From Alphaproteobacteria bacterium (GTDB taxonomy: Bacteria; Pseudomonadota; Alphaproteobacteria; Sphingomonadales; Sphingomonadaceae): DNA of 64,000 nt. Made by a program: the position numbers and the translations under genes. Positions 1 through 64,000 of this stretch are shown one piece after another (positions within the stretch are counted from its first letter, which is position 1; every line of letters starts with the position of its first letter). The stretch is taken from positions 1,922,001 through 1,986,000 of the forward strand of contig VBAC01000001.1 of NCBI GenBank assembly GCA_005883305.1, written 5' to 3'. The notes below the pieces were generated by a model. It had not been told where the DNA came from. It did no database searches and saw only the letters and a list, made by a program, of their open reading frames with translations.

Positions 1-249
1 GGGATGCTTCGCCGGATCCGCATAGGCCCGGATCGCGTTCGCCTTGGCCCAGCCCTGCGCGAGCAGGGCGATCAGGTCGCAGTCGAGCAGCCCACGCAAC
101 ACGCCGGAGGCTTCATCGGCGATGAAATCCCAGGCGAGGCCCGCCGGACACGAATTCGGATTGTCGCGCATCTCCTGATCGACCGCCGGCCCGAGCGAGA
201 GCCCCTCCGGCAAGAGATCGGAAATTCTGATCGCCCTCCGTTCAGTCAT
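1..249 (-). CDS. hypothetical protein, N-terminal part (runs off the window)
   Basis: The first 83 codons of a gene that continues past the left edge. It opens MTERRAIRISDLLPEGLSLG and contains two cysteines near residues 34 and 57. The ATG at 249 overlaps the stop of the preceding gene by the ATGA arrangement, so the two are translationally coupled and probably functionally linked. I do not recognise a family and see no signal peptide or membrane segment in the visible part. The reading frame is open and in the same GC-rich codon style as its neighbour, which supports it being real. Confidence 0.6.
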   Translation of the reverse strand, partial: MTERRAIRISDLLPEGLSLGPAVDQEMRDNPNSCPAGLAWDFIADEASGVLRGLLDCDLIALLAQGWAKANAIRAYADPAKHP

Positions 250-1178
250 TCCCGCTCCTCCCGTTCGACGATGGGTTCGCCGCCTTCGAACATCGTGGCG
301 CCGGGCGCCAGGACCGCGCCGAGCCGGACGTCCGGACCCGCGAGGCCGATTTCGTGACCCCTGATTGCGCCAGCGTTGCGGTCTAGCGACGGATCCACTG
401 TGACGTGCGGCAACGGCAGGGGCGGCGGGACCGGCTTAGGCCAGAGGAGGCGCTTGATCGACCATCCCGCCGTCATGAGCACGAGCATCCCACCCGCCCC
501 GAGCAAGAGCGGGATGAGCCAGTCCGGCTCCTCGGGCCGAGGCGGCGGCGGTGGAGGGGGTGGCGGCGGCGGAGGCGGAGGTGGGGGCGGCGGCGAGGGT
601 AGCGGCGGCGTGGCGTCCTGCACGACCACCTCGAATATCGGGCGGAAGCCGAGCCGCGCTCCCAGCTGGCGATTGATGTTGATGCCGAGCTCGAGCCGGC
701 CAGCGGCGCGCGAGACTGCCGAATAGGATCTTCCGATCACGAACGGCTCGCCGCCGCCGATGCGGGCAATGACGGCACCAAGCGGAGCGCCTTGAAGCGG
801 CCGGCTCAGATTGTCGGAACCCGGTTGCCCCGCTGGGTCGAGCGGCGGAGGCGCGGGCGTAGCGGAGCCCATCGCAGACGGATCGGCGGGAGAAGGATCG
901 GCTTCCTGCACGTCGGGTTGGAGCGCGTCGGGATCGACGGGCGCTTGCTGGGCCGGAGATGCTTCGCGAGCAAGCCCCCTTGCAGTGATGGTCAGTTGGT
1001 CGCCTTCGCCGACATCGATACGCGTGTCGGTCCACTCGAACTCCGTCCCCAATTGCACGATCGCGCCGCGGGATACGGGCGATTGTTGCTGCGGCTGTGG
1101 AGGCGACTGAGCGACGCCCTCGGCGGCCAAGCCCGGGCTCAATGCCAGCAACAGGATAGGCACGCGCGCAATCGACAT
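246..1178 (-). CDS. secreted LecA-like domain protein with 18-proline tract and membrane anchor
   Basis: 310 residues from ATG 1178, chosen over ATG 1196 because GGGGGAG sits about 9 nt upstream of it. The protein starts with a signal peptide (about 1-22). Two blocks, one around GEGDQLTITARG and one around ARIGGGEPFVIG followed by a GRLELGIN strand, resemble the PA-IL/LecA galactose-binding-like fold, with an acidic and proline-rich insertion between them. Then come 18 consecutive prolines, one membrane segment (WLIPLLLGAGGMLVLM) and a roughly 80-residue tail. The topology implied is an extracytoplasmic domain tethered by a rigid stalk. The usual calcium-binding Asn/Asp end of LecA is altered (GININ), so sugar binding is not assured. 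Function unknown; it is coupled to the next gene. Confidence 0.65.
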   Translation of the reverse strand: MSIARVPILLLALSPGLAAEGVAQSPPQPQQQSPVSRGAIVQLGTEFEWTDTRIDVGEGDQLTITARGLAREASPAQQAPVDPDALQPDVQEADPSPADPSAMGSATPAPPPLDPAGQPGSDNLSRPLQGAPLGAVIARIGGGEPFVIGRSYSAVSRAAGRLELGININRQLGARLGFRPIFEVVVQDATPPLPSPPPPPPPPPPPPPPPPPPRPEEPDWLIPLLLGAGGMLVLMTAGWSIKRLLWPKPVPPPLPLPHVTVDPSLDRNAGAIRGHEIGLAGPDVRLGAVLAPGATMFEGGEPIVEREERE

Positions 1179-1240
1179 CGGCCGCGTCTCCCCCATCCGG
1201 GATTGTCAGCCTCGGCGCTGCGCCTGTCAACCGGACGAAG

Positions 1241-2020
1241 TCAGTCGATATCCACCCAGGTCGGCGCGTGATCGCTGGCCTTTTCGCGGCCGCGATACTC
1301 CTTGTCGACGCCGGCGTCGCGCAGGCGATCGGCGGCCTGGGCGCTGAGCAGCAGGTGGTCGATGCGGAAGCCCGCGTCGCGCTGCCAGCAGCCCGCGGTA
1401 TAGTCCCAGAAGGTGTAGACCGCGCCTTCGGGATAGCGGGCGCGGACGGCGTCGGTGAAGCCGAGGTTGAGTATCCGGCGGAAGGCCTCGCGGCTTTCAG
1501 GCTGCATCAATGCGTCGTGGCGCATCGCCTTGGCCGAGAAGACGTCGTCGGGATCGTCGGTGGGAATCACGTTCCAATCGCCGGCCAGCACCGTCGGCCG
1601 CTCCTCGGCCAGCAGCTCCAAAGCGTGTGCGCGGAGGCGATCCATCCAGGCCAGCTTGTAGGCGAACTTCTCGGTGCCCACCGGATTACCGTTGGGAAGA
1701 TAGATCGATCCGATCGTCACCCCCGCCACCTCCGCCTCGATATAGCGGCTGTGCGTATCGTCGGGGTCGCCGGGCAGGCCCGTGCGGCGGAGCGCCACCG
1801 GGCTGCCCGCGGGCGCGAGGATGGCGACTCCGTTGAAGCCCTTCTGACCGTGCCATGCGCCGTCATAGCCGGCGGCACGGATATCCATGATCGGAAAGGA
1901 ATCGTCGTCGCACTTGATCTCCTGAAGGCAGAGCGCGTCGGGCTTCTGCTCGTCCAGATATTCGATCAGCCGCGGCAGGCGGGCGCGGACGCCGTTGAGG
2001 TTGTAGCTGACGATCTTCAT
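1241..2020 (-). CDS. xth: exodeoxyribonuclease III
   Basis: 259 residues, full length for the family. Exonuclease III is an AP endonuclease and 3'-5' exonuclease acting in base excision repair in the cytoplasm. The expected landmarks of the endonuclease/exonuclease/phosphatase fold are all present: N7 in SYNLNGVRAR, the metal-binding Glu in LQEIK, SIYLPNG, the catalytic GDWNV, and the C-terminal SDHAPTW with the general-base His. Transcribed alone, divergently from the URC cluster. Confident assignment. Confidence 0.95.
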   Translation of the reverse strand: MKIVSYNLNGVRARLPRLIEYLDEQKPDALCLQEIKCDDDSFPIMDIRAAGYDGAWHGQKGFNGVAILAPAGSPVALRRTGLPGDPDDTHSRYIEAEVAGVTIGSIYLPNGNPVGTEKFAYKLAWMDRLRAHALELLAEERPTVLAGDWNVIPTDDPDDVFSAKAMRHDALMQPESREAFRRILNLGFTDAVRARYPEGAVYTFWDYTAGCWQRDAGFRIDHLLLSAQAADRLRDAGVDKEYRGREKASDHAPTWVDID

Positions 2021-2121
2021 CGGGCCGCTCTAACCGCGCGGAAACGCAAAGCCTAGCACGCGCCGCATTACCGGCGTAGCGTGGTCGCAAGCGGGCAATG
2101 AGCCCGGGGGAGGATAATGGA

Positions 2122-3381
2122 ATGAATTCAACGCCGGAGGCGAAGAGCGGGCACATCCGCCTCACATCCCACCCCGGGTCGCGCGGGCCGGTTCGCTTTC
2201 CGCTCCACTGGGGCGCGGCCAGCGCGGCCGAGCGCGGGCCGGTGATCGCCACCGTCAATTCCGGCAGCCTGCGCAACGCGATCGGGGCCCATGGCGGCTC
2301 CTATTCGATCTATCGCGCGCTCGCCATCTCCTCGGGGGCGATGGACCCGCAGGCGCGTCCGGACCTGCAGGATACGTCGCCAGTCTGCGAGATCGGGCCG
2401 CACAAGCAATGGGGCGACGCCACGAAGATCGTCTCGCTCGATCCATGGGGCCACCGCGTCGCTCACGATTTCGCCGACCTGATCACCGAGGAGATCGATC
2501 TTCGCCCCTCGATCGCGATCACAAAGGCGCGGCTGACTCTGCACGAGATCAAGGAGGCGATCGCCCACGGCCGCCTCGCGGTGGACGGCGAGATCGTCCA
2601 CGAGGCGGGCGACGTCTCGGTGACCAAGATTGCGGTCGATCCCGTCTGGTGGCTGCCCGGCGTCGCGGAAAGGTTCGGGGTCGGCGAGGGCGCGCTCCGC
2701 CGCTGCCTGTTCGAGCAGACCGGCGGCATGTATCCCGAGCTCGTCACCCGGCCCGATCTCAGCGTGTTCCTGCCGCCGATCGGGGGCATGACGCTCTACA
2801 TCTTCGGCGATCCCGAAGCGCTGGGGCAGAAGAAGCTGACCTGCCGGGTCCACGACGAATGCAACGGATCGGACGTGTTCGGCTCCGACATCTGCACCTG
2901 CCGGCCCTACCTGACCCACGGCATCGAGGAGGCGACGCGGGCGGCGCAGGAAGGCGGAGTCGGCCTGATCGTCTACAACCGCAAGGAAGGCCGCGCATTG
3001 GGCGAAGTGACCAAGTTCCTCGTCTACAACGCGCGCAAGCGCCAGCCGGGCGGCGACCAGGCGGCGACCTATTTCGAGCGGACCGAGTGCGTCGCCGGGG
3101 TGCAGGACGCGCGTTTCCAGCAGCTCATGCCCGACGTCATCCACTGGCTGGGGATCGAGCGGATCGACCGCTTCGTCTCGATGTCCAACATGAAATACGA
3201 CGCGCTCGTCGGCGGCGGAGTCGAGATCGGCGAGCGTGTGCCAATCCCCGACGACCTCATTCCGCCCGACGCCAGCGTCGAGATGGAGGCCAAGAAGGCG
3301 GCCGGCTATTTCACGCCCGAAGGAGCGCCGAGCGAGGACCAGCTGCGCTCCACCGTCGGCCGCGACCTCGGGAAATTCTGA
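2122..3381 (+). CDS. GTP cyclohydrolase II-like protein of uracil catabolism (URC1/Urg1 type)
   Basis: 419 residues from ATG 2122; GGAGG lies 10 nt upstream, whereas ATG 2098 has no ribosome site. The C-terminal half is a RibA-like fold with the zinc cysteines (VHDEC and the ICTC pair) and a YNRKEGRALG version of the RQEGRGIG loop. The N-terminal 170 residues are not found in RibA and match the architecture of yeast URC1 / fission yeast Urg1. The next two genes are DUF1688 and uracil phosphoribosyltransferase, the same trio known from the URC uracil-degradation route in yeasts, so a role in opening a uracil-derived ring is more likely than riboflavin synthesis. The exact substrate cannot be read from the sequence. 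Confidence 0.85.
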   Translation: MNSTPEAKSGHIRLTSHPGSRGPVRFPLHWGAASAAERGPVIATVNSGSLRNAIGAHGGSYSIYRALAISSGAMDPQARPDLQDTSPVCEIGPHKQWGDATKIVSLDPWGHRVAHDFADLITEEIDLRPSIAITKARLTLHEIKEAIAHGRLAVDGEIVHEAGDVSVTKIAVDPVWWLPGVAERFGVGEGALRRCLFEQTGGMYPELVTRPDLSVFLPPIGGMTLYIFGDPEALGQKKLTCRVHDECNGSDVFGSDICTCRPYLTHGIEEATRAAQEGGVGLIVYNRKEGRALGEVTKFLVYNARKRQPGGDQAATYFERTECVAGVQDARFQQLMPDVIHWLGIERIDRFVSMSNMKYDALVGGGVEIGERVPIPDDLIPPDASVEMEAKKAAGYFTPEGAPSEDQLRSTVGRDLGKF

Positions 3382-3395
3382 TGTTCTTGCGCCTT

Positions 3396-3488
3396 CCGTG
3401 CTCCGGCGAAGGCCGGAGCGCTGGCCATGAGCAAAGCCCCGGAGGTCACTGCGCCCTATCCACCGCTCCGGCCTTCGCCGGAGCACGG
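3396..3488. repeat. perfect 25-bp inverted repeat (hairpin repeat, family A variant)
   Basis: Left arm 3396-3420 and right arm 3464-3488 are exact reverse complements, separated by 43 nt. Each arm also holds a smaller palindrome, CTCCGGCGAAGGCCGGAG. The element fills most of the gap between URC1 and DUF1688, so it would form a strong stem in the operon mRNA. It resembles the CCCGGCGAAAGCCGGG repeats found elsewhere in the window. Confidence 0.85.
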
Positions 3489-3515
3489 GTCGCCTGAGTG
3501 ACGGCGGATACAGGC

Positions 3516-4676
3516 ATGCAGACTGATGCAATGCGCTCTCTGCTGAGTGCTGCCGCGGTCCGCGAGCGGGCGCACGAGATGCTGGAGATCGCGCTTGTCG
3601 GGGGGGTCGGGGGATGGGCGGTCGACCTCGACCGCCTCCCGGCCGCGGCGGACCTGACGGCCGCGACGACGCGCGACCAATATCCGGATCTCCAGATTCC
3701 CTTCCACGCCCGCGCCCGCCATTTCGTCGCCGGGCGGCCGAAGCTGCCCGAGGGCGACCCGGCGAGCCGCGCGCGCGCCGCCTTCGATCTCGTCATCCTC
3801 TCCGTGCTGCTTGATGCCGGCACCGGCCCCGGCTGGCGCTTCGTGGATCCGGTCGGCGGCGGCACTTATACCCGCTCCGAAGGCCTCGCCGTCGCCAGCC
3901 AGCGCATGTTCGAGGCCGGCGCGCTCGACGACCCCGCGTCGCTCGACGCCCGGACTCTCGCCGAGGGTTTTCAGGCCGGCGAGGACAATCCCCTCCTCGG
4001 CCTCGACGGCCGAGCCGCCTTGCTTCGCCGGCTGGGAGAGCAGGTGCGCGCCCGCTCCGACCTGTTCCCGAACGGCCGTCCCGGCGGCCTCTACGATACG
4101 CTCGCGGGGCGCGCGCAGGGCGGCCGCCTCCCCGCACCGGCCATTCTCGAGACTCTGCTTGAGGCGCTCGGCCCGATCTGGGCGGACAGGCTCACGATCG
4201 GCGGCGTTCCGCTCGGCGATTGCTGGCGCCACCCGGCGATCCGCCGCGACGATGCCAGCGACGGACTCGTGCCCCTGCACAAGCTTTCGCAATGGCTGTC
4301 CTACTCACTGATCGAGCCGCTCGAGGAATCGGGCATCGAGGTGGTCGATGTGGACGGGCTCACCGGCTTGGCCGAATATCGCAATGGCGGCCTCTTCGTG
4401 GACACCGGCGTGCTTCGATTGGCCGATCCGGACGCGGCGACGCGAGCGCACAACGTCTCCGATCCGCTGATCGTCGCCTGGCGAGCGATGACCGTCGCCC
4501 TGCTCGACCGGATGGCGCCGCTGGTGCGCGAGCGGCTCGGCGTCACGGCGACCCAATTTCCTCTCGCCCGGATGCTCGAGGGCGGCTCCTGGCTCGCCGG
4601 CCGCCGAATCGCGGCCGAGCTACGCCCGGGCGGGGGCCCCCCTTTCACCATCATCAGCGACGGGACGGTATTCTAG
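3516..4676 (+). CDS. DUF1688 family protein (URC4/Urg3 type), uracil catabolism
   Basis: 386 residues from ATG 3516 (GGCGGA about 7 nt upstream); GTG 3498 and ATG 3531 are alternatives. The protein matches the DUF1688 family by its opening SLLSAAAVRERAHEML, the DLQIPFHARARHF block and the C-terminal LARMLEGGSWLAGRR followed by a DGTVF end. In yeasts this family (URC4, Urg3) is required for the second uracil catabolic pathway, with an undefined reaction after UMP formation. It is sandwiched between URC1 and uracil phosphoribosyltransferase; its stop codon directly abuts the next start, so translation is coupled. Biochemical role unassigned in general. Confidence 0.85.
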   Translation: MQTDAMRSLLSAAAVRERAHEMLEIALVGGVGGWAVDLDRLPAAADLTAATTRDQYPDLQIPFHARARHFVAGRPKLPEGDPASRARAAFDLVILSVLLDAGTGPGWRFVDPVGGGTYTRSEGLAVASQRMFEAGALDDPASLDARTLAEGFQAGEDNPLLGLDGRAALLRRLGEQVRARSDLFPNGRPGGLYDTLAGRAQGGRLPAPAILETLLEALGPIWADRLTIGGVPLGDCWRHPAIRRDDASDGLVPLHKLSQWLSYSLIEPLEESGIEVVDVDGLTGLAEYRNGGLFVDTGVLRLADPDAATRAHNVSDPLIVAWRAMTVALLDRMAPLVRERLGVTATQFPLARMLEGGSWLAGRRIAAELRPGGGPPFTIISDGTVF

Positions 4677-5306
4677 ATGGACGGACTGACGATCGTTTCG
4701 CACCCTTTGGTGCAGCACAAGCTCACCCTGCTCCGCGACAGGAACAGCTCGATCCAATTGTTCCGCTCGGTTGTGCGCGAGACCGCGGCGCTGCTCTGCT
4801 ACGAAGTGACGCGGGACCTGCCGACCGAGTTGATCGACATCGAGACGCCGATCGCGGCAACCCGTTCGCCGGCCATTTCCGGCAAGAAGCTGGTCATAGC
4901 CCCGATCTTGCGCGCCGGCCTGCAGATGGCGGAGGGCATGCTGGATCTGTTGCCCTCCGCTCGCCTCGCCCATGTCGGCCTCTACCGCGACCCGGTGTCT
5001 CTCGGGGCGGTTGAATATTATTTCAAGACGCCGGAGGATTGCGCGGAGCGGCTGGTGATCATCGTCGATCCGATGCTCGCGACCGGACACACGGCGATCG
5101 CCGCGATCGACCGGCTGAAGGAGGCGGGCGTGTGCGACATGCGCTTCGTCTGCCTGCTCGCCGCGCGGCCGGGCGCCGAGGCCGTCCGCGCCGCCCATCC
5201 GGACGTTCCGATCTGGGCGGCGGGGATGGACGAGCAGCTCAACGATCACGGTTACATCATCCCCGGCCTCGGCGACGCCGGAGACCGGACCTACGGGACT
5301 CGCTGA
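4677..5306 (+). CDS. upp: uracil phosphoribosyltransferase
   Basis: 209 residues, standard length. Converts uracil and PRPP to UMP in the cytoplasm. Landmarks are the N-terminal [15 protein letters not shown], the basic APILRAGL segment, the PRPP loop [10 protein letters not shown] and the C-terminal uracil-binding [18 protein letters not shown] follows the DUF1688 stop with no gap. In the URC pathway the corresponding yeast enzyme (URC6) makes the UMP that feeds breakdown, so here it may be catabolic as well as salvage. No uracil permease is visible beside it. Confidence 0.95.
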
Positions 5307-5319
5307 CGGGCCTTAGCGA

Positions 5320-5438
5320 GAGTCATCCCGGCGAAAGCCGGGACCCATGAACCGAACCACTTGGGAAGATTCGACGAGGTTCTCGCCTCTTTCTTATCGG
5401 CCGCGTTCATGGGCCCCGGCCTTCGCCGGGGTGACTCC
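5320..5438. repeat. dispersed hairpin repeat, family A
   Basis: Left arm GTCATCCCGGCGAAAGCCGG with flank (5320-5352) and right arm running from GTTCATGGGCCCCGG (5405-5438) are imperfect reverse complements around about 50 nt. The same pair recurs at 15575, 24781, 31672 and 33940. It sits between convergent genes upp and the Fe-S carrier gene, where it may act as a bidirectional transcription stop. Confidence 0.85.
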
Positions 5439-5446
5439 GTTTGGTC

Positions 5447-5773
5447 CTAGATTCCGAAGCTGGTGCCGCAGCCGCAGCCGGAGGCGGCGTTGGGGTTGGT
5501 GACCTGGAAGGCGGCGCCGCCGAGGCTCTCGACGAAATCGACCACCGAGCCGCGCACGAGGTCGAGCGAGATGGGGTCGACAACCAGGGTTACGCCGTCC
5601 TGTACGGCGCGCGCATCTTCCGCGTCGATCTCCTCGGCGAGGCCGAAGCGGTACTGGAAGCCGGCGCAGCCGCCGCCGTCGACGGAAAGGCGCAGGATCG
5701 CCGGCTTGCTCTGGCGCTCGGCGATCGCCGCCACCCGGGCGGCGGCGGACGGGGAAAGGGCGATTTCGCTCAT
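5447..5773 (-). CDS. erpA: A-type iron-sulfur cluster carrier (IscA/ErpA family)
   Basis: 108 residues. A-type carriers receive Fe-S clusters from scaffold proteins and pass them to apo-enzymes. The three conserved cysteines are present: C36 in GGCAGFQY and C100/C102 in SGCGCGTSF near the C terminus. The length and the C-terminal CGCG fit ErpA/IscA rather than SufA or NfuA, but the subfamily cannot be fixed without alignment, so the symbol is provisional. Monocistronic and convergent with upp. Confidence 0.85.
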   Translation of the reverse strand: MSEIALSPSAAARVAAIAERQSKPAILRLSVDGGGCAGFQYRFGLAEEIDAEDARAVQDGVTLVVDPISLDLVRGSVVDFVESLGGAAFQVTNPNAASGCGCGTSFGI

Positions 5774-5818
5774 GGCGTTAAAATAGGGCGTCGGGGGCCG
5801 CGAAACCAGCCCCGCGGC

Positions 5819-5968
5819 TCAGCTCCTGGTGCGGTAGCCGCAGACGATGCCGAAGATGAAGGACATGAACAGCCCCATCTGCACCTGCCCGGCGGGGTCG
5901 CTCCAGCCGAGCATCTTACCGCCGAAGGCGAACAGCCCAAGGAAACAGACCAATCCGACGCCAAGCAT
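5819..5968 (-). CDS. small membrane protein, 49 residues
   Basis: Starts at ATG 5968 with a good ribosome site (GGAGGT 6 nt upstream); a longer frame to 6136 has no such site. The product is MLGVGLVCFLGLFAFGGKML, then a short GWSDPAGQVQ turn, then a second hydrophobic stretch MGLFMSFIFGIVCGYR, so two membrane-spanning helices with a charged end. No family recognised. It is separated by about 45 nt from the Fe-S carrier gene and may share its transcript. Confidence 0.7.
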   Translation of the reverse strand: MLGVGLVCFLGLFAFGGKMLGWSDPAGQVQMGLFMSFIFGIVCGYRTRS

Positions 5969-6067
5969 GAGGACCTCCCTAGATCCGGCACAAAGGAGGA
6001 TCGCACAGGCTGGTAAAGGAGCGGTGAACGCTTGCGGCCGTTCCCGCTTGAGGCCATAGGCCGGACG

Positions 6068-6310
6068 ATGAAAATCCGCATCTACGTGACCCTGAAGAAC
6101 GGCGTTCTCGACCCGCAGGGCAAGGCGATTCATCACGCGCTGGAAGGGCTCGGCTTCGAAGGCGTGAAGGGCGTTCGCGCCGGAAAGCTGATCGAGCTCG
6201 AGGTCGACGATTCCACCGGCGACGACGCGCTCGACGAGATGTGCCGCAAGCTGCTCGCCAACACGGTGATCGAAAATTACCGGATCGAGCGGGGGGAGAA
6301 AGCGGCGTGA
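6068..6310 (+). CDS. purS: phosphoribosylformylglycinamidine synthase subunit PurS
   Basis: 80 residues beginning [18 protein letters not shown], the typical PurS opening. PurS is the small bridging subunit of the three-part FGAM synthase (PurS-PurQ-PurL) in purine synthesis. The ATG at 6068 is chosen because the 12 codons in front are not PurS-like. The stop overlaps the GTG of purQ by GTGA, the normal coupling for this pair. PurL is not in the window. Confidence 0.93.
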
Positions 6311-6972
6311 GGAGCGCCGTGATCGTCTTCCCGGGCTCCAATTGCGATCGCGACATGGCCGAGGCGATCCGGCTGGTGAGCGGCGCCGAGCCGGCGATGG
6401 TTTGGCACCGCGAGAGCGCGCTGCCCGACCGGTTCGATTTGATCGCTGTGCCGGGCGGCTTTTCCTATGGCGACTATCTGCGATCGGGGGCGATGGCCGC
6501 GCAGTCGCCGGTGATGCGCGCGGTGAAGGAAGCCGCCGACCGTGGAGTCGCCGTGCTCGGCGTCTGCAACGGCTTCCAGGTGCTGGCCGAGGCGCGCCTT
6601 CTGCCCGGCGCGCTGATGCGCAACGCCGGCATCCGCTTCGTCTGCCGCGACGTGGCGCTGACCGTCGAGAACAGCCAGTCCGCCTTCACCGCCCGCTATC
6701 AGGCGGGCGAGGAGATCGTCATCCCCGTCGCCCATCATGACGGCAATTACCAGGCCGATCCCGAGACGCTCGACCGGCTCGAGGGCGAAGGGAGAGTCGC
6801 CTTCCGCTATCGCGCCGACGTCAACGGATCGGCGCGCGGCATCGCCGGCATCCTCAATGAGGCCGGCAACGTGCTCGGCATGATGCCGCATCCCGAGCGA
6901 ATGGTGGAAGCCGCCCACGGCGGCCAGGATGGACGCCGGCTGTTCGAAGGCTTGCTCGAAACGGTCGGCTGA
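6307..6972 (+). CDS. purQ: phosphoribosylformylglycinamidine synthase subunit PurQ
   Basis: 221 residues from GTG 6307, overlapping the purS stop. PurQ is the class I glutamine amidotransferase that feeds ammonia to PurL. The N-terminal [13 protein letters not shown], the nucleophile elbow GVCNGFQ, the oxyanion-region [14 protein letters not shown], and the His/Glu pair in [10 protein letters not shown] are all present. Operon with purS. Confidence 0.95.
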
Positions 6973-7102
6973 CGGCGCAATATTCAGGCATTGCGGTGGA
7001 GTAACGACCGAACTTGCCTCAAAGGGTGGGGAGTGTCATCTTGCGCCTCACGCGGCCGAACCCGGCGACCATTGCACCGGGTCTTGCGCGAGGGAGGCTC
7101 AA

Positions 7103-8485
7103 ATGGCTGACCAGGATGCGGCGGGCGTCGGGGACAGCCTGGACGAGGCCGGTGGCCGCAAGACGGCCCCGCAAGGCTTCCGCAAGGGCGGCAGCCGCGA
7201 TCCCAAGGTCTTCGTCCTGTTGCGCGAGCTCAGCGAGGTTCACCTGCTGCTCGACAACGTCTCGGGCAATCCCAACACCACCGTTTCCGAACGGACGACC
7301 GAGGAGAAGCTGAAGCAACAGGGGCTCGACTCGGATTGGATCGAGAAGATTTGCGAAATCAGCTGGCCGCCGGACGGCTCCAACGAAGAAAAGGCCGACG
7401 ATGCCGCGCTGCTGATCCGCGCCAAGGACTATCTCAATCGCTTGTCCGCCCCGGCGAGCGGATCGACCATTGCCTTCACCCTGCTGGTCACCCAGGGCGA
7501 CGCGGCGCCGCAGCGATCCAGGCTGGCCTCCCTTTGGGGTCAGCATGAGGGCGACCAGGCCCCTCAGCATCGCCCCCCGACCCGCCGGTCCCTCGCCGAG
7601 ACCGCCTATCCCGACCTGATCGGCAAGGCAGCCGGGTTTCGCCGGGCGATGCTGTGGATCAGCCTCAGCCTCGTCTTCGCCTTGCTCCTGACGTGCGCCA
7701 TTTCCTGGTACGTCGCCTATGGCAATGCGGCGCTCGCCGAACTGGAAACTGCGCGCGTCGCGGTCGCAACGGCTCAGGATCGGGTGGACGAAGCCGAAGC
7801 GGGCGTCGTCTCGCCTTCCCCTGCCGCCACCCCGCGGGGGGAGCGCGCCACCCGCGCCGCCGCCGGCCTGGCGACCGGCCAGGCGGCGACAAGCGCTCCC
7901 GCCGCCGCAACCAGGCCCTTCGTCGCCTATTGCGCAACCAAGCCCTACCAGACCGCGGATCAGTCCCGGTTGTGCAACGCCAGGGACAACGCCTTGGCCG
8001 ACAAGCAGCGGATCGAGCGCCGCCTCGCCGACTGGCTGTGCTGGGACCTGTTCGGCGATTGCTCCAACCCGGCCAAGGTCGCCGACGCGACCTCGCGGGC
8101 TGCGGCGATGGCGACGATCATGGGCACCGCCGTGCTGCCCTTCCTTTACGGGTTGCTCGGCGCCGGCGCGGCGATCATTCGCTCGCTCTCGCGCAAGATC
8201 AGGGCGAGCTTGCTGAGCCCGCGCGACCTGCATCTGTCGTTCCAGCAGCTCGCGCTCGGCGCGGTCATCGGCGCCTGCATCGGGCTGTTCGTCTCCGCGC
8301 CCGGCGGGGAGGGGGACGGCGACAACATCCTCGGCCCGGTCACCCTTTCGGCGTCCGCCATTTCCTTCGTGGCCGGCTTCGGAGTTGAAGCCGTCTTCCA
8401 GGCGATCGAGGCGCTGATCGCCCGGATCTTCAACCTCACGTCGGCGACTCCGGCGGGCAACCGGGGCGATGGCGTCGCCAGTTGA
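7103..8485 (+). CDS. hypothetical multi-pass membrane protein, 460 residues
   Basis: Start ATG 7103 has AGGGAGG 8 nt upstream. Residues 1-170 are soluble, acidic and Gly/Asp-rich at the start. A membrane helix (about 183-205, MLWISLSLVFALLLTCAISW) is followed by an extracytoplasmic stretch of about 125 residues containing several cysteines, including WLCWDLFGDCSNP. Three or four further helices follow, with GTAVLPFLYGLLGAGAAI, ALGAVIGACIGLFV and SAISFVAGFGVEAVF. I do not recognise the family. It stands alone between purQ and the MarR operon. A pore, sensor or assembly factor are all possible. Confidence 0.65.
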   Translation: MADQDAAGVGDSLDEAGGRKTAPQGFRKGGSRDPKVFVLLRELSEVHLLLDNVSGNPNTTVSERTTEEKLKQQGLDSDWIEKICEISWPPDGSNEEKADDAALLIRAKDYLNRLSAPASGSTIAFTLLVTQGDAAPQRSRLASLWGQHEGDQAPQHRPPTRRSLAETAYPDLIGKAAGFRRAMLWISLSLVFALLLTCAISWYVAYGNAALAELETARVAVATAQDRVDEAEAGVVSPSPAATPRGERATRAAAGLATGQAATSAPAAATRPFVAYCATKPYQTADQSRLCNARDNALADKQRIERRLADWLCWDLFGDCSNPAKVADATSRAAAMATIMGTAVLPFLYGLLGAGAAIIRSLSRKIRASLLSPRDLHLSFQQLALGAVIGACIGLFVSAPGGEGDGDNILGPVTLSASAISFVAGFGVEAVFQAIEALIARIFNLTSATPAGNRGDGVAS

Positions 8486-8515
8486 TCAAGGAAGCCGGAA
8501 GCCCCCCGGTTGATT

Positions 8516-8533
8516 TAATAAGCCTGCTTATTA
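8516..8533. promoter_or_regulatory. MarR-type palindromic operator
   Basis: An 18-bp inverted repeat: TAATAAGC, a 2-bp centre CT, and GCTTATTA. It lies 13 bp ahead of the proposed marR start and overlaps the AT-rich TTATTATAT stretch that would serve as a -10 region, so binding there should block transcription. This is the usual geometry for autorepression of a MarR-EmrAB operon. Confidence 0.7.
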
Positions 8534-8546
8534 TATGCGGGCCGCC

Positions 8547-8990
8547 ATGGAAAATTTCGCGTTCGAGATTGTCGAGACGGCGCGGCTCATCCGCCGCGAG
8601 GCCAACAAGCGCGCGGCCGTGCTGGGCGCGACGAAGGCGCAGTGGCGAGTGCTTGCACGGCTTCACCGCGGCGGCGGGGGAATTCGCCAGGTGGAGCTGG
8701 CCGAGGCGCTCGACGTCGAGCCGATCACGCTCTGCCGAATGATCGACCGGCTCGAGGAGGCCGGGCTGGTCGAGCGCCGGCGCGACGAGGCGGACCGGCG
8801 CGCCTGGCGAATCCACCTCACCGAAGAGGCCGCGCCGGTTCTCGCGAAGCTCGAGGCGATGGGGCTCAGCTTCAACGCCGACATCCTCGCCGGCATCACC
8901 GAGTCGGACCGGGAGGCGGCGCTGCGCGTTCTCGCCCGTATCCGCCGCAATCTCGACCAGATCGAACAGGGACTTGAAGAAGCGTCATGA
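8547..8990 (+). CDS. MarR family transcriptional regulator
   Basis: 147 residues from ATG 8547 (ATG 8535 in the same frame would be leaderless and cannot be excluded). Winged-helix MarR signature: LGATKAQWRVLARL, then the recognition helix region QVELAEALDVEPITLCRMID and the wing RLEEAGLVERRRDEADRR. It heads a three-gene operon with an HlyD-type adaptor and a DHA2 exporter, with the stop overlapping the next ATG. Probably represses the operon from the palindrome at 8516-8533 and responds to a small hydrophobic or phenolic ligand. Confidence 0.9.
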   Translation: MENFAFEIVETARLIRREANKRAAVLGATKAQWRVLARLHRGGGGIRQVELAEALDVEPITLCRMIDRLEEAGLVERRRDEADRRAWRIHLTEEAAPVLAKLEAMGLSFNADILAGITESDREAALRVLARIRRNLDQIEQGLEEAS

Positions 8991-10072
8991 GCGAAGCGGA
9001 CCCCAAGGTGCAGGCCGAAACCGCGGTCGAAGCGGCGCCCGAGGCTGAGCGCAAGAAGAGGCCGTGGAAGCTCATCCTGATGCTTTCGGTCCCGCTGATC
9101 CTGCTCGCCATTGGCGGCTATCTGTGGCTGACCTCGGGCCGCTACGTCTCGACCGACAATGCCTATGTCCAGCAGGACATGGTCTCGGTCGCCCCTGAAG
9201 TGAACGGCGTGATTCAGGAGGTCCTGGTCCACGAGAATCAGCGGGTTCGCCGCGGCCAGCTTCTTTTCCGGATCGACCCGCGGCCGTTCCGCATCGCGCT
9301 GGCCCAGGCCGAGGCGCAGATCGCCGCCGCCGAGGTGCAGGTCAACCAGCTCGAAGCGCGTTCGGCGGGGACCGGCGCCGACATCGCGGGTGCGCAGGCC
9401 AATCTGGCCTATCAGCAAACCGAATATTCGCGGATTCATGCTCTCCTGCGCCAGGGCTGGATCACCCGCAGCCGCCACGACGAGGCGCTCCACAACCTCC
9501 AGGAAGCGCGCGAGCGCCTCGCCAATGCCCGCGCCGCGGCGGCGACCGCCGGAGCCGCCCTGCGCGGCGGCGGGGATGCAAGCCAGCCGGCGGTGGAGGC
9601 GGCCCGGGTCGCCCGCGAGCAGGCCCTGCTCAACCTGTCGCGAACCGAGGTCCGGGCGCCCGCCGACGGCGTGGTCAGCCAGACCGACCGGCTGCAGGTC
9701 GGCGCGGCGGTGGTGATCGGCGTTCCGGTCGTCACCCTCGTTCGAAGCGCCACGACCTATGTCGAGGCCAACTACAAGGAAACCGACCTCGCCAACATGT
9801 ATGTCGGCCAGCCCGCCGAGATCGAGGTCGACGCATATCCGGGGCTGGACGTCAGGGGCCGCGTCGCCAGCATCGGGGCGGGCACGGGATCGCAATTCTC
9901 GGTCCTTCCGGCGCAGAATGCGAGCGGCAACTGGGTCAAGGTGCGCCAGCGCGTGCCGGTCCGGATCGCCATCGACCGCGATCCCGGCCGGCCGATGATC
10001 GCCGGCCTTTCGACCAGCGTCACCGTCGACACCGGCGAGCGGCCGCGCCAGCAGCAAGCCTCGCGGCGCTAG
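8987..10072 (+). CDS. emrA: HlyD/EmrA-type efflux periplasmic adaptor
   Basis: 361 residues. One N-terminal membrane helix (about 29-49), then YVSTDNAYVQQDMVSVAPEVNG, the biotinyl-lipoyl half-motif and coiled-coil hairpin (about 95-220), and the returning RAPADGVVSQTDRLQVGA half, the classical EmrA arrangement. It bridges the inner-membrane transporter to an outer-membrane channel. Overlaps marR by 4 nt and precedes emrB by 4 nt. No TolC partner is encoded here. Confidence 0.9.
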   Translation: MSEADPKVQAETAVEAAPEAERKKRPWKLILMLSVPLILLAIGGYLWLTSGRYVSTDNAYVQQDMVSVAPEVNGVIQEVLVHENQRVRRGQLLFRIDPRPFRIALAQAEAQIAAAEVQVNQLEARSAGTGADIAGAQANLAYQQTEYSRIHALLRQGWITRSRHDEALHNLQEARERLANARAAAATAGAALRGGGDASQPAVEAARVAREQALLNLSRTEVRAPADGVVSQTDRLQVGAAVVIGVPVVTLVRSATTYVEANYKETDLANMYVGQPAEIEVDAYPGLDVRGRVASIGAGTGSQFSVLPAQNASGNWVKVRQRVPVRIAIDRDPGRPMIAGLSTSVTVDTGERPRQQQASRR

Positions 10073-10076
10073 GGCC

Positions 10077-11618
10077 GTGGCCTCCGCCCCCGCAGCGGCG
10101 CAGCATTACCAGCTGAGCCCGGGCCGGCACGCGATGGTCACCGCCGGGGTGATCCTCGGAATGCTGATGCAGGTCCTCGACACGACCATCGCCAACGTCG
10201 CCTTGCCGCACATGACGGCGAGCCTCGGCGCGACGCGCGAGACGATCAACTGGGTGCTGACCTCCTATATCGTCGCTTCCGCCATCGCCATTCCGATCAC
10301 CGGCTGGCTCGCCGACAGGATCGGGCGCAAGCCGTTGTTCGTCTGGTCGGTAATCGTCTTCACCGGCGCGTCCTTGCTGTGCGCCGTCGCCCAGAACCTG
10401 ACCGAGATGGTGCTGTTCCGGGCCGTCCAGGGAGTCGCCGGGGCGTTCATCGTCCCGCTCGCCCAAGCCACGTTGTTCGACATCAATCCGCGCGAGAAGC
10501 ACGGAACGGCGATGGCGATCTTCGGCGCCGGAGTGATGATCGGCCCCATCGCGGGGCCGGTCCTCGGCGGCTGGCTGACCGACAGCTTCGATTGGCGCTG
10601 GGTGTTCCTGATCAACCTTCCGATCGGCGCGCTGGCGGCGCTGCTCATGGCGCGATGCATGCCCGCCATCCCCAGGGCGCGGCGGCGCTTCGACATGTTC
10701 GGCTTCGCGATGCTCGCGCTCGCGCTGGCCGGCCTTCAGCTGATGCTCGATCGCGGCGAGCAGGCGGACTGGTTCGCGAGCTGGGAGATCAGGATCGAGT
10801 TCGCCGTGGCGGTCGCCGGGATCTGGATGTTCGCAGTCCACATGGCGACCGCGCGCTACCCGCTGTTCGATCGGAAGATGTTCGCCGACAGCAATTTCAC
10901 GACCGGCCTTCTGTTCATGGCGATCATGGGGCTGATGCTGTTCGCGGGCCTCGCCCTGCTGCCGCCCTTGCTCCAGACCCTGCTCGGCTATTCGGTGCTC
11001 CAATCGGGTTTCCTGACGGCGCCGCGCGGGGTCGGCACGCTCGTTTCGATGGTCGTCGTCGGCCGTCTCGTGGGCAAGGTCGACGCCCGCCTGCTGGTGC
11101 TGACCGGGATCCTCGTCATGTCTTTGTCGCTGTGGCTGATGTCGGGCTTCAGCCTGCAGATGGATTCGCGCCCGGTGATCGTCAGCGGCGCGGTTCAGGG
11201 CCTGGCCCTCGGCCTCATCTTCGTGCCTTTGAACACGGTCGCCTTCGGCACGCTCGCCGCGAAATACCGGACCACGGCCGCCGCTTTGTTCAACCTCTCG
11301 CGCAGCATCGGCGGCTCTATCGGAATCTCGATCATGACTCTGCTGCTCGCCCGCAACGTCCAGGTGAGCCATTCGGACCTCGCGTCCCACATCACCCGCT
11401 ATTCGATTCCGCCGGTGCCGCCGGCCATCACCGAGGGCGCCCCCGCGGCGACCCAGACGGTGCTCGCCATGCTCGACATGGAGATCAACCGGCAGGCGCT
11501 GATGATCGCCTATATCGACGATTTCAAGGCGATGATGATCATCTCGCTCCTCGCCACGCCGCTGCTTTTGCTGCTGAAGAAGAGCCGCGGCGCGGCCCCG
11601 CCGCCGGTCGCGGATTGA
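10077..11618 (+). CDS. emrB: MFS multidrug exporter, DHA2 family (EmrB type)
   Basis: 513 residues from GTG 10077, with 14 predicted helices. Motif A-like GWLADRIGRKPLF after helix 2, the DTTIANVALPHM stretch in helix 1 typical of DHA2 drug/proton antiporters, and GPVLGGWLTDSFDWRWVF in helix 5 (motif C). With EmrA it would form a tripartite pump for hydrophobic toxicants. Last gene of the MarR operon. Confidence 0.9.
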   Translation: MASAPAAAQHYQLSPGRHAMVTAGVILGMLMQVLDTTIANVALPHMTASLGATRETINWVLTSYIVASAIAIPITGWLADRIGRKPLFVWSVIVFTGASLLCAVAQNLTEMVLFRAVQGVAGAFIVPLAQATLFDINPREKHGTAMAIFGAGVMIGPIAGPVLGGWLTDSFDWRWVFLINLPIGALAALLMARCMPAIPRARRRFDMFGFAMLALALAGLQLMLDRGEQADWFASWEIRIEFAVAVAGIWMFAVHMATARYPLFDRKMFADSNFTTGLLFMAIMGLMLFAGLALLPPLLQTLLGYSVLQSGFLTAPRGVGTLVSMVVVGRLVGKVDARLLVLTGILVMSLSLWLMSGFSLQMDSRPVIVSGAVQGLALGLIFVPLNTVAFGTLAAKYRTTAAALFNLSRSIGGSIGISIMTLLLARNVQVSHSDLASHITRYSIPPVPPAITEGAPAATQTVLAMLDMEINRQALMIAYIDDFKAMMIISLLATPLLLLLKKSRGAAPPPVAD

Positions 11619-11641
11619 CATTGGTGCTACTGTTGCTACTG

Positions 11642-11656
11642 TTGCTACATTAGCAA
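11642..11656. promoter_or_regulatory. toxin-antitoxin autoregulatory palindrome
   Basis: TTGCTA-CAT-TAGCAA, a perfect 6-bp inverted repeat with a 3-bp centre, ending 12 bp before the antitoxin start. Immediately upstream (11624-11647) TGCTAC is repeated three times at 9-bp spacing, so the half-site occurs in tandem as well as inverted. This is the expected control region for Phd-type antitoxin binding with cooperative occupancy. Confidence 0.65.
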
Positions 11657-11668
11657 ATGGAGCGCACC

Positions 11669-11917
11669 ATGGGCGTCCTTTCGGTCCGCGAGCTCAACGC
11701 CAACATTTCGAAGGCCCTCGCGCGCGTCGAAGCCGGCGAGGTGCTGGACATCAGCCGCAACGGCAAGGTCATCGCCGAGCTGCGCCCCAAGCGGCCGGTG
11801 CGCGATGCGGCTTGGCAAAAGGCCTATGACGAGAGCGTGGCGTTCATGCGCAAGGGCCTGCCGCTCGGCATCGGCAAGGTGACGGCCGAGGACAAATATG
11901 GCGATCTGGCCGGGTGA
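11669..11917 (+). CDS. type II antitoxin, Phd/YefM family
   Basis: 82 residues from ATG 11669, which has GGAG at 6 nt; ATG 11657 abuts the operator and has no ribosome site. The N-terminal VRELNANISKALARVEAGEVLDISRNG segment, with the strand ending KVIAELRP, is the Phd/YefM DNA-binding fold. The C-terminal half is the part that wraps the toxin. Its stop overlaps the toxin GTG. Confidence 0.85.
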   Translation: MGVLSVRELNANISKALARVEAGEVLDISRNGKVIAELRPKRPVRDAAWQKAYDESVAFMRKGLPLGIGKVTAEDKYGDLAG

Positions 11918-12366
11918 GGTTCACGCTCGATTCGAACATCCTCATCTATGCGATCGACGTTGCCACCTCTCAAAAGCACGCGACCGCGCTCGATCTCATG
12001 GAGCGCGCCCCTTATGCTGACGCCGTCTTAGCCGTTCAGGCGCTCGCGGAATTCTTGACTGTAATCGGGAGAAAATATCCGGCGCATTCCGATGCCGCGC
12101 GCGCTCAAGGCGATCGCTGGGCCCAGTCCATGCCCTCCGTCCCGACGGAGTGGAGCCATGTTTCTGCGGCGGCAACGTTTGCCGCCCGGTATCGCCTTCA
12201 ATTCTGGGACAGCTTGATTTGGCAAGTCGCCGAGTCCGCCGGCGCGGAAGTCTTCGTTTCCGAGGATCTCCAGGACGGCCTGACAATCGACGGCATGACG
12301 GTGATCAACCCGTTCAACCCGGCCAATGCGGAAAAGCTTGCGCGCCTGCTGGAGCCGCAGCCCTAA
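11914..12366 (+). CDS. PIN-domain ribonuclease toxin (VapC family)
   Basis: 150 residues from GTG 11914, overlapping the antitoxin stop by 4 nt. The acidic PIN active site is visible: D6 in FTLDSNILIYAID, a conserved Glu in ALAEFLTV, Asp in FWDSLIW and Asp in SEDLQDG. VapC toxins cut tRNA or rRNA when freed from the antitoxin. Lower GC and less biased codons than the neighbouring pump genes suggest horizontal arrival as a module. Confidence 0.88.
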   Translation: MRFTLDSNILIYAIDVATSQKHATALDLMERAPYADAVLAVQALAEFLTVIGRKYPAHSDAARAQGDRWAQSMPSVPTEWSHVSAAATFAARYRLQFWDSLIWQVAESAGAEVFVSEDLQDGLTIDGMTVINPFNPANAEKLARLLEPQP

Positions 12367-12373
12367 GCGGCCG

Positions 12374-13594
12374 TCAATCGAACCTGGCGATCCATTGCTC
12401 GACTACCGGCGCGATCCGCGTGCGCCATTTGGAGCCGTTGAAGATGCCGTAATGTCCGACGCCCTTGGCCATGTGATAATGCTTCATCGGTGCCGGGAGG
12501 GCGCTCGCCAGGGTCAGCGCGGCCTTGGTCTGGCCGATGCCCGAAATGTCGTCGCGCTCGCCCTCGATCGCAAGCAAAGCGACATCCTCGATCGCCGACG
12601 GATCGACCCGGCGGCCGCGGTGCATCATCTGCCCCTTGGGCAGCAAATGCCGCTGGAAGACGGTGTCGACGGTCTGAAGATAGAATTCCGCGGTCATGTC
12701 GCAGACCGATCGATATTCGTCATAGAAATCCTTGCTGTTCTCGGCGCTCTCCCCGTCGCCCTGGACGAGGTGCTTGAACATCTCCCAATGGCTGGTGAGG
12801 TGCTCGCCGAGGTTCATCGCCATGAAGCCGGCGAGCTGGAGGAAGCCGGGGTAAACCTTCCGCCCAGCGCCCGGATAGAGATAGGGCACGGTGGCGACGA
12901 CATTGTGCTCGAACCAGGCGAACGGGCGCTGGGTGGCGAGCGTGTTGACCGCCGTCGGCGCCTTGCGGGTATCGATCGGCCCACCCATCAATGTCAGCGT
13001 CTTCGGCCGGCAGGGGTGCTTGTCCGCGCTCATCAGCGCCGCGGCGGCATAAGCGGGCACCGAGGGCTGGCAGACCGCGAGCATGTGGGCGCCGGGGCCG
13101 ATATGCTCGAGGAAGGCGATCAGATAGTCGACATAATCGTCGAGATCGAAGCCGCCGTCGGAAAGCGGGACGAGCTTCGCGTCGCGCCAGTCGGTGATGT
13201 AGACGTCGTGGCCGGGAACCATTCGCTCGACCGTGCCGCGAAGCAAGGTGGCGTAGTGGCCCGACATCGGGGCGACGATCAGCAGCTTCGGTCCGCCCTT
13301 GACGCCGACGCGGCGGAAGTGCTTGAGTTGGCCGAACGGCTTGCGCAGCGCGATTTCCTCGCGCACGGCGACCCTCTTCCCCTCGACGACCGTGCTTTCG
13401 ATTCCGAAATCGGGCTTGCCGCGCGGCGCCGAGGCATGAGCGAAGACGTCGAGCGCGGAGGCGACGATCGGGCCCATTTGCGAATAAGCGAAGGGATTGA
13501 CGGGGTTGGTCATCCAGCCGGCGCCGATATTGGCAAGGGTGCTGGCACCGGCGAGCAGCGAGCGCTGCATTTCATACGCGTCGTAAAGCATCAA
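12374..13594 (-). CDS. phaZ: intracellular polyhydroxyalkanoate depolymerase
   Basis: 406 residues (ATG 13594 or 13591). Opens MLYDAYEMQRSLLAGAS, typical of PhaZ of PHA-accumulating proteobacteria. The nucleophile is Cys rather than Ser, C175 in MLAVCQPSVPAY, as in the Ralstonia intracellular enzyme; the acid lies in GERDDISG and the His in GVGHYGIFNGS. It releases hydroxyacids from stored polyester granules. Ends 7 nt from the PIN toxin gene, convergent. The polymer synthase is not in the window. Confidence 0.92.
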   Translation of the reverse strand: MMLYDAYEMQRSLLAGASTLANIGAGWMTNPVNPFAYSQMGPIVASALDVFAHASAPRGKPDFGIESTVVEGKRVAVREEIALRKPFGQLKHFRRVGVKGGPKLLIVAPMSGHYATLLRGTVERMVPGHDVYITDWRDAKLVPLSDGGFDLDDYVDYLIAFLEHIGPGAHMLAVCQPSVPAYAAAALMSADKHPCRPKTLTLMGGPIDTRKAPTAVNTLATQRPFAWFEHNVVATVPYLYPGAGRKVYPGFLQLAGFMAMNLGEHLTSHWEMFKHLVQGDGESAENSKDFYDEYRSVCDMTAEFYLQTVDTVFQRHLLPKGQMMHRGRRVDPSAIEDVALLAIEGERDDISGIGQTKAALTLASALPAPMKHYHMAKGVGHYGIFNGSKWRTRIAPVVEQWIARFD

Positions 13595-13655
13595 ATCTCC
13601 GCCCCCGTTGTGGAGAGCATCTTAGCGCGCCCGCGACTCGGGTCCACAGGAATAA

Positions 13656-13669
13656 ACCGACCGGTCGGT
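13656..13669. promoter_or_regulatory. 14-bp palindrome, possible TetR-type operator
   Basis: ACCGACCGGTCGGT is a perfect palindrome in the 123-bp region between the divergent phaZ and ABC exporter genes. Its CCGACCGGTCGG core resembles operators of TetR-family repressors. No regulator gene is adjacent, so the binding protein would be encoded elsewhere. Confidence 0.45.
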
Positions 13670-13717
13670 CAAAGGCTCCGCATTGAGCAGGTGGGGGTGC
13701 GCTGCTACGCGATCGAC

Positions 13718-15490
13718 ATGGCCCGCGTTCGCGAAGATCTTCCCAAGGGAAAAATCGGCAGTCTGCTGCTGATCTGGGGCTACGCGCTCCGCTACAAATG
13801 GACGATCGCCGCAGCCGCCGCCTCCCTCCTGCTGGCGGCCGGAGCCACGCTTGCCATCCCCGACGGCTTCCGGCGGGTGATCGACCAGGGCTTCGTTGCC
13901 CAGGGCGGCGATATCAACCGGCAGTTCAACTATCTCCTTGGAATGGTCGCCCTTCTCGCCGTCGCCACCGCCTCTCGTTTCTACTTCGTCTCGATGCTCG
14001 GAGAGAAGGTGATCGCCGACATCCGAATCGCGGTGCACGAGAATCTGCTTCGGCTCGAGCCGCGCTTCTTCGAAGAGAATCGACCGTCGGAAATCGCTTC
14101 GCGCGTGACATCCGACACCGCGGTGGTCGAGATCGTCGTCGGCACCACCGTTTCCGTGGCGCTGCGCAACATCGTACTGGGCGTGGGCGGTGTCATCTAT
14201 CTGTTCACCCTCGCGCCTGCGCTCACCGCCAAGCTGCTCGTCTTCATCCCGCCGATCATGATTCCGATCGTCGTCCTCGGCCGGCGGGTGCGGACCATCT
14301 CGCGCAGCAGCCAGGACCGGATCGCCGACCTCGGCTCGATCGTCGCCGAGACGCTCGGGGCGATGAAGATCGTCCAGGGCTTCGGCCAGGAGGCGCGCGA
14401 AAGCAGCCGCTTCCGCGAGGCGGTCCGCCGCACCTTCCTCACCGCGCGCCGGCGCGTCTCGATCCGGGCGATCATGACCGCGATCGTCATCTCTCTGCTG
14501 TTCGGATCGATCACCCTGCTGGTACGGCAGGCGGCTCTCGACGTCGCCCACGGCGTGGTCAGCGGCGGAACCGTTGTCGCCTTCGTCGTCACCGGGGCGA
14601 TCGTCGCCGGCGCGTTCGGGGCGTTGACCGAAGTTTATGGCGACCTGTTGCGCGGCGCCGGGGCGACCGGGCGGATCGCCGAACTGATGGGGCAGGTTCC
14701 CGAGATCAGGGCGCCGGCAAACCCGAAGCCGTTGCCTTCCCCGGCACAGGGACTGATCGCCTTCGACGCAGTCACCTTCCGCTATCCGACCCGGCGCGAC
14801 GTCAGCGCGCTACACGCGTTCAGCCTCTCGGTGCGGCGGGGGGAGCGCCTCGCGCTGGTCGGCCCGTCGGGCGCGGGGAAGACCACGATCTTTCAGCTCG
14901 CCCAGCGCTTCTACGATCCGGACGAGGGTTCCGTGACGATGGACGGAGTCGAGCTTCGCGACGCCGATCCGGCCGAGATCCGCGCCCGGATCGCCGTCGT
15001 GCCGCAGGAAACGATCATCTTCGCCGCCTCGGCGCGCGACAATTTGCGCTACGGCCGATGGGAGGCGAGCGACGACGAGCTTTGGGCGACGGCCGAGGCG
15101 GCGAACGCCGCCGAATTCCTGCGCCGTCTTCCGGAGGGGCTCGACACCTATCTCGGGGAGGGCGGCGCCCGCCTTTCGGGCGGCCAGCGTCAGCGCATCG
15201 CCATCGCCCGAGCGCTGCTCAGGGACGCGCCGCTGCTGTTGCTCGACGAGGCGACCTCGGCGCTCGACGCCGAATCCGAGCGGCTCGTCCAGGGCTCGCT
15301 CGAGCGGCTCGTCGAGGGCCGCACCACGATCGTCATCGCCCACCGGCTCGCGACCGTGCGCGCCGCCGACCGGATCATCGTCATGGACCATGGCCGAATC
15401 GTTGGCGAGGGCACGCACGACACGCTGAGCGCCGAGGGCGGCCTCTACGCCCGCCTCGCCCGGCTCCAGTTCGAAGGGATCGCGGCTTAG
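13718..15490 (+). CDS. ABC exporter, fused membrane and ATPase domains (MsbA/ABCB type)
   Basis: 590 residues from ATG 13718. Six helices in residues 20-310 with the coupling region ENLLRLEPRFFEENRPSEI, then an ATPase domain: Walker A GPSGAGKTT, Q-loop VVPQETIIF, signature LSGGQRQRIA, Walker B LLLLDEATSALD and H-loop IVIAHRL. Homodimeric half-transporter; lipid A, peptide or lipid-like substrates are typical of the group but the substrate cannot be read here. A longer upstream frame is open but lies antisense to phaZ and is not coding. Confidence 0.9.
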   Translation: MARVREDLPKGKIGSLLLIWGYALRYKWTIAAAAASLLLAAGATLAIPDGFRRVIDQGFVAQGGDINRQFNYLLGMVALLAVATASRFYFVSMLGEKVIADIRIAVHENLLRLEPRFFEENRPSEIASRVTSDTAVVEIVVGTTVSVALRNIVLGVGGVIYLFTLAPALTAKLLVFIPPIMIPIVVLGRRVRTISRSSQDRIADLGSIVAETLGAMKIVQGFGQEARESSRFREAVRRTFLTARRRVSIRAIMTAIVISLLFGSITLLVRQAALDVAHGVVSGGTVVAFVVTGAIVAGAFGALTEVYGDLLRGAGATGRIAELMGQVPEIRAPANPKPLPSPAQGLIAFDAVTFRYPTRRDVSALHAFSLSVRRGERLALVGPSGAGKTTIFQLAQRFYDPDEGSVTMDGVELRDADPAEIRARIAVVPQETIIFAASARDNLRYGRWEASDDELWATAEAANAAEFLRRLPEGLDTYLGEGGARLSGGQRQRIAIARALLRDAPLLLLDEATSALDAESERLVQGSLERLVEGRTTIVIAHRLATVRAADRIIVMDHGRIVGEGTHDTLSAEGGLYARLARLQFEGIAA

Positions 15491-15574
15491 GGTCCGCACT
15501 CAATTAAGAAGGTCGTCAGAAGGTCCGGCGCCGCCGCCACTCGATTCGGCTAGGTCGTTTTTCGTTTGATGACA

Positions 15575-15692
15575 GAGTCATCCCGGCGAAAGCCGGGACC
15601 CATGAACACGGCCTTCGAGGTGGAGCGAGATCGCCGCCGCCAACCCTCGACCGCTTCGGTTCATGGGCCCCGGCTTTCGCCGAGGTGACTCC
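15575..15692. repeat. dispersed hairpin repeat, family A
   Basis: Left arm GAGTCATCCCGGCGAAAGCC onward (15575-15608) and right arm from GTTCATGGGCCCCGG (15659-15692). It occupies much of the 327-bp gene-free stretch between the ABC exporter and exbD. Apart from this repeat and the terminator at 15767-15794 I see nothing else in that stretch. Confidence 0.85.
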
Positions 15693-15766
15693 CTGGACTG
15701 GCGCCCCTTGGCTTCCTGCGGCCAGCCCCAGGTCGGAAGCCGCGCGCGACGATGCGAACCGGATAG

Positions 15767-15794
15767 GAAAAGGGCGGCCCCGAAGGACCGCCCT
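15767..15794 (-). terminator. rho-independent terminator of the tonB-exbBDD operon
   Basis: Read on the minus strand: AGGGCGG, a small T/C/G loop with GGTCC/GGGCC pairing, CCGCCCT, then a short T run. It lies 24-51 bp past the last exbD stop and points in the right direction for that operon. Confidence 0.75.
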
Positions 15795-15817
15795 GATCTC
15801 TTGCCGACAGCACCCGT

Positions 15818-16246
15818 CTAGAAGTTGCCGTACGCCTCGTTACCGACGAAGCCCATCGCCGTGACCTGCGCGCGCTTGGTGACCGCGAGCACCTCGTCGA
15901 CCAGCTCGTAGCGCGCCTGAGGGTCGGGCTGCAAATGCAGCTCCGGGGTCGGATTCATCGTCGTCGTCAGATCGAGATACTGGCGCAGAGTGACGAGATC
16001 GACCGGCGAGCCGTTCCACAGGACGGCGCCCTGCGGGGTAATCACGATCTTGTTCTTGACCGGATCGACCGGAGGCGGCGTACGGTTCTGCTGGTCCTGC
16101 GGAAGGTCCAGCTTCACCGCGTGCGACTGTACCGGGATGGTCATGATGATCATGATCAGCAGCACCAGCATGACGTCGATCAACGGCGTCGTGTTGATCT
16201 CCATCATCGGTTCGGACGATTCGGGATTGAGAACGCTTGCGCTCAT
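15818..16246 (-). CDS. exbD: biopolymer transporter ExbD (second copy)
   Basis: 142 residues. One N-terminal membrane helix (INTTPLIDVMLVLLIMIIMT) carrying the essential Asp, then a periplasmic domain. It is the second of two ExbD-like proteins in tandem, 26 bp after the first; the two are only moderately similar outside the helix. Together with ExbB they form the proton channel that energises TonB. Two ExbD copies suggest a mixed ExbD dimer or different TonB systems. Confidence 0.9.
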   Translation of the reverse strand: MSASVLNPESSEPMMEINTTPLIDVMLVLLIMIIMTIPVQSHAVKLDLPQDQQNRTPPPVDPVKNKIVITPQGAVLWNGSPVDLVTLRQYLDLTTTMNPTPELHLQPDPQARYELVDEVLAVTKRAQVTAMGFVGNEAYGNF

Positions 16247-16272
16247 CTGGGTTTACTCCTGTCTCGTCCCAA

Positions 16273-16758
16273 TCAGAAGCGGGTGCCGCCGTGCGGCTCC
16301 GGCTCGGAAATGAAGCCAATCCGGGCGAAACCGGCGCGCTGCATGGTGAAGATGGCACCCCCGACACAGCGGTAGGGCGTGTCGATGTCGGCGCGGATAT
16401 GCGCCTCGGGCATATTGTCCTCGTTAAGGTTCTGAACGCCGCCGACGTTGCGGATCTGCTCCTCCAGCGTGGAGACGGCACGGTCCAGCAATTGCTGGGA
16501 GTTCATCCGCGTCAGATCCCAATAGACCTCGCACGTGCCGCCCGGACCGGCCTTGACCGTCAGGTTGACGTTCTCCGGCTTGGTGATCGTCGGCTCGTAT
16601 TCGACCTTCGGGAGACGCACCGGCACCGACTGCAGCACGACGGGCACGGTGATCAGGAAGATGATGAGCATCACCAGCATGACGTCCACGAGGGGCGTCG
16701 TGTTGATGTCGGACATCGGGGAGTCTGAGTCTCCGGATTCGCCGACCTGCATTGCCAT
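16273..16758 (-). CDS. exbD: biopolymer transporter ExbD (first copy)
   Basis: 161 residues. The membrane helix SDINTTPLVDVMLVMLIIFL contains the conserved proton-carrying Asp. The periplasmic part is longer than in the second copy and has two cysteines (GTCEVYW and YRCVGG) that could form a disulfide. Follows exbB by about 93 bp containing a stem-loop. Confidence 0.9.
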   Translation of the reverse strand: MAMQVGESGDSDSPMSDINTTPLVDVMLVMLIIFLITVPVVLQSVPVRLPKVEYEPTITKPENVNLTVKAGPGGTCEVYWDLTRMNSQQLLDRAVSTLEEQIRNVGGVQNLNEDNMPEAHIRADIDTPYRCVGGAIFTMQRAGFARIGFISEPEPHGGTRF

Positions 16759-16815
16759 GTTCGTAGCTTCCTATTCTGGTTCGGCGCCGTCTTTGCGGGC
16801 GGCCCCGGGAAGGGC

Positions 16816-16843
16816 GCGGCGGGACGACGAACCGTCCCGCCGC
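16816..16843 (-). promoter_or_regulatory. stem-loop between exbB and exbD
   Basis: Perfect 11-bp arms GCGGCGGGACG and CGTCCCGCCGC around a 6-nt loop. There is no U-run after it, so it is not a complete terminator. In this position it could stabilise the exbB end of the mRNA or partly attenuate exbD, matching the excess of ExbB over ExbD needed in the complex. Confidence 0.55.
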
Positions 16844-16851
16844 TTGCTTCC

Positions 16852-17613
16852 TTATGCCTTCGGCGCGGTCGTCGCTGCGCCGGTGGACGTCGCCGCCGGG
16901 CGGCTCGCGGCCGGGCGCGCGGCGGTGGCCGACGGGCGAACGGCGCCGCCCGACATCATGTAGCCGTGCACGTCGTTCGCGAACTTGGCGAGCTCCTCGC
17001 TGATCGACTTGTTGCGGCGCATCAGCCAGTTGTACTGCATCACCGCCGGAACGGCGACGACCAGGCCGATGGCGGTCATGATCAGCGCCTCGCCGACCGG
17101 GCCGGCGACGGCGTCGATCGACGCCTGGCCGGCCGAGCCGATCTTGATCAGCGCGCGGATGATGCCGACGACGGTTCCGAACAGGCCGACGAACGGCGCG
17201 GTCGAGCCGACCGTGGCGAGGAAGGCGAGGCCCGAGGAGAGCTTCGCGGTGATCGCACCCTGGCTGCGGGCCAGCGAGTTGGTCATCCAGTCGTGCTGGT
17301 CGATCGGATCGGTCAGCTTGTTGTGCTGCTCTTCGGCGAGGAGGCCGTCGTCGACGATCTGGCGGTAGGCGCCGTTCTTGTCGAGCTTGTTGGCGCCCTC
17401 GCGCAGATTGGCGGACTGCCAGAAGACCGAGCGGGCGCGGCGGCCCTCCTTGATGATCTTCTGCTGCTCGAACAGCTTGACGAAGAAGATGTACCAGGAT
17501 CCGACGGACATGATGACCATGACACCGAAGGTGAACTGCGCGACGAGACCGCCCTGCTGAAGCGCAGGAATCAGGCCATAGGGGTTGCTGCCGCCTGCTG
17601 CTGGTGCTGCCAT
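16852..17613 (-). CDS. exbB: MotA/TolQ/ExbB proton channel family protein
   Basis: 253 residues. Three membrane helices: one near 28-48 (FGVMVIMSVGSWYIFFVKLF) and a pair at about 140-165 and 180-205, including the family motif APFVGLFGTVVGIIRAL. The Ala/Pro/Thr-rich C-terminal tail is cytoplasmic. Forms the pentameric channel that drives TonB. Middle gene of the tonB-exbB-exbD-exbD operon. Confidence 0.93.
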   Translation of the reverse strand: MAAPAAGGSNPYGLIPALQQGGLVAQFTFGVMVIMSVGSWYIFFVKLFEQQKIIKEGRRARSVFWQSANLREGANKLDKNGAYRQIVDDGLLAEEQHNKLTDPIDQHDWMTNSLARSQGAITAKLSSGLAFLATVGSTAPFVGLFGTVVGIIRALIKIGSAGQASIDAVAGPVGEALIMTAIGLVVAVPAVMQYNWLMRRNKSISEELAKFANDVHGYMMSGGAVRPSATAARPAASRPAATSTGAATTAPKA

Positions 17614-17664
17614 TGTAATTTCCCTCTCAGTCTAAAAAATGAAATCGGTGAAAACGAGTTTAGA

Positions 17665-18318
17665 TCATTCAGCCGGCAGCACCCAGCGGATGCGGCTGCT
17701 CACGGAATCGGTGGTCGGCTGGCCAAGATTGTTGCGCGCCGGGGTGAAGCGGGCGCGGCTGCGCATGATCCGGCACGTTGCCTGATCCAGCGCGGACGAC
17801 CCGCTCGAGGAGGTGACCGAACAATTGGTCACGCGCCCGTCGGTGCCGATGCTCAAGGTGAAGCCGGTCGTCCCCTGCTCCTCGGCCCGGATCGCGGAGG
17901 CCGGATAGTCGGCGTCCGAAACGTAGGAGGCGAGGTTGGCGCGGGCGCGTGCCGGCTCGACCGTGCGGGGCGGAGCCGGCGGAGCCGGAGGCGGCGCGGG
18001 CGGCGCAGTGTAGGTGATCTGCGGCGGCGGCGCGGTCTGCACGGTCTGGATCGGCGGCGCCGGCGAGGGCATGCGCACCAGCGGCGGCGGCGACACGACG
18101 GGCGGCGGCTGAACCTGCGGCTGCTCGGGGGGCGGCGGCTCCTCGGGGGGCGGCGGCTCTTCCTGAACGTCGAACGTCTTCAGATCCTCGGCTACGTTCT
18201 TGACGAAATTGTAGGCGAGACCGGTGACCACCACATAGGCGAGAATGATATGCAACACCGCGACCGCGATGATCGAATATATCCTCCCCTGGGTCATTCC
18301 CTGATCAACGTATGACAT
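17665..18318 (-). CDS. tonB: energy transducer TonB
   Basis: 217 residues. A single N-terminal helix (about 15-35, IIAVAVLHIILAYVVVTGLA), a Pro-rich periplasmic spacer with repeated PPPPEEPPPP and PPAPPAPP, and a C-terminal TonB domain (about 135-217) with ASAIRAEEQGTTGFTLSIG and SSGSSALDQATCRIM. It transmits proton-motive energy to outer-membrane receptors. First gene of the operon; the 233 bp upstream, shared with a divergent secreted protein gene, shows no clear Fur site. Confidence 0.93.
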   Translation of the reverse strand: MSYVDQGMTQGRIYSIIAVAVLHIILAYVVVTGLAYNFVKNVAEDLKTFDVQEEPPPPEEPPPPEQPQVQPPPVVSPPPLVRMPSPAPPIQTVQTAPPPQITYTAPPAPPPAPPAPPRTVEPARARANLASYVSDADYPASAIRAEEQGTTGFTLSIGTDGRVTNCSVTSSSGSSALDQATCRIMRSRARFTPARNNLGQPTTDSVSSRIRWVLPAE

Positions 18319-18551
18319 TAACCAGCCACGCTCCCTCTCTCAAAACCGGTCTGAGGCCGACCCCGCGTTAACGCCGCGGGCAGGCATCGGTTCATCCGTG
18401 TAACGGATAATTGCGGTCGTGGTCTCTATCGTGACACTTGGGCGGACGCAATCCTTCTGGTTACCATATCACCCGCGGCGGATTTCGGCCGCAATCGCCG
18501 GTTAATCCGCCGCCTCCTAGCCCGCCCGCGGAACGAAGCCGAAGGAAGATT

Positions 18552-19388
18552 ATGAAGGCCAGGACATTCGCGGCCGCGGCCGCTCTGTTGATCGCCCAAG
18601 CCGTTGATTCGCAACTGCTTTCACCCGGTTCGCAAGCGCCGGCCTACGCCGATCTCGCCGATCTGGCGCTGGGCGCTCCGGTCGCCGCTCACCTTCGCCT
18701 TCGCGACTCCGACCTGCTCGACGCGCAGCAGGCTCCGAACGTGCCCCAAGGCCATCGCCGTTTCCTGATCGAGGCGGACGTCGTCGCCCTGATTCGCGGT
18801 TCGGGGGGCCTTCCGGCGCGAGTCAGCTATCTCGTCGATCTGCCGAACGATTCGCGCGGGCGCCCGGCGCGCGTCGAGCGGCGCTCCGAAGTGCTGGTGT
18901 TCGCCAGCCGAGTCCCGAATCGGGAGGGGGAATTGCGGCTCGCCGCTCCGGACGCGCAAATTCCCTATGCGCCCGAAACCGCCGAGCGGTTGCGCGCCAT
19001 CCTTCGCGAATCGTCGGCGGCGAACGCGCCGCCGCGAATCACCGGCATCGGCCGCGCCTTTCACGTCGAAGGCTCGATTCGGGGCGAAGGGGAAACGCAG
19101 ATCTTCCTTCAGACCGCGGATCAGCGGCCGATCTCGCTCAACATCCTGCGCCGTCCCGGCCAGCGGCCGCGCTGGTCGGTGGCCTTGTCGGAGATCGTCG
19201 ACGAAGCCGCCGCGCCGCCGGCGCCCGACACGTTGCTGTGGTACCGGCTGGCCTGCACCCTGCCGGCGCGGCTGCCCAGGCAATCGCTGAGCGAGGCGGG
19301 CGCGGAGGAAGCCCGGGCGATCCAGGCGGATTACCAGGTCGTCGTCGAAGGCCTCGGCCGCTGCGTGCGGGCCCGCGCGCGGCGCTAG
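18552..19388 (+). CDS. secreted protein of unknown function
   Basis: 278 residues from ATG 18552, with GAAGGAAG upstream. Signal peptide of about 19 residues (MKARTFAAAAALLIAQAVDS). The rest is a mixed alpha/beta soluble protein with two cysteines (ACTLP and GRCVR) and no domain I can name. Divergent from tonB, and its 3' end overlaps convergent folB by 4 nt. Periplasmic location is inferred from the signal peptide. Confidence 0.65.
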   Translation: MKARTFAAAAALLIAQAVDSQLLSPGSQAPAYADLADLALGAPVAAHLRLRDSDLLDAQQAPNVPQGHRRFLIEADVVALIRGSGGLPARVSYLVDLPNDSRGRPARVERRSEVLVFASRVPNREGELRLAAPDAQIPYAPETAERLRAILRESSAANAPPRITGIGRAFHVEGSIRGEGETQIFLQTADQRPISLNILRRPGQRPRWSVALSEIVDEAAAPPAPDTLLWYRLACTLPARLPRQSLSEAGAEEARAIQADYQVVVEGLGRCVRARARR

Positions 19389-19789
19389 AAGGACGAAAGC
19401 TCGACCCCGACTCCGGCGCAGTCGGGATAGATGTCCGGCTTGCGCGAGGAGACTCGAAGGGCGGTGACTCCGCGCCGGGCGGCGATCACGTCGTAGACCT
19501 CGCGCACGAACGTCTCCTGGAGGTTGAACCGGCGGCTTCGGGCGAGAGCGCCGATCTCGGTGCGCAGGAAATCATAATCCCAGGCGCCCGTGCGCTCGTC
19601 GCTGGCGGGGAAGCTCGCCTCGTCCACCCACACCTCGACGGTCACAGTCAGCCGTTGCGGCGCGCCGATCTCGAAATCGTGGAAGCCGATGTCGACCGGG
19701 AGCTCATAGCCCTCGAGCACGATCTTGCGCGTCTTCGGCGCGAGCCGGTCGGGGACGAGCCCGTCGAGGCCGGCCGCGAGGTCGTTCAT
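19385..19789 (-). CDS. folB: dihydroneopterin aldolase (FolB family)
   Basis: 134 residues. FolB cleaves dihydroneopterin to the pterin precursor of folate. Recognisable from VLEGYELPVDIGFHDFEIG, the metal-free active site region with FNLQETFVREV (catalytic Glu) and RVSSRKPDIYPDC near the C terminus (catalytic Lys). The ATG overlaps the stop of the upstream reductase gene, so the pair is coupled. Confidence 0.9.
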   Translation of the reverse strand: MNDLAAGLDGLVPDRLAPKTRKIVLEGYELPVDIGFHDFEIGAPQRLTVTVEVWVDEASFPASDERTGAWDYDFLRTEIGALARSRRFNLQETFVREVYDVIAARRGVTALRVSSRKPDIYPDCAGVGVELSSF

Positions 19790-20532
19790 ATCCGCTCCAG
19801 GAACTGCACGTCGCGCGGCAGGGAGAGGAATCGCTGCCCCCCGTCAAGCAGGATCGTCTGCCCGGTCATGCTCGGCGTCGCGACGAGGAAGCGCAGCGCG
19901 GCGATGATCTCGGCGACGTCGACTCCGCGCCCAAGCGCGTTCAATCCATGCACCTTGTCGAAATTTTCCCGGCTCTGCGGGCCGGAGACCATGGTCACCG
20001 ACGGCGCGATGCCGTTGACCCGGATGCCGGGGGCGAAGGCGCGCGCGCAAAGCTCGGTCAGCCCCGCGAGGCCCATTTTTGAGATCGTGTAGCTGAAGAA
20101 ATCGGGATTGGGCGCGGCGAGCTTGGCGTCGAGCAGGTTGACGATCAGGCCCCGCTTGGTCCGCACCGCGAAAGCGCGCGACAAGAGGGCCGGGGCGCGC
20201 AGATTCACGTCGAGGTGGGCCGCCCAGCTTTCCACGGTGAAATCGCGCACGTCGTCATGAGCGAAGAGCGAGGCGTTGTTCACCAGCAATCGTAGCGGCG
20301 GCAAGGCTCGTGTGGCCGCGAGGATCGCTTCCGCGGCGCCGGGATCGGCGAGATCGGCTTCGACCAGCGAAGCGTTGCCGACCTCCCGCGCGAGCGCCTC
20401 CGCCTCCGCGGCCGAGCGATTGTAGTGGATCAGCACGTGCCAGCCGTCGGCGGCGAGCGCTCGGACGATCTCGGCGCCGATCCGCTTCGCGCCGCCGGTG
20501 ACGATCGCCGTCCGTGGGCCTTCGAATTCCAT
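19786..20532 (-). CDS. SDR reductase with PTR1/FolM-type active site
   Basis: 248 residues. Rossmann N terminus with TGGAKRIG; the Arg after the glycine loop is the one NADPH-dependent pteridine reductases use. The catalytic set is D135-Y148-K152, exactly the Asp/Tyr/Lys spacing of trypanosomatid PTR1 and FolM, with Asp where classical SDRs have Ser. Coupled to folB, so a dihydropterin or dihydrofolate reductase role is likely. The common automatic label would be SDR or FabG-like. Confidence 0.8.
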   Translation of the reverse strand: MEFEGPRTAIVTGGAKRIGAEIVRALAADGWHVLIHYNRSAAEAEALAREVGNASLVEADLADPGAAEAILAATRALPPLRLLVNNASLFAHDDVRDFTVESWAAHLDVNLRAPALLSRAFAVRTKRGLIVNLLDAKLAAPNPDFFSYTISKMGLAGLTELCARAFAPGIRVNGIAPSVTMVSGPQSRENFDKVHGLNALGRGVDVAEIIAALRFLVATPSMTGQTILLDGGQRFLSLPRDVQFLERI

Positions 20533-20590
20533 GAAGGTGCGATTAGCGCTCCGCTTTGCGCATGGCCAGCCGGCCCGCTAAACCCCGGTC

Positions 20591-21151
20591 ATGCCCATGG
20601 CTCCCGCCCCTGCCGATCTTGCCGGCCTCAGCCTCGGCGATATCGCCCGGCTGGCGGAGGAGCGCAAGCTTCCGCCGGTCCACCTGTGGAACCCGAGCCA
20701 TTGCGGCGACAGCGCCATGCGCATCGCCCGCGACGGGACCTGGTTTCACGAGGGCAGCCCGATCGGCCGGCCTGAAATGGTGCGGCTGTTCTCGACGATC
20801 CTGAGGCGCGAGGAAGACGGGCGCTTCGTGCTCGTCACGCCGGCGGAGAAGCTCGACATCGCGGTCGAGGACGCACCGTTCGTGGCGGTGGAGCTGAAAA
20901 GCGAGGGCGAAGGCCAGGCGCGCAATCTCGCTTTCCGCCTCAACACCGGCGATCTGGTGGTCGCCGGCCCCGATCACCGGCTGCGCTTCGACGAGGGGCC
21001 GCATCCCTATCTCGAGGTGCGCTCGGGGCTCGACGCTCTGGTGGCGCGACCGGTCTATTACGAACTGGCCGAGATCGCCCTGGCGGAAGGCTCCGATCCG
21101 GCCGGGCTCTGGAGCGGCGGCCTCTTCTTCCCGTTCGAGCCATCCGTATGA
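20591..21151 (+). CDS. DUF1285 family protein
   Basis: 186 residues (ATG 20591, or 20597). Matches DUF1285 by PPVHLWNPSHCGDSAMRIARD, WFHEGSPIGRPEMVRLFSTIL and the C-terminal WSGGLFFPFEPS. Cytoplasmic beta-rich protein of unknown role; the family often sits beside a CoA-pyrophosphatase Nudix enzyme and a CCA-adding enzyme, as here. Overlaps the Nudix gene by 4 nt. Confidence 0.88.
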   Translation: MPMAPAPADLAGLSLGDIARLAEERKLPPVHLWNPSHCGDSAMRIARDGTWFHEGSPIGRPEMVRLFSTILRREEDGRFVLVTPAEKLDIAVEDAPFVAVELKSEGEGQARNLAFRLNTGDLVVAGPDHRLRFDEGPHPYLEVRSGLDALVARPVYYELAEIALAEGSDPAGLWSGGLFFPFEPSV

Positions 21152-21744
21152 GCCTCGCGGAGCGCCTGAGGACCGCGCTCGAGCTCGGCCACCGGGGCTC
21201 GCCCGAGCTGATCGCCGGGGATGTGCTCGACGAGGAGGAGCGTGGCGCCGGAATCACGCCCGCGGCGGTGCTCGTCGCGGTGGTCGACCGGCCGGAGCCG
21301 ACCGTGATCCTCACGCTGCGCCCGGAGACCATGCGCAAGCATCCCGGCCAGATCAGCTTCCCGGGCGGCCGAATCGATCCCGGGGACGAGGGGCCGATCG
21401 GCGCCGCCTTGCGCGAGGCGCAGGAGGAGATCGGGCTGCCGCCGGAGGCGGTCGAGGTGATCGGCCTCGCCGACGTCTACCGCACCGTGACCGGCTTCGA
21501 GGTCACGCCGGTGGTCGGCATCGTCGCCCCCGATCTTCCGCTCGCCCCGCACCCGGGCGAGGTCGCGGACCTGTTCGAGGCCCCGCTTCACTATCTGCTC
21601 GATCCGGCGCATCAGCGCGAACGCTCGGCCATCTGGCGCGGGCGGGAGCGTCATTATTATGAGATCGATTATGAAGGGCGCCGGATCTGGGGGGCGACGG
21701 CGGCGATGATCGTCAATCTCGGCCGGCGGCTGGTGCTGGCATGA
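21148..21744 (+). CDS. Nudix hydrolase, CoA pyrophosphatase type
   Basis: 198 residues. Contains an intact Nudix box, GGRIDPGDEGPIGAALREA then QEEIG, preceded by the LRPETMRKHPGQISFPGG signature of CoA-diphosphatases (YeaB/NudL type). Such enzymes remove 4'-phosphopantetheine from CoA and derivatives. Second of three overlapping genes. Confidence 0.9.
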   Translation: MSLAERLRTALELGHRGSPELIAGDVLDEEERGAGITPAAVLVAVVDRPEPTVILTLRPETMRKHPGQISFPGGRIDPGDEGPIGAALREAQEEIGLPPEAVEVIGLADVYRTVTGFEVTPVVGIVAPDLPLAPHPGEVADLFEAPLHYLLDPAHQRERSAIWRGRERHYYEIDYEGRRIWGATAAMIVNLGRRLVLA

Positions 21745-22937
21745 AGCTGCCCGACGCGCCTTGGCGGAGCCGCCACGGCATGGACCGGTTGCTGCGGACG
21801 CTCGGCGCGGATTCGGGCGAGACCCGCTTCGTCGGCGGTTGCGTGCGCGACACCTTGCTCGGGCTCGAGGTCAGCGACGTCGATCTCGCCACGCGGCTCA
21901 CGCCCGAGGAGGTGATGGCAAGGCTCGACCGCGCCAGGATCAAGGCGGTGCCGACCGGCATCGCCCACGGCACGATCACGGCCGTGATCGGCGGCGCGCC
22001 CGTCGAGGTGACCACCCTGCGCCGCGACGTGACCACCGACGGCCGCCGCGCGACGGTCGCCTTCACCGACGATTGGCGCGAGGACGCCGCCCGGCGCGAC
22101 TTCACCATCAACGCATTGTCGGCGAGCCCGGCTGACGGCGCCTTGTTCGACTATTTCGGCGGCATGGAAGACCTTGAGGAGCGCACGGTACGCTTCATCG
22201 GTGAGCCGCTGCAGCGCATTGCCGAGGATCATTTGCGCATCTTGCGCTTCTTCCGCTTCCACGCCCGCTTCGGCAGCGGAGCGCCCGAGCCGGCAGGGCT
22301 GGAGGCCTGCGCCGGGCGGGCCAACGATCTGATGGCGCTGTCGCGCGAGCGGATTGCGGACGAACTGCTCAAGCTGCTCGCTTTGCCCGATCCGGCGCCG
22401 ACCGCGGCGCTGATGGTCTCGCGCGGCATCTTCAGGCCGGTCTTGCCCGAGATCGAATCGGCCGAGCGGCTCGCCGCTCTGGTCGCCGCCGAACGGACGG
22501 CCGGAATAGCGCCCGAGGCGGTCCGGCGGCTGGCGGCCTTGCTCCCCCCCGATCCGGATGCGGCCGCCGACGTCGCGGCGCGGCTGCGCCTTTCCAGGCG
22601 GCTGGCCAAAAGACTTGTCTCGGCGGCGCGGGCCGAGCTCGCCGCGCCGGAGGTGCTCGCCTACCGGATCGGCGCGGCGGAGGCGATCGACCGCTTCCTG
22701 CTCCATTCCGATTCGCCCCCACCCGATCTCGCAGCGCTGGAACAGTGGAAGCGGCCGCGCCTGCCTGTCGGCGGCGGCGACCTCCTCGCGATGGGCCTGG
22801 AGGCCGGCCCGGCAGTCGCAGCCACGCTCCAGGCGATCGAGCGCGACTGGATCGCAGGCGGGTTTTCGGGCGATACGCAGGCGGTCCGCGCGCTGGCCCG
22901 GCGGCACGTCGATCAGGCGCTGCGCGCGAGCCAGTAG
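21741..22937 (+). CDS. cca: CCA tRNA nucleotidyltransferase
   Basis: 398 residues. Class II nucleotidyltransferase that builds or repairs the CCA end of tRNA. Motifs in order: FVGGCVRDTLLGLEVSDVDLA (the DxD metal site), the RRDFTINAL block, and EDHLRILRFFRFHARFG. The C-terminal half is helical. It overlaps the Nudix gene by 4 nt and converges on the GGDEF-EAL gene with 25 bp shared at the 3' ends. Confidence 0.93.
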   Translation: MKLPDAPWRSRHGMDRLLRTLGADSGETRFVGGCVRDTLLGLEVSDVDLATRLTPEEVMARLDRARIKAVPTGIAHGTITAVIGGAPVEVTTLRRDVTTDGRRATVAFTDDWREDAARRDFTINALSASPADGALFDYFGGMEDLEERTVRFIGEPLQRIAEDHLRILRFFRFHARFGSGAPEPAGLEACAGRANDLMALSRERIADELLKLLALPDPAPTAALMVSRGIFRPVLPEIESAERLAALVAAERTAGIAPEAVRRLAALLPPDPDAAADVAARLRLSRRLAKRLVSAARAELAAPEVLAYRIGAAEAIDRFLLHSDSPPPDLAALEQWKRPRLPVGGGDLLAMGLEAGPAVAATLQAIERDWIAGGFSGDTQAVRALARRHVDQALRASQ

Positions 22938-24685
22938 GCCAGGGCCTCGTCGGCGGTCAGCGCCTGGGCGAAATAATAGCCCTGCCCGTAGGTGCAGCCC
23001 AGTTCGGCGAGGCCGTGGGCGAGCTCGGCCGTCTCGATCCCCTCGGCGGTCGTTTCCATCCCCAGCGCTTTCGCCAGGCTGAGGATGGCATGGACGATCG
23101 CCGCCGAATCGCCGTCCTCAATCATTCCCGCGACGAACCTCTGGTCGATCTTGAGCGCGTCGATCGGCAGCAGCTGCATCGAGGCCAGGCTGGTATAGCC
23201 GGTCCCGAAATCGTCCATCGCCACCCGGGCGTCGAGCCGCTTGAGCGCGTTGAGCGCTTTGGCGGCGCGATCCGGGTCCTGGATGATCGCGCTTTCGGTC
23301 AGCTCGACGGTGAGGCGCTTGCCGGAGATGCCGCTGGTCGCGAGCGCGCCCGAGACGGCGGCGGCGACGTCGTCGCGGCTGATCTGAATCGGCGACATAT
23401 TGACGCTGACTCCGATGGGCAGCTCGACGCCGGTCGCCCGGTCCCACTCGGCGAGCGTTCGCATCGCGGTTTCGAGCGCCCAGCGGCCGAGCTGGACGAT
23501 CAGGCCCGATTCCTCGGCAACGGGGATGAAATCGGCGGGCGGGATCACCCGCCCGTCATCGTCGGTCCAGCGCGCCAAAGCTTCGAAGCCGGCGACCCGC
23601 CCGGTGCGAAGCTCGACGAGAGGCTGGTAGGCGAGCGTCAGCCGGTCGCTCTCGATCGCCACGCGAAGCTCGGTTTCCATGGAGAAGCGGCGGCGAACCT
23701 CGGCGGCCTGGACCGCCTCGTAAACCTGGGTGGTGCCGAGCTTCTTGGCGTTCTTGAGCGCGAACTGGGCGTTGCGGAACACCTCGTCCGCGCTTGCGAC
23801 GCCCTGGTTGAGCAAAGCGCAGCCGATCGCGCAGTCGACCCGGATCTCCAGCTCCGAGAGCCGGAACGGCAGCGTCAGCACGGCCTTGATGCGCTCGGCG
23901 GCGCGAAGCGCGTCTCCGGGTCCGCGGTCGAGCCGCATCAGGATGCCGAACTCGTCGCCGGAGGTGCGGGCGAGCACGTCGCTCGGCCTCAGCGCGGAGA
24001 CGAGACGGCGGGCGAAGGTGATCAGGAGCTCGTCGCCGGCCATCGCGCCCATGCATTCGTTGACCCGGCTGAAGCGGGTCATGTCGACTGCCAGAACGGC
24101 GTAGCTGCCCTCCCGGAAATTGGGATCGGCAAGGACCGCGTCGACCCGTTCGTTGAAGGCGAAGCGGTTGGGAAGGCCGGTCAGCGTGTCGCGAAGCATC
24201 TCCGAGCGCAGGCTCCGCTCGGTCTCGATCTGCGCGGTCTTGTCGATCAGGGTGACGAGGTAGCGCGGAGGCTGCCCGCCGACGACCTTGAGCTGGGCGA
24301 AGCGGACCGTGAAATGGCGCCCGCCGATGCTGCGCCCGTCCGCGGTGTCGAACTGGTGGGCGCTCTCGTTGCCGGTCAGGAAGGCCGCGAGGCGGGTGCC
24401 GACCGGGCCGGAGCGGAGCAGCGGCACCTGATTGATGTGCCGGTCGCCGAGCCTTTCGTCCCACTCGGCGATGAAGCGGAAATGATCGTTGGCGCACTCG
24501 ATCCACGGCGCCCCGCCGTCGACGGTGATGATCGCCGCGGCGATGGGCAGGGCATCGAGATAGCCCTGGCGCACCGATTCCATCAGGCCGAGGATGTGCT
24601 CGCGCAAGTCGGCGGGGATGTCGAACGCCGGCACGGCCGCCAACGCCGACCCCTTCCCCTTCTTGCGCACCGCTCCAGCCTGCAT
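22913..24685 (-). CDS. PAS-GGDEF-EAL cyclic-di-GMP protein
   Basis: 590 residues. A PAS-like sensor (about 40-155) is followed by a GGDEF domain whose signature reads SGDEF (RTSGDEFGILM), then an EAL domain with intact GFEALARW, ELTESAII, DDFGTGYTSL and IDQRFV. The EAL residues for metal and c-di-GMP are present, so phosphodiesterase activity is likely; the cyclase half has a G-to-S change that some active enzymes tolerate. No membrane segment. Monocistronic. Confidence 0.9.
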   Translation of the reverse strand: MQAGAVRKKGKGSALAAVPAFDIPADLREHILGLMESVRQGYLDALPIAAAIITVDGGAPWIECANDHFRFIAEWDERLGDRHINQVPLLRSGPVGTRLAAFLTGNESAHQFDTADGRSIGGRHFTVRFAQLKVVGGQPPRYLVTLIDKTAQIETERSLRSEMLRDTLTGLPNRFAFNERVDAVLADPNFREGSYAVLAVDMTRFSRVNECMGAMAGDELLITFARRLVSALRPSDVLARTSGDEFGILMRLDRGPGDALRAAERIKAVLTLPFRLSELEIRVDCAIGCALLNQGVASADEVFRNAQFALKNAKKLGTTQVYEAVQAAEVRRRFSMETELRVAIESDRLTLAYQPLVELRTGRVAGFEALARWTDDDGRVIPPADFIPVAEESGLIVQLGRWALETAMRTLAEWDRATGVELPIGVSVNMSPIQISRDDVAAAVSGALATSGISGKRLTVELTESAIIQDPDRAAKALNALKRLDARVAMDDFGTGYTSLASMQLLPIDALKIDQRFVAGMIEDGDSAAIVHAILSLAKALGMETTAEGIETAELAHGLAELGCTYGQGYYFAQALTADEALAYWLARSA

Positions 24686-24780
24686 GGATCAGGCGATAGA
24701 GGAACAGGGTTAACGCTCCGTTGAGGAATGGCCCCGGCTAACGCGGTAACCATTCGGCTTCGGCGGCACGTCACCCCTTC

Positions 24781-24893
24781 GAGTCACCCCGGCGCAAGCC
24801 GGGGTCCATGAACCGGAGCGGACGGAGTGGGGACGGCAGCGCCCTTCACGTCGAATCTCGTGTTCATGGGTTCCGGCCTTCGCCGGAATGACT
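24781..24893. repeat. dispersed hairpin repeat, family A
   Basis: Left arm from GAGTCACCCCGGCGCAAGCC (24781-24813), right arm from GTTCATGGGTTCCGG (24862-24893). It lies downstream of parC in the 233-bp gap before the GGDEF-EAL start. Confidence 0.85.
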
Positions 24894-24918
24894 AATCAGG
24901 GGCCGTTCCCAAAGCGGC

Positions 24919-27153
24919 TCAGAAGCGGTTGTCGCGCGGGAAGCCGGTCGGCGGCATCCGGCCCGCCGCGCCGCGCGCCGTTCGCCACGGATCCATGTTC
25001 TCGGTGCGCACGCGATTGCCCTCGCCGCCCATCGGCCAGGAGAGGCCCGCCTCCTTGTTGAAGCCCTTGGCGTCGGACAGGCCGCCGTCGCGGTAGCGCT
25101 GCAGCTGGACGCCCTGGCCGCGGCCCATTTCGGGCAGCTCCTCGCGCGAGAAGACGACCAGCTTTCGGTTGTCGCCGATCGCGGCGACGAAATCGTCCTC
25201 GGGCCGAAGCGGCCGAACGACCTTGAGCGTCGCGCCGGCTCGCAAATTGACGACCTGCTTGCCCTTGCGGGTCTCGGCGACCGCGCCCGAGGCCGAGGTG
25301 ACGAAGCCGCGGCCGTCCGAGGAGGCGACGAGCAGCTTGTCCGCGCCGGCGGCGCGAAGGAGGGCGACGACGTTCCCCTCGCCCTCGATGTCGACCATCA
25401 GCTTCACGGGCTCGCCGAAGCCGCGCCCGCCCGGCAGCTTGTCGGCGGCGAGCGTGTAGAAGCGCCCGTCCGAGGAGGCGAGCAGCAGCTTGTCGGTGGT
25501 GTGGGCGTGGAGCAAGGGGAAAGCGAGGCCGTCGCCCTCCTTGAACTTCAGCGCCTCGGCGTTGGAGGCGTCGACATGGCCCCTCATCGCCCTGATCCAG
25601 CCCCGCTTCGAGAGGATCACGGTTACCGGCTCGCGCTCGATCATCGCTTCGAGCGGGATCTCCCGGGCCGGGCCGGCGGCCTCGATCAACGTCCGGCGCC
25701 GGCCGAGCTCGGTCCAGCCGCCATAGCGGTCCTTGAGCGCGGTCAGGTCCTTCGTCAGGCGCCTGCGCTGCCGCTTCGGGTCGGCGACCAGCTTCTCGAG
25801 GTCGGCCTTCTCCGCCTCCAGCTTCTCGCGCTCGCCGCGGATCTGCATCTCCTCGAGCTTGCGCAAGGAGCGAAGGCGCATGTTGAGGATCGCCTCGGCC
25901 TGGCGGTCGCTCAAGGCGAATTCGGCGATCAGCACCGGCTTCGGCTCGTCCTCGGCGCGGATGATCTGGATCACCCGGTCGAGGTTGAGATAGGCGATCA
26001 GATAGCCGTCGAGCAGCTCGATCCGGTCGGCGATCTTGGCCAGCCGGTGGTTCGAGCGATTGATCAGGACCTCGATCTGGAACTTCAGCCACTCGCCCAG
26101 CACCTGCCTCAGGCCCATCACCCGAGGCGTGCGCTCCGCGTCCAGCACGTTGAGGTTCAGGGGCACCCGCACCTCGAGGTCGGTCAGCCGGAACAGGCTG
26201 TCCATCAGCAGATCGGGATCGACCGTGCGGCTGCGCGGCTCGATCACGATCCTGATCTCCTCGGCGGATTCGTCGAGCACGTCGGCGAGGATCGGAAGCT
26301 TCTTGTCGGCGATCAGCTGGGCGATCTGCTCGATCAGCTTGGATTTGGGCACCTGATAGGGGATTTCGGTGACGACCGCCGTCCACGACCCCTGAGGCCC
26401 CTTCTCGACCGTCCAGCGCGCCCGAACGCGAAACGCCCCGCGGCCCGTGGCATAGGCCAGGGCGATCGCCTCGGGGCTGTCGACGATCTGCCCGCCGGTG
26501 GGGAAATCGGGGCCGGAGACCTTCTCCATCAGCGCCGCGTCGTCGGCGCCCGGACTGTCGATCAGCAGGATCGCGGCGTCGACGATCTCGGCGACGTTGT
26601 GCGGCGGGATGCTCGTCGCCATGCCCACGGCGATCCCGCTGGCGCCGTTGGCGAGCAGGTTCGGGAACAGGCCCGGAAAGACCTCCGGCTCCTCCTCCTC
26701 GCCATTATAGGTGGGGCGAAAGCCGACCGTGCCCTCGTCGAGCCCGGCCATCAGCTCGCCCGCCGCCGCGGTCAGCCGCGCCTCGGTGTAGCGCATCGCC
26801 GCGGCGTTATCGCCGTCGACATTCCCGAAATTGCCCTGCCCGTCGACGAGCGGATAGCGAAGCGAGAAATCCTGGGCGAGGCGGACCATCGCGTCGTAGA
26901 CCGACTGGTCGCCGTGCGGGTGGTATTTGCCGATCACGTCGCCGACGACGCGGGCGCATTTCTTGTAGCCGGCGGCGGGATCGAGCCGAAGCAGCCGCAT
27001 CGCCCAGAGCAGCCGCCGGTGGACGGGCTTCAACCCGTCGCGCAGGTCGGGCAGCGACCGGGCAGTGATCGTCGAGAGGGCGTAGACGAGGTAGCGCTGG
27101 GAAAGGGCGTCGTCGAACGGCGCGTCGACGACGGAATCGGGAATGTCACTCAT
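24919..27153 (-). CDS. parC: DNA topoisomerase IV subunit A
   Basis: 744 residues. Breakage-reunion subunit of topoisomerase IV, which decatenates daughter chromosomes. N-terminal [20 protein letters not shown] with the quinolone-region helix [17 protein letters not shown], the catalytic Tyr in [11 protein letters not shown], and a C-terminal domain with degenerate blades. The length and the shortened C-terminal domain favour ParC over GyrA. Alone in its transcript; parE not in the window. Confidence 0.93.
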
Positions 27154-27295
27154 GGCGAGTCGTTAGCAGGCGGGATTCGGGGAAGCGAGTGGGTTGCGCG
27201 GCCTTTCTCAACTGTATCGGTAGAATTATATTGCATTGTCTACTGATCTGATCGACTATCCGCTCGCTCAAGGTCAACCAAGAGAGGAAAGTGCC

Positions 27296-28219
27296 ATGAA
27301 ACGTGCGATTCCCTTCCTTGCTATGCTGCTCGCCACGACCGCGTGCGGCCAAGCCGGCGATCCGAACGGCCGCAACGGCCCCGGTGGATCGGACCAACCT
27401 GCCAATGCCGCCAACACGGCCCAGGAAAGCGGCGACATCGTCGTCCCGGAAGGCGAAGCCACCCAGGAAGCCGGCCCGAACATCGGCACCGTTGCGGCCC
27501 CCGACGTCGCCTTCGCCTATCGCTACGGCTTCGGCCTTGCCGCGGATCGGATCGCCGAGGTGCAGGATCAGCACCAGCAGATCTGCGAGCGCTACACGCT
27601 TGCCCGCTGCCGAATCACCGGCATGACCTATCGCGCCGCGAATTCCGACGACGTCGAGGCGAGCCTGACCTTCGCCCTCGATCCGGCCATCGCCCGCACC
27701 TTCGCGCGGGACGCCGTCCAGCGAGTCAACGCCGCCGACGGAACGGTCACCCAGAGCGAGATCACCGGCGAGGATGCCGGCACGCCGCTGCGCGCCAACC
27801 AGCGCGATCGCGCCGAGATCGAAGCCGAGCTCGCCCGGATCGAGACCCGGTTGCGGGGGCTCGGCCCGATGGCCGCCGAGAAGACCGGGCTGGAGGCGCG
27901 CCGGACGGAGCTGCTCGAGCAGTTGCGGCCCTTGCGCGAGGCCGGCCATGCCGGGCAGGAGAGCCTCGCCACGACGCCGATGGTCTTCCGCTACGGCTCG
28001 GGCAATCTCGTCCCCGGGCCGGCGCAGCGGCCGAGCATCGGGCAAGCGTTCCACCGCGCCGGCAACAATTTCGCCGACGGTGCGACGATGCTGCTGGTCG
28101 TGATCATCACCCTGCTGCCCTGGGCGATCGCGTTCGGACTGATCGCGCTCCTCATCCGCTACGTGCGGCGCCGCTGGTTCCGCGAGGAGACGGGGACCGA
28201 TGCGACACACGCCGCGTAA
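27296..28219 (+). CDS. DUF4349-like lipoprotein
   Basis: 307 residues from ATG 27296 (AGAGAGG upstream). Lipoprotein signal ending LLATTACGQ. The body has a coiled-coil around residues 170-220 (EAELARIETRLRGLG, then LEARRTELLEQL) and a single membrane helix near the C terminus (MLLVVIITLLPWAIAFGLIALLI) followed by RRRW. This lipid-anchor, coiled-coil, C-terminal helix layout matches DUF4349 proteins, whose function is unknown. An AT-rich stretch at 27222-27245 is the likely promoter region. Confidence 0.75.
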   Translation: MKRAIPFLAMLLATTACGQAGDPNGRNGPGGSDQPANAANTAQESGDIVVPEGEATQEAGPNIGTVAAPDVAFAYRYGFGLAADRIAEVQDQHQQICERYTLARCRITGMTYRAANSDDVEASLTFALDPAIARTFARDAVQRVNAADGTVTQSEITGEDAGTPLRANQRDRAEIEAELARIETRLRGLGPMAAEKTGLEARRTELLEQLRPLREAGHAGQESLATTPMVFRYGSGNLVPGPAQRPSIGQAFHRAGNNFADGATMLLVVIITLLPWAIAFGLIALLIRYVRRRWFREETGTDATHAA

Positions 28220-28246
28220 CTCGATAGAGTGATCGCTTCAGGATAA

Positions 28247-28332
28247 CCGTCATTGCGAGGAGCGCAGCGACGAAGCAATCCAGCGGGCCTCGTATTCAGC
28301 ACTGGATTGCTTCGCTGCGCTCGCAATGACGG
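28247..28332. repeat. dispersed hairpin repeat, family B
   Basis: Left arm CCGTCATTGCGAGGAGCG onward (28247-28283) and right arm from CTGGATTGCTTCGCTGCG (28302-28332) pair almost completely. The same element is at 60977-61051. It separates the convergent lipoprotein and zinc transporter genes. Confidence 0.88.
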
Positions 28333-28354
28333 CCTCTTGCGGCCAAGCCGGGCC

Positions 28355-29290
28355 TTAAACCCGCTCGGCCGGCTCGAGCGCGCAATCCTCGCCGGTCTCG
28401 ACCTGGAAGGTCGCGTGGCCGATGCCAAAATGATGCGCGACGTCGTGGGCGCAGCCGGCGAGGAAGGCGTCTCCCGGAAATCCGCCGGGAATGACGAGAT
28501 GGGCGGTGAGCGCGAACTCGGTCGTGCTCATCGGCCAGATATGAAGGTCGTGGATCGCCGCCACCCCGGGAAGCGAGAGCAAATGCGCCTCGACCTTGTC
28601 GGGATCGATGCCGCGCGGAACTCCGGCCAGCGCCATCGTCACCGACTCGCGCAGAAGGTCCGCGCCGGCGAGGAAGATCAAGGCGGCGACGATCAGGCTG
28701 GCGATCGGATCGACCCACAGCCAGCCGGTCGTGGCGATGAGGATTCCTGCGACTACGACGCCCGCCGAGACCAGCGCGTCGGCGACCATGTGGAGATAGG
28801 CCCCGCGGATGTTCAGGTCGCTGCGCCGGCCCCGGGCGAACATCAAGGCGGTCGCCCCGTTGATCGCAATTCCGATCGCGGCGACGACCGTCACCGTCCC
28901 GCCCTCGACCAGGTCCGGGATGATGAGCCGGAACACGGCGTGATAGGCGATGAAGGCGACGGCGATCAGCAGCAGCACCGAATTGGCGAGCGCCGCCAGG
29001 ATCGACGAGGCCCTCAGGCCATAGCTGAACCGACGCGACGGCGGCCTTTTGGCGAGAATCGCGCCGACCCAGGCGGTGGCGAGCCCGAGAACGTCGGAAA
29101 GGTTGTGCCCGGCATCGGCGAGCAGGGCCATCGAATTGGCCCAGAAGCCGTAGGCCGCCTCGACGCCGACGAAGCCGAGGTTGAGCGCGATTCCGACGGC
29201 GAAGGCCCAGCCGAAATCGGCCGGGGCGTGCGCATGAGCGTGCCCGTGATGGTGATGGCCGCCGTGCGGGTGCGAATGGGAGTGAGCCAC
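28355..29290 (-). CDS. cation diffusion facilitator transporter (zinc type)
   Basis: 311 residues. Starts with a His-rich tail (HSHPHGGHHHHGHAHAHA) and has six helices. The transport-site HxxxD pairs are present: DAGHNLSDVLG in helix 2 and HMVADALVSAG in helix 5, the ZitB/CzcD zinc-type pattern. The C-terminal cytoplasmic domain begins around residue 215. Proton-coupled export of Zn2+ or a related divalent metal. Ends 17 bp from the LysR gene stop, same strand. Confidence 0.92.
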   Translation of the reverse strand: MAHSHSHPHGGHHHHGHAHAHAPADFGWAFAVGIALNLGFVGVEAAYGFWANSMALLADAGHNLSDVLGLATAWVGAILAKRPPSRRFSYGLRASSILAALANSVLLLIAVAFIAYHAVFRLIIPDLVEGGTVTVVAAIGIAINGATALMFARGRRSDLNIRGAYLHMVADALVSAGVVVAGILIATTGWLWVDPIASLIVAALIFLAGADLLRESVTMALAGVPRGIDPDKVEAHLLSLPGVAAIHDLHIWPMSTTEFALTAHLVIPGGFPGDAFLAGCAHDVAHHFGIGHATFQVETGEDCALEPAERV

Positions 29291-29307
29291 CGCCCGACGC
29301 TAAACGC

Positions 29308-30228
29308 TCAGGCCGGCGGGCGGAAGACCTCGGCGGGCCCGCGGCCGCGCTCTTGCTCGACCTCGGCCAGGATCCAGTCGCGGAAGGCGGCGATCTTGGG
29401 CTGGTTGCGGCGGCCTTCGGGATAGACCAGCCAATGGCTGTTTCGGGTGACGTGGACGTGGGCGAAGGGCTGGACCATCCGCCCCTCCGCCAACTCGCGC
29501 CGCCAGAACATCGGGGTCATCAGCGCTATCCCGGCGCCGGCGAACGCCGCATTCGCCTCCATCACCTGATTGTCGAGCAGCAGGCCGGGATCGGGGACGC
29601 CCTCCCGCGCCTCTACGCCGAGATCCGCGAACCAGTCGGCCCACCACTGGTCGGTCGCGGTCAGGCGCGGGACGTCGAGCAATTGCTCGGGCCGGAAGAG
29701 GCTGTAGCGGGCGGCGAACTCGGCGCTGCACACGGGGCTGAAGTGGAGGCGGAACAGGAAATGGCATTTGAGCCCCGGCCAATCGCCCCGGCCGACCCGG
29801 ATGGCGGCGTGGAATTCGCCGGTGGTGAAATCGACCAGCCGGTTGTCGGTGCTGAGGCGGACCGCGAGAGCGGGATGGCGCACCTGGAAATCGCCGAGCC
29901 GGGGCGCCAGCCATTGCGTTGCCATGGTCTGCGCGGTGCTGATCGAAAGCAGCGCCTGGTCCTCGGCCACGAGCCCCGAGAAGGCGTCGTCCAGGGTCTC
30001 GAACGCGCTGGCGACGAGCGGCGCGACCCGGCGCCCGGCGTCGGTCAGCGAGACCCGGCCCTTGATGCGCGCGAACAGGGGCACGCCAAGCCGCTCTTCC
30101 AACAAGCGAATTTGATAGCTGACCGCCGCCTGCGTCATCCCCAGCTCGGCCGCGGCCTGGGTGAAGTTCTGGCGGCGCGCCGCCGCCTCGAAGACTCGAA
30201 CGGCGCTCAGCGGAGGCAGACGTGCCAT
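29308..30228 (-). CDS. LysR family transcriptional regulator (GcvA-like)
   Basis: 306 residues from ATG 30228. Winged helix MARLPPLSAVRVFEAAARRQ, NFTQAAAELGMTQAAVSYQI, then a dimerisation helix and a periplasmic-binding-like effector domain (about 90-300). The N terminus matches the GcvA subgroup. Divergent from two micro-genes starting at 30354, with a T-N11-A palindrome 10 bp upstream of its own start; it probably controls itself and those genes. Confidence 0.9.
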   Translation of the reverse strand: MARLPPLSAVRVFEAAARRQNFTQAAAELGMTQAAVSYQIRLLEERLGVPLFARIKGRVSLTDAGRRVAPLVASAFETLDDAFSGLVAEDQALLSISTAQTMATQWLAPRLGDFQVRHPALAVRLSTDNRLVDFTTGEFHAAIRVGRGDWPGLKCHFLFRLHFSPVCSAEFAARYSLFRPEQLLDVPRLTATDQWWADWFADLGVEAREGVPDPGLLLDNQVMEANAAFAGAGIALMTPMFWRRELAEGRMVQPFAHVHVTRNSHWLVYPEGRRNQPKIAAFRDWILAEVEQERGRGPAEVFRPPA

Positions 30229-30237
30229 CGCAATCCT

Positions 30238-30252
30238 ATAAGCTGCGCTTAT
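30238..30252. promoter_or_regulatory. LysR-type T-N11-A palindrome
   Basis: ATAAGC-TGC-GCTTAT, perfect 6-bp arms, containing the T-N11-A arrangement bound by LysR regulators. Located between the LysR gene and the divergent micro-gene, 10 bp from the LysR start. Confidence 0.65.
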
Positions 30253-30353
30253 GCCCTCTGTCGAGAGTTTCGTTGGCGTCACGTTCGTGGAGATGCGATT
30301 TCCCTGCTCGCGCCGAAAGGCAATTCGGCAATGTCAGGGAAAGGAACCAGGAA

Positions 30354-30554
30354 ATGCGCGACGAACTCGACGGCCGTATGTGGGCGGACCACCACGATCA
30401 GTTCAACCTATGGGTGCAGGACGCGGCCGGCACCGTCCGCTCGGCCCTCGCCCGGTTCGCCGGTTGGGACGGGACCACGCACCAGTTGCTGGCGCTGATC
30501 GCCGCTTTCGCGCTCACCGGCCTCAGCATCGGCTCGACCAGCGGCGCCGCCTGA
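30354..30554 (+). CDS. small protein, 66 residues, LysR-divergent
   Basis: From ATG 30354, with AAGGAACCAGGAA ahead. The N-terminal half is acidic and charged (MRDELDGRMWADHHDQFNLW), the C-terminal half hydrophobic (LLALIAAFALTGLSIG), so it could be a tail-anchored membrane peptide. Unknown family. Its location opposite a LysR regulator with a palindromic site in between suggests it is the regulated target. Confidence 0.55.
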   Translation: MRDELDGRMWADHHDQFNLWVQDAAGTVRSALARFAGWDGTTHQLLALIAAFALTGLSIGSTSGAA

Positions 30555-30581
30555 CCGCGTCAGATCCAAAGGAGATGATCG

Positions 30582-30719
30582 ATGACCATTCGCACCATCG
30601 CCGCAGCGCTCGCCCGCGTCGCCGCCTCGATCGGCCTCGCTTTGTGCAAGCTCAACGAGATGCAGTTCAGCTCTCCGTGGAATCCCAGGCCGGGCCGATG
30701 CGCCGGCCGGGGGCTTTGA
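30582..30719 (+). CDS. micro-protein, 45 residues
   Basis: An open frame preceded by a near-perfect ribosome site (AAAGGAGATGATCG, spacing 9). Product MTIRTIAAALARVAASIGLA continuing to a basic, Pro/Arg-rich end PWNPRPGRCAGRGL, with two cysteines. It follows the 66-residue gene by 27 bp in the same direction. No family known; support is the ribosome site and the genomic position. Confidence 0.5.
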   Translation: MTIRTIAAALARVAASIGLALCKLNEMQFSSPWNPRPGRCAGRGL

Positions 30720-30769
30720 TCCCCTAGCGTAGCGGTCTATTCGCGGGATCGACCCCGCGAAGGACCGCC

Positions 30770-31702
30770 ATGCCTCCTCACAAGCCGCTTGCCTTGTCTC
30801 TCGCGCTGGCGTTAGCCGCCTGCGCGATGCCTCAGACCAGCCAGACCCCGCCGCGCCGCCCGGATGGGCTGATGATCTGGCCGGATTTGCTCGAACGGCC
30901 GCGCCCGGAACCCGGCGCTACGATCCGCTATGGCGACGACGCGCTGCAGGTGGTCGACCTCTGGCTGCCCGAAGGTGACGGCCCCCATCCCACAGTCCTG
31001 ATGATCCACGGCGGCTGCTGGCAGACCGAAATCGCCGACCGCACGATCATGAACTGGATCGCCGACGACCTGCGCCGCCGCGGAATCGCGGTCTGGAACA
31101 TCGACTATCGCGGCGTCGACCGCCCCGGCGGGGGCTATCCTGGCACTTTCCAAGATGTCGCCGCCGCTGCCGACTCGTTGCGGCGCTATGCCGGGCGATA
31201 TCATCTCGACGTCGGAAATCTGGTCGCGACCGGACACAGCGCTGGCGGGCACCTCGCACTTTGGCTGGCGGGACGGGCGCGGCTACCCGAGGGCTCACCC
31301 CTACGAACCCTTTATCCGATCCCGGTCCGGGCCGTCGTCAGCCTCGGGGGCCTGCCCGATCTCGAGGAGGCCGCGCGGTCGGAAAATGGCTGCGGCAACG
31401 AAGTGATCGGGCGGCTGACGTCGGGCCATTTCGCCGACACCTCGGTGCCGCGCCTCGCCCCGCTCGGCCTGCCCCAGGTGCTGATCAACGGTGTGCAGGA
31501 CCGGATCATCCCCACCGCCTATGCCGAAGGCTATGCCGCGCCGATGCGAGCGGCCGGGGACGACGTGAGGGTGCGGATGATCGACCATACCGGCCATGTC
31601 GAACTGATCGCCCCCGAGACCGCGGCTTGGGCCGCGGCGGTGGAAGAAATCGAAGGGGCGCTCGGCAACGGGAGTCATCCCGACGAAAGTCGGGACCCAT
31701 GA
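30770..31702 (+). CDS. alpha/beta hydrolase lipoprotein, candidate kynurenine formamidase
   Basis: 310 residues. A lipoprotein-type signal ending in LALAAC (C18). Active-site elements: oxyanion HGGCW (H80-W84), nucleophile S157 in GHSAGGH, acid in GVQDRIIPT, and His in HTGHVEL. HGG-x-W plus GHSAGGH is the pattern of the AFMID/BNA7 kynurenine formamidases, and kynureninase is the next gene. The signal would place it outside the cytoplasm, at odds with that role unless the true start is later. Its last nine codons (GSHPDESRDP) come from a family A repeat. Confidence 0.75.
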   Translation: MPPHKPLALSLALALAACAMPQTSQTPPRRPDGLMIWPDLLERPRPEPGATIRYGDDALQVVDLWLPEGDGPHPTVLMIHGGCWQTEIADRTIMNWIADDLRRRGIAVWNIDYRGVDRPGGGYPGTFQDVAAAADSLRRYAGRYHLDVGNLVATGHSAGGHLALWLAGRARLPEGSPLRTLYPIPVRAVVSLGGLPDLEEAARSENGCGNEVIGRLTSGHFADTSVPRLAPLGLPQVLINGVQDRIIPTAYAEGYAAPMRAAGDDVRVRMIDHTGHVELIAPETAAWAAAVEEIEGALGNGSHPDESRDP

Positions 31703-31793
31703 ACACCTTTTTTGTTGCAGGATCGGCGATGGCGTCTTCGCCTCAATTCGTGGCAATATGTTCATGGGCCCCGGCCTTCGCCGGGGTGACTCG
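31672..31793. repeat. dispersed hairpin repeat, family A, overlapping a gene end
   Basis: Left arm GAGTCATCCCGACGAAAGTC onward (31672-31703), right arm GTTCATGGGCCCCGG onward (31760-31792). The left arm supplies the C terminus and stop codon of the hydrolase gene. The right arm ends just before the kynureninase start. Confidence 0.85.
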
Positions 31794-31802
31794 GGTTTTG
31801 AA

Positions 31803-33026
31803 ATGACCTTCACCCTCGCCGAGGCGCGCGCCGCCGACGCCGCCGATCCGCTTCGCCCCTTCCGCGACCGCTTCCAGCTGGCCGAGGGGCTGATCTACCT
31901 CGACGGCAATTCGCTTGGGGTCCTGCCCAAGGCCGCCATCGGTCGGCTCGACGCCGTCGTTCGCGAGGAATGGGGCGCGGAGCTCGTCCGCGCCTGGAAC
32001 ACACGCGACTGGATCGGCCTGCCGCAGCGCCTCGGGGCCAGGATCGCGCCTTTGATCGGCGCCAGGCCGAACGAGGTGATCGTCGCCGATTCGACCTCGG
32101 TGAACCTCTACAAGCTGCTGGTCGCCGCCGCGCGCCTCTCGGACCGCCCCGTGCTGCTGACCGAGGCCGGCAATTTCCACACCGATCTGCACATCGCCAG
32201 CGGAGTCGCCGATCTGCTCGGCCTGACGCTCGACATCGCCGAGCGCGACTCGATCGAGGGACGGATCGGCGCCGACACCAATGTCCTCCTCCTCACCCAC
32301 GTCCACTACAAGAGCGCCGCGCGCTTCGACATGGCCCGGATCACCGCCCGCGCCAAGGCGGCCGGAGCGACGACGGTCTGGGACCTCAGCCACAGCGTCG
32401 GCGCGGTCCCGCTCCACCTGGGCGAGTCGGGAGCGGAGCTCGCCGTCGGCTGCGGCTACAAATATCTGAACGGCGGCCCCGGCGCGCCGGCCTTCCTCTA
32501 CGTCGCCGAGCATCTCCAGGAGAAGCTGCTCAGCCCCGTGCGCGGCTGGATGGGCCATGCGCGCCCGTTCGCCTTCACCGACGACTATCAGCCGGCGCCG
32601 GGCATTGACCGCTTCCTCGCCGGAACGCCCACGGTGCTCGGCCTCGCCGCGCTGGAATGCGGCCTCGATGCCTTCGAGGGCGTCACCGTCGAGCGGCTGT
32701 GGGCCAAGTCGCGCGCGATGTTCGATGTGTTCCATGGGCTTATGGAGCAGCGCTGCCCCGAGCTCGTCTGCATCAGCCCGCGCGGGCCGGATTCGCGCGG
32801 CAGCCACATCTCCTTCCAGCACCCCAATGCCTTCGAGATCTGCCAGGCGCTGATCGCCGCCCAGGTGATCGGCGATTTCCGGTCCCCCGATGTCGTCCGC
32901 TTCGGCCTGACCCCGCTCTATCTGGGCTTCGAGGACATCTGGCAGGCAGTCGACCGTATCGCCGACATCATGAAGCGCGAGACCTGGCGCGAGCCGAGGT
33001 TCGCCGTCCGCGGCAAGGTCACGTGA
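31803..33026 (+). CDS. kynU: kynureninase
   Basis: 407 residues from ATG 31803. PLP-dependent hydrolase cleaving kynurenine to anthranilate and alanine. Landmarks: IYLDGNSLG at residue 31, EAGNFHTDLHIA, VWDLSHSVGAVPL with the PLP Asp, and the Schiff-base K220 in GCGYKYLNGGPG. A 16-codon upstream extension in frame is repeat-derived and not coding. Follows a candidate formamidase. Tryptophan dioxygenase is not in the window. Confidence 0.95.
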   Translation: MTFTLAEARAADAADPLRPFRDRFQLAEGLIYLDGNSLGVLPKAAIGRLDAVVREEWGAELVRAWNTRDWIGLPQRLGARIAPLIGARPNEVIVADSTSVNLYKLLVAAARLSDRPVLLTEAGNFHTDLHIASGVADLLGLTLDIAERDSIEGRIGADTNVLLLTHVHYKSAARFDMARITARAKAAGATTVWDLSHSVGAVPLHLGESGAELAVGCGYKYLNGGPGAPAFLYVAEHLQEKLLSPVRGWMGHARPFAFTDDYQPAPGIDRFLAGTPTVLGLAALECGLDAFEGVTVERLWAKSRAMFDVFHGLMEQRCPELVCISPRGPDSRGSHISFQHPNAFEICQALIAAQVIGDFRSPDVVRFGLTPLYLGFEDIWQAVDRIADIMKRETWREPRFAVRGKVT

Positions 33027-33100
33027 CGGCGGTTTGCCCTCGCGCGCCCGCTCCCCTATAGAGCCGCCTTCCTTTTCCCAGCCGGAGGCCCCAAGCGCCG

Positions 33101-33880
33101 ATGTCCCGCCGCCGGATGATCTACGAAGGCAAGGCCAAGATCCTCTACGAGGGTCCCGAGCCCGGCACCTTGATCCAGTATTTCAAGGATGACGCCACCG
33201 CGTTCAACGCGCAGAAGCGCGGCAGCATCGCCGGCAAGGGCGTGCTCAACAACCGCATCTCCGAGCATCTCTACACCCTGCTTGGAACGATCGGCATCCC
33301 GACCCACTTCATCCGCCGGCTCAACATGCGCGAGCAATTGATCCGCCAGGTCGAGATCGTGCCGATCGAGGTGGTCGTCCGCAACGTCGCCGCCGGCACG
33401 CTCTCCACCCGGCTTGGAATCGAGGAAGGCACCCAGCTCCCGCGAACGATCATCGAATATTATTACAAGGACGACGCGCTCGGCGATCCGATGATCGCCG
33501 ACGAGCATATCGCCTGCTTCGGCTGGGCCAGCCAGGAGGAGATGAACGAGATCGCCGACATGGCGATCCGCGTGAACGACTTCCTCTGCGGCCTGTTCGC
33601 GGCGATCGGAATTCGCCTGGTCGACTTCAAGCTCGAGTTCGGCCGTCTGTGGGAGAACGATTTCGCCCGCGTGATCCTCGCCGACGAGATCAGCCCGGAC
33701 GGCTGCCGATTGTGGGACATGACGACCAACGAGAAGCTCGACAAGGACCGCTTCCGCCGCGATCTCGGCGGCGAGGCGGAGGCCTATCAGGAGGTCGCCC
33801 GCCGGCTCGGCCTGCTGCCCGAGGGCGAAGCCAACGCCGTTCTCGACCTCGCCGAGCACAGGCAGAAGCGGGGCAAGTAG
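33101..33880 (+). CDS. purC: phosphoribosylaminoimidazole-succinocarboxamide synthase
   Basis: 259 residues. SAICAR synthase, the ATP-dependent condensation of CAIR with aspartate in purine synthesis. [35 protein letters not shown] and the [13 protein letters not shown] block are all characteristic. Followed by a hairpin repeat that may end the transcript. Confidence 0.97.
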
Positions 33881-33901
33881 GCCCAGGATTAGCGAGTAGA
33901 A

Positions 33902-34058
33902 CCGTCATTCCAGCGAAAGCTGGAATCCCGAAAACAAAAGAGTCATCCCGGCGAAAGCCGGGATCCATGAACACAAGCCAGTGAGGGCTGGTGTGACGAC
34001 AACGTCGCCTCCCCTACCATACCGAGTTCATGGGTCCCGGCCTTCGCCGGGATGACTC
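33902..34058. repeat. composite family A repeat
   Basis: Three pieces: a GTCATTCCAGCGAAAGCTGG hairpin (33904-33929), a left arm from GAGTCATCCCGGCGAAAGCC (33940-33972) and a right arm from GTTCATGGGTCCCGG (34026-34058). It fills the gap between convergent purC and the M23 peptidase gene. Confidence 0.85.
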
Positions 34059-34077
34059 TGAAACGCTAAATTCAGCC

Positions 34078-35220
34078 TTACCGCGAACCGCCGGTCGGGC
34101 CGCCGATGGCGATCGGCTGGCTGGCGCGGTTCTGCAGGGCGACGAAGGTGTTGCTCGACTGGAGGAAGGGCACGGGATTGACCGCGCGGCCGTCGATCCG
34201 GACCTCGTAGTGCAGGTGGCTGCCGGTCGAGCGGCCGGTCGAGCCCATCAGGCCGATCAGATCGCCGCGGTGGACGCGCTGGCCGGGCAAGGCGATCCGC
34301 TGCGAGAGGTGGCCGTAGCGGGTCTGGATGCCTTGGCCGTGGTCGATCTCGACCAGATTGCCGTAGCCGCCATTGTTCCATTCGGAGCGTCCGACGACGC
34401 CGTCTGCGGTCGCGTAGATCGGGGTGCCCATCGGGCCGGCGAGATCGATCCCGGCGTGCATCGCGGCGCGCCCGCGGAAGGGATCGGAGCGCACGCCGTA
34501 GCCCGAGGTGAAGTTGGCCGCGTTGTGGAGCGGCATCGCCGAGGGGATGGCCGCAACGCCCTGCTCGAGCTGGTCGAGCTGGCGCCAGGTGGTGAACAAT
34601 TCGCGGAAGCGCGGATCGCTGTTGTCGGAGGCGGCGACCGGCTCGTAGGGGCCGCCGACGGCGCCGCTGACCCGGTGGAAGCGGGCGGGATTGAAGCCGA
34701 GCCGCTTGAGCGCGCCGGCGGTCTCGCGATAGCGCTGGCGGGTCGCGGCCTGAACTCGACCGGCGAACTCCGCCTGCATGCCCTCGACCGCGCCGAAAGT
34801 CTCGGTCGCCTGCTGGACCGCGGGGTTGTCGGAGCGCGGCGCCGAGGCCGGGAGCATCGCCGCGAGCCGGCTGGCGTCTGCGCGGCCGGAAACCATAGCG
34901 GAGAGGAAGGCTTGGCGCTGCTCGAGCAAAGCGGCGCGCTGGGCGGTGGCGGCGCGGATCGCGTCCACGTCGTTCTGCATCTGGCTCAGGCGGCGCTCCA
35001 TCTGCGCCACGTCCCCGCGCATCGCATGGACCGCCTGGAAGGTCGCGAAAGCCGACCATGCGAGCAAAACAAAGGCCGCGAAAGCGGCCGCGAACTGGAT
35101 TCGAGCGCCGATCGTGAAACGGCGCAGGCTCTTGCCGTCGTGAAGGAAAATATCACGCGGCTTGAAGACATTACGGAACTTCGAAGTGAAGCCGGCGTTT
35201 GCTTTGGCGTACGTCGTCAT
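34078..35220 (-). CDS. M23 family metallopeptidase, membrane-anchored
   Basis: 380 residues from ATG 35220 (GGGG 6 nt upstream). One membrane helix (about 41-61), a coiled-coil of about 50 residues, then a LytM/M23 domain: HAGIDLAGPMG with the zinc His and Asp, YGHLSQ, and the HLHYEVR zinc motif. The domain contains all zinc ligands, so it may be an active murein endopeptidase rather than a degenerate amidase activator. Acts in the periplasm. Confidence 0.9.
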   Translation of the reverse strand: MTTYAKANAGFTSKFRNVFKPRDIFLHDGKSLRRFTIGARIQFAAAFAAFVLLAWSAFATFQAVHAMRGDVAQMERRLSQMQNDVDAIRAATAQRAALLEQRQAFLSAMVSGRADASRLAAMLPASAPRSDNPAVQQATETFGAVEGMQAEFAGRVQAATRQRYRETAGALKRLGFNPARFHRVSGAVGGPYEPVAASDNSDPRFRELFTTWRQLDQLEQGVAAIPSAMPLHNAANFTSGYGVRSDPFRGRAAMHAGIDLAGPMGTPIYATADGVVGRSEWNNGGYGNLVEIDHGQGIQTRYGHLSQRIALPGQRVHRGDLIGLMGSTGRSTGSHLHYEVRIDGRAVNPVPFLQSSNTFVALQNRASQPIAIGGPTGGSR

Positions 35221-35341
35221 CGTTTTCCCCGGTCGGCCCCTAAGGGCCGGCGCGACCACGCTTAAGGCGACCGCTTGAAAATTCTTGGCCTTCCGGCCGG
35301 CTTGCGCGTCGGATTGCCCCCCGACTGCTGACGGCAGAGTG

Positions 35342-36157
35342 TTAAACAACCTCTTGCCCGGCAACCCCTAGGTAGAATTCCCGGGACAGACCGGCTTCAC
35401 CCCGCGCCGAGTCGTTGAACGGTGGCTTAAGCATCCCGCGAAAGTGCGACCGAATCAGTTCTTGCCAGTAAGGGACCGGGTCGAATCCGCGAGCCTTGCA
35501 GCCGGATTTGAACCAGAAGGTGCCGGCCGCGACGTGGCGGATCTCATCGCGGTAGATGCGCGAAAGGATCGCCGCCGATCGGGCATCCCCGGCGCGCTCG
35601 AACGCCGCGACCGTCGCCGGCGTGACGTCGAGGCCCCGCGCCTCAAGCACCATCGGCACCACGGCGAGCCTGGCCAGCAGATCGTCGGCGGTCTGCGCGG
35701 CCGCCTCCCACAATCCGTCATGGGCGGGCAGCGCGCCGTAGCGGGCGCCGAGCGGGCGCAGGCGCCGGTCGAGCAGGGCGAAATGAATCGCTTCGTCGGC
35801 GCCGACGCCGATCCAGTCGTCGATGAACGCCCGCGGCTGGGCACTGCCGAACCGGCCGGCCATGTCGAAGGCGAGATCGATCGCCCCGAACTCGATATGG
35901 GCGAGCGCGTGGAGCATGGCGATTCGGCTGCGCTCCGATCCCGCCTTGCCCCGTTTGGGCATGCGCGATGGGGGCATGAGGACGGGCTCGGACGGCCGCG
36001 CCGGCCGGTCGGGCATCGCGACGTCGAAGCGATGCTCCAGCCGTCCGAGCCGCCATGCCCGCGCCGCGCCGCGCGCCGCCTTGATCTTGGCGCCCGGCTC
36101 GGCAGCGAGCAGCACCGCTCGGCAGGCTTCGGCGATCGTCGCCCCTTCCTTCTCCAT
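35342..36157 (-). CDS. DUF455 family ferritin-like protein
   Basis: 271 residues from ATG 36157. All-helical, with AIMLHALAHIEFGAIDLAFDMA and DDWIGVGADEAIHF giving Glu/His pairs (HxxE, ExxH) typical of a di-iron ferritin-like fold, and RDEIRHVAAGTFWF later. The family is DUF455 (also seen near tRNA-modification MiaE-like proteins); function unassigned. Starts 25 bp from divergent purT, so the two share a promoter region. Confidence 0.85.
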   Translation of the reverse strand: MEKEGATIAEACRAVLLAAEPGAKIKAARGAARAWRLGRLEHRFDVAMPDRPARPSEPVLMPPSRMPKRGKAGSERSRIAMLHALAHIEFGAIDLAFDMAGRFGSAQPRAFIDDWIGVGADEAIHFALLDRRLRPLGARYGALPAHDGLWEAAAQTADDLLARLAVVPMVLEARGLDVTPATVAAFERAGDARSAAILSRIYRDEIRHVAAGTFWFKSGCKARGFDPVPYWQELIRSHFRGMLKPPFNDSARGEAGLSREFYLGVAGQEVV

Positions 36158-36182
36158 GGCCCGCGCTGTACCGGCCGAAGCG

Positions 36183-37343
36183 ATGAGTTTCACCGCCAAA
36201 ATCCTGCTGCTCGGCTCCGGTGAGCTGGGACGCGAGTTCACCATCTCCGCCAAGCGCCTCGGCGCCTTCGTCGTCGCCTGCGATTCCTATGCCGGCGCTC
36301 CGGCGATGCAGATGGCGGACGCCTGCGAGGTCTTTCCGATGCTCGACGCCGCAGCTTTGAGGGCGGCGGTGGAGAAGCATCGCCCCGATTTCATCGTGCC
36401 GGAGATCGAGGCGATCCGGACCGAGGAGCTGGTCGCTCTCGAAGCCGAGGGCTGGCACGTCGTCCCCACCGCGCGAGCCGCGCAGATGACGATGAACCGC
36501 GACGCGATCCGCGCCTTGGCTGCGGAGACCTTGGGCCTTCGCACCTCGCGCTACCGTTTCGCCGAGAGCCTCGACGAAGTCGGCGAAGGCGCATGCCACA
36601 CGGGGCTCCCCTGCGTCATCAAGCCCGTCATGTCCTCCTCGGGCAAGGGGCAGTCGACCGTCAGGGACGAAGCCGAGCTGGAGGCGGCGTGGGACTATGC
36701 GGTCGCCAACATGCGCGGGGACCGGCCGCGGGTGATCGTCGAGGAATTCATAGCCTTCGATTACGAGATCACGCTGCTGACCGTGCGGACGGCCCACGGA
36801 ATCCTGTTTTGCCCACCGATCGGCCACCGCCAGGAGCTCGGCGACTATCGCGAGAGCTGGCAGCCGATGGAGATGTCGGAAGCCGCGCTGGTCCAGGCGC
36901 AGGACATGGCGCGCCGGATCGTCGACGACCTGGGCGGGCGCGGCGTGTTCGGAGTCGAATTCTTCATCGCCGGCGACGAGGCGATCTTCTCGGAACTGAG
37001 CCCGCGCCCGCACGACACCGGCATGGTCACCTCCGTCTCGCAGGAGCTGAGCGAGTTCGATCTCCACGCCCGCGCCGTGATGGGGCTGCCGATCCCGCCG
37101 ATCGCCCTCTACGGCCCTTCCGCCTCGGCCGTGATTCTGGCCGACCGGGAGAGCACCGCATTCCGTTACGAGGGGCTCGACGAGGCGCTGGCGCTCGGGG
37201 GCGACGTGCGCCTCTTCGCCAAGCCGGTGACCCGCAAGAACCGCCGCATGGGTGTGGCGCTGGCGCGCGGCGACAGCGTCGATCAGGCCAGGGAACGCGC
37301 CCGCGAAGCCGCGGCCTGCGTCAGGATCGTCTATTTGTCGTAG
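36183..37343 (+). CDS. purT: formate-dependent phosphoribosylglycinamide formyltransferase
   Basis: 386 residues from ATG 36183. ATP-grasp enzyme that formylates GAR using formate instead of formyl-folate. KILLLGSGELGREF at the N terminus, PVMSSSGKGQST as the ATP-grasp loop, VEFFIAGDEAIFSELSPRPHDTG with the metal-binding Glu residues. Overlaps the convergent next gene by 13 bp. The window thus has PurS, PurQ, PurC and PurT in three separate places. Confidence 0.95.
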   Translation: MSFTAKILLLGSGELGREFTISAKRLGAFVVACDSYAGAPAMQMADACEVFPMLDAAALRAAVEKHRPDFIVPEIEAIRTEELVALEAEGWHVVPTARAAQMTMNRDAIRALAAETLGLRTSRYRFAESLDEVGEGACHTGLPCVIKPVMSSSGKGQSTVRDEAELEAAWDYAVANMRGDRPRVIVEEFIAFDYEITLLTVRTAHGILFCPPIGHRQELGDYRESWQPMEMSEAALVQAQDMARRIVDDLGGRGVFGVEFFIAGDEAIFSELSPRPHDTGMVTSVSQELSEFDLHARAVMGLPIPPIALYGPSASAVILADRESTAFRYEGLDEALALGGDVRLFAKPVTRKNRRMGVALARGDSVDQARERAREAAACVRIVYLS

Positions 37344-37933
37344 ACCAGGACGGGGGCGGTGGTGAGCGCCGCCGCAGGCTGCGCGGCGACCCGAACCGGC
37401 GTGCGAGTCTCTTCCTGCGCGGCAGGCTGCGGCGCTGCCTCAGGCTTTTCCTCGATCGCGTAGCGCGCATAGCGCTCGACTTCGGGATTCTCGGCGGCCG
37501 GTGCGGCCGGCCATGGCTGCGCCGCCGGCGCCTCCACGATTTCCCATTGCGTTTCGGCCACGCGCTGTATGGGCGCGGGATCGGGCGCATAGGGATAATC
37601 CACCCGCGGCGTCGCATCGGCTGCCAGCGCCGCATTGCCCTGCGCCCAGCCATAAGCCTGCAGATAGGGAGAGACGATCGGGCCGGGCAGGTTGTTCGGA
37701 TCCAGCGCCGCGCCGCGGTCGCGCGGGTGGAGCGCCGGGCCCTGGAAGTAGAGCGGATCGATCTGGTTCACCGCGCCTTCGCCGAGCTGCACTCCGATCC
37801 CGACGGCCAGAGCGACCGCGCCAAGTCCGGACCACAGGATGGAATGTCCCAGCATGCGCGCCCAACGAGCGCGCGGCCTTCGCGTTCCGCGCCGCCGACC
37901 GCCGAGGCGTGACCGGAGGGCGCGGACGACCAT
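37331..37933 (-). CDS. hypothetical membrane-anchored protein
   Basis: 200 residues from ATG 37933 (GAGG at 5 nt). Very basic N terminus (RSRLGGRRRGTRRPRARWAR), one membrane helix (about 30-50, LWSGLGAVALAVGIGVQL), then an Ala/Pro/Glu-rich extracytoplasmic tail. No family recognised. It follows bcp by 7 bp in the same direction and so probably shares its transcript. Confidence 0.6.
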   Translation of the reverse strand: MVVRALRSRLGGRRRGTRRPRARWARMLGHSILWSGLGAVALAVGIGVQLGEGAVNQIDPLYFQGPALHPRDRGAALDPNNLPGPIVSPYLQAYGWAQGNAALAADATPRVDYPYAPDPAPIQRVAETQWEIVEAPAAQPWPAAPAAENPEVERYARYAIEEKPEAAPQPAAQEETRTPVRVAAQPAAALTTAPVLVYDK

Positions 37934-37940
37934 CGCTGCC

Positions 37941-38405
37941 TCAGGGAAGCTCGCGCGCCGCGGCCAAAACTTCCTCGGCGTGGCCCGGCACCTTCACCTT
38001 GCGCCAGACGCGCGCCACCGTGCCGTCGCGGTCGATCAGGAAGGTGTCGCGGCTGATGCCCATATATTTGCGGCCGTAGAGGCTCTTCTCCGCCCAGGTT
38101 CCGAACGACTCGCAGACGCTGCCGTCCGGATCGGTGGCGAGCTTGACCTTGAGATCGTATTTGCCGGTGAACTTGGCGTGGCTTTGCGGGCTGTCCTTGG
38201 AGACTCCGAGAATCCATGTTCCCGCTTTCTCGAACTCGGACGCGAGAGCCGTGAAATCCTGGGCCTCGCGGGTGCAGCCCGACGTGTCGTCCTTGGGGTA
38301 GAAATAGAGGACGAGCTTCTGGCCCCTGAAATCGGCCGGGCGCACCGGGGCGCCGTCCATTCCGGTCAGGCTCACGTCTGGAATCGGATCGCCTTCGCTC
38401 AGCAT
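37941..38405 (-). CDS. bcp: thioredoxin-dependent peroxiredoxin (Bcp/PrxQ)
   Basis: 154 residues. Reduces peroxides with thioredoxin. The peroxidatic Cys is in YPKDDTSGCTREAQDF and a second Cys follows in GSVCESFG, with the usual TDPDGSV and DTFLIDRDGTV strands. The spacing between the cysteines is wider than the CxxxxC of E. coli Bcp, so the resolving partner is unclear. The ATG overlaps the glnE stop (TGATG). Confidence 0.93.
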   Translation of the reverse strand: MLSEGDPIPDVSLTGMDGAPVRPADFRGQKLVLYFYPKDDTSGCTREAQDFTALASEFEKAGTWILGVSKDSPQSHAKFTGKYDLKVKLATDPDGSVCESFGTWAEKSLYGRKYMGISRDTFLIDRDGTVARVWRKVKVPGHAEEVLAAARELP

Positions 38406-41077
38406 CACACCGCCTTTGCCACCGCGCCCCACAGCTCGCTTACGCTTTGCCGCGCATCCTCGTGAGCCGCAAGCAGTTCCTCCCACCCGTCCATCCCGCA
38501 GGCGCGCGCCACCAGGTCGCGTGAGGCGGGCGCCGGCTCGGCCGAATCCGGAGCGACGAGGCGCAAGGTGACCAGCATTCGGGTCAGAAGCACATGCGCC
38601 GCGGCGATATCGGGCGCAACGAGCCCCTCGGCGGCCAGCGCCTCGATCGCCTCGCCCAGCCGGGGCGTCAGGCCCTTGCGGTGCACGAGCTGCAACGTGT
38701 GGACGGCGAATTCCAGATCGACCAGCCCGCCGGCGCCGAGCTTGATGTCGAAGGCCCCGCGCGGCGGCTTGTGGCGGGCGATCTCCAGCCGCATCTTCGC
38801 CGCGTCGGCCGCGACCTTGCCCGCCTCGCGTTCCATGGTCAGGACGCCTTGCGCGATCCTCGCCAGCTCCGCCCGGTCGGCGGAGGAGCCGTAGACCGGC
38901 CGGGCGCGGGCCAGCGCCATATGCTCGAAGGTCCAGGCCTTGGTCCGCTGATAATCGGCGAAGGTCTCGAGCGAAATGGCGATCAGCCCGTCGGTGCCCG
39001 AAGGCCGAAGCCTCGTATCGACCTCGTAGAGCGGCCCGGCGGCGGTCGGAACGCTGAGCGCGGCGCCGATCCTCGGCGCCAGGCGGTTGAAATAGTCGGT
39101 CGCGCGCAGCGGCTTGGGGCCGTCGGATTCGGCTTCGTGGCTGCCGCTGAACAGATAGATGAGGTCGAGGTCCGAGGCATGGGTCAAAGCGCCGCCGCCA
39201 AGCCGGCCGAGGCCGAGGATGACGAGCTCCGAACCCGGCACCTTCCCATGAGCATTCTCGAATTCGGCGACGGTCGCGGCGGCGAGCACCTGAAGCGCCG
39301 CCTCCGCGACCCGGGCATAGCCCTCGCCGACCTCGATCGGATCCGTCCGCCCCAAGACGAGCTGAGCGCCAAGCGCGAAGCGAGTCTCGTTGACCCGGCG
39401 TCGGACCCGGTCGAGCAGCATTTGATAATCCTCGCCGCGCCGGTCCGGCTGGCCGAAGCGCGCCGCCAGCTCCTCGACCGAGCCGGGCGGGTCGAACGCG
39501 CTCGCGTCGATCAGGCCGTCGAGCAGCTCCGGCCGCCGGCCGAGCTGCTCCGCGAGGGCCGGGGCATGGCTGAGGATCGCTGCGAGATGCTGGGTCAGCG
39601 CCGGCCGCGCCTCGAGTAGGCGGTAGAAATTGACCCCCGAGGGAAGACCCTCGACGATATCGTCGAAACGGTTGAGCGCGCGCATCGGATCGGGCGCCGC
39701 GCCCAGCGCCTGGATCAGCCCGGGAAGCATCGCCTCGAACGCCTGGATCGCCGCGGGCGCGCGCAGCGAACGGATCCGGCCCGAGCGCCATCCGTCGATT
39801 CGCAGGCGCGCCGAAGCCCGGTCGGCGAAGCCGGCGGCGCCGAGCTGCTCCTCGATCACCTGGGGATCGGCGGAAAGGCTCGCCGTGCTGCCGCCGCCGA
39901 GCGTGTCGTAGAGGGCGGCGACGCGCGACGTCGGAACGCGGAGCAGATCGAGCAGGGCGGCTCCGCCCTCCAGCCCGTGGAGCCTCGCGACATTGTCGAG
40001 CGCGTCGCTGCCGGCCGGCAGGACGTGCGTCTGGCGGTCGTCGACCATTTGCAGCCGGTGCTCGATCGTCCTCAGCAGCGGATAGGCCTCGCTCAAAAGC
40101 GCGGCGCTTTCACCGGCGACGAGGCCCCTTTTCTCCAGCGCCGCGAGAGCGTCGAGAGTTGCCGGAGTGCGCAGCTCGGGCTCGCGCCCGCCGTGGATCA
40201 ATTGATGGATCTGGATGAAGAACTCGACCTCGCGGATTCCCCCGCGGCCGCGCTTGAGGTCGTAGCCGGGGCCGAAGGCCTGGCCTTGCGCATAATGGTC
40301 CCGGATCCGGGCGCTGATCGCGCGGATCTCGCCGATCGCGCCGAAATCGAGCGAGCGGCGCCAGACGAAGGGGTGAATCGCCTCCAGGAAATAGCGGCCC
40401 ACGTCGGCATCCCCCGCGACCTGGCGGGCGCGGATGAACGCCGCCCGCTCCCAAGGCAGAGCGGCGGATTCGTAGTAGGAAATGCCCGCGTCGACCGGCA
40501 GCGCGATCGGAGTCACTTCGGGCGAAGGGCGCAGGCGCAGATCGACCCGGAAGGCGTAGCCGTCCTCCGTCCGCTTTTGCAGCAATTCCGTCAGGCGCTG
40601 GGCGATCCGCACGGCGGCCTGGTCCGCTTCCTCGCGGGGCTTTCTGGGCAGGGTCCTGGGATCGTAGAGGAAGAGGAGATCGACGTCGGACGAATAATTG
40701 AGCTCGCGCCCGCCGAGCTTGCCGAGACCGATTACCGCGAAGCCCGCCGGCGCCGCGTCGGGCGTCCGCTCGGCGATCGCCTGCCCAAGGGCGCGCGCGA
40801 TCAGCCGGTCGGCGAGGTCCGAGAGGTCGCCCGTGACCTGTTCGAGCGTGCACAGGCCGGCCAGGTCGCCGAGGCCGAGCGCCAGCGCGAAGGCCGTGCG
40901 CTCGCGCCTGATCGCGCGCCCGGCCTCCTCTGCGCGACCCTCGCTTCGAGCCAGATCGAGAGCGGCGCCGACGCCCCCGTTCGCGAGCGCATCGACGACC
41001 GGGCCGAATCGCGCCATCTCCTGGGCGAGGAACGGCGAATGCGCCCGGGCCCGCTCCATCGCCTTGTTAAGATTCAC
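38405..41077 (-). CDS. glnE: bifunctional glutamine synthetase adenylyltransferase/deadenylase
   Basis: 890 residues from GTG 41077 (884 from ATG 41059); the longer frame to 41251 is not conserved-looking and lacks a ribosome site. It adds and removes AMP on glutamine synthetase under nitrogen control. Two nucleotidyltransferase domains are visible with their metal pairs, one in NYSSDVDLLFLYDPR and one in THASDLDLIYLFSG, separated by helical regions, as in all GlnE. Overlaps bcp by 1 nt. Divergent from the NepR-like micro-gene. Confidence 0.93.
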   Translation of the reverse strand: MNLNKAMERARAHSPFLAQEMARFGPVVDALANGGVGAALDLARSEGRAEEAGRAIRRERTAFALALGLGDLAGLCTLEQVTGDLSDLADRLIARALGQAIAERTPDAAPAGFAVIGLGKLGGRELNYSSDVDLLFLYDPRTLPRKPREEADQAAVRIAQRLTELLQKRTEDGYAFRVDLRLRPSPEVTPIALPVDAGISYYESAALPWERAAFIRARQVAGDADVGRYFLEAIHPFVWRRSLDFGAIGEIRAISARIRDHYAQGQAFGPGYDLKRGRGGIREVEFFIQIHQLIHGGREPELRTPATLDALAALEKRGLVAGESAALLSEAYPLLRTIEHRLQMVDDRQTHVLPAGSDALDNVARLHGLEGGAALLDLLRVPTSRVAALYDTLGGGSTASLSADPQVIEEQLGAAGFADRASARLRIDGWRSGRIRSLRAPAAIQAFEAMLPGLIQALGAAPDPMRALNRFDDIVEGLPSGVNFYRLLEARPALTQHLAAILSHAPALAEQLGRRPELLDGLIDASAFDPPGSVEELAARFGQPDRRGEDYQMLLDRVRRRVNETRFALGAQLVLGRTDPIEVGEGYARVAEAALQVLAAATVAEFENAHGKVPGSELVILGLGRLGGGALTHASDLDLIYLFSGSHEAESDGPKPLRATDYFNRLAPRIGAALSVPTAAGPLYEVDTRLRPSGTDGLIAISLETFADYQRTKAWTFEHMALARARPVYGSSADRAELARIAQGVLTMEREAGKVAADAAKMRLEIARHKPPRGAFDIKLGAGGLVDLEFAVHTLQLVHRKGLTPRLGEAIEALAAEGLVAPDIAAAHVLLTRMLVTLRLVAPDSAEPAPASRDLVARACGMDGWEELLAAHEDARQSVSELWGAVAKAV

Positions 41078-41140
41078 GAAACCGATCGTCTCTCTCCGGC
41101 AACATCGGCCACCAATGACCGTTCGGCCTGCGCAATGTTT

Positions 41141-41165
41141 GCAACTGCGCGGGCCAACGCACGTT
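41141..41165 (+). promoter_or_regulatory. EcfG-type promoter, one mismatch (GCAAC-N16-CGTT)
   Basis: GCAAC at 41141-41145 and CGTT at 41162-41165, spaced exactly 16, against the EcfG consensus GGAAC-N16/17-CGTT. It points at the NepR-like gene, placing the start of transcription near 41172 and leaving a leader of about 24 nt. An 8-bp inverted repeat (GCAATGTT at 41132, AACATTGC at 41166) frames it. Confidence 0.5.
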
Positions 41166-41195
41166 AACATTGCTGTGAAGGAATGGAATTCGAGC

Positions 41196-41354
41196 ATGAA
41201 GGCCGGTGCCGACAACGCGACACGCCAATATGTGAAGGTGGCTCCGCCCACCGTTCACGCCGGCGTGGGCGATGCCCTGCGCCAGGCGTTCCGGATGGAC
41301 GGCGAGATGCGTTCGCTGACGGTCTTCGAACAGCTCCTCGCCCGCCTCGATTAG
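41196..41354 (+). CDS. NepR-like micro-protein, 52 residues
   Basis: From ATG 41196 (GTG 41175 also in frame); GAAGGA lies upstream. The last 29 residues, VGDALRQAFRMDGEMRSLTV followed by FEQLLARLD, align without gaps to the last 29 of the NepR at 43400-43603 (VG-ALR--Y/F at one end, LL-K/R-L at the other; 8 identities). It lacks the Pro-rich turn of NepR. It is convergent with ecfG, overlapping it by 4 bp, and has a near-consensus EcfG promoter. A second anti-sigma or a decoy for PhyR is a reasonable guess; unproven. Confidence 0.6.
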   Translation: MKAGADNATRQYVKVAPPTVHAGVGDALRQAFRMDGEMRSLTVFEQLLARLD

Positions 41355-42013
41355 GCTTCGGGGGCCTCGTCGATATCCGGGTCGCGGTCCCGGCTCAGCT
41401 CGTCGACCTCGCTCATGATCGATTGCAGCGCGGTCTGGTTGTCCGGCGTATGGTGCGACCGGCGCGAGGGCAACTTCCCTTCGCTAAGCAGCGCTTCGAG
41501 CGCCACCCGGCCGCGGGCGACCCGGCTCTTGATCGTCCCTACCGCGCAGCCGCAGATCTCGGCGGCTTCCTCATAGGCGAAGCCGCCCGCGCCGACGAGG
41601 ATCAGCGCCTCGCGCTGCGGCTGCGGCAGGTGGAGCAGGGCGCGCTGCATGTCGCCAAGCTCGATGTGGCGGTCCTGGCTGGCCGGGGCGGCGAGCAGCT
41701 TCGAGGCCGTCAGCTCGTCCCACTCGCCCTTGAACCGGGCCCGGCGCATCTGGCTGAGGAACAGGTTCCGGAGGATGATGAAGGTCCAGGCGCGCATGTT
41801 GGTCCCGGCCTGGAAGCGCTTGCGCGCCGCCCACGCCTTGAGCAGGGTTTCCTGTACCAGATCGTCGGCGAGATCGCGGCTGCCCGAAAGCGAGCGGCCG
41901 AACGCGCGCAAATGCGGAATGACCTGGCCAAGCTGCTGCTTGAACTCATCGTCGGGCAAAGGCGCCCAATCGCCGTCATTCGCCTGAACCTGTGCCGGCT
42001 GTTCGCCCGCCAT
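41351..42013 (-). CDS. ecfG: general stress response sigma factor EcfG
   Basis: 220 residues from ATG 42013 (GAGGGGC 7 nt upstream). Sigma-2 region DLADDLVQETLLKAWAARKR with TNMRAWTFIILRN, sigma-4 region LPQPQREALILVGAGGFAYE then CGCAVGTIKSRVARGR, the EcfG (ECF15) pattern. About 30 extra residues at each end. Kept inactive by NepR and released when phosphorylated PhyR binds NepR. Preceded by a 44-residue membrane protein gene and an exact EcfG promoter, so autoregulated. Confidence 0.93.
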   Translation of the reverse strand: MAGEQPAQVQANDGDWAPLPDDEFKQQLGQVIPHLRAFGRSLSGSRDLADDLVQETLLKAWAARKRFQAGTNMRAWTFIILRNLFLSQMRRARFKGEWDELTASKLLAAPASQDRHIELGDMQRALLHLPQPQREALILVGAGGFAYEEAAEICGCAVGTIKSRVARGRVALEALLSEGKLPSRRSHHTPDNQTALQSIMSEVDELSRDRDPDIDEAPEA

Positions 42014-42091
42014 CAAATGCCCCTCACGCTTCAATTTCGACGATCTACGGTTCCCGGACGGGTCCCGCCACAACCAAAGTCAAGACAAGGA

Positions 42092-42226
42092 TTATAGCCA
42101 GAAAAGCAGCAGCGCCCCGAAGATGACGACCACCAGCGCAATGCTCCACGCAAGGATGTAGCGCGTCATCCGGGGGGTCGAGCCGGCCCGTGCCTCCTCG
42201 GTATTGATATGCTCAGATCCGTCCAT
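42092..42226 (-). CDS. small membrane protein upstream of ecfG, 44 residues
   Basis: ATG 42226 with GGCGGA upstream. A hydrophilic N terminus (MDGSEHINTEEARAGSTPRM) precedes one membrane helix (YILAWSIALVVVIFGALLLF). It sits 78 bp before ecfG and directly behind the EcfG promoter at 42263-42287, so it is expected to be stress-induced together with the sigma factor. No known family; the size and topology invite comparison with small membrane regulators. Confidence 0.7.
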   Translation of the reverse strand: MDGSEHINTEEARAGSTPRMTRYILAWSIALVVVIFGALLLFWL

Positions 42227-42262
42227 TCCGCCGTCCGCCGGTTCCATTCGTTTCAGGCGGGC

Positions 42263-42287
42263 AACGCCCGCCCGCGGAACCGGTTCC
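42263..42287 (-). promoter_or_regulatory. EcfG promoter of the ecfG operon (exact GGAAC-N16-CGTT)
   Basis: On the minus strand GGAAC (42287-42283), 16 bp, CGTT (42266-42263). Exact consensus. Transcription would begin near 42255, about 30 nt before the 44-residue membrane protein gene, and run into ecfG. It lies in the gap after the phyR stop. Confidence 0.8.
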
Positions 42288-42324
42288 CTCCGGTCCGCGC
42301 CCGATGAAGCGCGGACCGGAGGGT

Positions 42325-43119
42325 TCAGGCCGGAACCGTCGCCGCGTCGAAAAACAGCGCCTGGGCGATCGCCGCTTTCACGGTCGAGCGCTGGAAGGGC
42401 TTGGTGATCAGGAAGGTCGGCTCCGGCCGCTCGCCGGTCAACAGGCGCTCGGGAAAGGCGGTAATGAAGATCACCGGCACCGCGAATTCGGCCAGGATGT
42501 CCTTCACGGCGTCGATTCCGGAACTGTCGTCGGCGAGCTGGATGTCGGCCAGGACCAGGCCCGGGCGCTTGGCCAGCGCCTGGCTGACCGCCTCGTCGCG
42601 GGTCACGGCCACTCCGGTGACGTTGTGGCCGAGGTCGCGGACGATCGTTTCGATATCCATCGCGATGATCGGCTCGTCCTCGATGATCAGCACGTCGGCC
42701 CGGGTCTGGCGCTCGATCTCGGCCAGCGCCTCGGCGACCAGCGCTTCGACCTCGGAGCCCGACGCGCCGATCAGATAGCCGGCATCCTCGGGCGTGAAGC
42801 CCTCCATCGCCGTCAGCAACAGCGCCTGGCGCGACAGCGGGGTGATTCGCGAGAGGCGGGCGCGGGCGATGTCCTCGGGCGCCTCGGCGCCCGCGTGGCC
42901 CGGCTCTTCCTCGACATTGGCGGTGGACCAGATCGCATGGAACGTCTTGTACAGGCCGAGCCGGGGGTCGACGTCCCGCGGAAAATCGCCGGGGGCCGCG
43001 ACGATCGCTTCCAGCGTGGCCCGGACGAAGGCGTCGCCATGGGCCTGAGTGCCGGTCAGGGCGCGGGCGTAGCGGCGGAGAAAGGGAAGATGCGGCGCGA
43101 GTTCCTGGCCAAGCGACAT
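42325..43119 (-). CDS. phyR: response regulator PhyR, anti-anti-sigma factor
   Basis: 264 residues from ATG 43119 (AGGAG 9 nt upstream). An N-terminal sigma-like domain (about 1-130, mimicking EcfG) is followed by a receiver: acidic pocket E147/D148, phospho-acceptor D192 in LVLADIQL, FITAFPERLL and K240 in LITKPF. When phosphorylated, the sigma-like domain binds NepR and frees EcfG. Divergent from nepR; the EcfG promoter in between faces nepR only. Confidence 0.97.
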   Translation of the reverse strand: MSLGQELAPHLPFLRRYARALTGTQAHGDAFVRATLEAIVAAPGDFPRDVDPRLGLYKTFHAIWSTANVEEEPGHAGAEAPEDIARARLSRITPLSRQALLLTAMEGFTPEDAGYLIGASGSEVEALVAEALAEIERQTRADVLIIEDEPIIAMDIETIVRDLGHNVTGVAVTRDEAVSQALAKRPGLVLADIQLADDSSGIDAVKDILAEFAVPVIFITAFPERLLTGERPEPTFLITKPFQRSTVKAAIAQALFFDAATVPA

Positions 43120-43250
43120 GGGTTTGCGACTCCTTCGGTCAATCACGGGTTAAATGTGTGGACGCCTGCGCGATTGCAACCCCGTGACGGTCGCGCAACG
43201 ACACGCACCAAACGGGGAAATGCCGAGCCGCCCCCGCTGTACGCCCCTAT

Positions 43251-43275
43251 GGAACAATCGTCGGAGTTTTTTGTT
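43251..43275 (+). promoter_or_regulatory. EcfG-type promoter of nepR (GGAAC-N16-TGTT)
   Basis: GGAAC at 43251-43255 and TGTT at 43272-43275 (equivalently GTT at N17). Within the accepted consensus. It faces the nepR and HRxxN kinase genes, leaving an upstream leader of about 115 nt. Confidence 0.7.
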
Positions 43276-43399
43276 TCAATGGTCGCGTGGGCCGATTATT
43301 TCGGTGCCGCGACATTCTTGCGTCTGTTAAGCGGGGAAGCACGAGCTGGCTCGCCCAGACATTCGATTCCAGGCGGGGCGTCGCTCGGGGGTATAGTCA

Positions 43400-43603
43400 T
43401 TGAGCTTTGAAAAGGACACGGACGGACCGCGCAAGCGCAAGCCCGCCGCTGACGGAGACATGGAGATTTCGAACCCATCCAGGCGTGCGAAGAGGCGCCC
43501 CGCGACCGGCGAGGTCGGAAGCGCCTTGCGCAGCGTCTACGATCGCGCGCTCGCCGAGGATATTCCGCCCGAAATGCTCGATCTCCTCGGCAAGCTTGGC
43601 TAG
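43400..43603 (+). CDS. nepR: anti-sigma factor NepR
   Basis: 67 residues from TTG 43400 (ATG 43460 gives a shorter form without a spaced ribosome site). The conserved helix-turn-helix part reads VGSALRSVYDRALAEDIP then PEMLDLLGKLG, the NepR hallmark. The basic N terminus (RKRKPAA, RRAKRRPA) is disordered-looking, also typical. It holds EcfG until PhyR-P displaces it. Fourteen bases separate it from the kinase gene. Confidence 0.9.
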   Translation: MSFEKDTDGPRKRKPAADGDMEISNPSRRAKRRPATGEVGSALRSVYDRALAEDIPPEMLDLLGKLG

Positions 43604-43617
43604 GGCTCGCAGGCGAA

Positions 43618-45186
43618 ATGAGCGGCCGCACGCAAAGCTGGGCGGCGGGGCGTTGGGCGGCCCTTTCGACAGGCCTAAAGATGTTTTTCTTCCTGAGCAT
43701 CGGGCTGCTTCCGCTCGGGTTGATCGCCGTCTCCGCCTCGTTCGACAATGCCCGCGCCAACCGTGACAAGGCGGAGATCGAGGCGCGCGCGACGCTGACC
43801 ACGCACGTCCAGCGCTTCACCCTCGCTCTGTCCCGCAACGGCTCGACGATTCGCTCGGCCCGCGACGCAATCATCGAGGCGAACAACCCCGAAGGGGTCT
43901 GCGCTCGAACGCTGGCGCGCCTGGCGCGCGCGCCAAACACGCCCGGCCGCTTCGCCCTGTTCGGCGAAGGCCCGGAGCCGCGCTGCCGGAGCGAAGGGTT
44001 CGTTCCCCCGCCCGCGCCTCCGGGCCGGGGAGCGGTGGGACGGGGCCTGATCTCGCCCGACGGCCAGCGGCTGACGATCTTTCTCTACCAGCCGGACGGA
44101 ACGATCGAGGGCGTCGCGGAATACGATCGCGCCACTCTGGCCGATGTCGTCAACAAGCCGGTCGTGCCCGGCAATTTCGCGGTCTCGCTGGTCGAAGGAG
44201 GCCACCGGATGCTCCTGCGTCCAGGCCCCGCGGCGAGCGCGTTCGAAAGCGGCGTGACCGTCGATTTTCCGGTCTCCAACGCCGGTTACGCGATACGGCT
44301 CAACGCCTTGATTCCGCCGGTCACCGCGACCGACCTGCTGGTCATCCTGACCCCCGTATTGATGTGGCTGTGGGCCTCGCTGGTCGGCTGGATCATCGTC
44401 CAGTGGCTCCTTCTGCGCCCGCTCGGCCGGCTTCAGGGCGTGATTTCGGCCTACCGCCCGGGGACCAGCTTCGACCTGCCGGCCGTCCGCAGCCCGGCGC
44501 AGGAGATCGACGCTCTGGGCCAGGCCTTCGACCAGGCGGCGCAAACGGTCGCCCGCCACGAGGCGGAGCTCGAGGCCGCCGTCGCGCGCCAGACCCGGCT
44601 GGTTCGGGAGGTTCACCACCGGGTGAAGAACAACCTCCAGGTCGTCGCCTCGCTTCTCAACCTCCACTCGCGCGGCTCGACCAACGAGCAGGTGGCCGCC
44701 GCTTACGCCTCGATCCAGCGCCGGGTCGACGCGCTCGCCGTGGTCCACCGCAACCATTATGCCGAGCTCGAGGCCAATCGCGGCGTCGCGCTCAAGCCGC
44801 TCATCTCCGAGCTTGCCGCCAATCTGCGCGCCACGGCCCCGTCTTCCGCCTCGGGGACGCAGATCCGGCTCGACGTCGCACCCGTCTACGTGACTCAGGA
44901 CGTTGCCGTCTCGGTCGCCTTCCTGGTCACCGAGATCGTCGAGTTCGGTATGTTCTGCGGCTCGACCATGGTCTCGGTGGTGATCGAGCCCGAGGAGGGT
45001 GGGACGGCCCGCCTCGCGGTCGAGGTCGATGCGCTGTCGCAGACCGTCGATTGCGACGAGGCGCTTGCCGACCGGTTCGAGCGGATCGTCACCGGCCTCG
45101 CCCGCCAGCTCCGCTCGGCGCTGGAGAGGGATTCGGCGCGCGGCCGTTACTCCGTCCTGCTCAACGTCCTCCCGTCCGACGCCTGA
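43618..45186 (+). CDS. HRxxN-family sensor with degenerate ATPase domain (PhyP-like)
   Basis: 522 residues. Two membrane helices (about 21-41 and 238-264) bracket a 195-residue periplasmic sensor, followed by HAMP-like and HisKA_2 segments. The His box is VHHRVKNNLQV with H334-R335-x-x-N338, the HRxxN group that acts on PhyR. The ATPase part has no recognisable N-box Asn (it reads LVTEIVEFGMFCG) and no glycine-rich G boxes, so autophosphorylation is unlikely. In Sphingomonas, PhyP at this locus is a PhyR phosphatase with a similar defect. Same operon as nepR. Confidence 0.85.
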   Translation: MSGRTQSWAAGRWAALSTGLKMFFFLSIGLLPLGLIAVSASFDNARANRDKAEIEARATLTTHVQRFTLALSRNGSTIRSARDAIIEANNPEGVCARTLARLARAPNTPGRFALFGEGPEPRCRSEGFVPPPAPPGRGAVGRGLISPDGQRLTIFLYQPDGTIEGVAEYDRATLADVVNKPVVPGNFAVSLVEGGHRMLLRPGPAASAFESGVTVDFPVSNAGYAIRLNALIPPVTATDLLVILTPVLMWLWASLVGWIIVQWLLLRPLGRLQGVISAYRPGTSFDLPAVRSPAQEIDALGQAFDQAAQTVARHEAELEAAVARQTRLVREVHHRVKNNLQVVASLLNLHSRGSTNEQVAAAYASIQRRVDALAVVHRNHYAELEANRGVALKPLISELAANLRATAPSSASGTQIRLDVAPVYVTQDVAVSVAFLVTEIVEFGMFCGSTMVSVVIEPEEGGTARLAVEVDALSQTVDCDEALADRFERIVTGLARQLRSALERDSARGRYSVLLNVLPSDA

Positions 45187-45218
45187 ATCTTTTTTTTCAA
45201 AAAATTTTCGCCAACCGT

Positions 45219-45243
45219 GGAACCCACCGTCCGCCCCTCCGTT
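45219..45243 (+). promoter_or_regulatory. EcfG promoter of the C-loop RNA (exact GGAAC-N16-CGTT)
   Basis: GGAAC at 45219-45223, 16 bp, CGTT at 45240-45243: exact consensus, 33 bp after the kinase stop. Initiation would fall near 45250, at the foot of the first hairpin of the RNA gene that follows. Confidence 0.8.
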
Positions 45244-45249
45244 TAGCAA

Positions 45250-45354
45250 TTCGGATAGTGACCTTTTGCCCCCCCGCTCTCGCTATCCAGAACATGGGCC
45301 CGGACGCGCTAACCTCCCCCCCCCCGGTAGCGCATCCGGGCTCAACTTCTTTTT
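45250..45354 (+). ncRNA. candidate EcfG-induced small RNA with two C-rich loops (GsrN-like)
   Basis: No open frame of note. Hairpin 1: GGATAGTG (45253-45260) pairs with CGCTATCC (45281-45288), and its 20-nt loop displays seven consecutive Cs (45269-45275). Hairpin 2: GCCCGGACGCGCTA (45298-45311) pairs with TAGCGCATCCGGGC (45328-45341) with one mismatch, its loop displays ten Cs (45316-45325), and CTTCTTTTT follows as a terminator. An exact EcfG promoter stands 7 bp upstream of the expected start. C-rich exposed loops beside the ecfG/phyR locus are the published features of GsrN in Caulobacter. Assignment by structure and position only. Confidence 0.7.
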
Positions 45355-45388
45355 GGGCCGCTCTCCCTTCCCACTCTGGTTGCCGCGC

Positions 45389-45414
45389 GGAACTGAATCG
45401 GCCGCGCGGGCATT
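45389..45414 (+). promoter_or_regulatory. possible EcfG promoter of the entericidin gene (weak)
   Basis: GGAAC at 45389-45393, N17, CATT at 45411-45414: the -10 has one mismatch. It would give the lipoprotein gene a leader of about 55 nt and place it in the stress regulon. Confidence 0.35.
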
Positions 45415-45474
45415 GAGCGACCATAACCGGCCCGGCGCCTCTCGCTCCGAGCCCACTGGTTCAGGAGACTGCAC

Positions 45475-45600
45475 ATGAAGAAGCTGTTCGCGATTTTCGC
45501 GCTCGCCGGGACGCTCGTCGCAGCGACCGCATGCAATACGGTTCGCGGCGCCGGCGAGGACGTCGAATCCGCCGCCAACGCGGTCGACAACGCGACCTGA
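45475..45600 (+). CDS. entericidin A/B family lipoprotein
   Basis: 41 residues from ATG 45475 with AGGAG at 8 nt. Lipobox VAATACN after MKKLFAIFALAGTL, then NTVRGAGEDVESAANAVDNA, the entericidin pattern. These tiny lipoproteins are usual members of stationary-phase and EcfG regulons. Followed by a strong terminator. Confidence 0.9.
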   Translation: MKKLFAIFALAGTLVAATACNTVRGAGEDVESAANAVDNAT

Positions 45601-45625
45601 GGCCGAATGCGGCATTTCTGCTTGC

Positions 45626-45651
45626 GGGGCGCCTTCGGGCGCCCCTTTTTT
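45626..45651 (+). terminator. rho-independent terminator after the entericidin gene
   Basis: GGGGCGCC-TTCG-GGCGCCCC followed by six Ts. The tatC stop codon overlaps its distal end, so it also separates the two convergent transcripts. Confidence 0.92.
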
Positions 45652-46423
45652 ATGCGGCCTGCCTGGCGCGCCGGCGCTCGGTGAACCAGATGGCGACCAG
45701 CGAAAGCTCGTAGAGCAGAACCATCGGCACGGCGAGCAGGAGCTGGGAAACCACGTCGGGCGGCGTGAGGACCGCGGCGGCGACGAAAGCGACGACGATC
45801 GCGTAGCGCCGCCCGCGCTTCAGCTGGGCCCGGCTAACGATCCCGACCCGTTCCAGCAGCATCAGCAGCACCGGCAGCAGGAAGGCGACTCCGAAGCCGA
45901 AGATGAAGCGGGTCGAGAAATCGAGATAATTGCCGACGCCGGGCAGCGCCATCTGCTCGATCCCGCCGATATTGCCGTCGTAGCCGAGCAGATAGGTCAG
46001 CGCGAGCGGCATGGCGACGAAATAGGCCAGCGAGGCGCCGCACAGGAACAGGACCGGAGTCATCAGGAGAAAGGGCAGGAACGCCTTCTTCTCCTTGGCG
46101 TAGAGTCCCGGCGCCACGAACAGCCACAGCTGCGCGGCGATGATCGGGAAGGAGATCATCCCGGCGGCGAAGAAGGCGACCTTGATCTCGACGAAGAAGG
46201 CCTCGAACACCGCCGTGTAGATCAGCCTGCTCTGGCCTGCGGCGATCAGCGGCCGGAGCAGGAAGGCGTAGATCGGCCGCGCGAAATAGAGGCAGATGGC
46301 GAAGGTCACGCCCAGCGTCAGGATGCTCCACAGCAGGCGCCGCCTGAGCTCGATCAGATGGTCGAGCAGCGGCGCCTTGCTCTTCTCGAGCTCGTCGGCC
46401 TCGGTGCGCTCCATTTCGCTCAC
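45650..46423 (-). CDS. tatC: twin-arginine translocase subunit TatC
   Basis: 257 residues. Six-helix receptor for twin-arginine signal peptides. The N-terminal APLLDHLIELRRRLLWSI and the FEAFFVEIKVAFFAAG and LSLVAIWFTERR parts are conserved. ATG overlaps the tatB stop by 4 nt; third gene of tatABC. Confidence 0.95.
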   Translation of the reverse strand: MSEMERTEADELEKSKAPLLDHLIELRRRLLWSILTLGVTFAICLYFARPIYAFLLRPLIAAGQSRLIYTAVFEAFFVEIKVAFFAAGMISFPIIAAQLWLFVAPGLYAKEKKAFLPFLLMTPVLFLCGASLAYFVAMPLALTYLLGYDGNIGGIEQMALPGVGNYLDFSTRFIFGFGVAFLLPVLLMLLERVGIVSRAQLKRGRRYAIVVAFVAAAVLTPPDVVSQLLLAVPMVLLYELSLVAIWFTERRRARQAA

Positions 46424-46860
46424 TGCGAGTCGTCCGCCGGAGGCGTTCTGGGCCGCGGCTGCGCTGCGGCGCGGGCGGGCGCCGCGCCGCGTGGCGGCGG
46501 GGCCTTGGGCCGCGAGGCTTTAGGCGAAGGCGGGGGCGGCGCGGGCGGAGGGGGCAAAGCCTCCGGCGCGGGCGAGGCCGGATCGGCGGCGAGGGGCGCG
46601 GGCCACGGCTCGGGCGCGGCGACCGCCGGGAATTCACGCATGATCCGCTCGTTGTCGGCCTTCCACTTCTTCTCCATCTCCTCGAGCTCGGATTCGCGCA
46701 TCATCGTGTCGAGGCCGCTTCGGAAATGCTTGGCCATGCCGCGCGCCCGGCCGACGAACTGGCCGATCGTGCGCATCACGCGCGGCAGGTCCTTCGGGCC
46801 GATCACCACCAGGGCGACGACCGCGATGATCAGCAGCTCGCTGGAATCGACTCCGAACAT
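46420..46860 (-). CDS. tatB: twin-arginine translocase subunit TatB
   Basis: 146 residues. Helix SELLIIAVVALVVIGPKDLP, then an amphipathic helix MRTIGQFVGRARGMAKHFRSG, then a Pro/Ala-rich tail (APPPPSPKASRPKAPP) longer than usual. Forms the receptor complex with TatC. Confidence 0.92.
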   Translation of the reverse strand: MFGVDSSELLIIAVVALVVIGPKDLPRVMRTIGQFVGRARGMAKHFRSGLDTMMRESELEEMEKKWKADNERIMREFPAVAAPEPWPAPLAADPASPAPEALPPPPAPPPPSPKASRPKAPPPRGAAPARAAAQPRPRTPPADDSQ

Positions 46861-46884
46861 GACGCCCTTTCCGGCGGGGACCGG

Positions 46885-47142
46885 CTAGGCTTGCCGGTCC
46901 GTCTCGGGCGCTCGGACCGGCTCGACCGGCACCGGCTCGACCGGCGGAACCGGCCGCGCCTCGACCGCCCGCTCGGCGGTGAGGCGGCGCGCTTCGGCCT
47001 CCTCGTCGTCCGACATGCCCTTCTTGAAGCTCTTCAGGCCCTTGGCGACGTCGCCCATCATGTCGGAAAAGCGGCCCTTGCCGAACAAGAGCAGGATGAC
47101 GATGCCGACGATCAGCCAATGCCAGATGCTGAAACCACCCAT
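46885..47142 (-). CDS. tatA: twin-arginine translocase subunit TatA
   Basis: 85 residues. [20 protein letters not shown] helix, the [20 protein letters not shown] amphipathic segment with the conserved FG-K pattern, and an acidic Pro/Val repeat tail. Oligomerises to form the translocation pathway. Confidence 0.94.
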
Positions 47143-47172
47143 TTTCTCTCAATCTCCTCGTGCCGGGCCAGT

Positions 47173-47778
47173 CTAGGCCTCTTCGGCGCCGGTTTCCAGT
47201 TCGGCGTCGTCCTCGTCCCGTTCGAGGCCCAGCCGCTCCAGCGCGGTGTCGACCGGATCGAGCAGTCCCGCCGCCTTCAAATCGTCGATTCCCGGCAGGT
47301 CGCGCCGGCTCTCTAGCCCGAAATGGGTAAGGAATTCCTGAGTCGTCGCGTAGGTGAGCGGCCGCCCCGGAACCTCGCGCCGGCCCGCGGGGCGGACCCA
47401 GCCGGCCTCCATCAGCACGTCGAGCGTGCCTTTCGATATCTGCACGCCGCGAATGGCCTCGATCTCGGCGCGGCTGACCGGCTCGTGATAGGCGATGATC
47501 GCCAGAGTCTCGACCGCGGCGCGGCTGAGACGGCGGCTCTCCTCGCGCTCACGCCGAAGGATATGGGCGAGATCGGCGGCGGTCTGGAAATGCCAGCGTC
47601 CGCCGCGCTCGACCAGCTCGACGCCGCGCCCGGCATAATGGCTTTGAAGCTCGGCCAATGCGGCCTTCACCTCCACTCCATCGCCGACATAGAGCGCGAT
47701 ATCGGCGGCGCTCATCGGCTCTTCGGCCGCGAACAAAGTGGCCTCAACCGCGCGCAGGGCGTCGTCCATCTCCCTCAT
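47173..47778 (-). CDS. scpB: segregation and condensation protein B
   Basis: 201 residues from ATG 47778 (ATG 47769 also possible). Two winged helices typical of ScpB: MDDALRAVEATLFAAEEPMS, LAIIAYHEPVSRAEIEAIRG, RREVPGRPLTYATTQEFLTH. Bridges the SMC-kleisin complex that compacts chromosomes. Upstream frame is repeat-derived and excluded. Confidence 0.92.
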   Translation of the reverse strand: MREMDDALRAVEATLFAAEEPMSAADIALYVGDGVEVKAALAELQSHYAGRGVELVERGGRWHFQTAADLAHILRREREESRRLSRAAVETLAIIAYHEPVSRAEIEAIRGVQISKGTLDVLMEAGWVRPAGRREVPGRPLTYATTQEFLTHFGLESRRDLPGIDDLKAAGLLDPVDTALERLGLERDEDDAELETGAEEA

Positions 47779-47794
47779 TCCCGGCCGACCCCTT

Positions 47795-47860
47795 GCTCCC
47801 CGGCGGAGGCCGGGGCCCAGGCCGGGACGAAGTCCTGGACCCCGGCCTTCGCCGGGGAAC
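47795..47860. repeat. short hairpin repeat, family A-like
   Basis: Left arm CCCCGGCGGAGGCCGGGG with flanks (47795-47822) and right arm CCCCGGCCTTCGCCGGGG (47834-47860). It sits between scpA and scpB. Confidence 0.8.
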
Positions 47861-47884
47861 AGCATAGGGGCGGTTTCAACCCCC

Positions 47885-48652
47885 TCACGCCGCCCTCACG
47901 TAGAGCGGCGTGAAATTCCCCTCCTGCTGCAGAGCGACCTTGCCGAGCCGGGCGAGCTCGAGCGTGGCGACGAAGCTCGAAGCCAAAGCAGACTTGCGGA
48001 ACTCGCGGTCCTGCGTCTCCGGCAGGAAGGCCTCGAGCGCCGTCCAGTCCATCCTGGTCCCGATCATCCGCTCCAGCCGGTGGATCGCCTCGTCGAGCGT
48101 CATCACCGGCCGCCGGGCGATGACGTGCACCGAAGGCTCGGTGCGCGCCCGGATGATGCCGTAAGCGGAGATGATATCGTAGAGGTCGGCCTGCCAGGCC
48201 GAGCGGCGAACGACCTTCAGCCCCTCGGGCGCGCGCCTGAGGAAGACGTCGCGGCCGACCCGGTCGCGCCCGATCAGCCGGGCGCCCGCCTCGCGCATCG
48301 CCTGGAGCCGCTGGAGGCGCAATTGCAGCCGCATGGCCAGCTCGTCCGGGCTCGGATCGACGCCCGGGTCCTTGGGAAGAAGCAGGCAGGATTTGAGGTA
48401 GGCGAGCCAGGCGGCCATCACCAGATAATCGGCGGCGATCTCCAGCTTCAGCTTCTTGGCGTCGGCGATGAACGTCAGATATTGCTCGACCAAAGCGAGG
48501 ATCGAGATTTTGGCGAGATCGACCTTCTGGGTCCGCGCCAGCGTCAGCAGCAGGTCGAGCGGGCCTTCCCAGCCGTCGAGATCGAGCGTCAGCCGGTCGG
48601 CCTCCGCGGTCGGCGCGGAATCCAGCTCGAAGGAGTCGTCGAAATCGCTCAC
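47885..48652 (-). CDS. scpA: segregation and condensation protein A (kleisin)
   Basis: 255 residues. LTLDLDGWEGPLDLLLTLAR opens the kleisin, then VDLAKISILALVEQYLTFI, YLVMAAWLAYLKSCLLLP and a C-terminal winged helix. Binds SMC and ScpB. Reads into scpB and then the tat genes. Confidence 0.94.
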   Translation of the reverse strand: MSDFDDSFELDSAPTAEADRLTLDLDGWEGPLDLLLTLARTQKVDLAKISILALVEQYLTFIADAKKLKLEIAADYLVMAAWLAYLKSCLLLPKDPGVDPSPDELAMRLQLRLQRLQAMREAGARLIGRDRVGRDVFLRRAPEGLKVVRRSAWQADLYDIISAYGIIRARTEPSVHVIARRPVMTLDEAIHRLERMIGTRMDWTALEAFLPETQDREFRKSALASSFVATLELARLGKVALQQEGNFTPLYVRAA

Positions 48653-48737
48653 GGGCGCGAGCCTAAGGCGCAGGCGCGCCGAAGTCGAAGGGCAAAGCGG
48701 ACTTTTCCACAGGCAGGCATGATCAGCTTACGTCGAA

Positions 48738-48840
48738 CCGCTCATCCTGAGGAGGGACTGAGCCTGGCGAAGGCCCGTCTCGAAGGACCGTCCTTCGAGA
48801 CGCCGTTTCGACAAGCTCAACGGCTCCTCAGGATGAGCGG
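48738..48840. repeat. dispersed hairpin repeat, family C
   Basis: Outer arms CCGCTCATCCTGAGGA (48738-48753) and TCCTCAGGATGAGCGG (48825-48840); an inner perfect palindrome GTCTCGAAGGAC / GTCCTTCGAGAC at 48777-48801. Same family at 58712-58853. Located after the fimbrial operon. Confidence 0.88.
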
Positions 48841-48869
48841 GGGAGAGATTCAAGCTATCGCCAATCGCC

Positions 48870-49877
48870 CTAAGTACACCGCTGCGTATCCGTCACCCAG
48901 GTCGCCAGCGGGGCGATGGTGATGGTGATGATGTCGCGGTAGACGGGCGACGGGACCTTGCCGAGCCCGCCCTGGGTCAGGATGGCGGTCATCGCGATAT
49001 TCTCGCCGGCGAGGCCGCTGGCCTGGCAGCGCACGGGCGTGAAATTGGGCCGGCTGCTGTCGACCTGCTGGCCGAGCAGCTCGTAGCGATAGGCGATCCG
49101 CTCGGCGGCGTTGCCGGTCGGGGCGCCGGTCGCCGTCATCCGCCAGCCGTTCTGGGAGGAGACTCCGACCTCGTAGGGGCCGGTGCCGGCGACCCGCAGA
49201 TAGTGGCGCCGAAGGTTGACCGAAGGCCCGGCGGCGGCGACGTCGGTGTCGCTGAGCATGCCGATCTCGCCGAAATCGGGCTCGGTGCCGACGAGGCTCG
49301 CCTGGACCGAGCCGTTGACGCTCAGATAGATCGAGAAGCCGCGGTTGACCGTGCCGCGATCCGACCGCCCGTCCAGATAGTCGCACAGGTACCGCACGTC
49401 GAACACATGCTCGAAGGTCCCGGGCTCGATGGCGGTGCCGGCCGGAATGCGCAACTGCATGTCGAACGTCCGGGAGCTCGCTCCGCCCGAGGCGGCGAAG
49501 GTGAGGTCGATCTCGCCGGCATCGTCTAGGCCGGGCTCGAGACTCGGCCCCGGCCGCTCGTAGACGACGTTCCCGCCGCTGCCGCTGCCGTCGTCCCTGA
49601 TCAGGAACACCTGGGTGAACAGCCGGTAATTGGCCGCCCTCAGCAACAGCGCGCTGTAGTTCGTCCCGAAGCTCTGGCCGCCGCGGCGGGCGGTGGCGGT
49701 GAAGGAGACGACATAATCGTTGGGCGACATGGGATCGTAGGACTGGCTGATCCACACCGGATCGAAGCCGACGCTGCACACGTCGCCGATCCGTCGCCTT
49801 GGCGGCTGGGCCATGACGGTCGCCGACCAGCAGACGAGGAGGGCAAAAGCGGCAAGGCGGGGTAGGAGCTTACCCAT
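48870..49877 (-). CDS. fimbrial tip/adhesin protein of the chaperone-usher operon
   Basis: 335 residues. Signal peptide (about 1-23, FALLVCWSATVMAQ), then two all-beta halves; the second half has the SCPU-like pattern ending YRDIITITIAPLATW. Longer than the two pilins and last in the operon, as expected for a two-domain tip adhesin. ATG directly follows the usher stop. Confidence 0.8.
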   Translation of the reverse strand: MGKLLPRLAAFALLVCWSATVMAQPPRRRIGDVCSVGFDPVWISQSYDPMSPNDYVVSFTATARRGGQSFGTNYSALLLRAANYRLFTQVFLIRDDGSGSGGNVVYERPGPSLEPGLDDAGEIDLTFAASGGASSRTFDMQLRIPAGTAIEPGTFEHVFDVRYLCDYLDGRSDRGTVNRGFSIYLSVNGSVQASLVGTEPDFGEIGMLSDTDVAAAGPSVNLRRHYLRVAGTGPYEVGVSSQNGWRMTATGAPTGNAAERIAYRYELLGQQVDSSRPNFTPVRCQASGLAGENIAMTAILTQGGLGKVPSPVYRDIITITIAPLATWVTDTQRCT

Positions 49878-52340
49878 TCAAGGTCCTTCCACGGGCGAAG
49901 CATCGCCGACGGAAACGAGGCCGTCCGCCGCTTCTCCAACATTGATCTCGTACAAGGTCGGCGGATCGGTGGTCATGGTCAGCCGCCAGCGCCCGGGCTT
50001 GACGCCGGATATGTCGTAATGCCCGTCCGACGAGGTGAAGAAGGTCGCCGGCGCGCGATCCTCCGGGCCACCGACTTCGTACGCCTCCCCTGCCGCGTAG
50101 GTGAGCGGGCTCCCGTCGGCGCGCAGCAGCCGGCCCGAGGCCGTCATCCAGTAATCGGAGCCGACGACGATCCGGTAGGCCCCGCGATAAGGCGCCTCGA
50201 AGCGATAGGCGCCGGCGCCGATGTCGTAACCGGCGGGCATGCCCTCCGGCTCGACGAACACCTCGCGCTCCGAATAGGCGCTGAGGTCGGGAACGACCGC
50301 CGGCCCGAGCCAGCCGGATGCGGCGAGATGGCCGTTGCCGATCGGGTTGACCACCAGCCTGCCGCCCCGGGCGCTGCCGTGCGGCTCGATGATCGCGAAG
50401 CCGTTGAGGATCGGCCGCGCCAGGGCGAGCCGGCCGTCGGCGAAGACGATCGAGGCCGCCGCCCGGGCGGAGGTCCGCTGGTCGGCGATCTGGCTGAAGC
50501 CTTCGTCCCAGGTGGTGAAATGGGTGAGTCCGAACAGCGCGCGCTCGCTGGTGTAATTGCCGACGACGTTGAAATCGCCGCCCGACGCGCCGTGATTGGC
50601 GTCGACCGACAGGTCCCACTGGCCGACGTCCTGCCCGTGGAACATCGAATAAGCGAGCCGGCCGCGCTGGTAGCGGCTGTCATATTCGGCCCGCGCCGTG
50701 GACCGCTCGCTGGCGCGGAAGGTGAGCGTCGCGAAGACCGAGAAGCCGCTATATTCGGGCGAGTCCTCGTAGGTCCCGTTGAGTTCGAACTCGAGCCGCC
50801 GGCTGATCTGGAAGCCGGCATTGGCGCGGTAATAGGAGCGGTCGGGAAGGATGCCGCGCCCCTTGCTGTAGGAGACGTCCGCCCCGGCGTAGAAGCGTTC
50901 GCTGAAGGTGTGCGAGATGGCCCCGCTCGCCTCCCATGCGAACGGGTTGGCCGGAGGCACCGAACCCAGCGGCGCGAAATCGCGCGAGCGGGTCTCGAAC
51001 CTCAGGTCGATCGTGCCGGCGCCGGAAAAGGTCCGCTCGAAGGTCAGCGAGCCCGCCCAGCCCATGCCGAAGCCGTCGGCGTTCGAGAGCGCGAAATCCC
51101 CGGCGAACAGGCCGAGCTGGGTGCTGAGCAGGCCGTTGAGGCCGCCCATCTGGCTGTCCGCATCGGCCTGGAAATGGCCTCCGGCGGTCAGCGAATCGCT
51201 GAAGCCGCGCCGGTAGAAGCCCGAGACCAGCCAGTCGTCGGAATATTCGGGGCCGCTCGGCCCGAGCTCGGAGCGCACCCCGGCGTAGAAAGCGAACTCG
51301 TCCAGCCCGCGCTGGAGCTGCTGGGTGTCGTAGAAGACGCTGTAGCGGAGCACCTCGCGCGGCCCGGCGCCCTGATCGACGAGGACCCGGATATTGTTGC
51401 CTCCCTGGGCGAAGGGAAAGTCGCGCACGTTGTAATTGCCGGGCTCAAGCCGGATTCGGCGAGCGCTTCGGCCGTTGACGAGGATGTCGACCGAAGAGGC
51501 CGTGTTGAGCTGGAAGCTCTGCCCCCCGCTCGGGCGAACGATCCGCATCGGCTGGAGCAATTGGTAGGAGCGGACGATCGCGATGCCGGCGGCGTCGGGC
51601 GCGTTCTGGAACAAGGTCGGCACGACGAGCAGGTCGCCGGCGATGATCCTGAGCGGCGAGCTCACGTCGTCATAGACGAGGCGGGAGGCCTGGCGCTGGA
51701 AGTCCGGCCCCGCCTGATCGGGCCGCCACAGAGCGAGCGTCTCCGCGACGATGCCCCCCGCGCGGACCGCGCCGGTCAGGACGATCGAGGCGTTGCCGAA
51801 GCCGGTCTCGTCGCTCTGGCTCTGGTGGACATAGTCGATCGATCCGTTGGCGGTGAGGAAGGCGCTGAAGCCGGCCGGAGTCTCGGCCGGGCCGCGATGC
51901 TGGAAATCGTTGTCGACCAGCGACACTCCGCGCTGGCCGCGAAGCGCCACCGGAATGGTCAGCTTGAGCTCGAGGCGCTCGGAATCGTAGGCGATCGGGG
52001 TCTCGAGCGCGGCGGCGGTCGCCAGGTCGATCGAGACGCGCCCGGCGAGCTGCGCCTGGAGCCGCTCGCGCGCCTCCTCGCTGAGGCGCGATCCCACCAG
52101 CTCGATCAGCCGCGCGGACGGAAGGCTGAGCTCGCCCGAGGGGGAGCTATGGGCGTCGACCTCGCCGATCAGCCGGCCGTTGTCGGTCATCGGCAGGGTC
52201 ACGATGCCAACTTCGGCGCGGCTTTCCCCAAGAGCGCTCGCCGGCGCGGGCGTCTGGCCGCCGGCGGGAGCGGCGACGATCGCGGCGAGCGCTCCTATGG
52301 CGCAGCCGCTAGCGCGTCGCCGGAAGGAACCGCGCCTCAA
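49878..52340 (-). CDS. outer-membrane fimbrial usher
   Basis: 820 residues from TTG 52340, the only start near the signal peptide (GCAIGALAAIVAAPAGG). Usher signature: NGRSARRIRLEPGNYNVRDF plug-adjacent block, NNIRVLVDQGAG, and a C-terminal carboxypeptidase-like domain with ISGVKPGRWRL. Assembles subunits delivered by the chaperone. Overlaps the chaperone gene by 32 bp. Confidence 0.88.
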   Translation of the reverse strand: MRRGSFRRRASGCAIGALAAIVAAPAGGQTPAPASALGESRAEVGIVTLPMTDNGRLIGEVDAHSSPSGELSLPSARLIELVGSRLSEEARERLQAQLAGRVSIDLATAAALETPIAYDSERLELKLTIPVALRGQRGVSLVDNDFQHRGPAETPAGFSAFLTANGSIDYVHQSQSDETGFGNASIVLTGAVRAGGIVAETLALWRPDQAGPDFQRQASRLVYDDVSSPLRIIAGDLLVVPTLFQNAPDAAGIAIVRSYQLLQPMRIVRPSGGQSFQLNTASSVDILVNGRSARRIRLEPGNYNVRDFPFAQGGNNIRVLVDQGAGPREVLRYSVFYDTQQLQRGLDEFAFYAGVRSELGPSGPEYSDDWLVSGFYRRGFSDSLTAGGHFQADADSQMGGLNGLLSTQLGLFAGDFALSNADGFGMGWAGSLTFERTFSGAGTIDLRFETRSRDFAPLGSVPPANPFAWEASGAISHTFSERFYAGADVSYSKGRGILPDRSYYRANAGFQISRRLEFELNGTYEDSPEYSGFSVFATLTFRASERSTARAEYDSRYQRGRLAYSMFHGQDVGQWDLSVDANHGASGGDFNVVGNYTSERALFGLTHFTTWDEGFSQIADQRTSARAAASIVFADGRLALARPILNGFAIIEPHGSARGGRLVVNPIGNGHLAASGWLGPAVVPDLSAYSEREVFVEPEGMPAGYDIGAGAYRFEAPYRGAYRIVVGSDYWMTASGRLLRADGSPLTYAAGEAYEVGGPEDRAPATFFTSSDGHYDISGVKPGRWRLTMTTDPPTLYEINVGEAADGLVSVGDASPVEGP

Positions 52341-53055
52341 GAGACCCGGATCCCGAAGGCAGGCTGATCGGCAGGATCAGGCTGCGCCGCTGGCCCGGCC
52401 CGACGAGGCCGTAGCCGATGGTTTGCTGGATTTCCGACGGCGAGAGGGTGCGCTCGAAGACCGCCCGCCCCGACGAGTCGCGCTCGACCAGGCTCAACGT
52501 GCCGCGCGAAACATAAGCGTGGGTGGCCGAATCGTTGTGGACCACCACGACCGGCGCCGGATTGCCGTCGGTTCCCTGTCCGATCGAGGCCGATTCCACC
52601 CGCAGATTCGCCTGCGCCCGCGGCGGCGAGACGCTGACCAGCACCTGGAAATTGTAGAGCACCTGGATCGCCGACTGCCCGGCCGGGAGCGTCACCGGGG
52701 CCTGGGCGACGGTGACGTAATAGGATCTGCCCCTGTCGATCGCGCCGCCAGCCCATTGCACGCGGAAGGTCTGGGTTCGCCCGGGCTCGATCACCGCCTG
52801 GGCTGGAAAGACCCGAAGATCGCTGGACGGGCCTTCGACCGACACGCCGTCGTCGCCGAAGGTCAGCGATTCGACGCGGATCTCGACCGGAAGCCGCGCC
52901 GCGTTGGTGTTTTCCACGGTGATCGTGCGGCTGGTGCCCTGCCCCACGGCGTTGAGGTCGATCACGATCGGCTGGACGGTGGTCGCCGGAGCGGACGAGA
53001 TCGCGATGGCGCTCGCCGCGGTGATCGCAAGCATCGTCTTCAAGATGGTGCGCAT
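52309..53055 (-). CDS. periplasmic fimbrial chaperone
   Basis: 248 residues from ATG 53055, with AAGGAG 6 nt upstream; ATG 53076 is in the same frame but lacks it. Two immunoglobulin-like domains; RTITVENTNAARLPVEIRVE is the G1-like strand region, RTQTFRVQWAG follows, and the C-terminal domain ends near LEARFLPATR. Delivers subunits to the usher by donor-strand complementation. Confidence 0.87.
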   Translation of the reverse strand: MRTILKTMLAITAASAIAISSAPATTVQPIVIDLNAVGQGTSRTITVENTNAARLPVEIRVESLTFGDDGVSVEGPSSDLRVFPAQAVIEPGRTQTFRVQWAGGAIDRGRSYYVTVAQAPVTLPAGQSAIQVLYNFQVLVSVSPPRAQANLRVESASIGQGTDGNPAPVVVVHNDSATHAYVSRGTLSLVERDSSGRAVFERTLSPSEIQQTIGYGLVGPGQRRSLILPISLPSGSGSLEARFLPATR

Positions 53056-53072
53056 GCCCCTCTCCTTCCCAA

Positions 53073-53627
53073 TCATGACGGCGAGATCGTGATCAGGATC
53101 ACGCTCGTATAGGCGCCGGCGACGAGCAGCGCCCCGGCCGGGGTGCCGAAGCTGTAGACCCGCAGCGTGACGTTGTCGGCGGCGTTGGCCAGCGGCGCCG
53201 TCAGCTGCACGTCGGTCGGCGCGGGCAATGAGCTGGCGGTCGTGTAGGTAATCGAGGGCGGCGATCCCGAGGCTTGCAGAACCGCCACTTGGGCCGTGAA
53301 ATCGATATTGTTGGCGTATCCGGCCGGCGCCGTCGTGCCGGTCGACAGGCGGGTGGCGGAGAGCCTGACCCTCGGAGTCGCGCTGGTGCAGACCAGGCTG
53401 AAGCTTCGGACGGCGTCCGGCGAAGCGTCGGTGAGATCGGTGCGAAGCCGCCCGTCATTGCCGGAAAGCTCGCCGAGGTTGATCGTCTCGCTGAACGCCT
53501 GGCCGCCGCCGAGAACGCTGCAGCGTCCGGCGACGGAGCCGGTGAGGTTGATCGTGCCCGTCACCTGCTGGGCGAACGCCATTTGCGGCAGGGCCAGCAA
53601 GGCCGCCGCCGTCGCCAGATATTTCAT
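53073..53627 (-). CDS. SCPU-domain pilin subunit
   Basis: 184 residues. Signal peptide ending LPQMAFAQQ. Spore-coat-U-like pilin: TINLTGSVAGRCSVLGG at the start with one Cys, FSLVCTSATPRVRLSATRL, and a C-terminal ILITISPS donor strand. One disulfide possible. Its stop overlaps the chaperone frame. Confidence 0.83.
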   Translation of the reverse strand: MKYLATAAALLALPQMAFAQQVTGTINLTGSVAGRCSVLGGGQAFSETINLGELSGNDGRLRTDLTDASPDAVRSFSLVCTSATPRVRLSATRLSTGTTAPAGYANNIDFTAQVAVLQASGSPPSITYTTASSLPAPTDVQLTAPLANAADNVTLRVYSFGTPAGALLVAGAYTSVILITISPS

Positions 53628-53661
53628 GGGACCTCCTTTCGCCGGAGGGCCCGAATGAACC

Positions 53662-54291
53662 CTAGGTGGCGGGGCTGATGGTGACCGTCAGTCGGTCTGC
53701 GTAGGAATTGGAGGCGATCAGGATCGCCGGATCGGTATAGCCCTGGCTGCTGATGCGGATGAACGATCCCGGCGCGTTGTCCGAGGCGCCGGGGAGGCGC
53801 AGGCCCGCCGTCGCCGTCGCCGGACCGCGGAACACGCAGCCGCCGGTCCCGGCGGTGAGAGTCGCCGACTGGCAGGTCGCCGACGCGCTGGTCGCGTTGC
53901 CCGCGAGGCTGAGCGTGATCTGATAGGGGGCGAGCTGCGAATAGCCGTTCGGCACCGTCGGCACGTTGGCCTTCATTCCGCCATTGTCCGAGACGATCCC
54001 GACCCGGCTCGGCGAGTTGCAGCGAAGCGAGAAGGCGACGTCGAGCGAATAGGCGCCCTCGACATTGCCGACCGAATAGGTCCCGCCGGGCACCGCCCCG
54101 CTCGAGAAGGAGCAGGCGGCGCTGACGCTGGCCGTGACGTTGATGCTTAACGAAACCTCGCGCGGCGATGCCCCGTAGACCGCCGTCCCCGAGGTCTGCG
54201 CGCGCAGCGCCGAGGGCGATGCGGCAAGCAGCGCGCCGAGCAGGGATGTGATCGATATCTTGCATAAGCCGCGGCGCATGGCCCCCGCCAT
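53662..54291 (-). CDS. SCPU-domain pilin subunit
   Basis: 209 residues. Signal peptide (about 1-29), then INVTASVSAACSFSSGAVPG, AFSLRCNSPSRVGIVSDNGG, and a C-terminal DRLTVTISPAT. First gene of the five-gene fimbrial operon, 35 bp from the second pilin. The 144 bp upstream (54292-54435) contains no recognisable regulator site. Confidence 0.83.
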   Translation of the reverse strand: MAGAMRRGLCKISITSLLGALLAASPSALRAQTSGTAVYGASPREVSLSINVTASVSAACSFSSGAVPGGTYSVGNVEGAYSLDVAFSLRCNSPSRVGIVSDNGGMKANVPTVPNGYSQLAPYQITLSLAGNATSASATCQSATLTAGTGGCVFRGPATATAGLRLPGASDNAPGSFIRISSQGYTDPAILIASNSYADRLTVTISPAT

Positions 54292-54435
54292 AGAGTGCGA
54301 ATTGCTAGAATCAGGTTACCCCGCCGTGCCGGCCCTCCCATCAGGTGAAACCCTTGGTTGACGCATTTAGTTGGGGGATGAAGGCTCAATCCTCGATCGG
54401 CCGCCGGAACGTCTCGGGCAGGAAGAGGAGGCCAA

Positions 54436-55704
54436 TCAGGACGGTGAGCGCGCGGAGAGCCGGGCCGAGACCCGGCGCCATCCGTTATTGCGCGCCTTGT
54501 CGGCGAGAGTCTCGCCGTGAACCGAGCGGATGCGCGGATCGGTGCCCGCCTCCAGCAGGTAGAGGACGATATCCTCCCAATCCTGGTACATCACCATCGC
54601 GGGAGTCTCGTCTTCGTCGTTGCGCGCATTGACGTCGGCACCCGCCGCGACCAGCAGGCGCGCGTCCTCGACCGTCTGCGCAAGGTGGAGCGCGGTAGAG
54701 CCGAACCTGCCGCGGTGATTGGGATCGACGCCGCTGGCGAGAAGCAGGCGGATCACGGCTGTGCGATCGCACTGGGAAAGGTGTTCGCAATCCGTCCCCA
54801 TCGCTTCGCTGAGCAGCGGACGCCGTCCGGCATGCGGGTCGAAGCGGAACGGCAACAAGTCCCGCAGAATATCCACGTTGCCGGCGGCGGCGGCGGCATC
54901 CGCGATCCGCCTGTGCAGGTCTGCTCCACTCTCCGCCAATGCCCCGGATGAAACCAGGAACTGGAAGATGTCCGAACGGCCGCCGCGCGCCGCCGCCTCG
55001 ACGGCGGTCAATTCGCGGACGCGGGCCGTGGCCGGGACTCCGGCCGCATGCAACTCCCTGACGATCTCCAGCTTGCCCGTGGCGGCCGCGACGACCATCG
55101 CGGCGGCCGCCTCCGGTGACCGGAAGTTCCAGCCCGCGGCACGCATCGCTCCGACCGTCCCCGCATCGCCCTCGGTCCCCCGCCGGGATTGCCCGATCTC
55201 GTCGATCAGCCGCTCGAGCTCGGTCACCGCGGCTGGCATACCGTCTTCTTCTCCACGATAGTCGACGACGCGCCTCGATCGGCCCGGCATGGTCAAGGTG
55301 ATTGTCTGGGTCGGTCCGTCAGAGGACGTGCCTTGGTAGGAATCGCGAAGTTGGAAGAAGCCGGCGGCCTCGAACCGGCGGGCGAGCGCGCTCACCTGCT
55401 CAGGATCGACCCGCCATTGCAGCCTGCCTGGAACGAGAACGCTGCCCCTGCCCTCGTAAGTGACCAGGCCAGAACTCTCGATGATCAATCGATAGTCCGG
55501 GCACGAGCCGAAGCAGGCGCCTCGATCGAGCTCGATCCGGATCGGTCCCGCGCCGTGCGGCGACCCGTCGCCTTGGGCTACCACCGGCGCAGATGCCACT
55601 ATTGCTGGCAGGGCCAACAAGCTGCCGGCGATCCATGCCCGCCTTGCCAACCGGCACAACAGGATTACGCTGGGCTCGCCACCAGTGTTCGCTGCGCTTG
55701 CCAA
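54436..55704 (-). CDS. secreted DUF6438 and ankyrin-repeat protein
   Basis: 422 residues from TTG 55704, which has GAGGGAG 7 nt upstream and is followed by a signal-like segment WIAGSLLALPAIVASAPVVA. A DUF6438-like domain (IELDRGACFGSCPDYRLIIE) comes first, then five or so ankyrin repeats (for example SVEAAARG, FGSTALHLAQTVEDARLLVA, GADVNARNDEDETPAMV). Probably a periplasmic scaffold of unknown partner. The 43 bp to the divergent flavoprotein hold both promoters. Confidence 0.7.
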   Translation of the reverse strand: MASAANTGGEPSVILLCRLARRAWIAGSLLALPAIVASAPVVAQGDGSPHGAGPIRIELDRGACFGSCPDYRLIIESSGLVTYEGRGSVLVPGRLQWRVDPEQVSALARRFEAAGFFQLRDSYQGTSSDGPTQTITLTMPGRSRRVVDYRGEEDGMPAAVTELERLIDEIGQSRRGTEGDAGTVGAMRAAGWNFRSPEAAAAMVVAAATGKLEIVRELHAAGVPATARVRELTAVEAAARGGRSDIFQFLVSSGALAESGADLHRRIADAAAAAGNVDILRDLLPFRFDPHAGRRPLLSEAMGTDCEHLSQCDRTAVIRLLLASGVDPNHRGRFGSTALHLAQTVEDARLLVAAGADVNARNDEDETPAMVMYQDWEDIVLYLLEAGTDPRIRSVHGETLADKARNNGWRRVSARLSARSPS

Positions 55705-55747
55705 ATCAACGCTCCCTCTGCCGGGGCCAGCGTGGCATGGGGCCGCG

Positions 55748-56932
55748 ATGATAAGCAAGGACCGCAGCTTCGATACGATAATCCTCGGCGCGGGCGGCGC
55801 TGGGCTGATGTGCGCCGCCGTGGCGGGGCAGCGCGGACGGCGCGTGCTGGTCATCGACCATTCCGACCGGCCGGGGAAGAAAATCCTGATTTCGGGTGGC
55901 GGGCGCTGCAACTTCACCAACCTCCACAGCGCGCCCGACCGCTTCCTTTCGGACAACCCGCATTTCGCCAAGTCGGCGCTCGGCCGCTACCGGCCGGAGG
56001 ATTTCCTCGGCCTGGTCGAACGCTACAAGATCGCCTGGCACGAAAAGACGCTCGGCCAATTGTTCTGCGACGGTTCGGCGCGCGAGATCGTCGGCCTGCT
56101 GATGGCCGAATGCGCCAAGGGGCAGGTGCGCCTCTCGCTCGGCAAGGCGATCGCCGGCGTGAGCCATGCGGACGGGCGGTTTACAGTCCGCTACGGCGAC
56201 GAGACCGCCGCCGCTCCGGCACTGGTCATCGCCACCGGCGGCCCTTCGATCCCCAAGATGGGCGCGACCGGCTTCGCCTACGATCTGGCGCGGCAGTTCG
56301 GGCTGAAGGTGGTGGAGCCGAGGCCCGCTCTCGTGCCGCTGACGCTGAGCGGCGAGGAATTGCTGTTCCGCGAGCTTTCCGGCGTCTCGGCCGAGGTGAT
56401 CGCGCGGGCCGGCAAGGCGGCGTTCCGCGAGGCGGCCCTGTTCACCCATCGCGGCCTTTCGGGCCCGGCGATCCTGCAAATCTCGTCCTACTGGCGCCCC
56501 GGCGAGGAGATCGGGATCGACTTCCTGCCCGATCAGGCCGCGGATTGGGCGCTCGCCGCCAAGCGGGCGCGGCCGAAGACGCATTTCCACACCTTGCTTG
56601 GCGAATTGCTGCCCGACCGGCTGGCCGAGGCGCTGGCGAAGAAGATCGGCCTGTGGGGCGAGCTCGCCAACCTGCCCGACGCGAAGCTCCGCGCGGCGGC
56701 GGCGCGGCTCGCCGACTGGCGCTTCCGGCCGAGCGGCAGCGAAGGCTTCGCCAAGGCCGAGGTGACGGCGGGCGGAATCGCCACCGACGGCCTGTCCTCG
56801 CGGACAATGGAGGCCCGCAAGGTCCCCGGCCTCTACGCGATCGGCGAGGCGGTCGACGTCACCGGCTGGCTTGGGGGCTATAATTTTCAGTGGGCATGGG
56901 CTAGTGGCTGGGCCGCTGCGCAGGTTCTTTAG
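55748..56932 (+). CDS. FAD-dependent oxidoreductase, HI0933/BaiN family
   Basis: 394 residues from ATG 55748. FAD-binding TIILGAGGAGLMCAAVAGQRG, the KILISGGGRCNFTN motif, VIATGGPSIPKMGATG and the C-terminal TGWLGGYNFQWAWASG, all diagnostic of the HI0933 group. Substrate unknown; automatic labels such as BaiN should not be taken literally. Confidence 0.92.
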   Translation: MISKDRSFDTIILGAGGAGLMCAAVAGQRGRRVLVIDHSDRPGKKILISGGGRCNFTNLHSAPDRFLSDNPHFAKSALGRYRPEDFLGLVERYKIAWHEKTLGQLFCDGSAREIVGLLMAECAKGQVRLSLGKAIAGVSHADGRFTVRYGDETAAAPALVIATGGPSIPKMGATGFAYDLARQFGLKVVEPRPALVPLTLSGEELLFRELSGVSAEVIARAGKAAFREAALFTHRGLSGPAILQISSYWRPGEEIGIDFLPDQAADWALAAKRARPKTHFHTLLGELLPDRLAEALAKKIGLWGELANLPDAKLRAAAARLADWRFRPSGSEGFAKAEVTAGGIATDGLSSRTMEARKVPGLYAIGEAVDVTGWLGGYNFQWAWASGWAAAQVL

Positions 56933-56978
56933 CCCCACGCTCTTGCCGGGCGGATCGCGCGCCCCATCTGGATTTGAT

Positions 56979-58685
56979 ATGACATTCGAAACCCTTCCGC
57001 CGCTTCTCGGCGAAGCGCTCGCCGCGCGCGGCTATGAAAAGCCGACACCGGTTCAGGCCGCCGTCCTCGAAGCCGACGCCGAAGGGCGCGACCTCGTCGT
57101 CTCCGCCCAGACCGGCTCGGGCAAGACGGTGGCCTTCGGCCTGGCCATGGCCCCGCAGCTGCTCGATTCGAACGGTGCCCTGCCCTATTCCCTCAAGCCG
57201 CAGGCGCTGGTGATCGCGCCGACCCGCGAGCTTGCGCTTCAGGTCAGCCGCGAGCTGATCTGGCTCTACGGCAAGGCGGGCGCGCGGATCGCGACCTGCG
57301 TCGGCGGCATGGATCCCTCGAAGGAGCGGCGCAACCTCTCGCATGGCGCCCAGATCGTGGTCGGAACGCCGGGGCGGCTTCGCGACCATCTCGAACGCGG
57401 GGCGCTCGACCTCTCCCAGCTCAAGGTCGCCGTGCTCGACGAGGCCGACGAGATGCTCGACATGGGCTTCCGCGAGGATCTCGAGGAGATTCTCGACGCC
57501 ACCCCGTCCGAGCGGCGCACGCTGCTTTTCTCGGCCACCATGCCCAAGCCGATCGTCGCGCTCGCCAGGCGCTACCAGCGCGACGCCCTGCGCATCTCGA
57601 CCGTCGGCGAGGAGCGCGGCCATGGCGATATCGCCTATCAGGCGATGACCGTTGCCCCGGCCGAGATCGAGCATGCCGTCGTCAACCTGCTTCGACTGCA
57701 CGAGGCGGAATCGGCGCTCCTCTTCTGCGCCACCCGCGACAATGTGCGGCGGCTCCATTCGAGCCTCACCGAGCGCGGCTTCAACGCCGTCGCCTTGTCC
57801 GGCGAGCACAGCCAGAACGAGCGCAACCAGGCGCTTCAGGCCCTGCGCGACGGCCGCGCCCGGGTGCTGGTCGCGACCGACGTCGCCGCGCGCGGCATCG
57901 ACCTGCCCAACCTCTCTTTGGTGGTCCATGTCGAGCTTCCGCGCGACGCCGAGACTTTGCAGCACCGCTCCGGGCGAACGGGGCGCGCCGGCAAGAAGGG
58001 AATCGCGGTGCTGGTCGTCCCCTATCCGCGCCGCAAGCGGGTGGAATCGGTGCTTCGCGGCGCGCGCATCGAGGCCGAGTGGATCAAGCCGCCCAGCCCC
58101 GAGGACATCCGTCGAAACGACCATGAGCGGCTTCTCGCGGCCTTGCTCGAGCCCATCGAGATCGAGGAGGAGGATCGCGCGCTCGCCGCCCGCCTGCTCG
58201 AGCGCAAGACGCCCGCGGAGATCGCCGCCGCCTTGGTCCGGGTCCACCGCGCGCGCATGCCTGCCGCCGAGGAGCTGGCCGACGCCGGCTCGGCCCCGCA
58301 GGGCCGTCCGGAAGGGCCGCGCCCCGGCTTCGAGGATACAATCTGGTTCCGGATGGACATCGGCCGGCGGCACAATGCCGATCCGCGCTGGATCCTGCCT
58401 CTGCTCTGCCGCCGCGGCCACATCACCAAGAACGAGATCGGCGCGATCCGAATCGCCGCGGGCGAGACGATGTTCGAGGTGCCGCGCGCCACCGCCGCCA
58501 AGTTCGCCGCGGCGCTGAAGCGCACCGCCGGCGGCGATTCCGACGGCGAAGGCGGAATCACCATCGAGGCGGTGCAGGGAAAGCCGCGCGACGCGGAGCG
58601 GGAGAACCGGCGCGGCGGCCCGCCGCCGGTCCGGCACCAGGCCAAGCCCTACCGCAAGGCCGCGAAGCCCCACCGCGGCCGCTGA
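56979..58685 (+). CDS. DEAD-box RNA helicase, DbpA-like
   Basis: 568 residues from ATG 56979. Motifs: Q-motif PTPVQAAVL, Walker A SAQTGSGKT, PTRELA, DEAD in VLDEADEMLD, SAT, and ATDVAARGIDLP with HRSGRTGRAG. A C-terminal RNA-binding domain of the DbpA type (FRMDIGRRHNADPRWILPLL) precedes a basic Arg/Gly tail. DbpA helicases work in 50S ribosome assembly. Confidence 0.92.
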   Translation: MTFETLPPLLGEALAARGYEKPTPVQAAVLEADAEGRDLVVSAQTGSGKTVAFGLAMAPQLLDSNGALPYSLKPQALVIAPTRELALQVSRELIWLYGKAGARIATCVGGMDPSKERRNLSHGAQIVVGTPGRLRDHLERGALDLSQLKVAVLDEADEMLDMGFREDLEEILDATPSERRTLLFSATMPKPIVALARRYQRDALRISTVGEERGHGDIAYQAMTVAPAEIEHAVVNLLRLHEAESALLFCATRDNVRRLHSSLTERGFNAVALSGEHSQNERNQALQALRDGRARVLVATDVAARGIDLPNLSLVVHVELPRDAETLQHRSGRTGRAGKKGIAVLVVPYPRRKRVESVLRGARIEAEWIKPPSPEDIRRNDHERLLAALLEPIEIEEEDRALAARLLERKTPAEIAAALVRVHRARMPAAEELADAGSAPQGRPEGPRPGFEDTIWFRMDIGRRHNADPRWILPLLCRRGHITKNEIGAIRIAAGETMFEVPRATAAKFAAALKRTAGGDSDGEGGITIEAVQGKPRDAERENRRGGPPPVRHQAKPYRKAAKPHRGR

Positions 58686-58711
58686 GGCCTGATCGGCTTT
58701 GACTGCCCGCT

Positions 58712-58853
58712 CCGCTCATCCTGAGGAGCCCCTTCGACTGCCTGCCAAGGCAGGCGCTCAGGGTAAACTTGCGAGCTCGTCGAAACGGCGTCTCGAAGGA
58801 CGGTCCTTCGAGACGGGCCCTCGACAAGCTCGGTCCCTCCTCAGGATGAGCGG
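58712..58853. repeat. dispersed hairpin repeat, family C
   Basis: Outer arms CCGCTCATCCTGAGGAG (58712-58728) and CTCCTCAGGATGAGCGG (58837-58853), with the inner GTCTCGAAGGAC / GTCCTTCGAGAC palindrome and an extra CTGCCAAGGCAG. Lies between the helicase gene and the convergent adk. Confidence 0.88.
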
Positions 58854-58889
58854 CTCAGCTTAAGGCGATGATGCCCAAAGCCGGCCGGG

Positions 58890-59540
58890 TCAGCCGCCGT
58901 CGAGAATGGCGCAGATCGCCGCGCTCACGGCCTCGACCTCGGCCATGCCGTCGACCCGCCGGACGATGCCCTGCGCCTCGTAATGGGGCAGGATCGGCTG
59001 GGTCTTGGCGCGATATTCGGCCATGCGCGTGCGGACCGCGGCTTCGTTGTCGTCGGGCCGGCGCTTGAACTCCCTGGAGCCGCAGACGTCGCAGACGCCC
59101 TCGGCCTTGGGCAGCTTGTAGCGGTCGTGATAGGGCGTGTTGCACACGGCGCAGGAGAAGCGGCCCGAAATGCGGTCGACCAAAGCGTCCTCGTCGACCT
59201 CGAGCTCGATGACATGGTCGAGCCTAAGCCCCTTTTCGCCCAGCAGCCGGTCGAGCGAGGCGGCCTGGACCGCGGTTCGCGGATAGCCGTCGAGGATGAA
59301 GCCGCGCGCGATGTCCGGCTCGTCGAGCCGCGCCGAGAGGATGCCGTCGACGATCTCGTCCGAGACCAGCTCGCCAGCGGCCATCACCGCCTTGGCCTTG
59401 AGCCCGATCTCCGTTCCGGCGGCGACCGCCGCGCGAAGCATGTCGCCGGTCGAAAGCTGGACCATGCCCCGCGCCTCGACCAGCCGGCTCGCCTGGGTGC
59501 CCTTGCCCGCGCCCGGAGGGCCGAGGAGGATGATGTTCAT
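58890..59540 (-). CDS. adk: adenylate kinase
   Basis: 216 residues. Walker [30 protein letters not shown], and a zinc-type LID with two Cys pairs (CAVC and CDVC). Interconverts AMP, ADP and ATP. Follows secY as the last gene of the ribosomal spc operon. Confidence 0.97.
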
Positions 59541-59551
59541 GTGCTAGCCCC

Positions 59552-60922
59552 CTAGCGCCGGGCGATTCCGCCCTTGAGCTTCGCCTTCTTGATCAGGTCG
59601 CCATATTGGTGGGCGATCAGGTGGCTCTGGATCTGCGTCACCGTGTCCATCGTCACGTTGACGACGATCAGCAGCGAGGTGCCCCCGAGGTAGAAGGGGA
59701 TGCCGGCGCGGGCGATCAGGAACTCGGGCAAAAGGCAGATGATCGTGAGATAGGCCGCGCCGACCACCGTGATCCTCGTCAGCACGTAATCGAGATATTC
59801 CTCGGTGCGCTTGCCGGGGCGGATGCCGGGGATGAAGCCGCCATATTTCTTGAGGTTCTCCGCCGTCTCCTCGGGGTTGAACACGACCGCCGTGTAGAAG
59901 AAGCAGAAGAAGACGATCCCCGCCCCGTAGAGGAACATATAGAGCGGCGCGCCGTGCTGGAGCGCGGTGGTGATGGTGATGATGAAATCGTCCCACGTGC
60001 TCTGGCCCGCGGTGCGGTTGCCGGCGAACTGGGCGATGGTCAGCGGCATCAGCAGCAGCGACGAGGCGAAGATCGGCGGGATCACGCCCGAGGTGTTGAC
60101 CTTCAGCGGCAGGTGCGAGCGCTCCTGCTGGATCTGGCCTCGCGCCGTCTGCCGCTTGGGATATTGGATCAGCACCCGCCGCTGCGCGCGCTCCATGAAG
60201 CAGATGAACAGGATGAGGGCGAGCGCCATCACGACGATCATCATGATGACCATCGGATCGAGGCTGCCCGAACGGCCGCCCTCGAACATCTGCGCCAGCG
60301 CCTGCGGAAGCTGGGCGACGATCCCGGCCATGATGATCAGCGACACGCCGTTTCCGATGCCTCGGGTGGTGATCTGCTCGCCGAGCCACATCAGGAACAT
60401 CGTTCCGCCGACCAGGCTGATCACGGTGGTGATCCGAAACAGCATGCCCGGATCGAGCACCGCCGATTGTCCGTCGCTCGCACCCCAGCCCTCGAGGCCG
60501 ACGGCCATGAAATAGCCCTGGATCGCGCACAGCAGCACGGTGCCGTAGCGGGTATATTGGTTGATCTTCTTGCGGCCGCTCTCGCCCTCTTTCTTGAGCG
60601 CGGCGAGCTGCGGCGACATGGTCGTCGCCAGCTGCATCACGATCGAGGCGGTGATGTACGGCATCACGCCGAGAGCGATCAGGCTCATCCGCTGAAGGCT
60701 GCCGCCCGAGAACATGTTGAAGAAGTCGAGCACGCCGCCCTGCGTGCGCTGGAACAGCGAGCTCAGCGAAACCGGATCGATCCCCGGCAGCGGAACGAAG
60801 GAGAGCAGGCGGAAGACGATCAGCGCGCCGATCGTGAACCACAGCCTCTTCTTGAGGTCGGTCGCCTTGGCGAAGTTCGCCAGGCTGATGTTGGCGGCCA
60901 TCTGTTCGGCTGCGGATGCCAT
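59552..60922 (-). CDS. secY: preprotein translocase subunit SecY
   Basis: 456 residues from ATG 60922 (GAGGGAAA upstream; the GTG 60940 is rejected). Ten-helix channel protein. FRLLSFVPLPGIDP, the plug region, ISLVGGTMFLMWLGEQIT, and the C-terminal GKRTEEYLDYVLTRITVVGA are all conserved. Core of the Sec protein-export channel. Confidence 0.97.
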   Translation of the reverse strand: MASAAEQMAANISLANFAKATDLKKRLWFTIGALIVFRLLSFVPLPGIDPVSLSSLFQRTQGGVLDFFNMFSGGSLQRMSLIALGVMPYITASIVMQLATTMSPQLAALKKEGESGRKKINQYTRYGTVLLCAIQGYFMAVGLEGWGASDGQSAVLDPGMLFRITTVISLVGGTMFLMWLGEQITTRGIGNGVSLIIMAGIVAQLPQALAQMFEGGRSGSLDPMVIMMIVVMALALILFICFMERAQRRVLIQYPKRQTARGQIQQERSHLPLKVNTSGVIPPIFASSLLLMPLTIAQFAGNRTAGQSTWDDFIITITTALQHGAPLYMFLYGAGIVFFCFFYTAVVFNPEETAENLKKYGGFIPGIRPGKRTEEYLDYVLTRITVVGAAYLTIICLLPEFLIARAGIPFYLGGTSLLIVVNVTMDTVTQIQSHLIAHQYGDLIKKAKLKGGIARR

Positions 60923-60976
60923 GTTCGATTTTTCCCTCACCCCGATAGGATATGGGGGGCTATATAAGGCGCTCCC

Positions 60977-61051
60977 CCGTCATTGCGAGGAGCGAAGCGA
61001 CGAAGCAATCCAGTTGCGCCGCTGGATGGCTTCGCTGCGCTCGCAGTGACG
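60977..61051. repeat. dispersed hairpin repeat, family B, inside the spc operon
   Basis: Left arm CCGTCATTGCGAGGAGCG onward (60977-61013) and right arm from CTGGATGGCTTCGCTGCG (61022-61051). It occupies the gap between rplO and secY and would fold in the operon mRNA. Confidence 0.9.
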
Positions 61052-61582
61052 CTAGGCCGCCGGCGCGTCCTTGCGCTTCTTCACGCTGTTCTTCTTGGCC
61101 TTGGCCTTGTCGGCGGCGGAGACGAGCTCGATGACCTCGACGGAGCCGCCGGCCTTCTCGATCGCTTCCTTCGCACCCTTGGAGACTCCGGCGACCTTGA
61201 AGCTCAGCTTGGACGAGAAATCGCCCTTGCCGAGCAGGCGAACGCCGTCCTTGCCGCCGCGCGCGACACCGGCGGCCTTGAGCGCCGCATGGTCGATCAC
61301 GCCTTTGGCGTCGAGCTTCTTGGAGTCGACCAGCTTCTGGATCGCGCCCAGATTCACCTCGGCATAGTCCTTGGCGAAGATGTTGTTGAAGCCGCGCTTC
61401 GGGATTCGCATGTGGAGCGGCATCTGTCCGCCCTCGAAGCCGAAGACCGAGACGCCGGAGCGGCTCTTCTGGCCCTTCTGGCCGCGGCCGGCGGTCTTGC
61501 CGAGCCCGGAGCCGATGCCACGGCCGACTCGCACCCGGCTCTTGCGGGCCCCCTTGTTGTCGCGGATTTCGTTCAGTTTCAT
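61052..61582 (-). CDS. rplO: 50S ribosomal protein L15
   Basis: 176 residues from ATG 61582. [20 protein letters not shown] start, [19 protein letters not shown], and the [15 protein letters not shown] core. Longer than the E. coli protein, with a Lys-rich C-terminal extension. Confidence 0.97.
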
Positions 61583-61615
61583 GTCGTGCACTCGCTTTCG
61601 CTTTTGTCGCGCCAA

Positions 61616-61735
61616 CCCTCGCCCCTTTGGGGAGAGGGAAGAGCCGCCGAATGGCGGCGAAGGGAGAGGGGGAGTCCTGCGCGTTTCCGCCGACTCCCCC
61701 TCTCCCCGGCCCTCTCCCCAGAGGGGAGAGGGAGA
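61616..61735. repeat. G/C-rich hairpin repeat, family D, inside the spc operon
   Basis: A run of nested stems: CCTTTGGGGAGAGGG at the left, GGAGAGGGGGAGTC pairing with GACTCCCCCTCTCC across the centre, and CCCTCTCC / GGGGAGAGGG at the right. It sits between rpmD and rplO. Only one copy in this window, but the layout is that of a dispersed element. Confidence 0.8.
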
Positions 61736-61738
61736 TTG

Positions 61739-61915
61739 CTACTCCGCCACCGACACCATATGCCGCACGGCGCGGATCATTCCGCGAACCTCGGGGCTGT
61801 CCTCGAGCTCGACCGTCTTGTGCATCTTGTTGAGCCCGAGGCCTTTCAGCGTCGCGCGCTGATCGTCCGTGCGGCGGATCGGCGATCCGGTCTGGGTGAT
61901 CTTGATCTTGGCCAT
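61739..61915 (-). CDS. rpmD: 50S ribosomal protein L30
   Basis: 58 residues, [20 protein letters not shown] onward, with [20 protein letters not shown] and the C-terminal RAVRHMVSV. Typical L30; between rpsE (5 bp) and the hairpin repeat. Confidence 0.95.
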
Positions 61916-61920
61916 CTCTC

Positions 61921-62682
61921 TTACTCCGCGACCGCTTCCGCCTCGGCCGAAGCCTCGGCCGGGCTGGCGACGCCTTCGCGGCGGGCCATCAGGTCGGCGA
62001 TCTTCTTGCCGCGGCGCTGGGCGACGCTCTTCGGCGAGGTCTGCTCGCCGAGCGCCTCGAAGGTCGCGCGGATCATGTTGTAGGGGTTCGACGTGCCGAT
62101 CGACTTGGTCACCACGTCGGCGACGCCAAGGCTCTCGAACACGGCGCGCATCGGGCCGCCGGCGATGATTCCGGTGCCGGCCGGAGCCGAGCGGACGTAG
62201 ACGCGGCCGGCGCCGAAATGGCCGAGGCCGTCATGGTGAAGCGTGCGGCCGTCGCGCAGCGGAACGCGGACCATCGCCTTCTTGGCCGCCGCGGTCGCCT
62301 TGGAGATCGCCTCGGGCACCTCGCGGGCCTTGCCGTGGCCGAAGCCGACCCGGCCCTTGCCGTCGCCGACCACGACCAGGGCCGCGAAGCCGAAGCGCTT
62401 GCCGCCCTTCACCGTCTTGGAGACTCGGTTGATGTGAACCAGCTTCTCGATCAGCTCCTCGCCGCCCTCGTCGTCGCCGCCACGGCCGCCACGGCGATTG
62501 TCGTCGCGCCGGCCGCGATTGCCGCCGCCGCGATTGTCACGGCCACCGCCGCCGCCGCGCCCGCCACGGGCGCCGCGCTCGCGGCGCTGCTCGGGAGGAG
62601 CGCCGGCGACATCGGTGGAAGCCGGCGCTTCGGCCTGGGCCTCGACCGGAGCCTCGGTCTGGTTGGTTTCGTCAGCCATCAT
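61921..62682 (-). CDS. rpsE: 30S ribosomal protein S5 with RGG-rich N-terminal extension
   Basis: 253 residues against about 165 usual. The S5 core starts near residue 77 with [20 protein letters not shown] and contains [17 protein letters not shown] and [16 protein letters not shown]. The first 75 residues are acidic ([18 protein letters not shown]) then Gly/Arg-rich with RGG repeats and few hydrophobics, so probably disordered and possibly RNA-binding. Overlaps rplR by 1 nt. Confidence 0.94.
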
Positions 62683-63035
62683 CAGAACTCCAATCCGCCT
62701 TCGCGGGCGGCATCGGCCAGCGCCTTGACGCGGCCATGAAACAGGAAGCCTCCGCGGTCGAACACCACCTTGGTGACTCCCGCGGCCTTGGCGCGCTCGG
62801 CGATCCGCTTGCCGACGTCCTGCGCCGAGGCGACGGTCGCGCCGGTCGAGGCGCGGGCGTCCTTCTCGAGCGTCGAAGCCGAAGCGACGGTCGCGCCGTT
62901 CTTGTCGTCGATGACCTGCGCATAGATGTGGCGGCCCGAACGGTGGACCGACAGGCGGGCGCGGCCGCCGGCATTGCGCCGGATCGCCGTGCGAACGCGC
63001 TGGGCGCGTTTGATGAAGGGGTTGAATCTCGCCAT
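62682..63035 (-). CDS. rplR: 50S ribosomal protein L18
   Basis: 117 residues. [36 protein letters not shown] and the C-terminal [20 protein letters not shown], typical. Contacts 5S rRNA. Confidence 0.97.
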
Positions 63036-63038
63036 GGC

Positions 63039-63572
63039 TTACTTCTTCTTGCCTTCTTTGCGGAAGATATACTCGCCGCGATACTTGATGCCCTTGCCCT
63101 TGTAGGGCTCGGGCTTGCGCCAGCGGCGGATCTCGGCGGCCAGCTGGCCGACCTTCTGGCGGTCGATGCCGCTGATCTCGACCGTGGTCGGATCCGGAGT
63201 CTTCACCTCCAGGCCCTCGGGCACCGCGATGTCGACGTCGTGCGAGTAGCCGAGCTTCATGCTCAGCTTCCGCCCTTGAGCCGCGGCGCGATAGCCGACG
63301 CCGGTGATCTCGAGGACCTTGGTGAAGCCCTCGGAGACTCCGGTGACCAGGTTCTGGACCAAGGTGCGCTGCATGCCCCAGAAGGCCCGCGCCTGCTTGG
63401 TATCGTTGCCCGGCTGGACGCTGATTCCGTCCTCGGAGATGTCGTAGCGGATCTCGTCGCGCATCTGCAGCGACAAGGTGCCCTTCGGACCCTTGACCGA
63501 GAGGATCTGGCCTTCGGTGGTCGCCGACACGCCCGAAGGCAGCGGAACCGGCCTCTTACCGATGCGAGACAT
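63039..63572 (-). CDS. rplF: 50S ribosomal protein L6
   Basis: 177 residues from ATG 63572; [15 protein letters not shown] is the standard opening. [20 protein letters not shown] and [19 protein letters not shown] are conserved. Next to rpsH with 1 bp between. Confidence 0.97.
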
Positions 63573-63573
63573 T

Positions 63574-63969
63574 CTAGAACACCTCCGCGAGCACTTCGCC
63601 GCCGACATTCTGCGTGCGCGCTTCCGCGTCCGACAGAACGCCCTTCGGCGTCGAAACGATGGTGATTCCCAGGCCGTTGCGGACCCGGGGCAGCTCCTGC
63701 GCGCCGGAATAGACCCGGCGGCCGGGGCGCGAAACGCGCGAAACGTGCTGGATCGCGGGCTGGCCCTCGAAATATTTCAGCTCGATTCGAAGGCCGGCAT
63801 GGTCGCCCAGCGCCTCTTCGCGGTAGCCGCGAATATAGCCTTCGCGCTGAAGCACATCGAGCACTCGGGCGCGAAGCTTCGAAGCCGGCGTGAGGACGGA
63901 GTCCTTCCTCGCCTGCTGGCCATTGCGGATACGGGTGAGCATATCACCCAGTGGATCGGTCATCGGCAT
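63574..63969 (-). CDS. rpsH: 30S ribosomal protein S8
   Basis: 131 residues; [40 protein letters not shown] and STPKGVLSD are standard. Binds 16S rRNA and probably regulates the operon by binding its own mRNA, as in other bacteria. Confidence 0.97.
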
Positions 63970-63979
63970 CTTCTAGCCC

Positions 63980-64000
63980 TTACCAGCTCGACTTCGTGAG
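63980..64000 (-). CDS. rpsN: 30S ribosomal protein S14, C-terminal end (partial)
   Basis: Only the last six codons (LTKSSW) and the stop are inside the window. That ending is the conserved C terminus of S14, and the gene precedes rpsH in the spc operon. Confidence 0.85.
   Translation of the reverse strand, partial: LTKSSW

Follow-up and report, generated by a model that had tools for sequence, protein, structure and literature searches.

A candidate σEcfG-dependent small RNA with C-rich loops, conserved at the general stress locus of sphingomonads

A 64,000-nucleotide stretch of a sphingomonad genome (here called the window) contains a conserved and so far unannotated candidate gene for a small RNA of about 105 nt (positions 45250 to 45354, plus strand), which folds into two hairpins with C-rich loops and follows a σEcfG-type promoter. 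We consider it highly probable that this gene specifies a free-standing, trans-acting small RNA (sRNA) that is transcribed by σEcfG and pairs through its C loops with G-rich mRNAs. An initial annotation, made from the letters of the window alone, had proposed an EcfG-driven C-loop sRNA at this position; conservation of the RNA and its hairpins, the EcfG-type box and the covariation of the stems all support that overall reading.

The sRNA gene adjoins the core genes of the general stress response (GSR), as the initial annotation had described. The gene order in the window is ECF sigma factor gene, phyR, nepR, HisKA_2 kinase gene, RNA, entericidin-like gene and tat genes. The ECF sigma factor gene (41351 to 42070, minus strand; Sigma70_r2 and r4_2 domains) was named ecfG from its position beside phyR (42328 to 43146, minus strand), which encodes the anti-anti-sigma response regulator (Pfam PhyR_sigma2, 2.1e-26; Response_reg, 7.2e-12). 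An exact EcfG box lies on the minus strand upstream of ecfG (42287 to 42263) and suggests that ecfG may be autoregulated. The gene for the anti-sigma factor NepR (43400 to 43600, plus strand) matched its Pfam model at 1e-05, scoring 25.5 bits, just under the cut-off of 25.7. It is followed by a HisKA_2 histidine kinase gene (43618 to 45183, plus strand; Pfam HisKA_2, 2.7e-18), whose product has a HAMP match of 18.7 bits, below the cut-off of 25. We presume this kinase to be PhyT/PhyP-like from its position and from a published passage. PhyT of S. melonis was formerly called PhyP (excerpt of PMC6599016). Downstream of the sRNA gene lies a gene for a small entericidin-like lipoprotein (45475 to 45597, plus strand; Pfam Entericidin, 20.8 bits, short of the 23.3 required), and beyond it tatC-tatB-tatA on the opposite strand. 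A weaker EcfG-like box, GGAAC-N17-CATT, precedes the entericidin-like gene on the plus strand (45389 to 45414). Where such a gene is present, transcription may read through into it from the sRNA gene.

The start of the predicted RNA was placed from the promoter and its end from the T run. Hairpin 1 (45253 to 45288, plus strand) presents the loop CCUUUUGCCCCCCCGCUC, the proposed pairing seed, with seven Cs at 45269 to 45275. Hairpin 2 is terminator-like and together with its T tail occupies 45295 to 45354 on the plus strand; the hairpin itself extends from about 45295 to 45344, its C10 loop (45316 to 45325) contains CCUCC, and it is followed by CTTC and then by T5 at 45350 to 45354. The region from 45245 to 45354 folds with −46.9 kcal/mol, whereas shuffled versions average −27.15 (z −6.25), and none of 200 shuffles folded as well. 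The earlier description of two hairpins with C7 and C10 loops within about 105 nt, closed by a U-run end, was thus borne out in the window. The terminator of the sRNA gene was absent from the list of a mechanical terminator scan because the scan allows loops of only 3 to 8 nt. In 47 of 91 copies from relatives, no T run longer than 3 occurs in the 16 nt that follow the stem, so that terminator strength is not uniform. The C run of loop 2 varies from 5 to 17 in length and would break any reading frame through it; a small protein was therefore not favored. The genome that contains the window (the own genome) yielded one match for the RNA, both by BLASTn (E up to 0.001) and with covariance model R3 (E up to 0.1; 96 of 1420 candidates scored).

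The promoter predicted by the initial annotation, an exact GGAAC-N16-CGTT, was confirmed on the plus strand at 45219 to 45243 and is conserved in relatives. Such a box is weak evidence when taken alone, since chance alone would place 1.1 exact EcfG boxes in the 64-kb window, where four were found. A 464-kb sample of the own genome contained eight exact boxes, and a C-loop fold followed the box of the sRNA gene only; a control pattern gave five boxes in the same 464 kb, with a C-loop fold after none. Because the promoter lies outside the covariance model, its conservation provides independent evidence. GGAAC occurs no more than 40 nt upstream of the RNA in all 91 distinct relative copies; the box GGAAC-N15-18-(C/T)GTT is full in 84 of these, six have a near box and one has GGAAC-N16-CATT. 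In the 90 copies with a full or near box, hairpin 1 begins 8 to 9 nt past the end of the box. When 71 copies were aligned on the box, the two promoter boxes carried 1.15 to 2 bits per position and the spacer at most 0.4 bits, except for its first base (C, 1.33 bits); among relatives the boxes stay and the spacer mostly drifts. An A/T-rich, UP-like tract (A6T4; 45199 to 45208, plus strand) lies upstream of the −35 box in the window. In 71 aligned upstream regions of relatives, a corresponding enrichment in A and T lies at −53 to −45 relative to the hairpin foot, and with the copies aligned on the box instead, the A/T tract is 11 to 19 nt ahead of the −35 box. A strict box test was passed by 9 of 22 more divergent copies; 12 of the 13 that failed differ at the base before GTT, and one has CATT. 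The box of the sphingomonad sRNA agrees with those given in excerpts of two published studies, GGAAC-N17-20-GTT for S. melonis (PMC6599016) and GGAAC-N16-CGTT for S. granuli, where −10 boxes are flexible (PMC7083833).

Both stems are conserved with covariation in other sphingomonads, as a covariance search of the kind that the initial annotation had suggested revealed. In 91 distinct copies, 96.8% of the cells pair and 21 of the 29 pairs show two-sided change; in a wider set of 69, 96.2% of the cells pair and two-sided change reaches 25 of 29 pairs, a number attained by none of 500 shuffles (mean 14) and compared with 10 to 13 in slid controls. Hairpin 2 shows two-sided change in 16 of 18 pairs (alignment A3). 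These alignments were fitted to the model, which favors pairing, and more weight therefore rests on the slid control and on the two-sided changes. Loop 1 reads TGC(5-12)GCT in 91 of 91 distinct copies, with a C run of exactly seven in 79; this constancy is partly due to selection, because the search model contains the loop. Loop 1 is near-constant along its whole length, beyond a short seed. Loop 2 is looser (C run of 5 to 17), with CCTCC in 73 of the 91 copies. Absence of the stems and C loops from related genomes, which had been named beforehand as an argument against the sRNA, was looked for, and both elements proved to be widely conserved.

We then examined how far the RNA extends among relatives. 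BLASTn gave strong matches in 26 of 60 genomes, namely, the own genome, 24 of 25 others of the same genus and 1 of 10 from other genera of the family, and no strong match in 24 genomes from other families of the order. With the covariance model, the RNA was found at 54 of 80 named kinase loci, always on the kinase strand and 55 to 1128 nt past the end of the kinase match; these 80 genomes were picked by kinase similarity, and S. melonis, the genetic model, is not among the named loci. Of the 26 kinase loci without the RNA, two lie on contigs that end 19 and 84 nt past the kinase and one meets an assembly gap; in the fetched stretch of the 23 with flanking sequence the RNA was not found, and it was found elsewhere in those genomes. 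Nine of these 23 loci were inspected and carry different DNA after the kinase gene. A whole-genome search of the 26 gave a match in every one (28 of 28 with two positive controls), 27 of these at E ≤1.2e-13 and one, on another stem (L289), at 2.4e-8. At four loci (L031, L033, L040 and L098) the contig ends 19 or 84 nt past the kinase or at the RNA end, or has a gap there, and C tracts may break assemblies and thereby hide the sRNA gene.

All searches of the order and class scored only part of the candidates. In a draw of 40 order genomes, less biased than the choice by kinase similarity (model R3), the eight from the same family, including the own genome, gave three strong matches, one at 9e-11, two weak matches and two without a match, and in the 32 genomes from other families no match fell below 1.5e-6. 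The order-wide count of 37 in 196 genomes probably understates the range of the RNA, because only 19 candidates were scored per genome and one uncounted genome (G070) matches at 9e-11 with R3 when 96 are scored. Among 385 class genomes (model R2, stricter filters, 10 candidates per genome), strong matches were confined to the own genome and one other of the same family; weak matches (E 5.8e-4 to 0.9) occurred in nine other genomes, and three further same-family genomes had no match. A second class draw of 41 genomes returned the same two strong genomes and one weak match. Weak matches outside the family (L141 and L293) were treated as look-alikes; no EcfG box was seen at either, and no GSR genes lie near L141, the best weak match of the class. 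The elements at L141/L150 (near 5674) and at L293 have two hairpins and a double C loop and are look-alikes or other sRNAs. Model matches on the reverse strand at the same positions (19 of 73, E 0.004 to 0.7) were discounted as mirroring the hairpins. Together, the draws of kinase loci, order and class show that the RNA family is old in sphingomonads, is not universal there and is undetected outside them among the candidates scored.

Several genomes contain candidate siblings of the RNA. Four sibling sequences (L289, L290, L291 and L308) keep loop 1, with small differences, on wholly different stems, which is a stronger sign of loop constancy than the 91-of-91 count. The EcfG box passes the test in L290, L291 and L308, and L289 has GGAAC with CATT; L322 and L292 belong to the group more loosely, each having a box and a C loop. 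A single metagenome-assembled Sphingobium sp. genome (G615, locus L061) carries four candidates (L286, L290, L308 and L322). In L290, about 170 nt separate the RNA (1502 to 1590) from a downstream frame beginning at 1753 that matches the catalase-peroxidase KatG (E 5.2e-206; partial frame compared). With an E limit of 0.1, R3 found no sibling among the 96 of 1420 candidates that were scored in the own genome, nor in 469 kb of it searched directly with R3, where the next matches, at E 0.1 and 0.29, have no GGAAC box. We regard as evenly balanced the proposal that sphingomonads carry sibling σEcfG-dependent sRNAs that share the loop UUUUGCCCCCC(C)GCUC on interchangeable stems, with one core copy linked to the stress locus or to entericidin-tat, joined in some species by further copies, and that they would form a repressing or re-tuning arm of the stress response.

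From the form of the RNA and its likeness to GsrN of Caulobacter, we infer the following mechanism. Under stress, PhyR would take NepR off EcfG, and the freed EcfG would transcribe the sRNA gene. The sRNA would then present a fixed C7 loop on hairpin 1 and a looser CCUCC/C-tract loop on its terminator hairpin. Through these loops it would base-pair with G-rich segments of mRNAs, most probably near ribosome-binding sites. Pairing would probably involve Hfq and alter the translation or stability of several mRNAs. Hfq is present in the own genome as one 177-amino-acid frame with two tandem Hfq domains (L155/L156; C1:1005022-1005459, minus strand).

That the C loops pair with G-rich ribosome sites, as the initial annotation had put forward, is plausible, and no individual target passed a conservation test. 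The window and 20 segments of 20 kb each, together 464 kb of the 3.03-Mb genome, gave 415 predicted starts when genes were called with a script; at these starts the native loops performed on average no better than shuffled ones. A 16-nt antisense pattern of loop 1 gave 31 matches, one of them the gene itself, against 28 for a control, and a target with long complementarity was therefore rejected. No run of four or more Gs occurs in the 400 nt upstream of the katG match in the own genome. Followed up from the 30 best candidates listed, purQ and a MarR-like gene were not conserved as targets in same-genus genomes (23 and 9 loci, respectively). The sequence GAGCGGGGGG just before purQ (window 6269 to 6338) pairs well with loop 1 on paper and is not conserved in the genus. 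Among the GSR and tat genes (8 genes with 2 loops each), native loops beat shuffled ones on average only for nepR and phyR with loop 1, by 1.2 kcal/mol (31 of 49) and 0.9 kcal/mol (34 of 53), respectively; these advantages are too weak to count as more than a lead. Ribosome sites of nepR are often G-rich (GAGGGG, AGGGGG), as seen in the window at 43375 to 43400 and at nepR starts among L031 to L110, and are a possible target of the C loops.

We weighed three other explanations of the conserved element. It could be a structured 5′ leader, or attenuator, of the entericidin-like gene rather than an RNA gene of its own. This was a serious rival because a lipoprotein gene follows the RNA in 39 of the 54 named loci by pattern (and at L051 by tblastn; at L035, L040 and L082 the contig ends too soon to judge), and no second GGAA(C/T)-N15-18-(C/T)GTT box occurs in the 400 nt after the RNA (54 loci, available sequence). 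RNA, lipoprotein gene and tatC also occur together in 19 of the 22 more divergent copies, which come from other contexts; L276 has the lipoprotein gene but no tatC, and both genes are missing at L277 and L289. However, at 11 of the 54 loci there is no lipoprotein gene, the end of tatC lies 19 to 53 nt past the RNA and the RNA is intact, so that it is no mRNA leader there, and on this basis we rejected the leader as the main explanation. Moreover, the lipoprotein gene could have a promoter of its own in the weaker box at 45389 to 45414, loop 1 is conserved beyond what an attenuator needs, and the siblings keep the loop in other contexts. Overall, we judge a leader function unlikely.

It is also improbable, in our assessment, that the RNA mainly binds a protein through its fixed loop 1, as a decoy or scaffold, rather than mRNAs. 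Such a role would fit the near-constancy of loop 1 over its whole length and the fact that none of the target tests confirmed an mRNA, yet a bare C tract is a known loop for pairing with G tracts, as in GsrN with katG (excerpt of PMC5869019). Finally, in many named loci the RNA has the kinase gene on one side and the convergent tat genes on the other, and its hairpin 2 is terminator-like, but conservation merely as an intrinsic terminator between convergent genes would leave hairpin 1, its fixed loop, the fixed EcfG-type promoter and the copies in other contexts unexplained, and we hold this to be very nearly ruled out. A free-standing, trans-acting sRNA remains the preferred explanation.

The closest likeness among known systems is GsrN of Caulobacter, a σT/EcfG-dependent sRNA with a six-C loop that pairs with the G-rich katG leader and activates katG mRNA (excerpt of PMC5869019). 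By its published description, GsrN likewise is about 100 nt long and has an EcfG-type promoter, a 3′ terminator hairpin and a C-rich loop in its 5′ hairpin (six Cs compared with seven), and its homologues usually lie near ecfG-nepR-phyR, as the sphingomonad RNA lies near core GSR genes in the window and at 54 of 80 loci. GsrN is further characterized by stress-dependent expression and a processed, stable 5′ form. In contrast to GsrN, the sphingomonad RNA has a C-tract loop in its terminator hairpin as well, lies 3′ of a kinase gene or in front of entericidin-tat, and is accompanied by a katG leader without a G tract in the own genome; the last point argues against filing it as GsrN, although it concerns a target and not a strict defining feature. 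In the same excerpt, BLASTn matches of GsrN are confined to Caulobacteraceae and no gsrN-like gene is apparent in the Erythrobacter outgroup. The comparison with GsrN drawn by the initial annotation is thus a fair working likeness in promoter, place, size and C-rich 5′ loop rather than a proof of kinship.

No match reached threshold when the 64-kb window was compared with Rfam (4227 families). The best Rfam match, the Streptomyces sRNA Scr3202 (RF02833; 25.0 bits, E 0.13), also has two hairpins with C-rich loops, but it falls far below the gathering score of 52 and comes from a distant phylum, and we treat it as a likeness only. The alphaproteobacterial sRNA ar14 (RF02344) carries CCUCC-type loops on hairpins as well; the sphingomonad RNA reaches only 14.6 bits (E 1.4) where the gathering score is 58.8, and by this measure does not belong to that family. 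SuhB of Sphingopyxis granuli, likened here by description, is likewise a trans-acting sphingomonad sRNA and is Hfq dependent; unlike the EcfG-box RNA, it is 61 nt long and growth-rate controlled, and EcfG dependence is not described in the excerpt (PMC6563040). Within the available portions of the open-licence PMC literature, no paper was recognizable as describing the sphingomonad C-loop RNA. The main text of the S. melonis EcfG transcriptome paper does not contain the terms small RNA, sRNA, non-coding, ncRNA or GsrN (PMC6599016), the S. granuli EcfG paper contains of such terms only "non-coding", in a cited title (PMC7083833), and excerpts of two reviews name no such RNA (PMC8103513, PMC13414033). 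The S. granuli transcription-start map behind the SuhB work (Garcia-Romero 2018) may contain the RNA unnoticed.

By analogy, the sphingomonad RNA appears to be a previously undescribed addition to the EcfG-controlled C-loop sRNAs, of which GsrN is the alphaproteobacterial example found in print. Its likely meaning follows from the division of labor in stress responses. Sigma factors mostly switch genes on, and sRNAs provide the arm of a stress response for switching genes off or tuning them. A conserved sRNA in sphingomonads, many Sphingomonas species included, that is probably driven by EcfG would make this sRNA arm directly testable, and the persistence of the loop on divergent stems shows which nucleotides to mutate.
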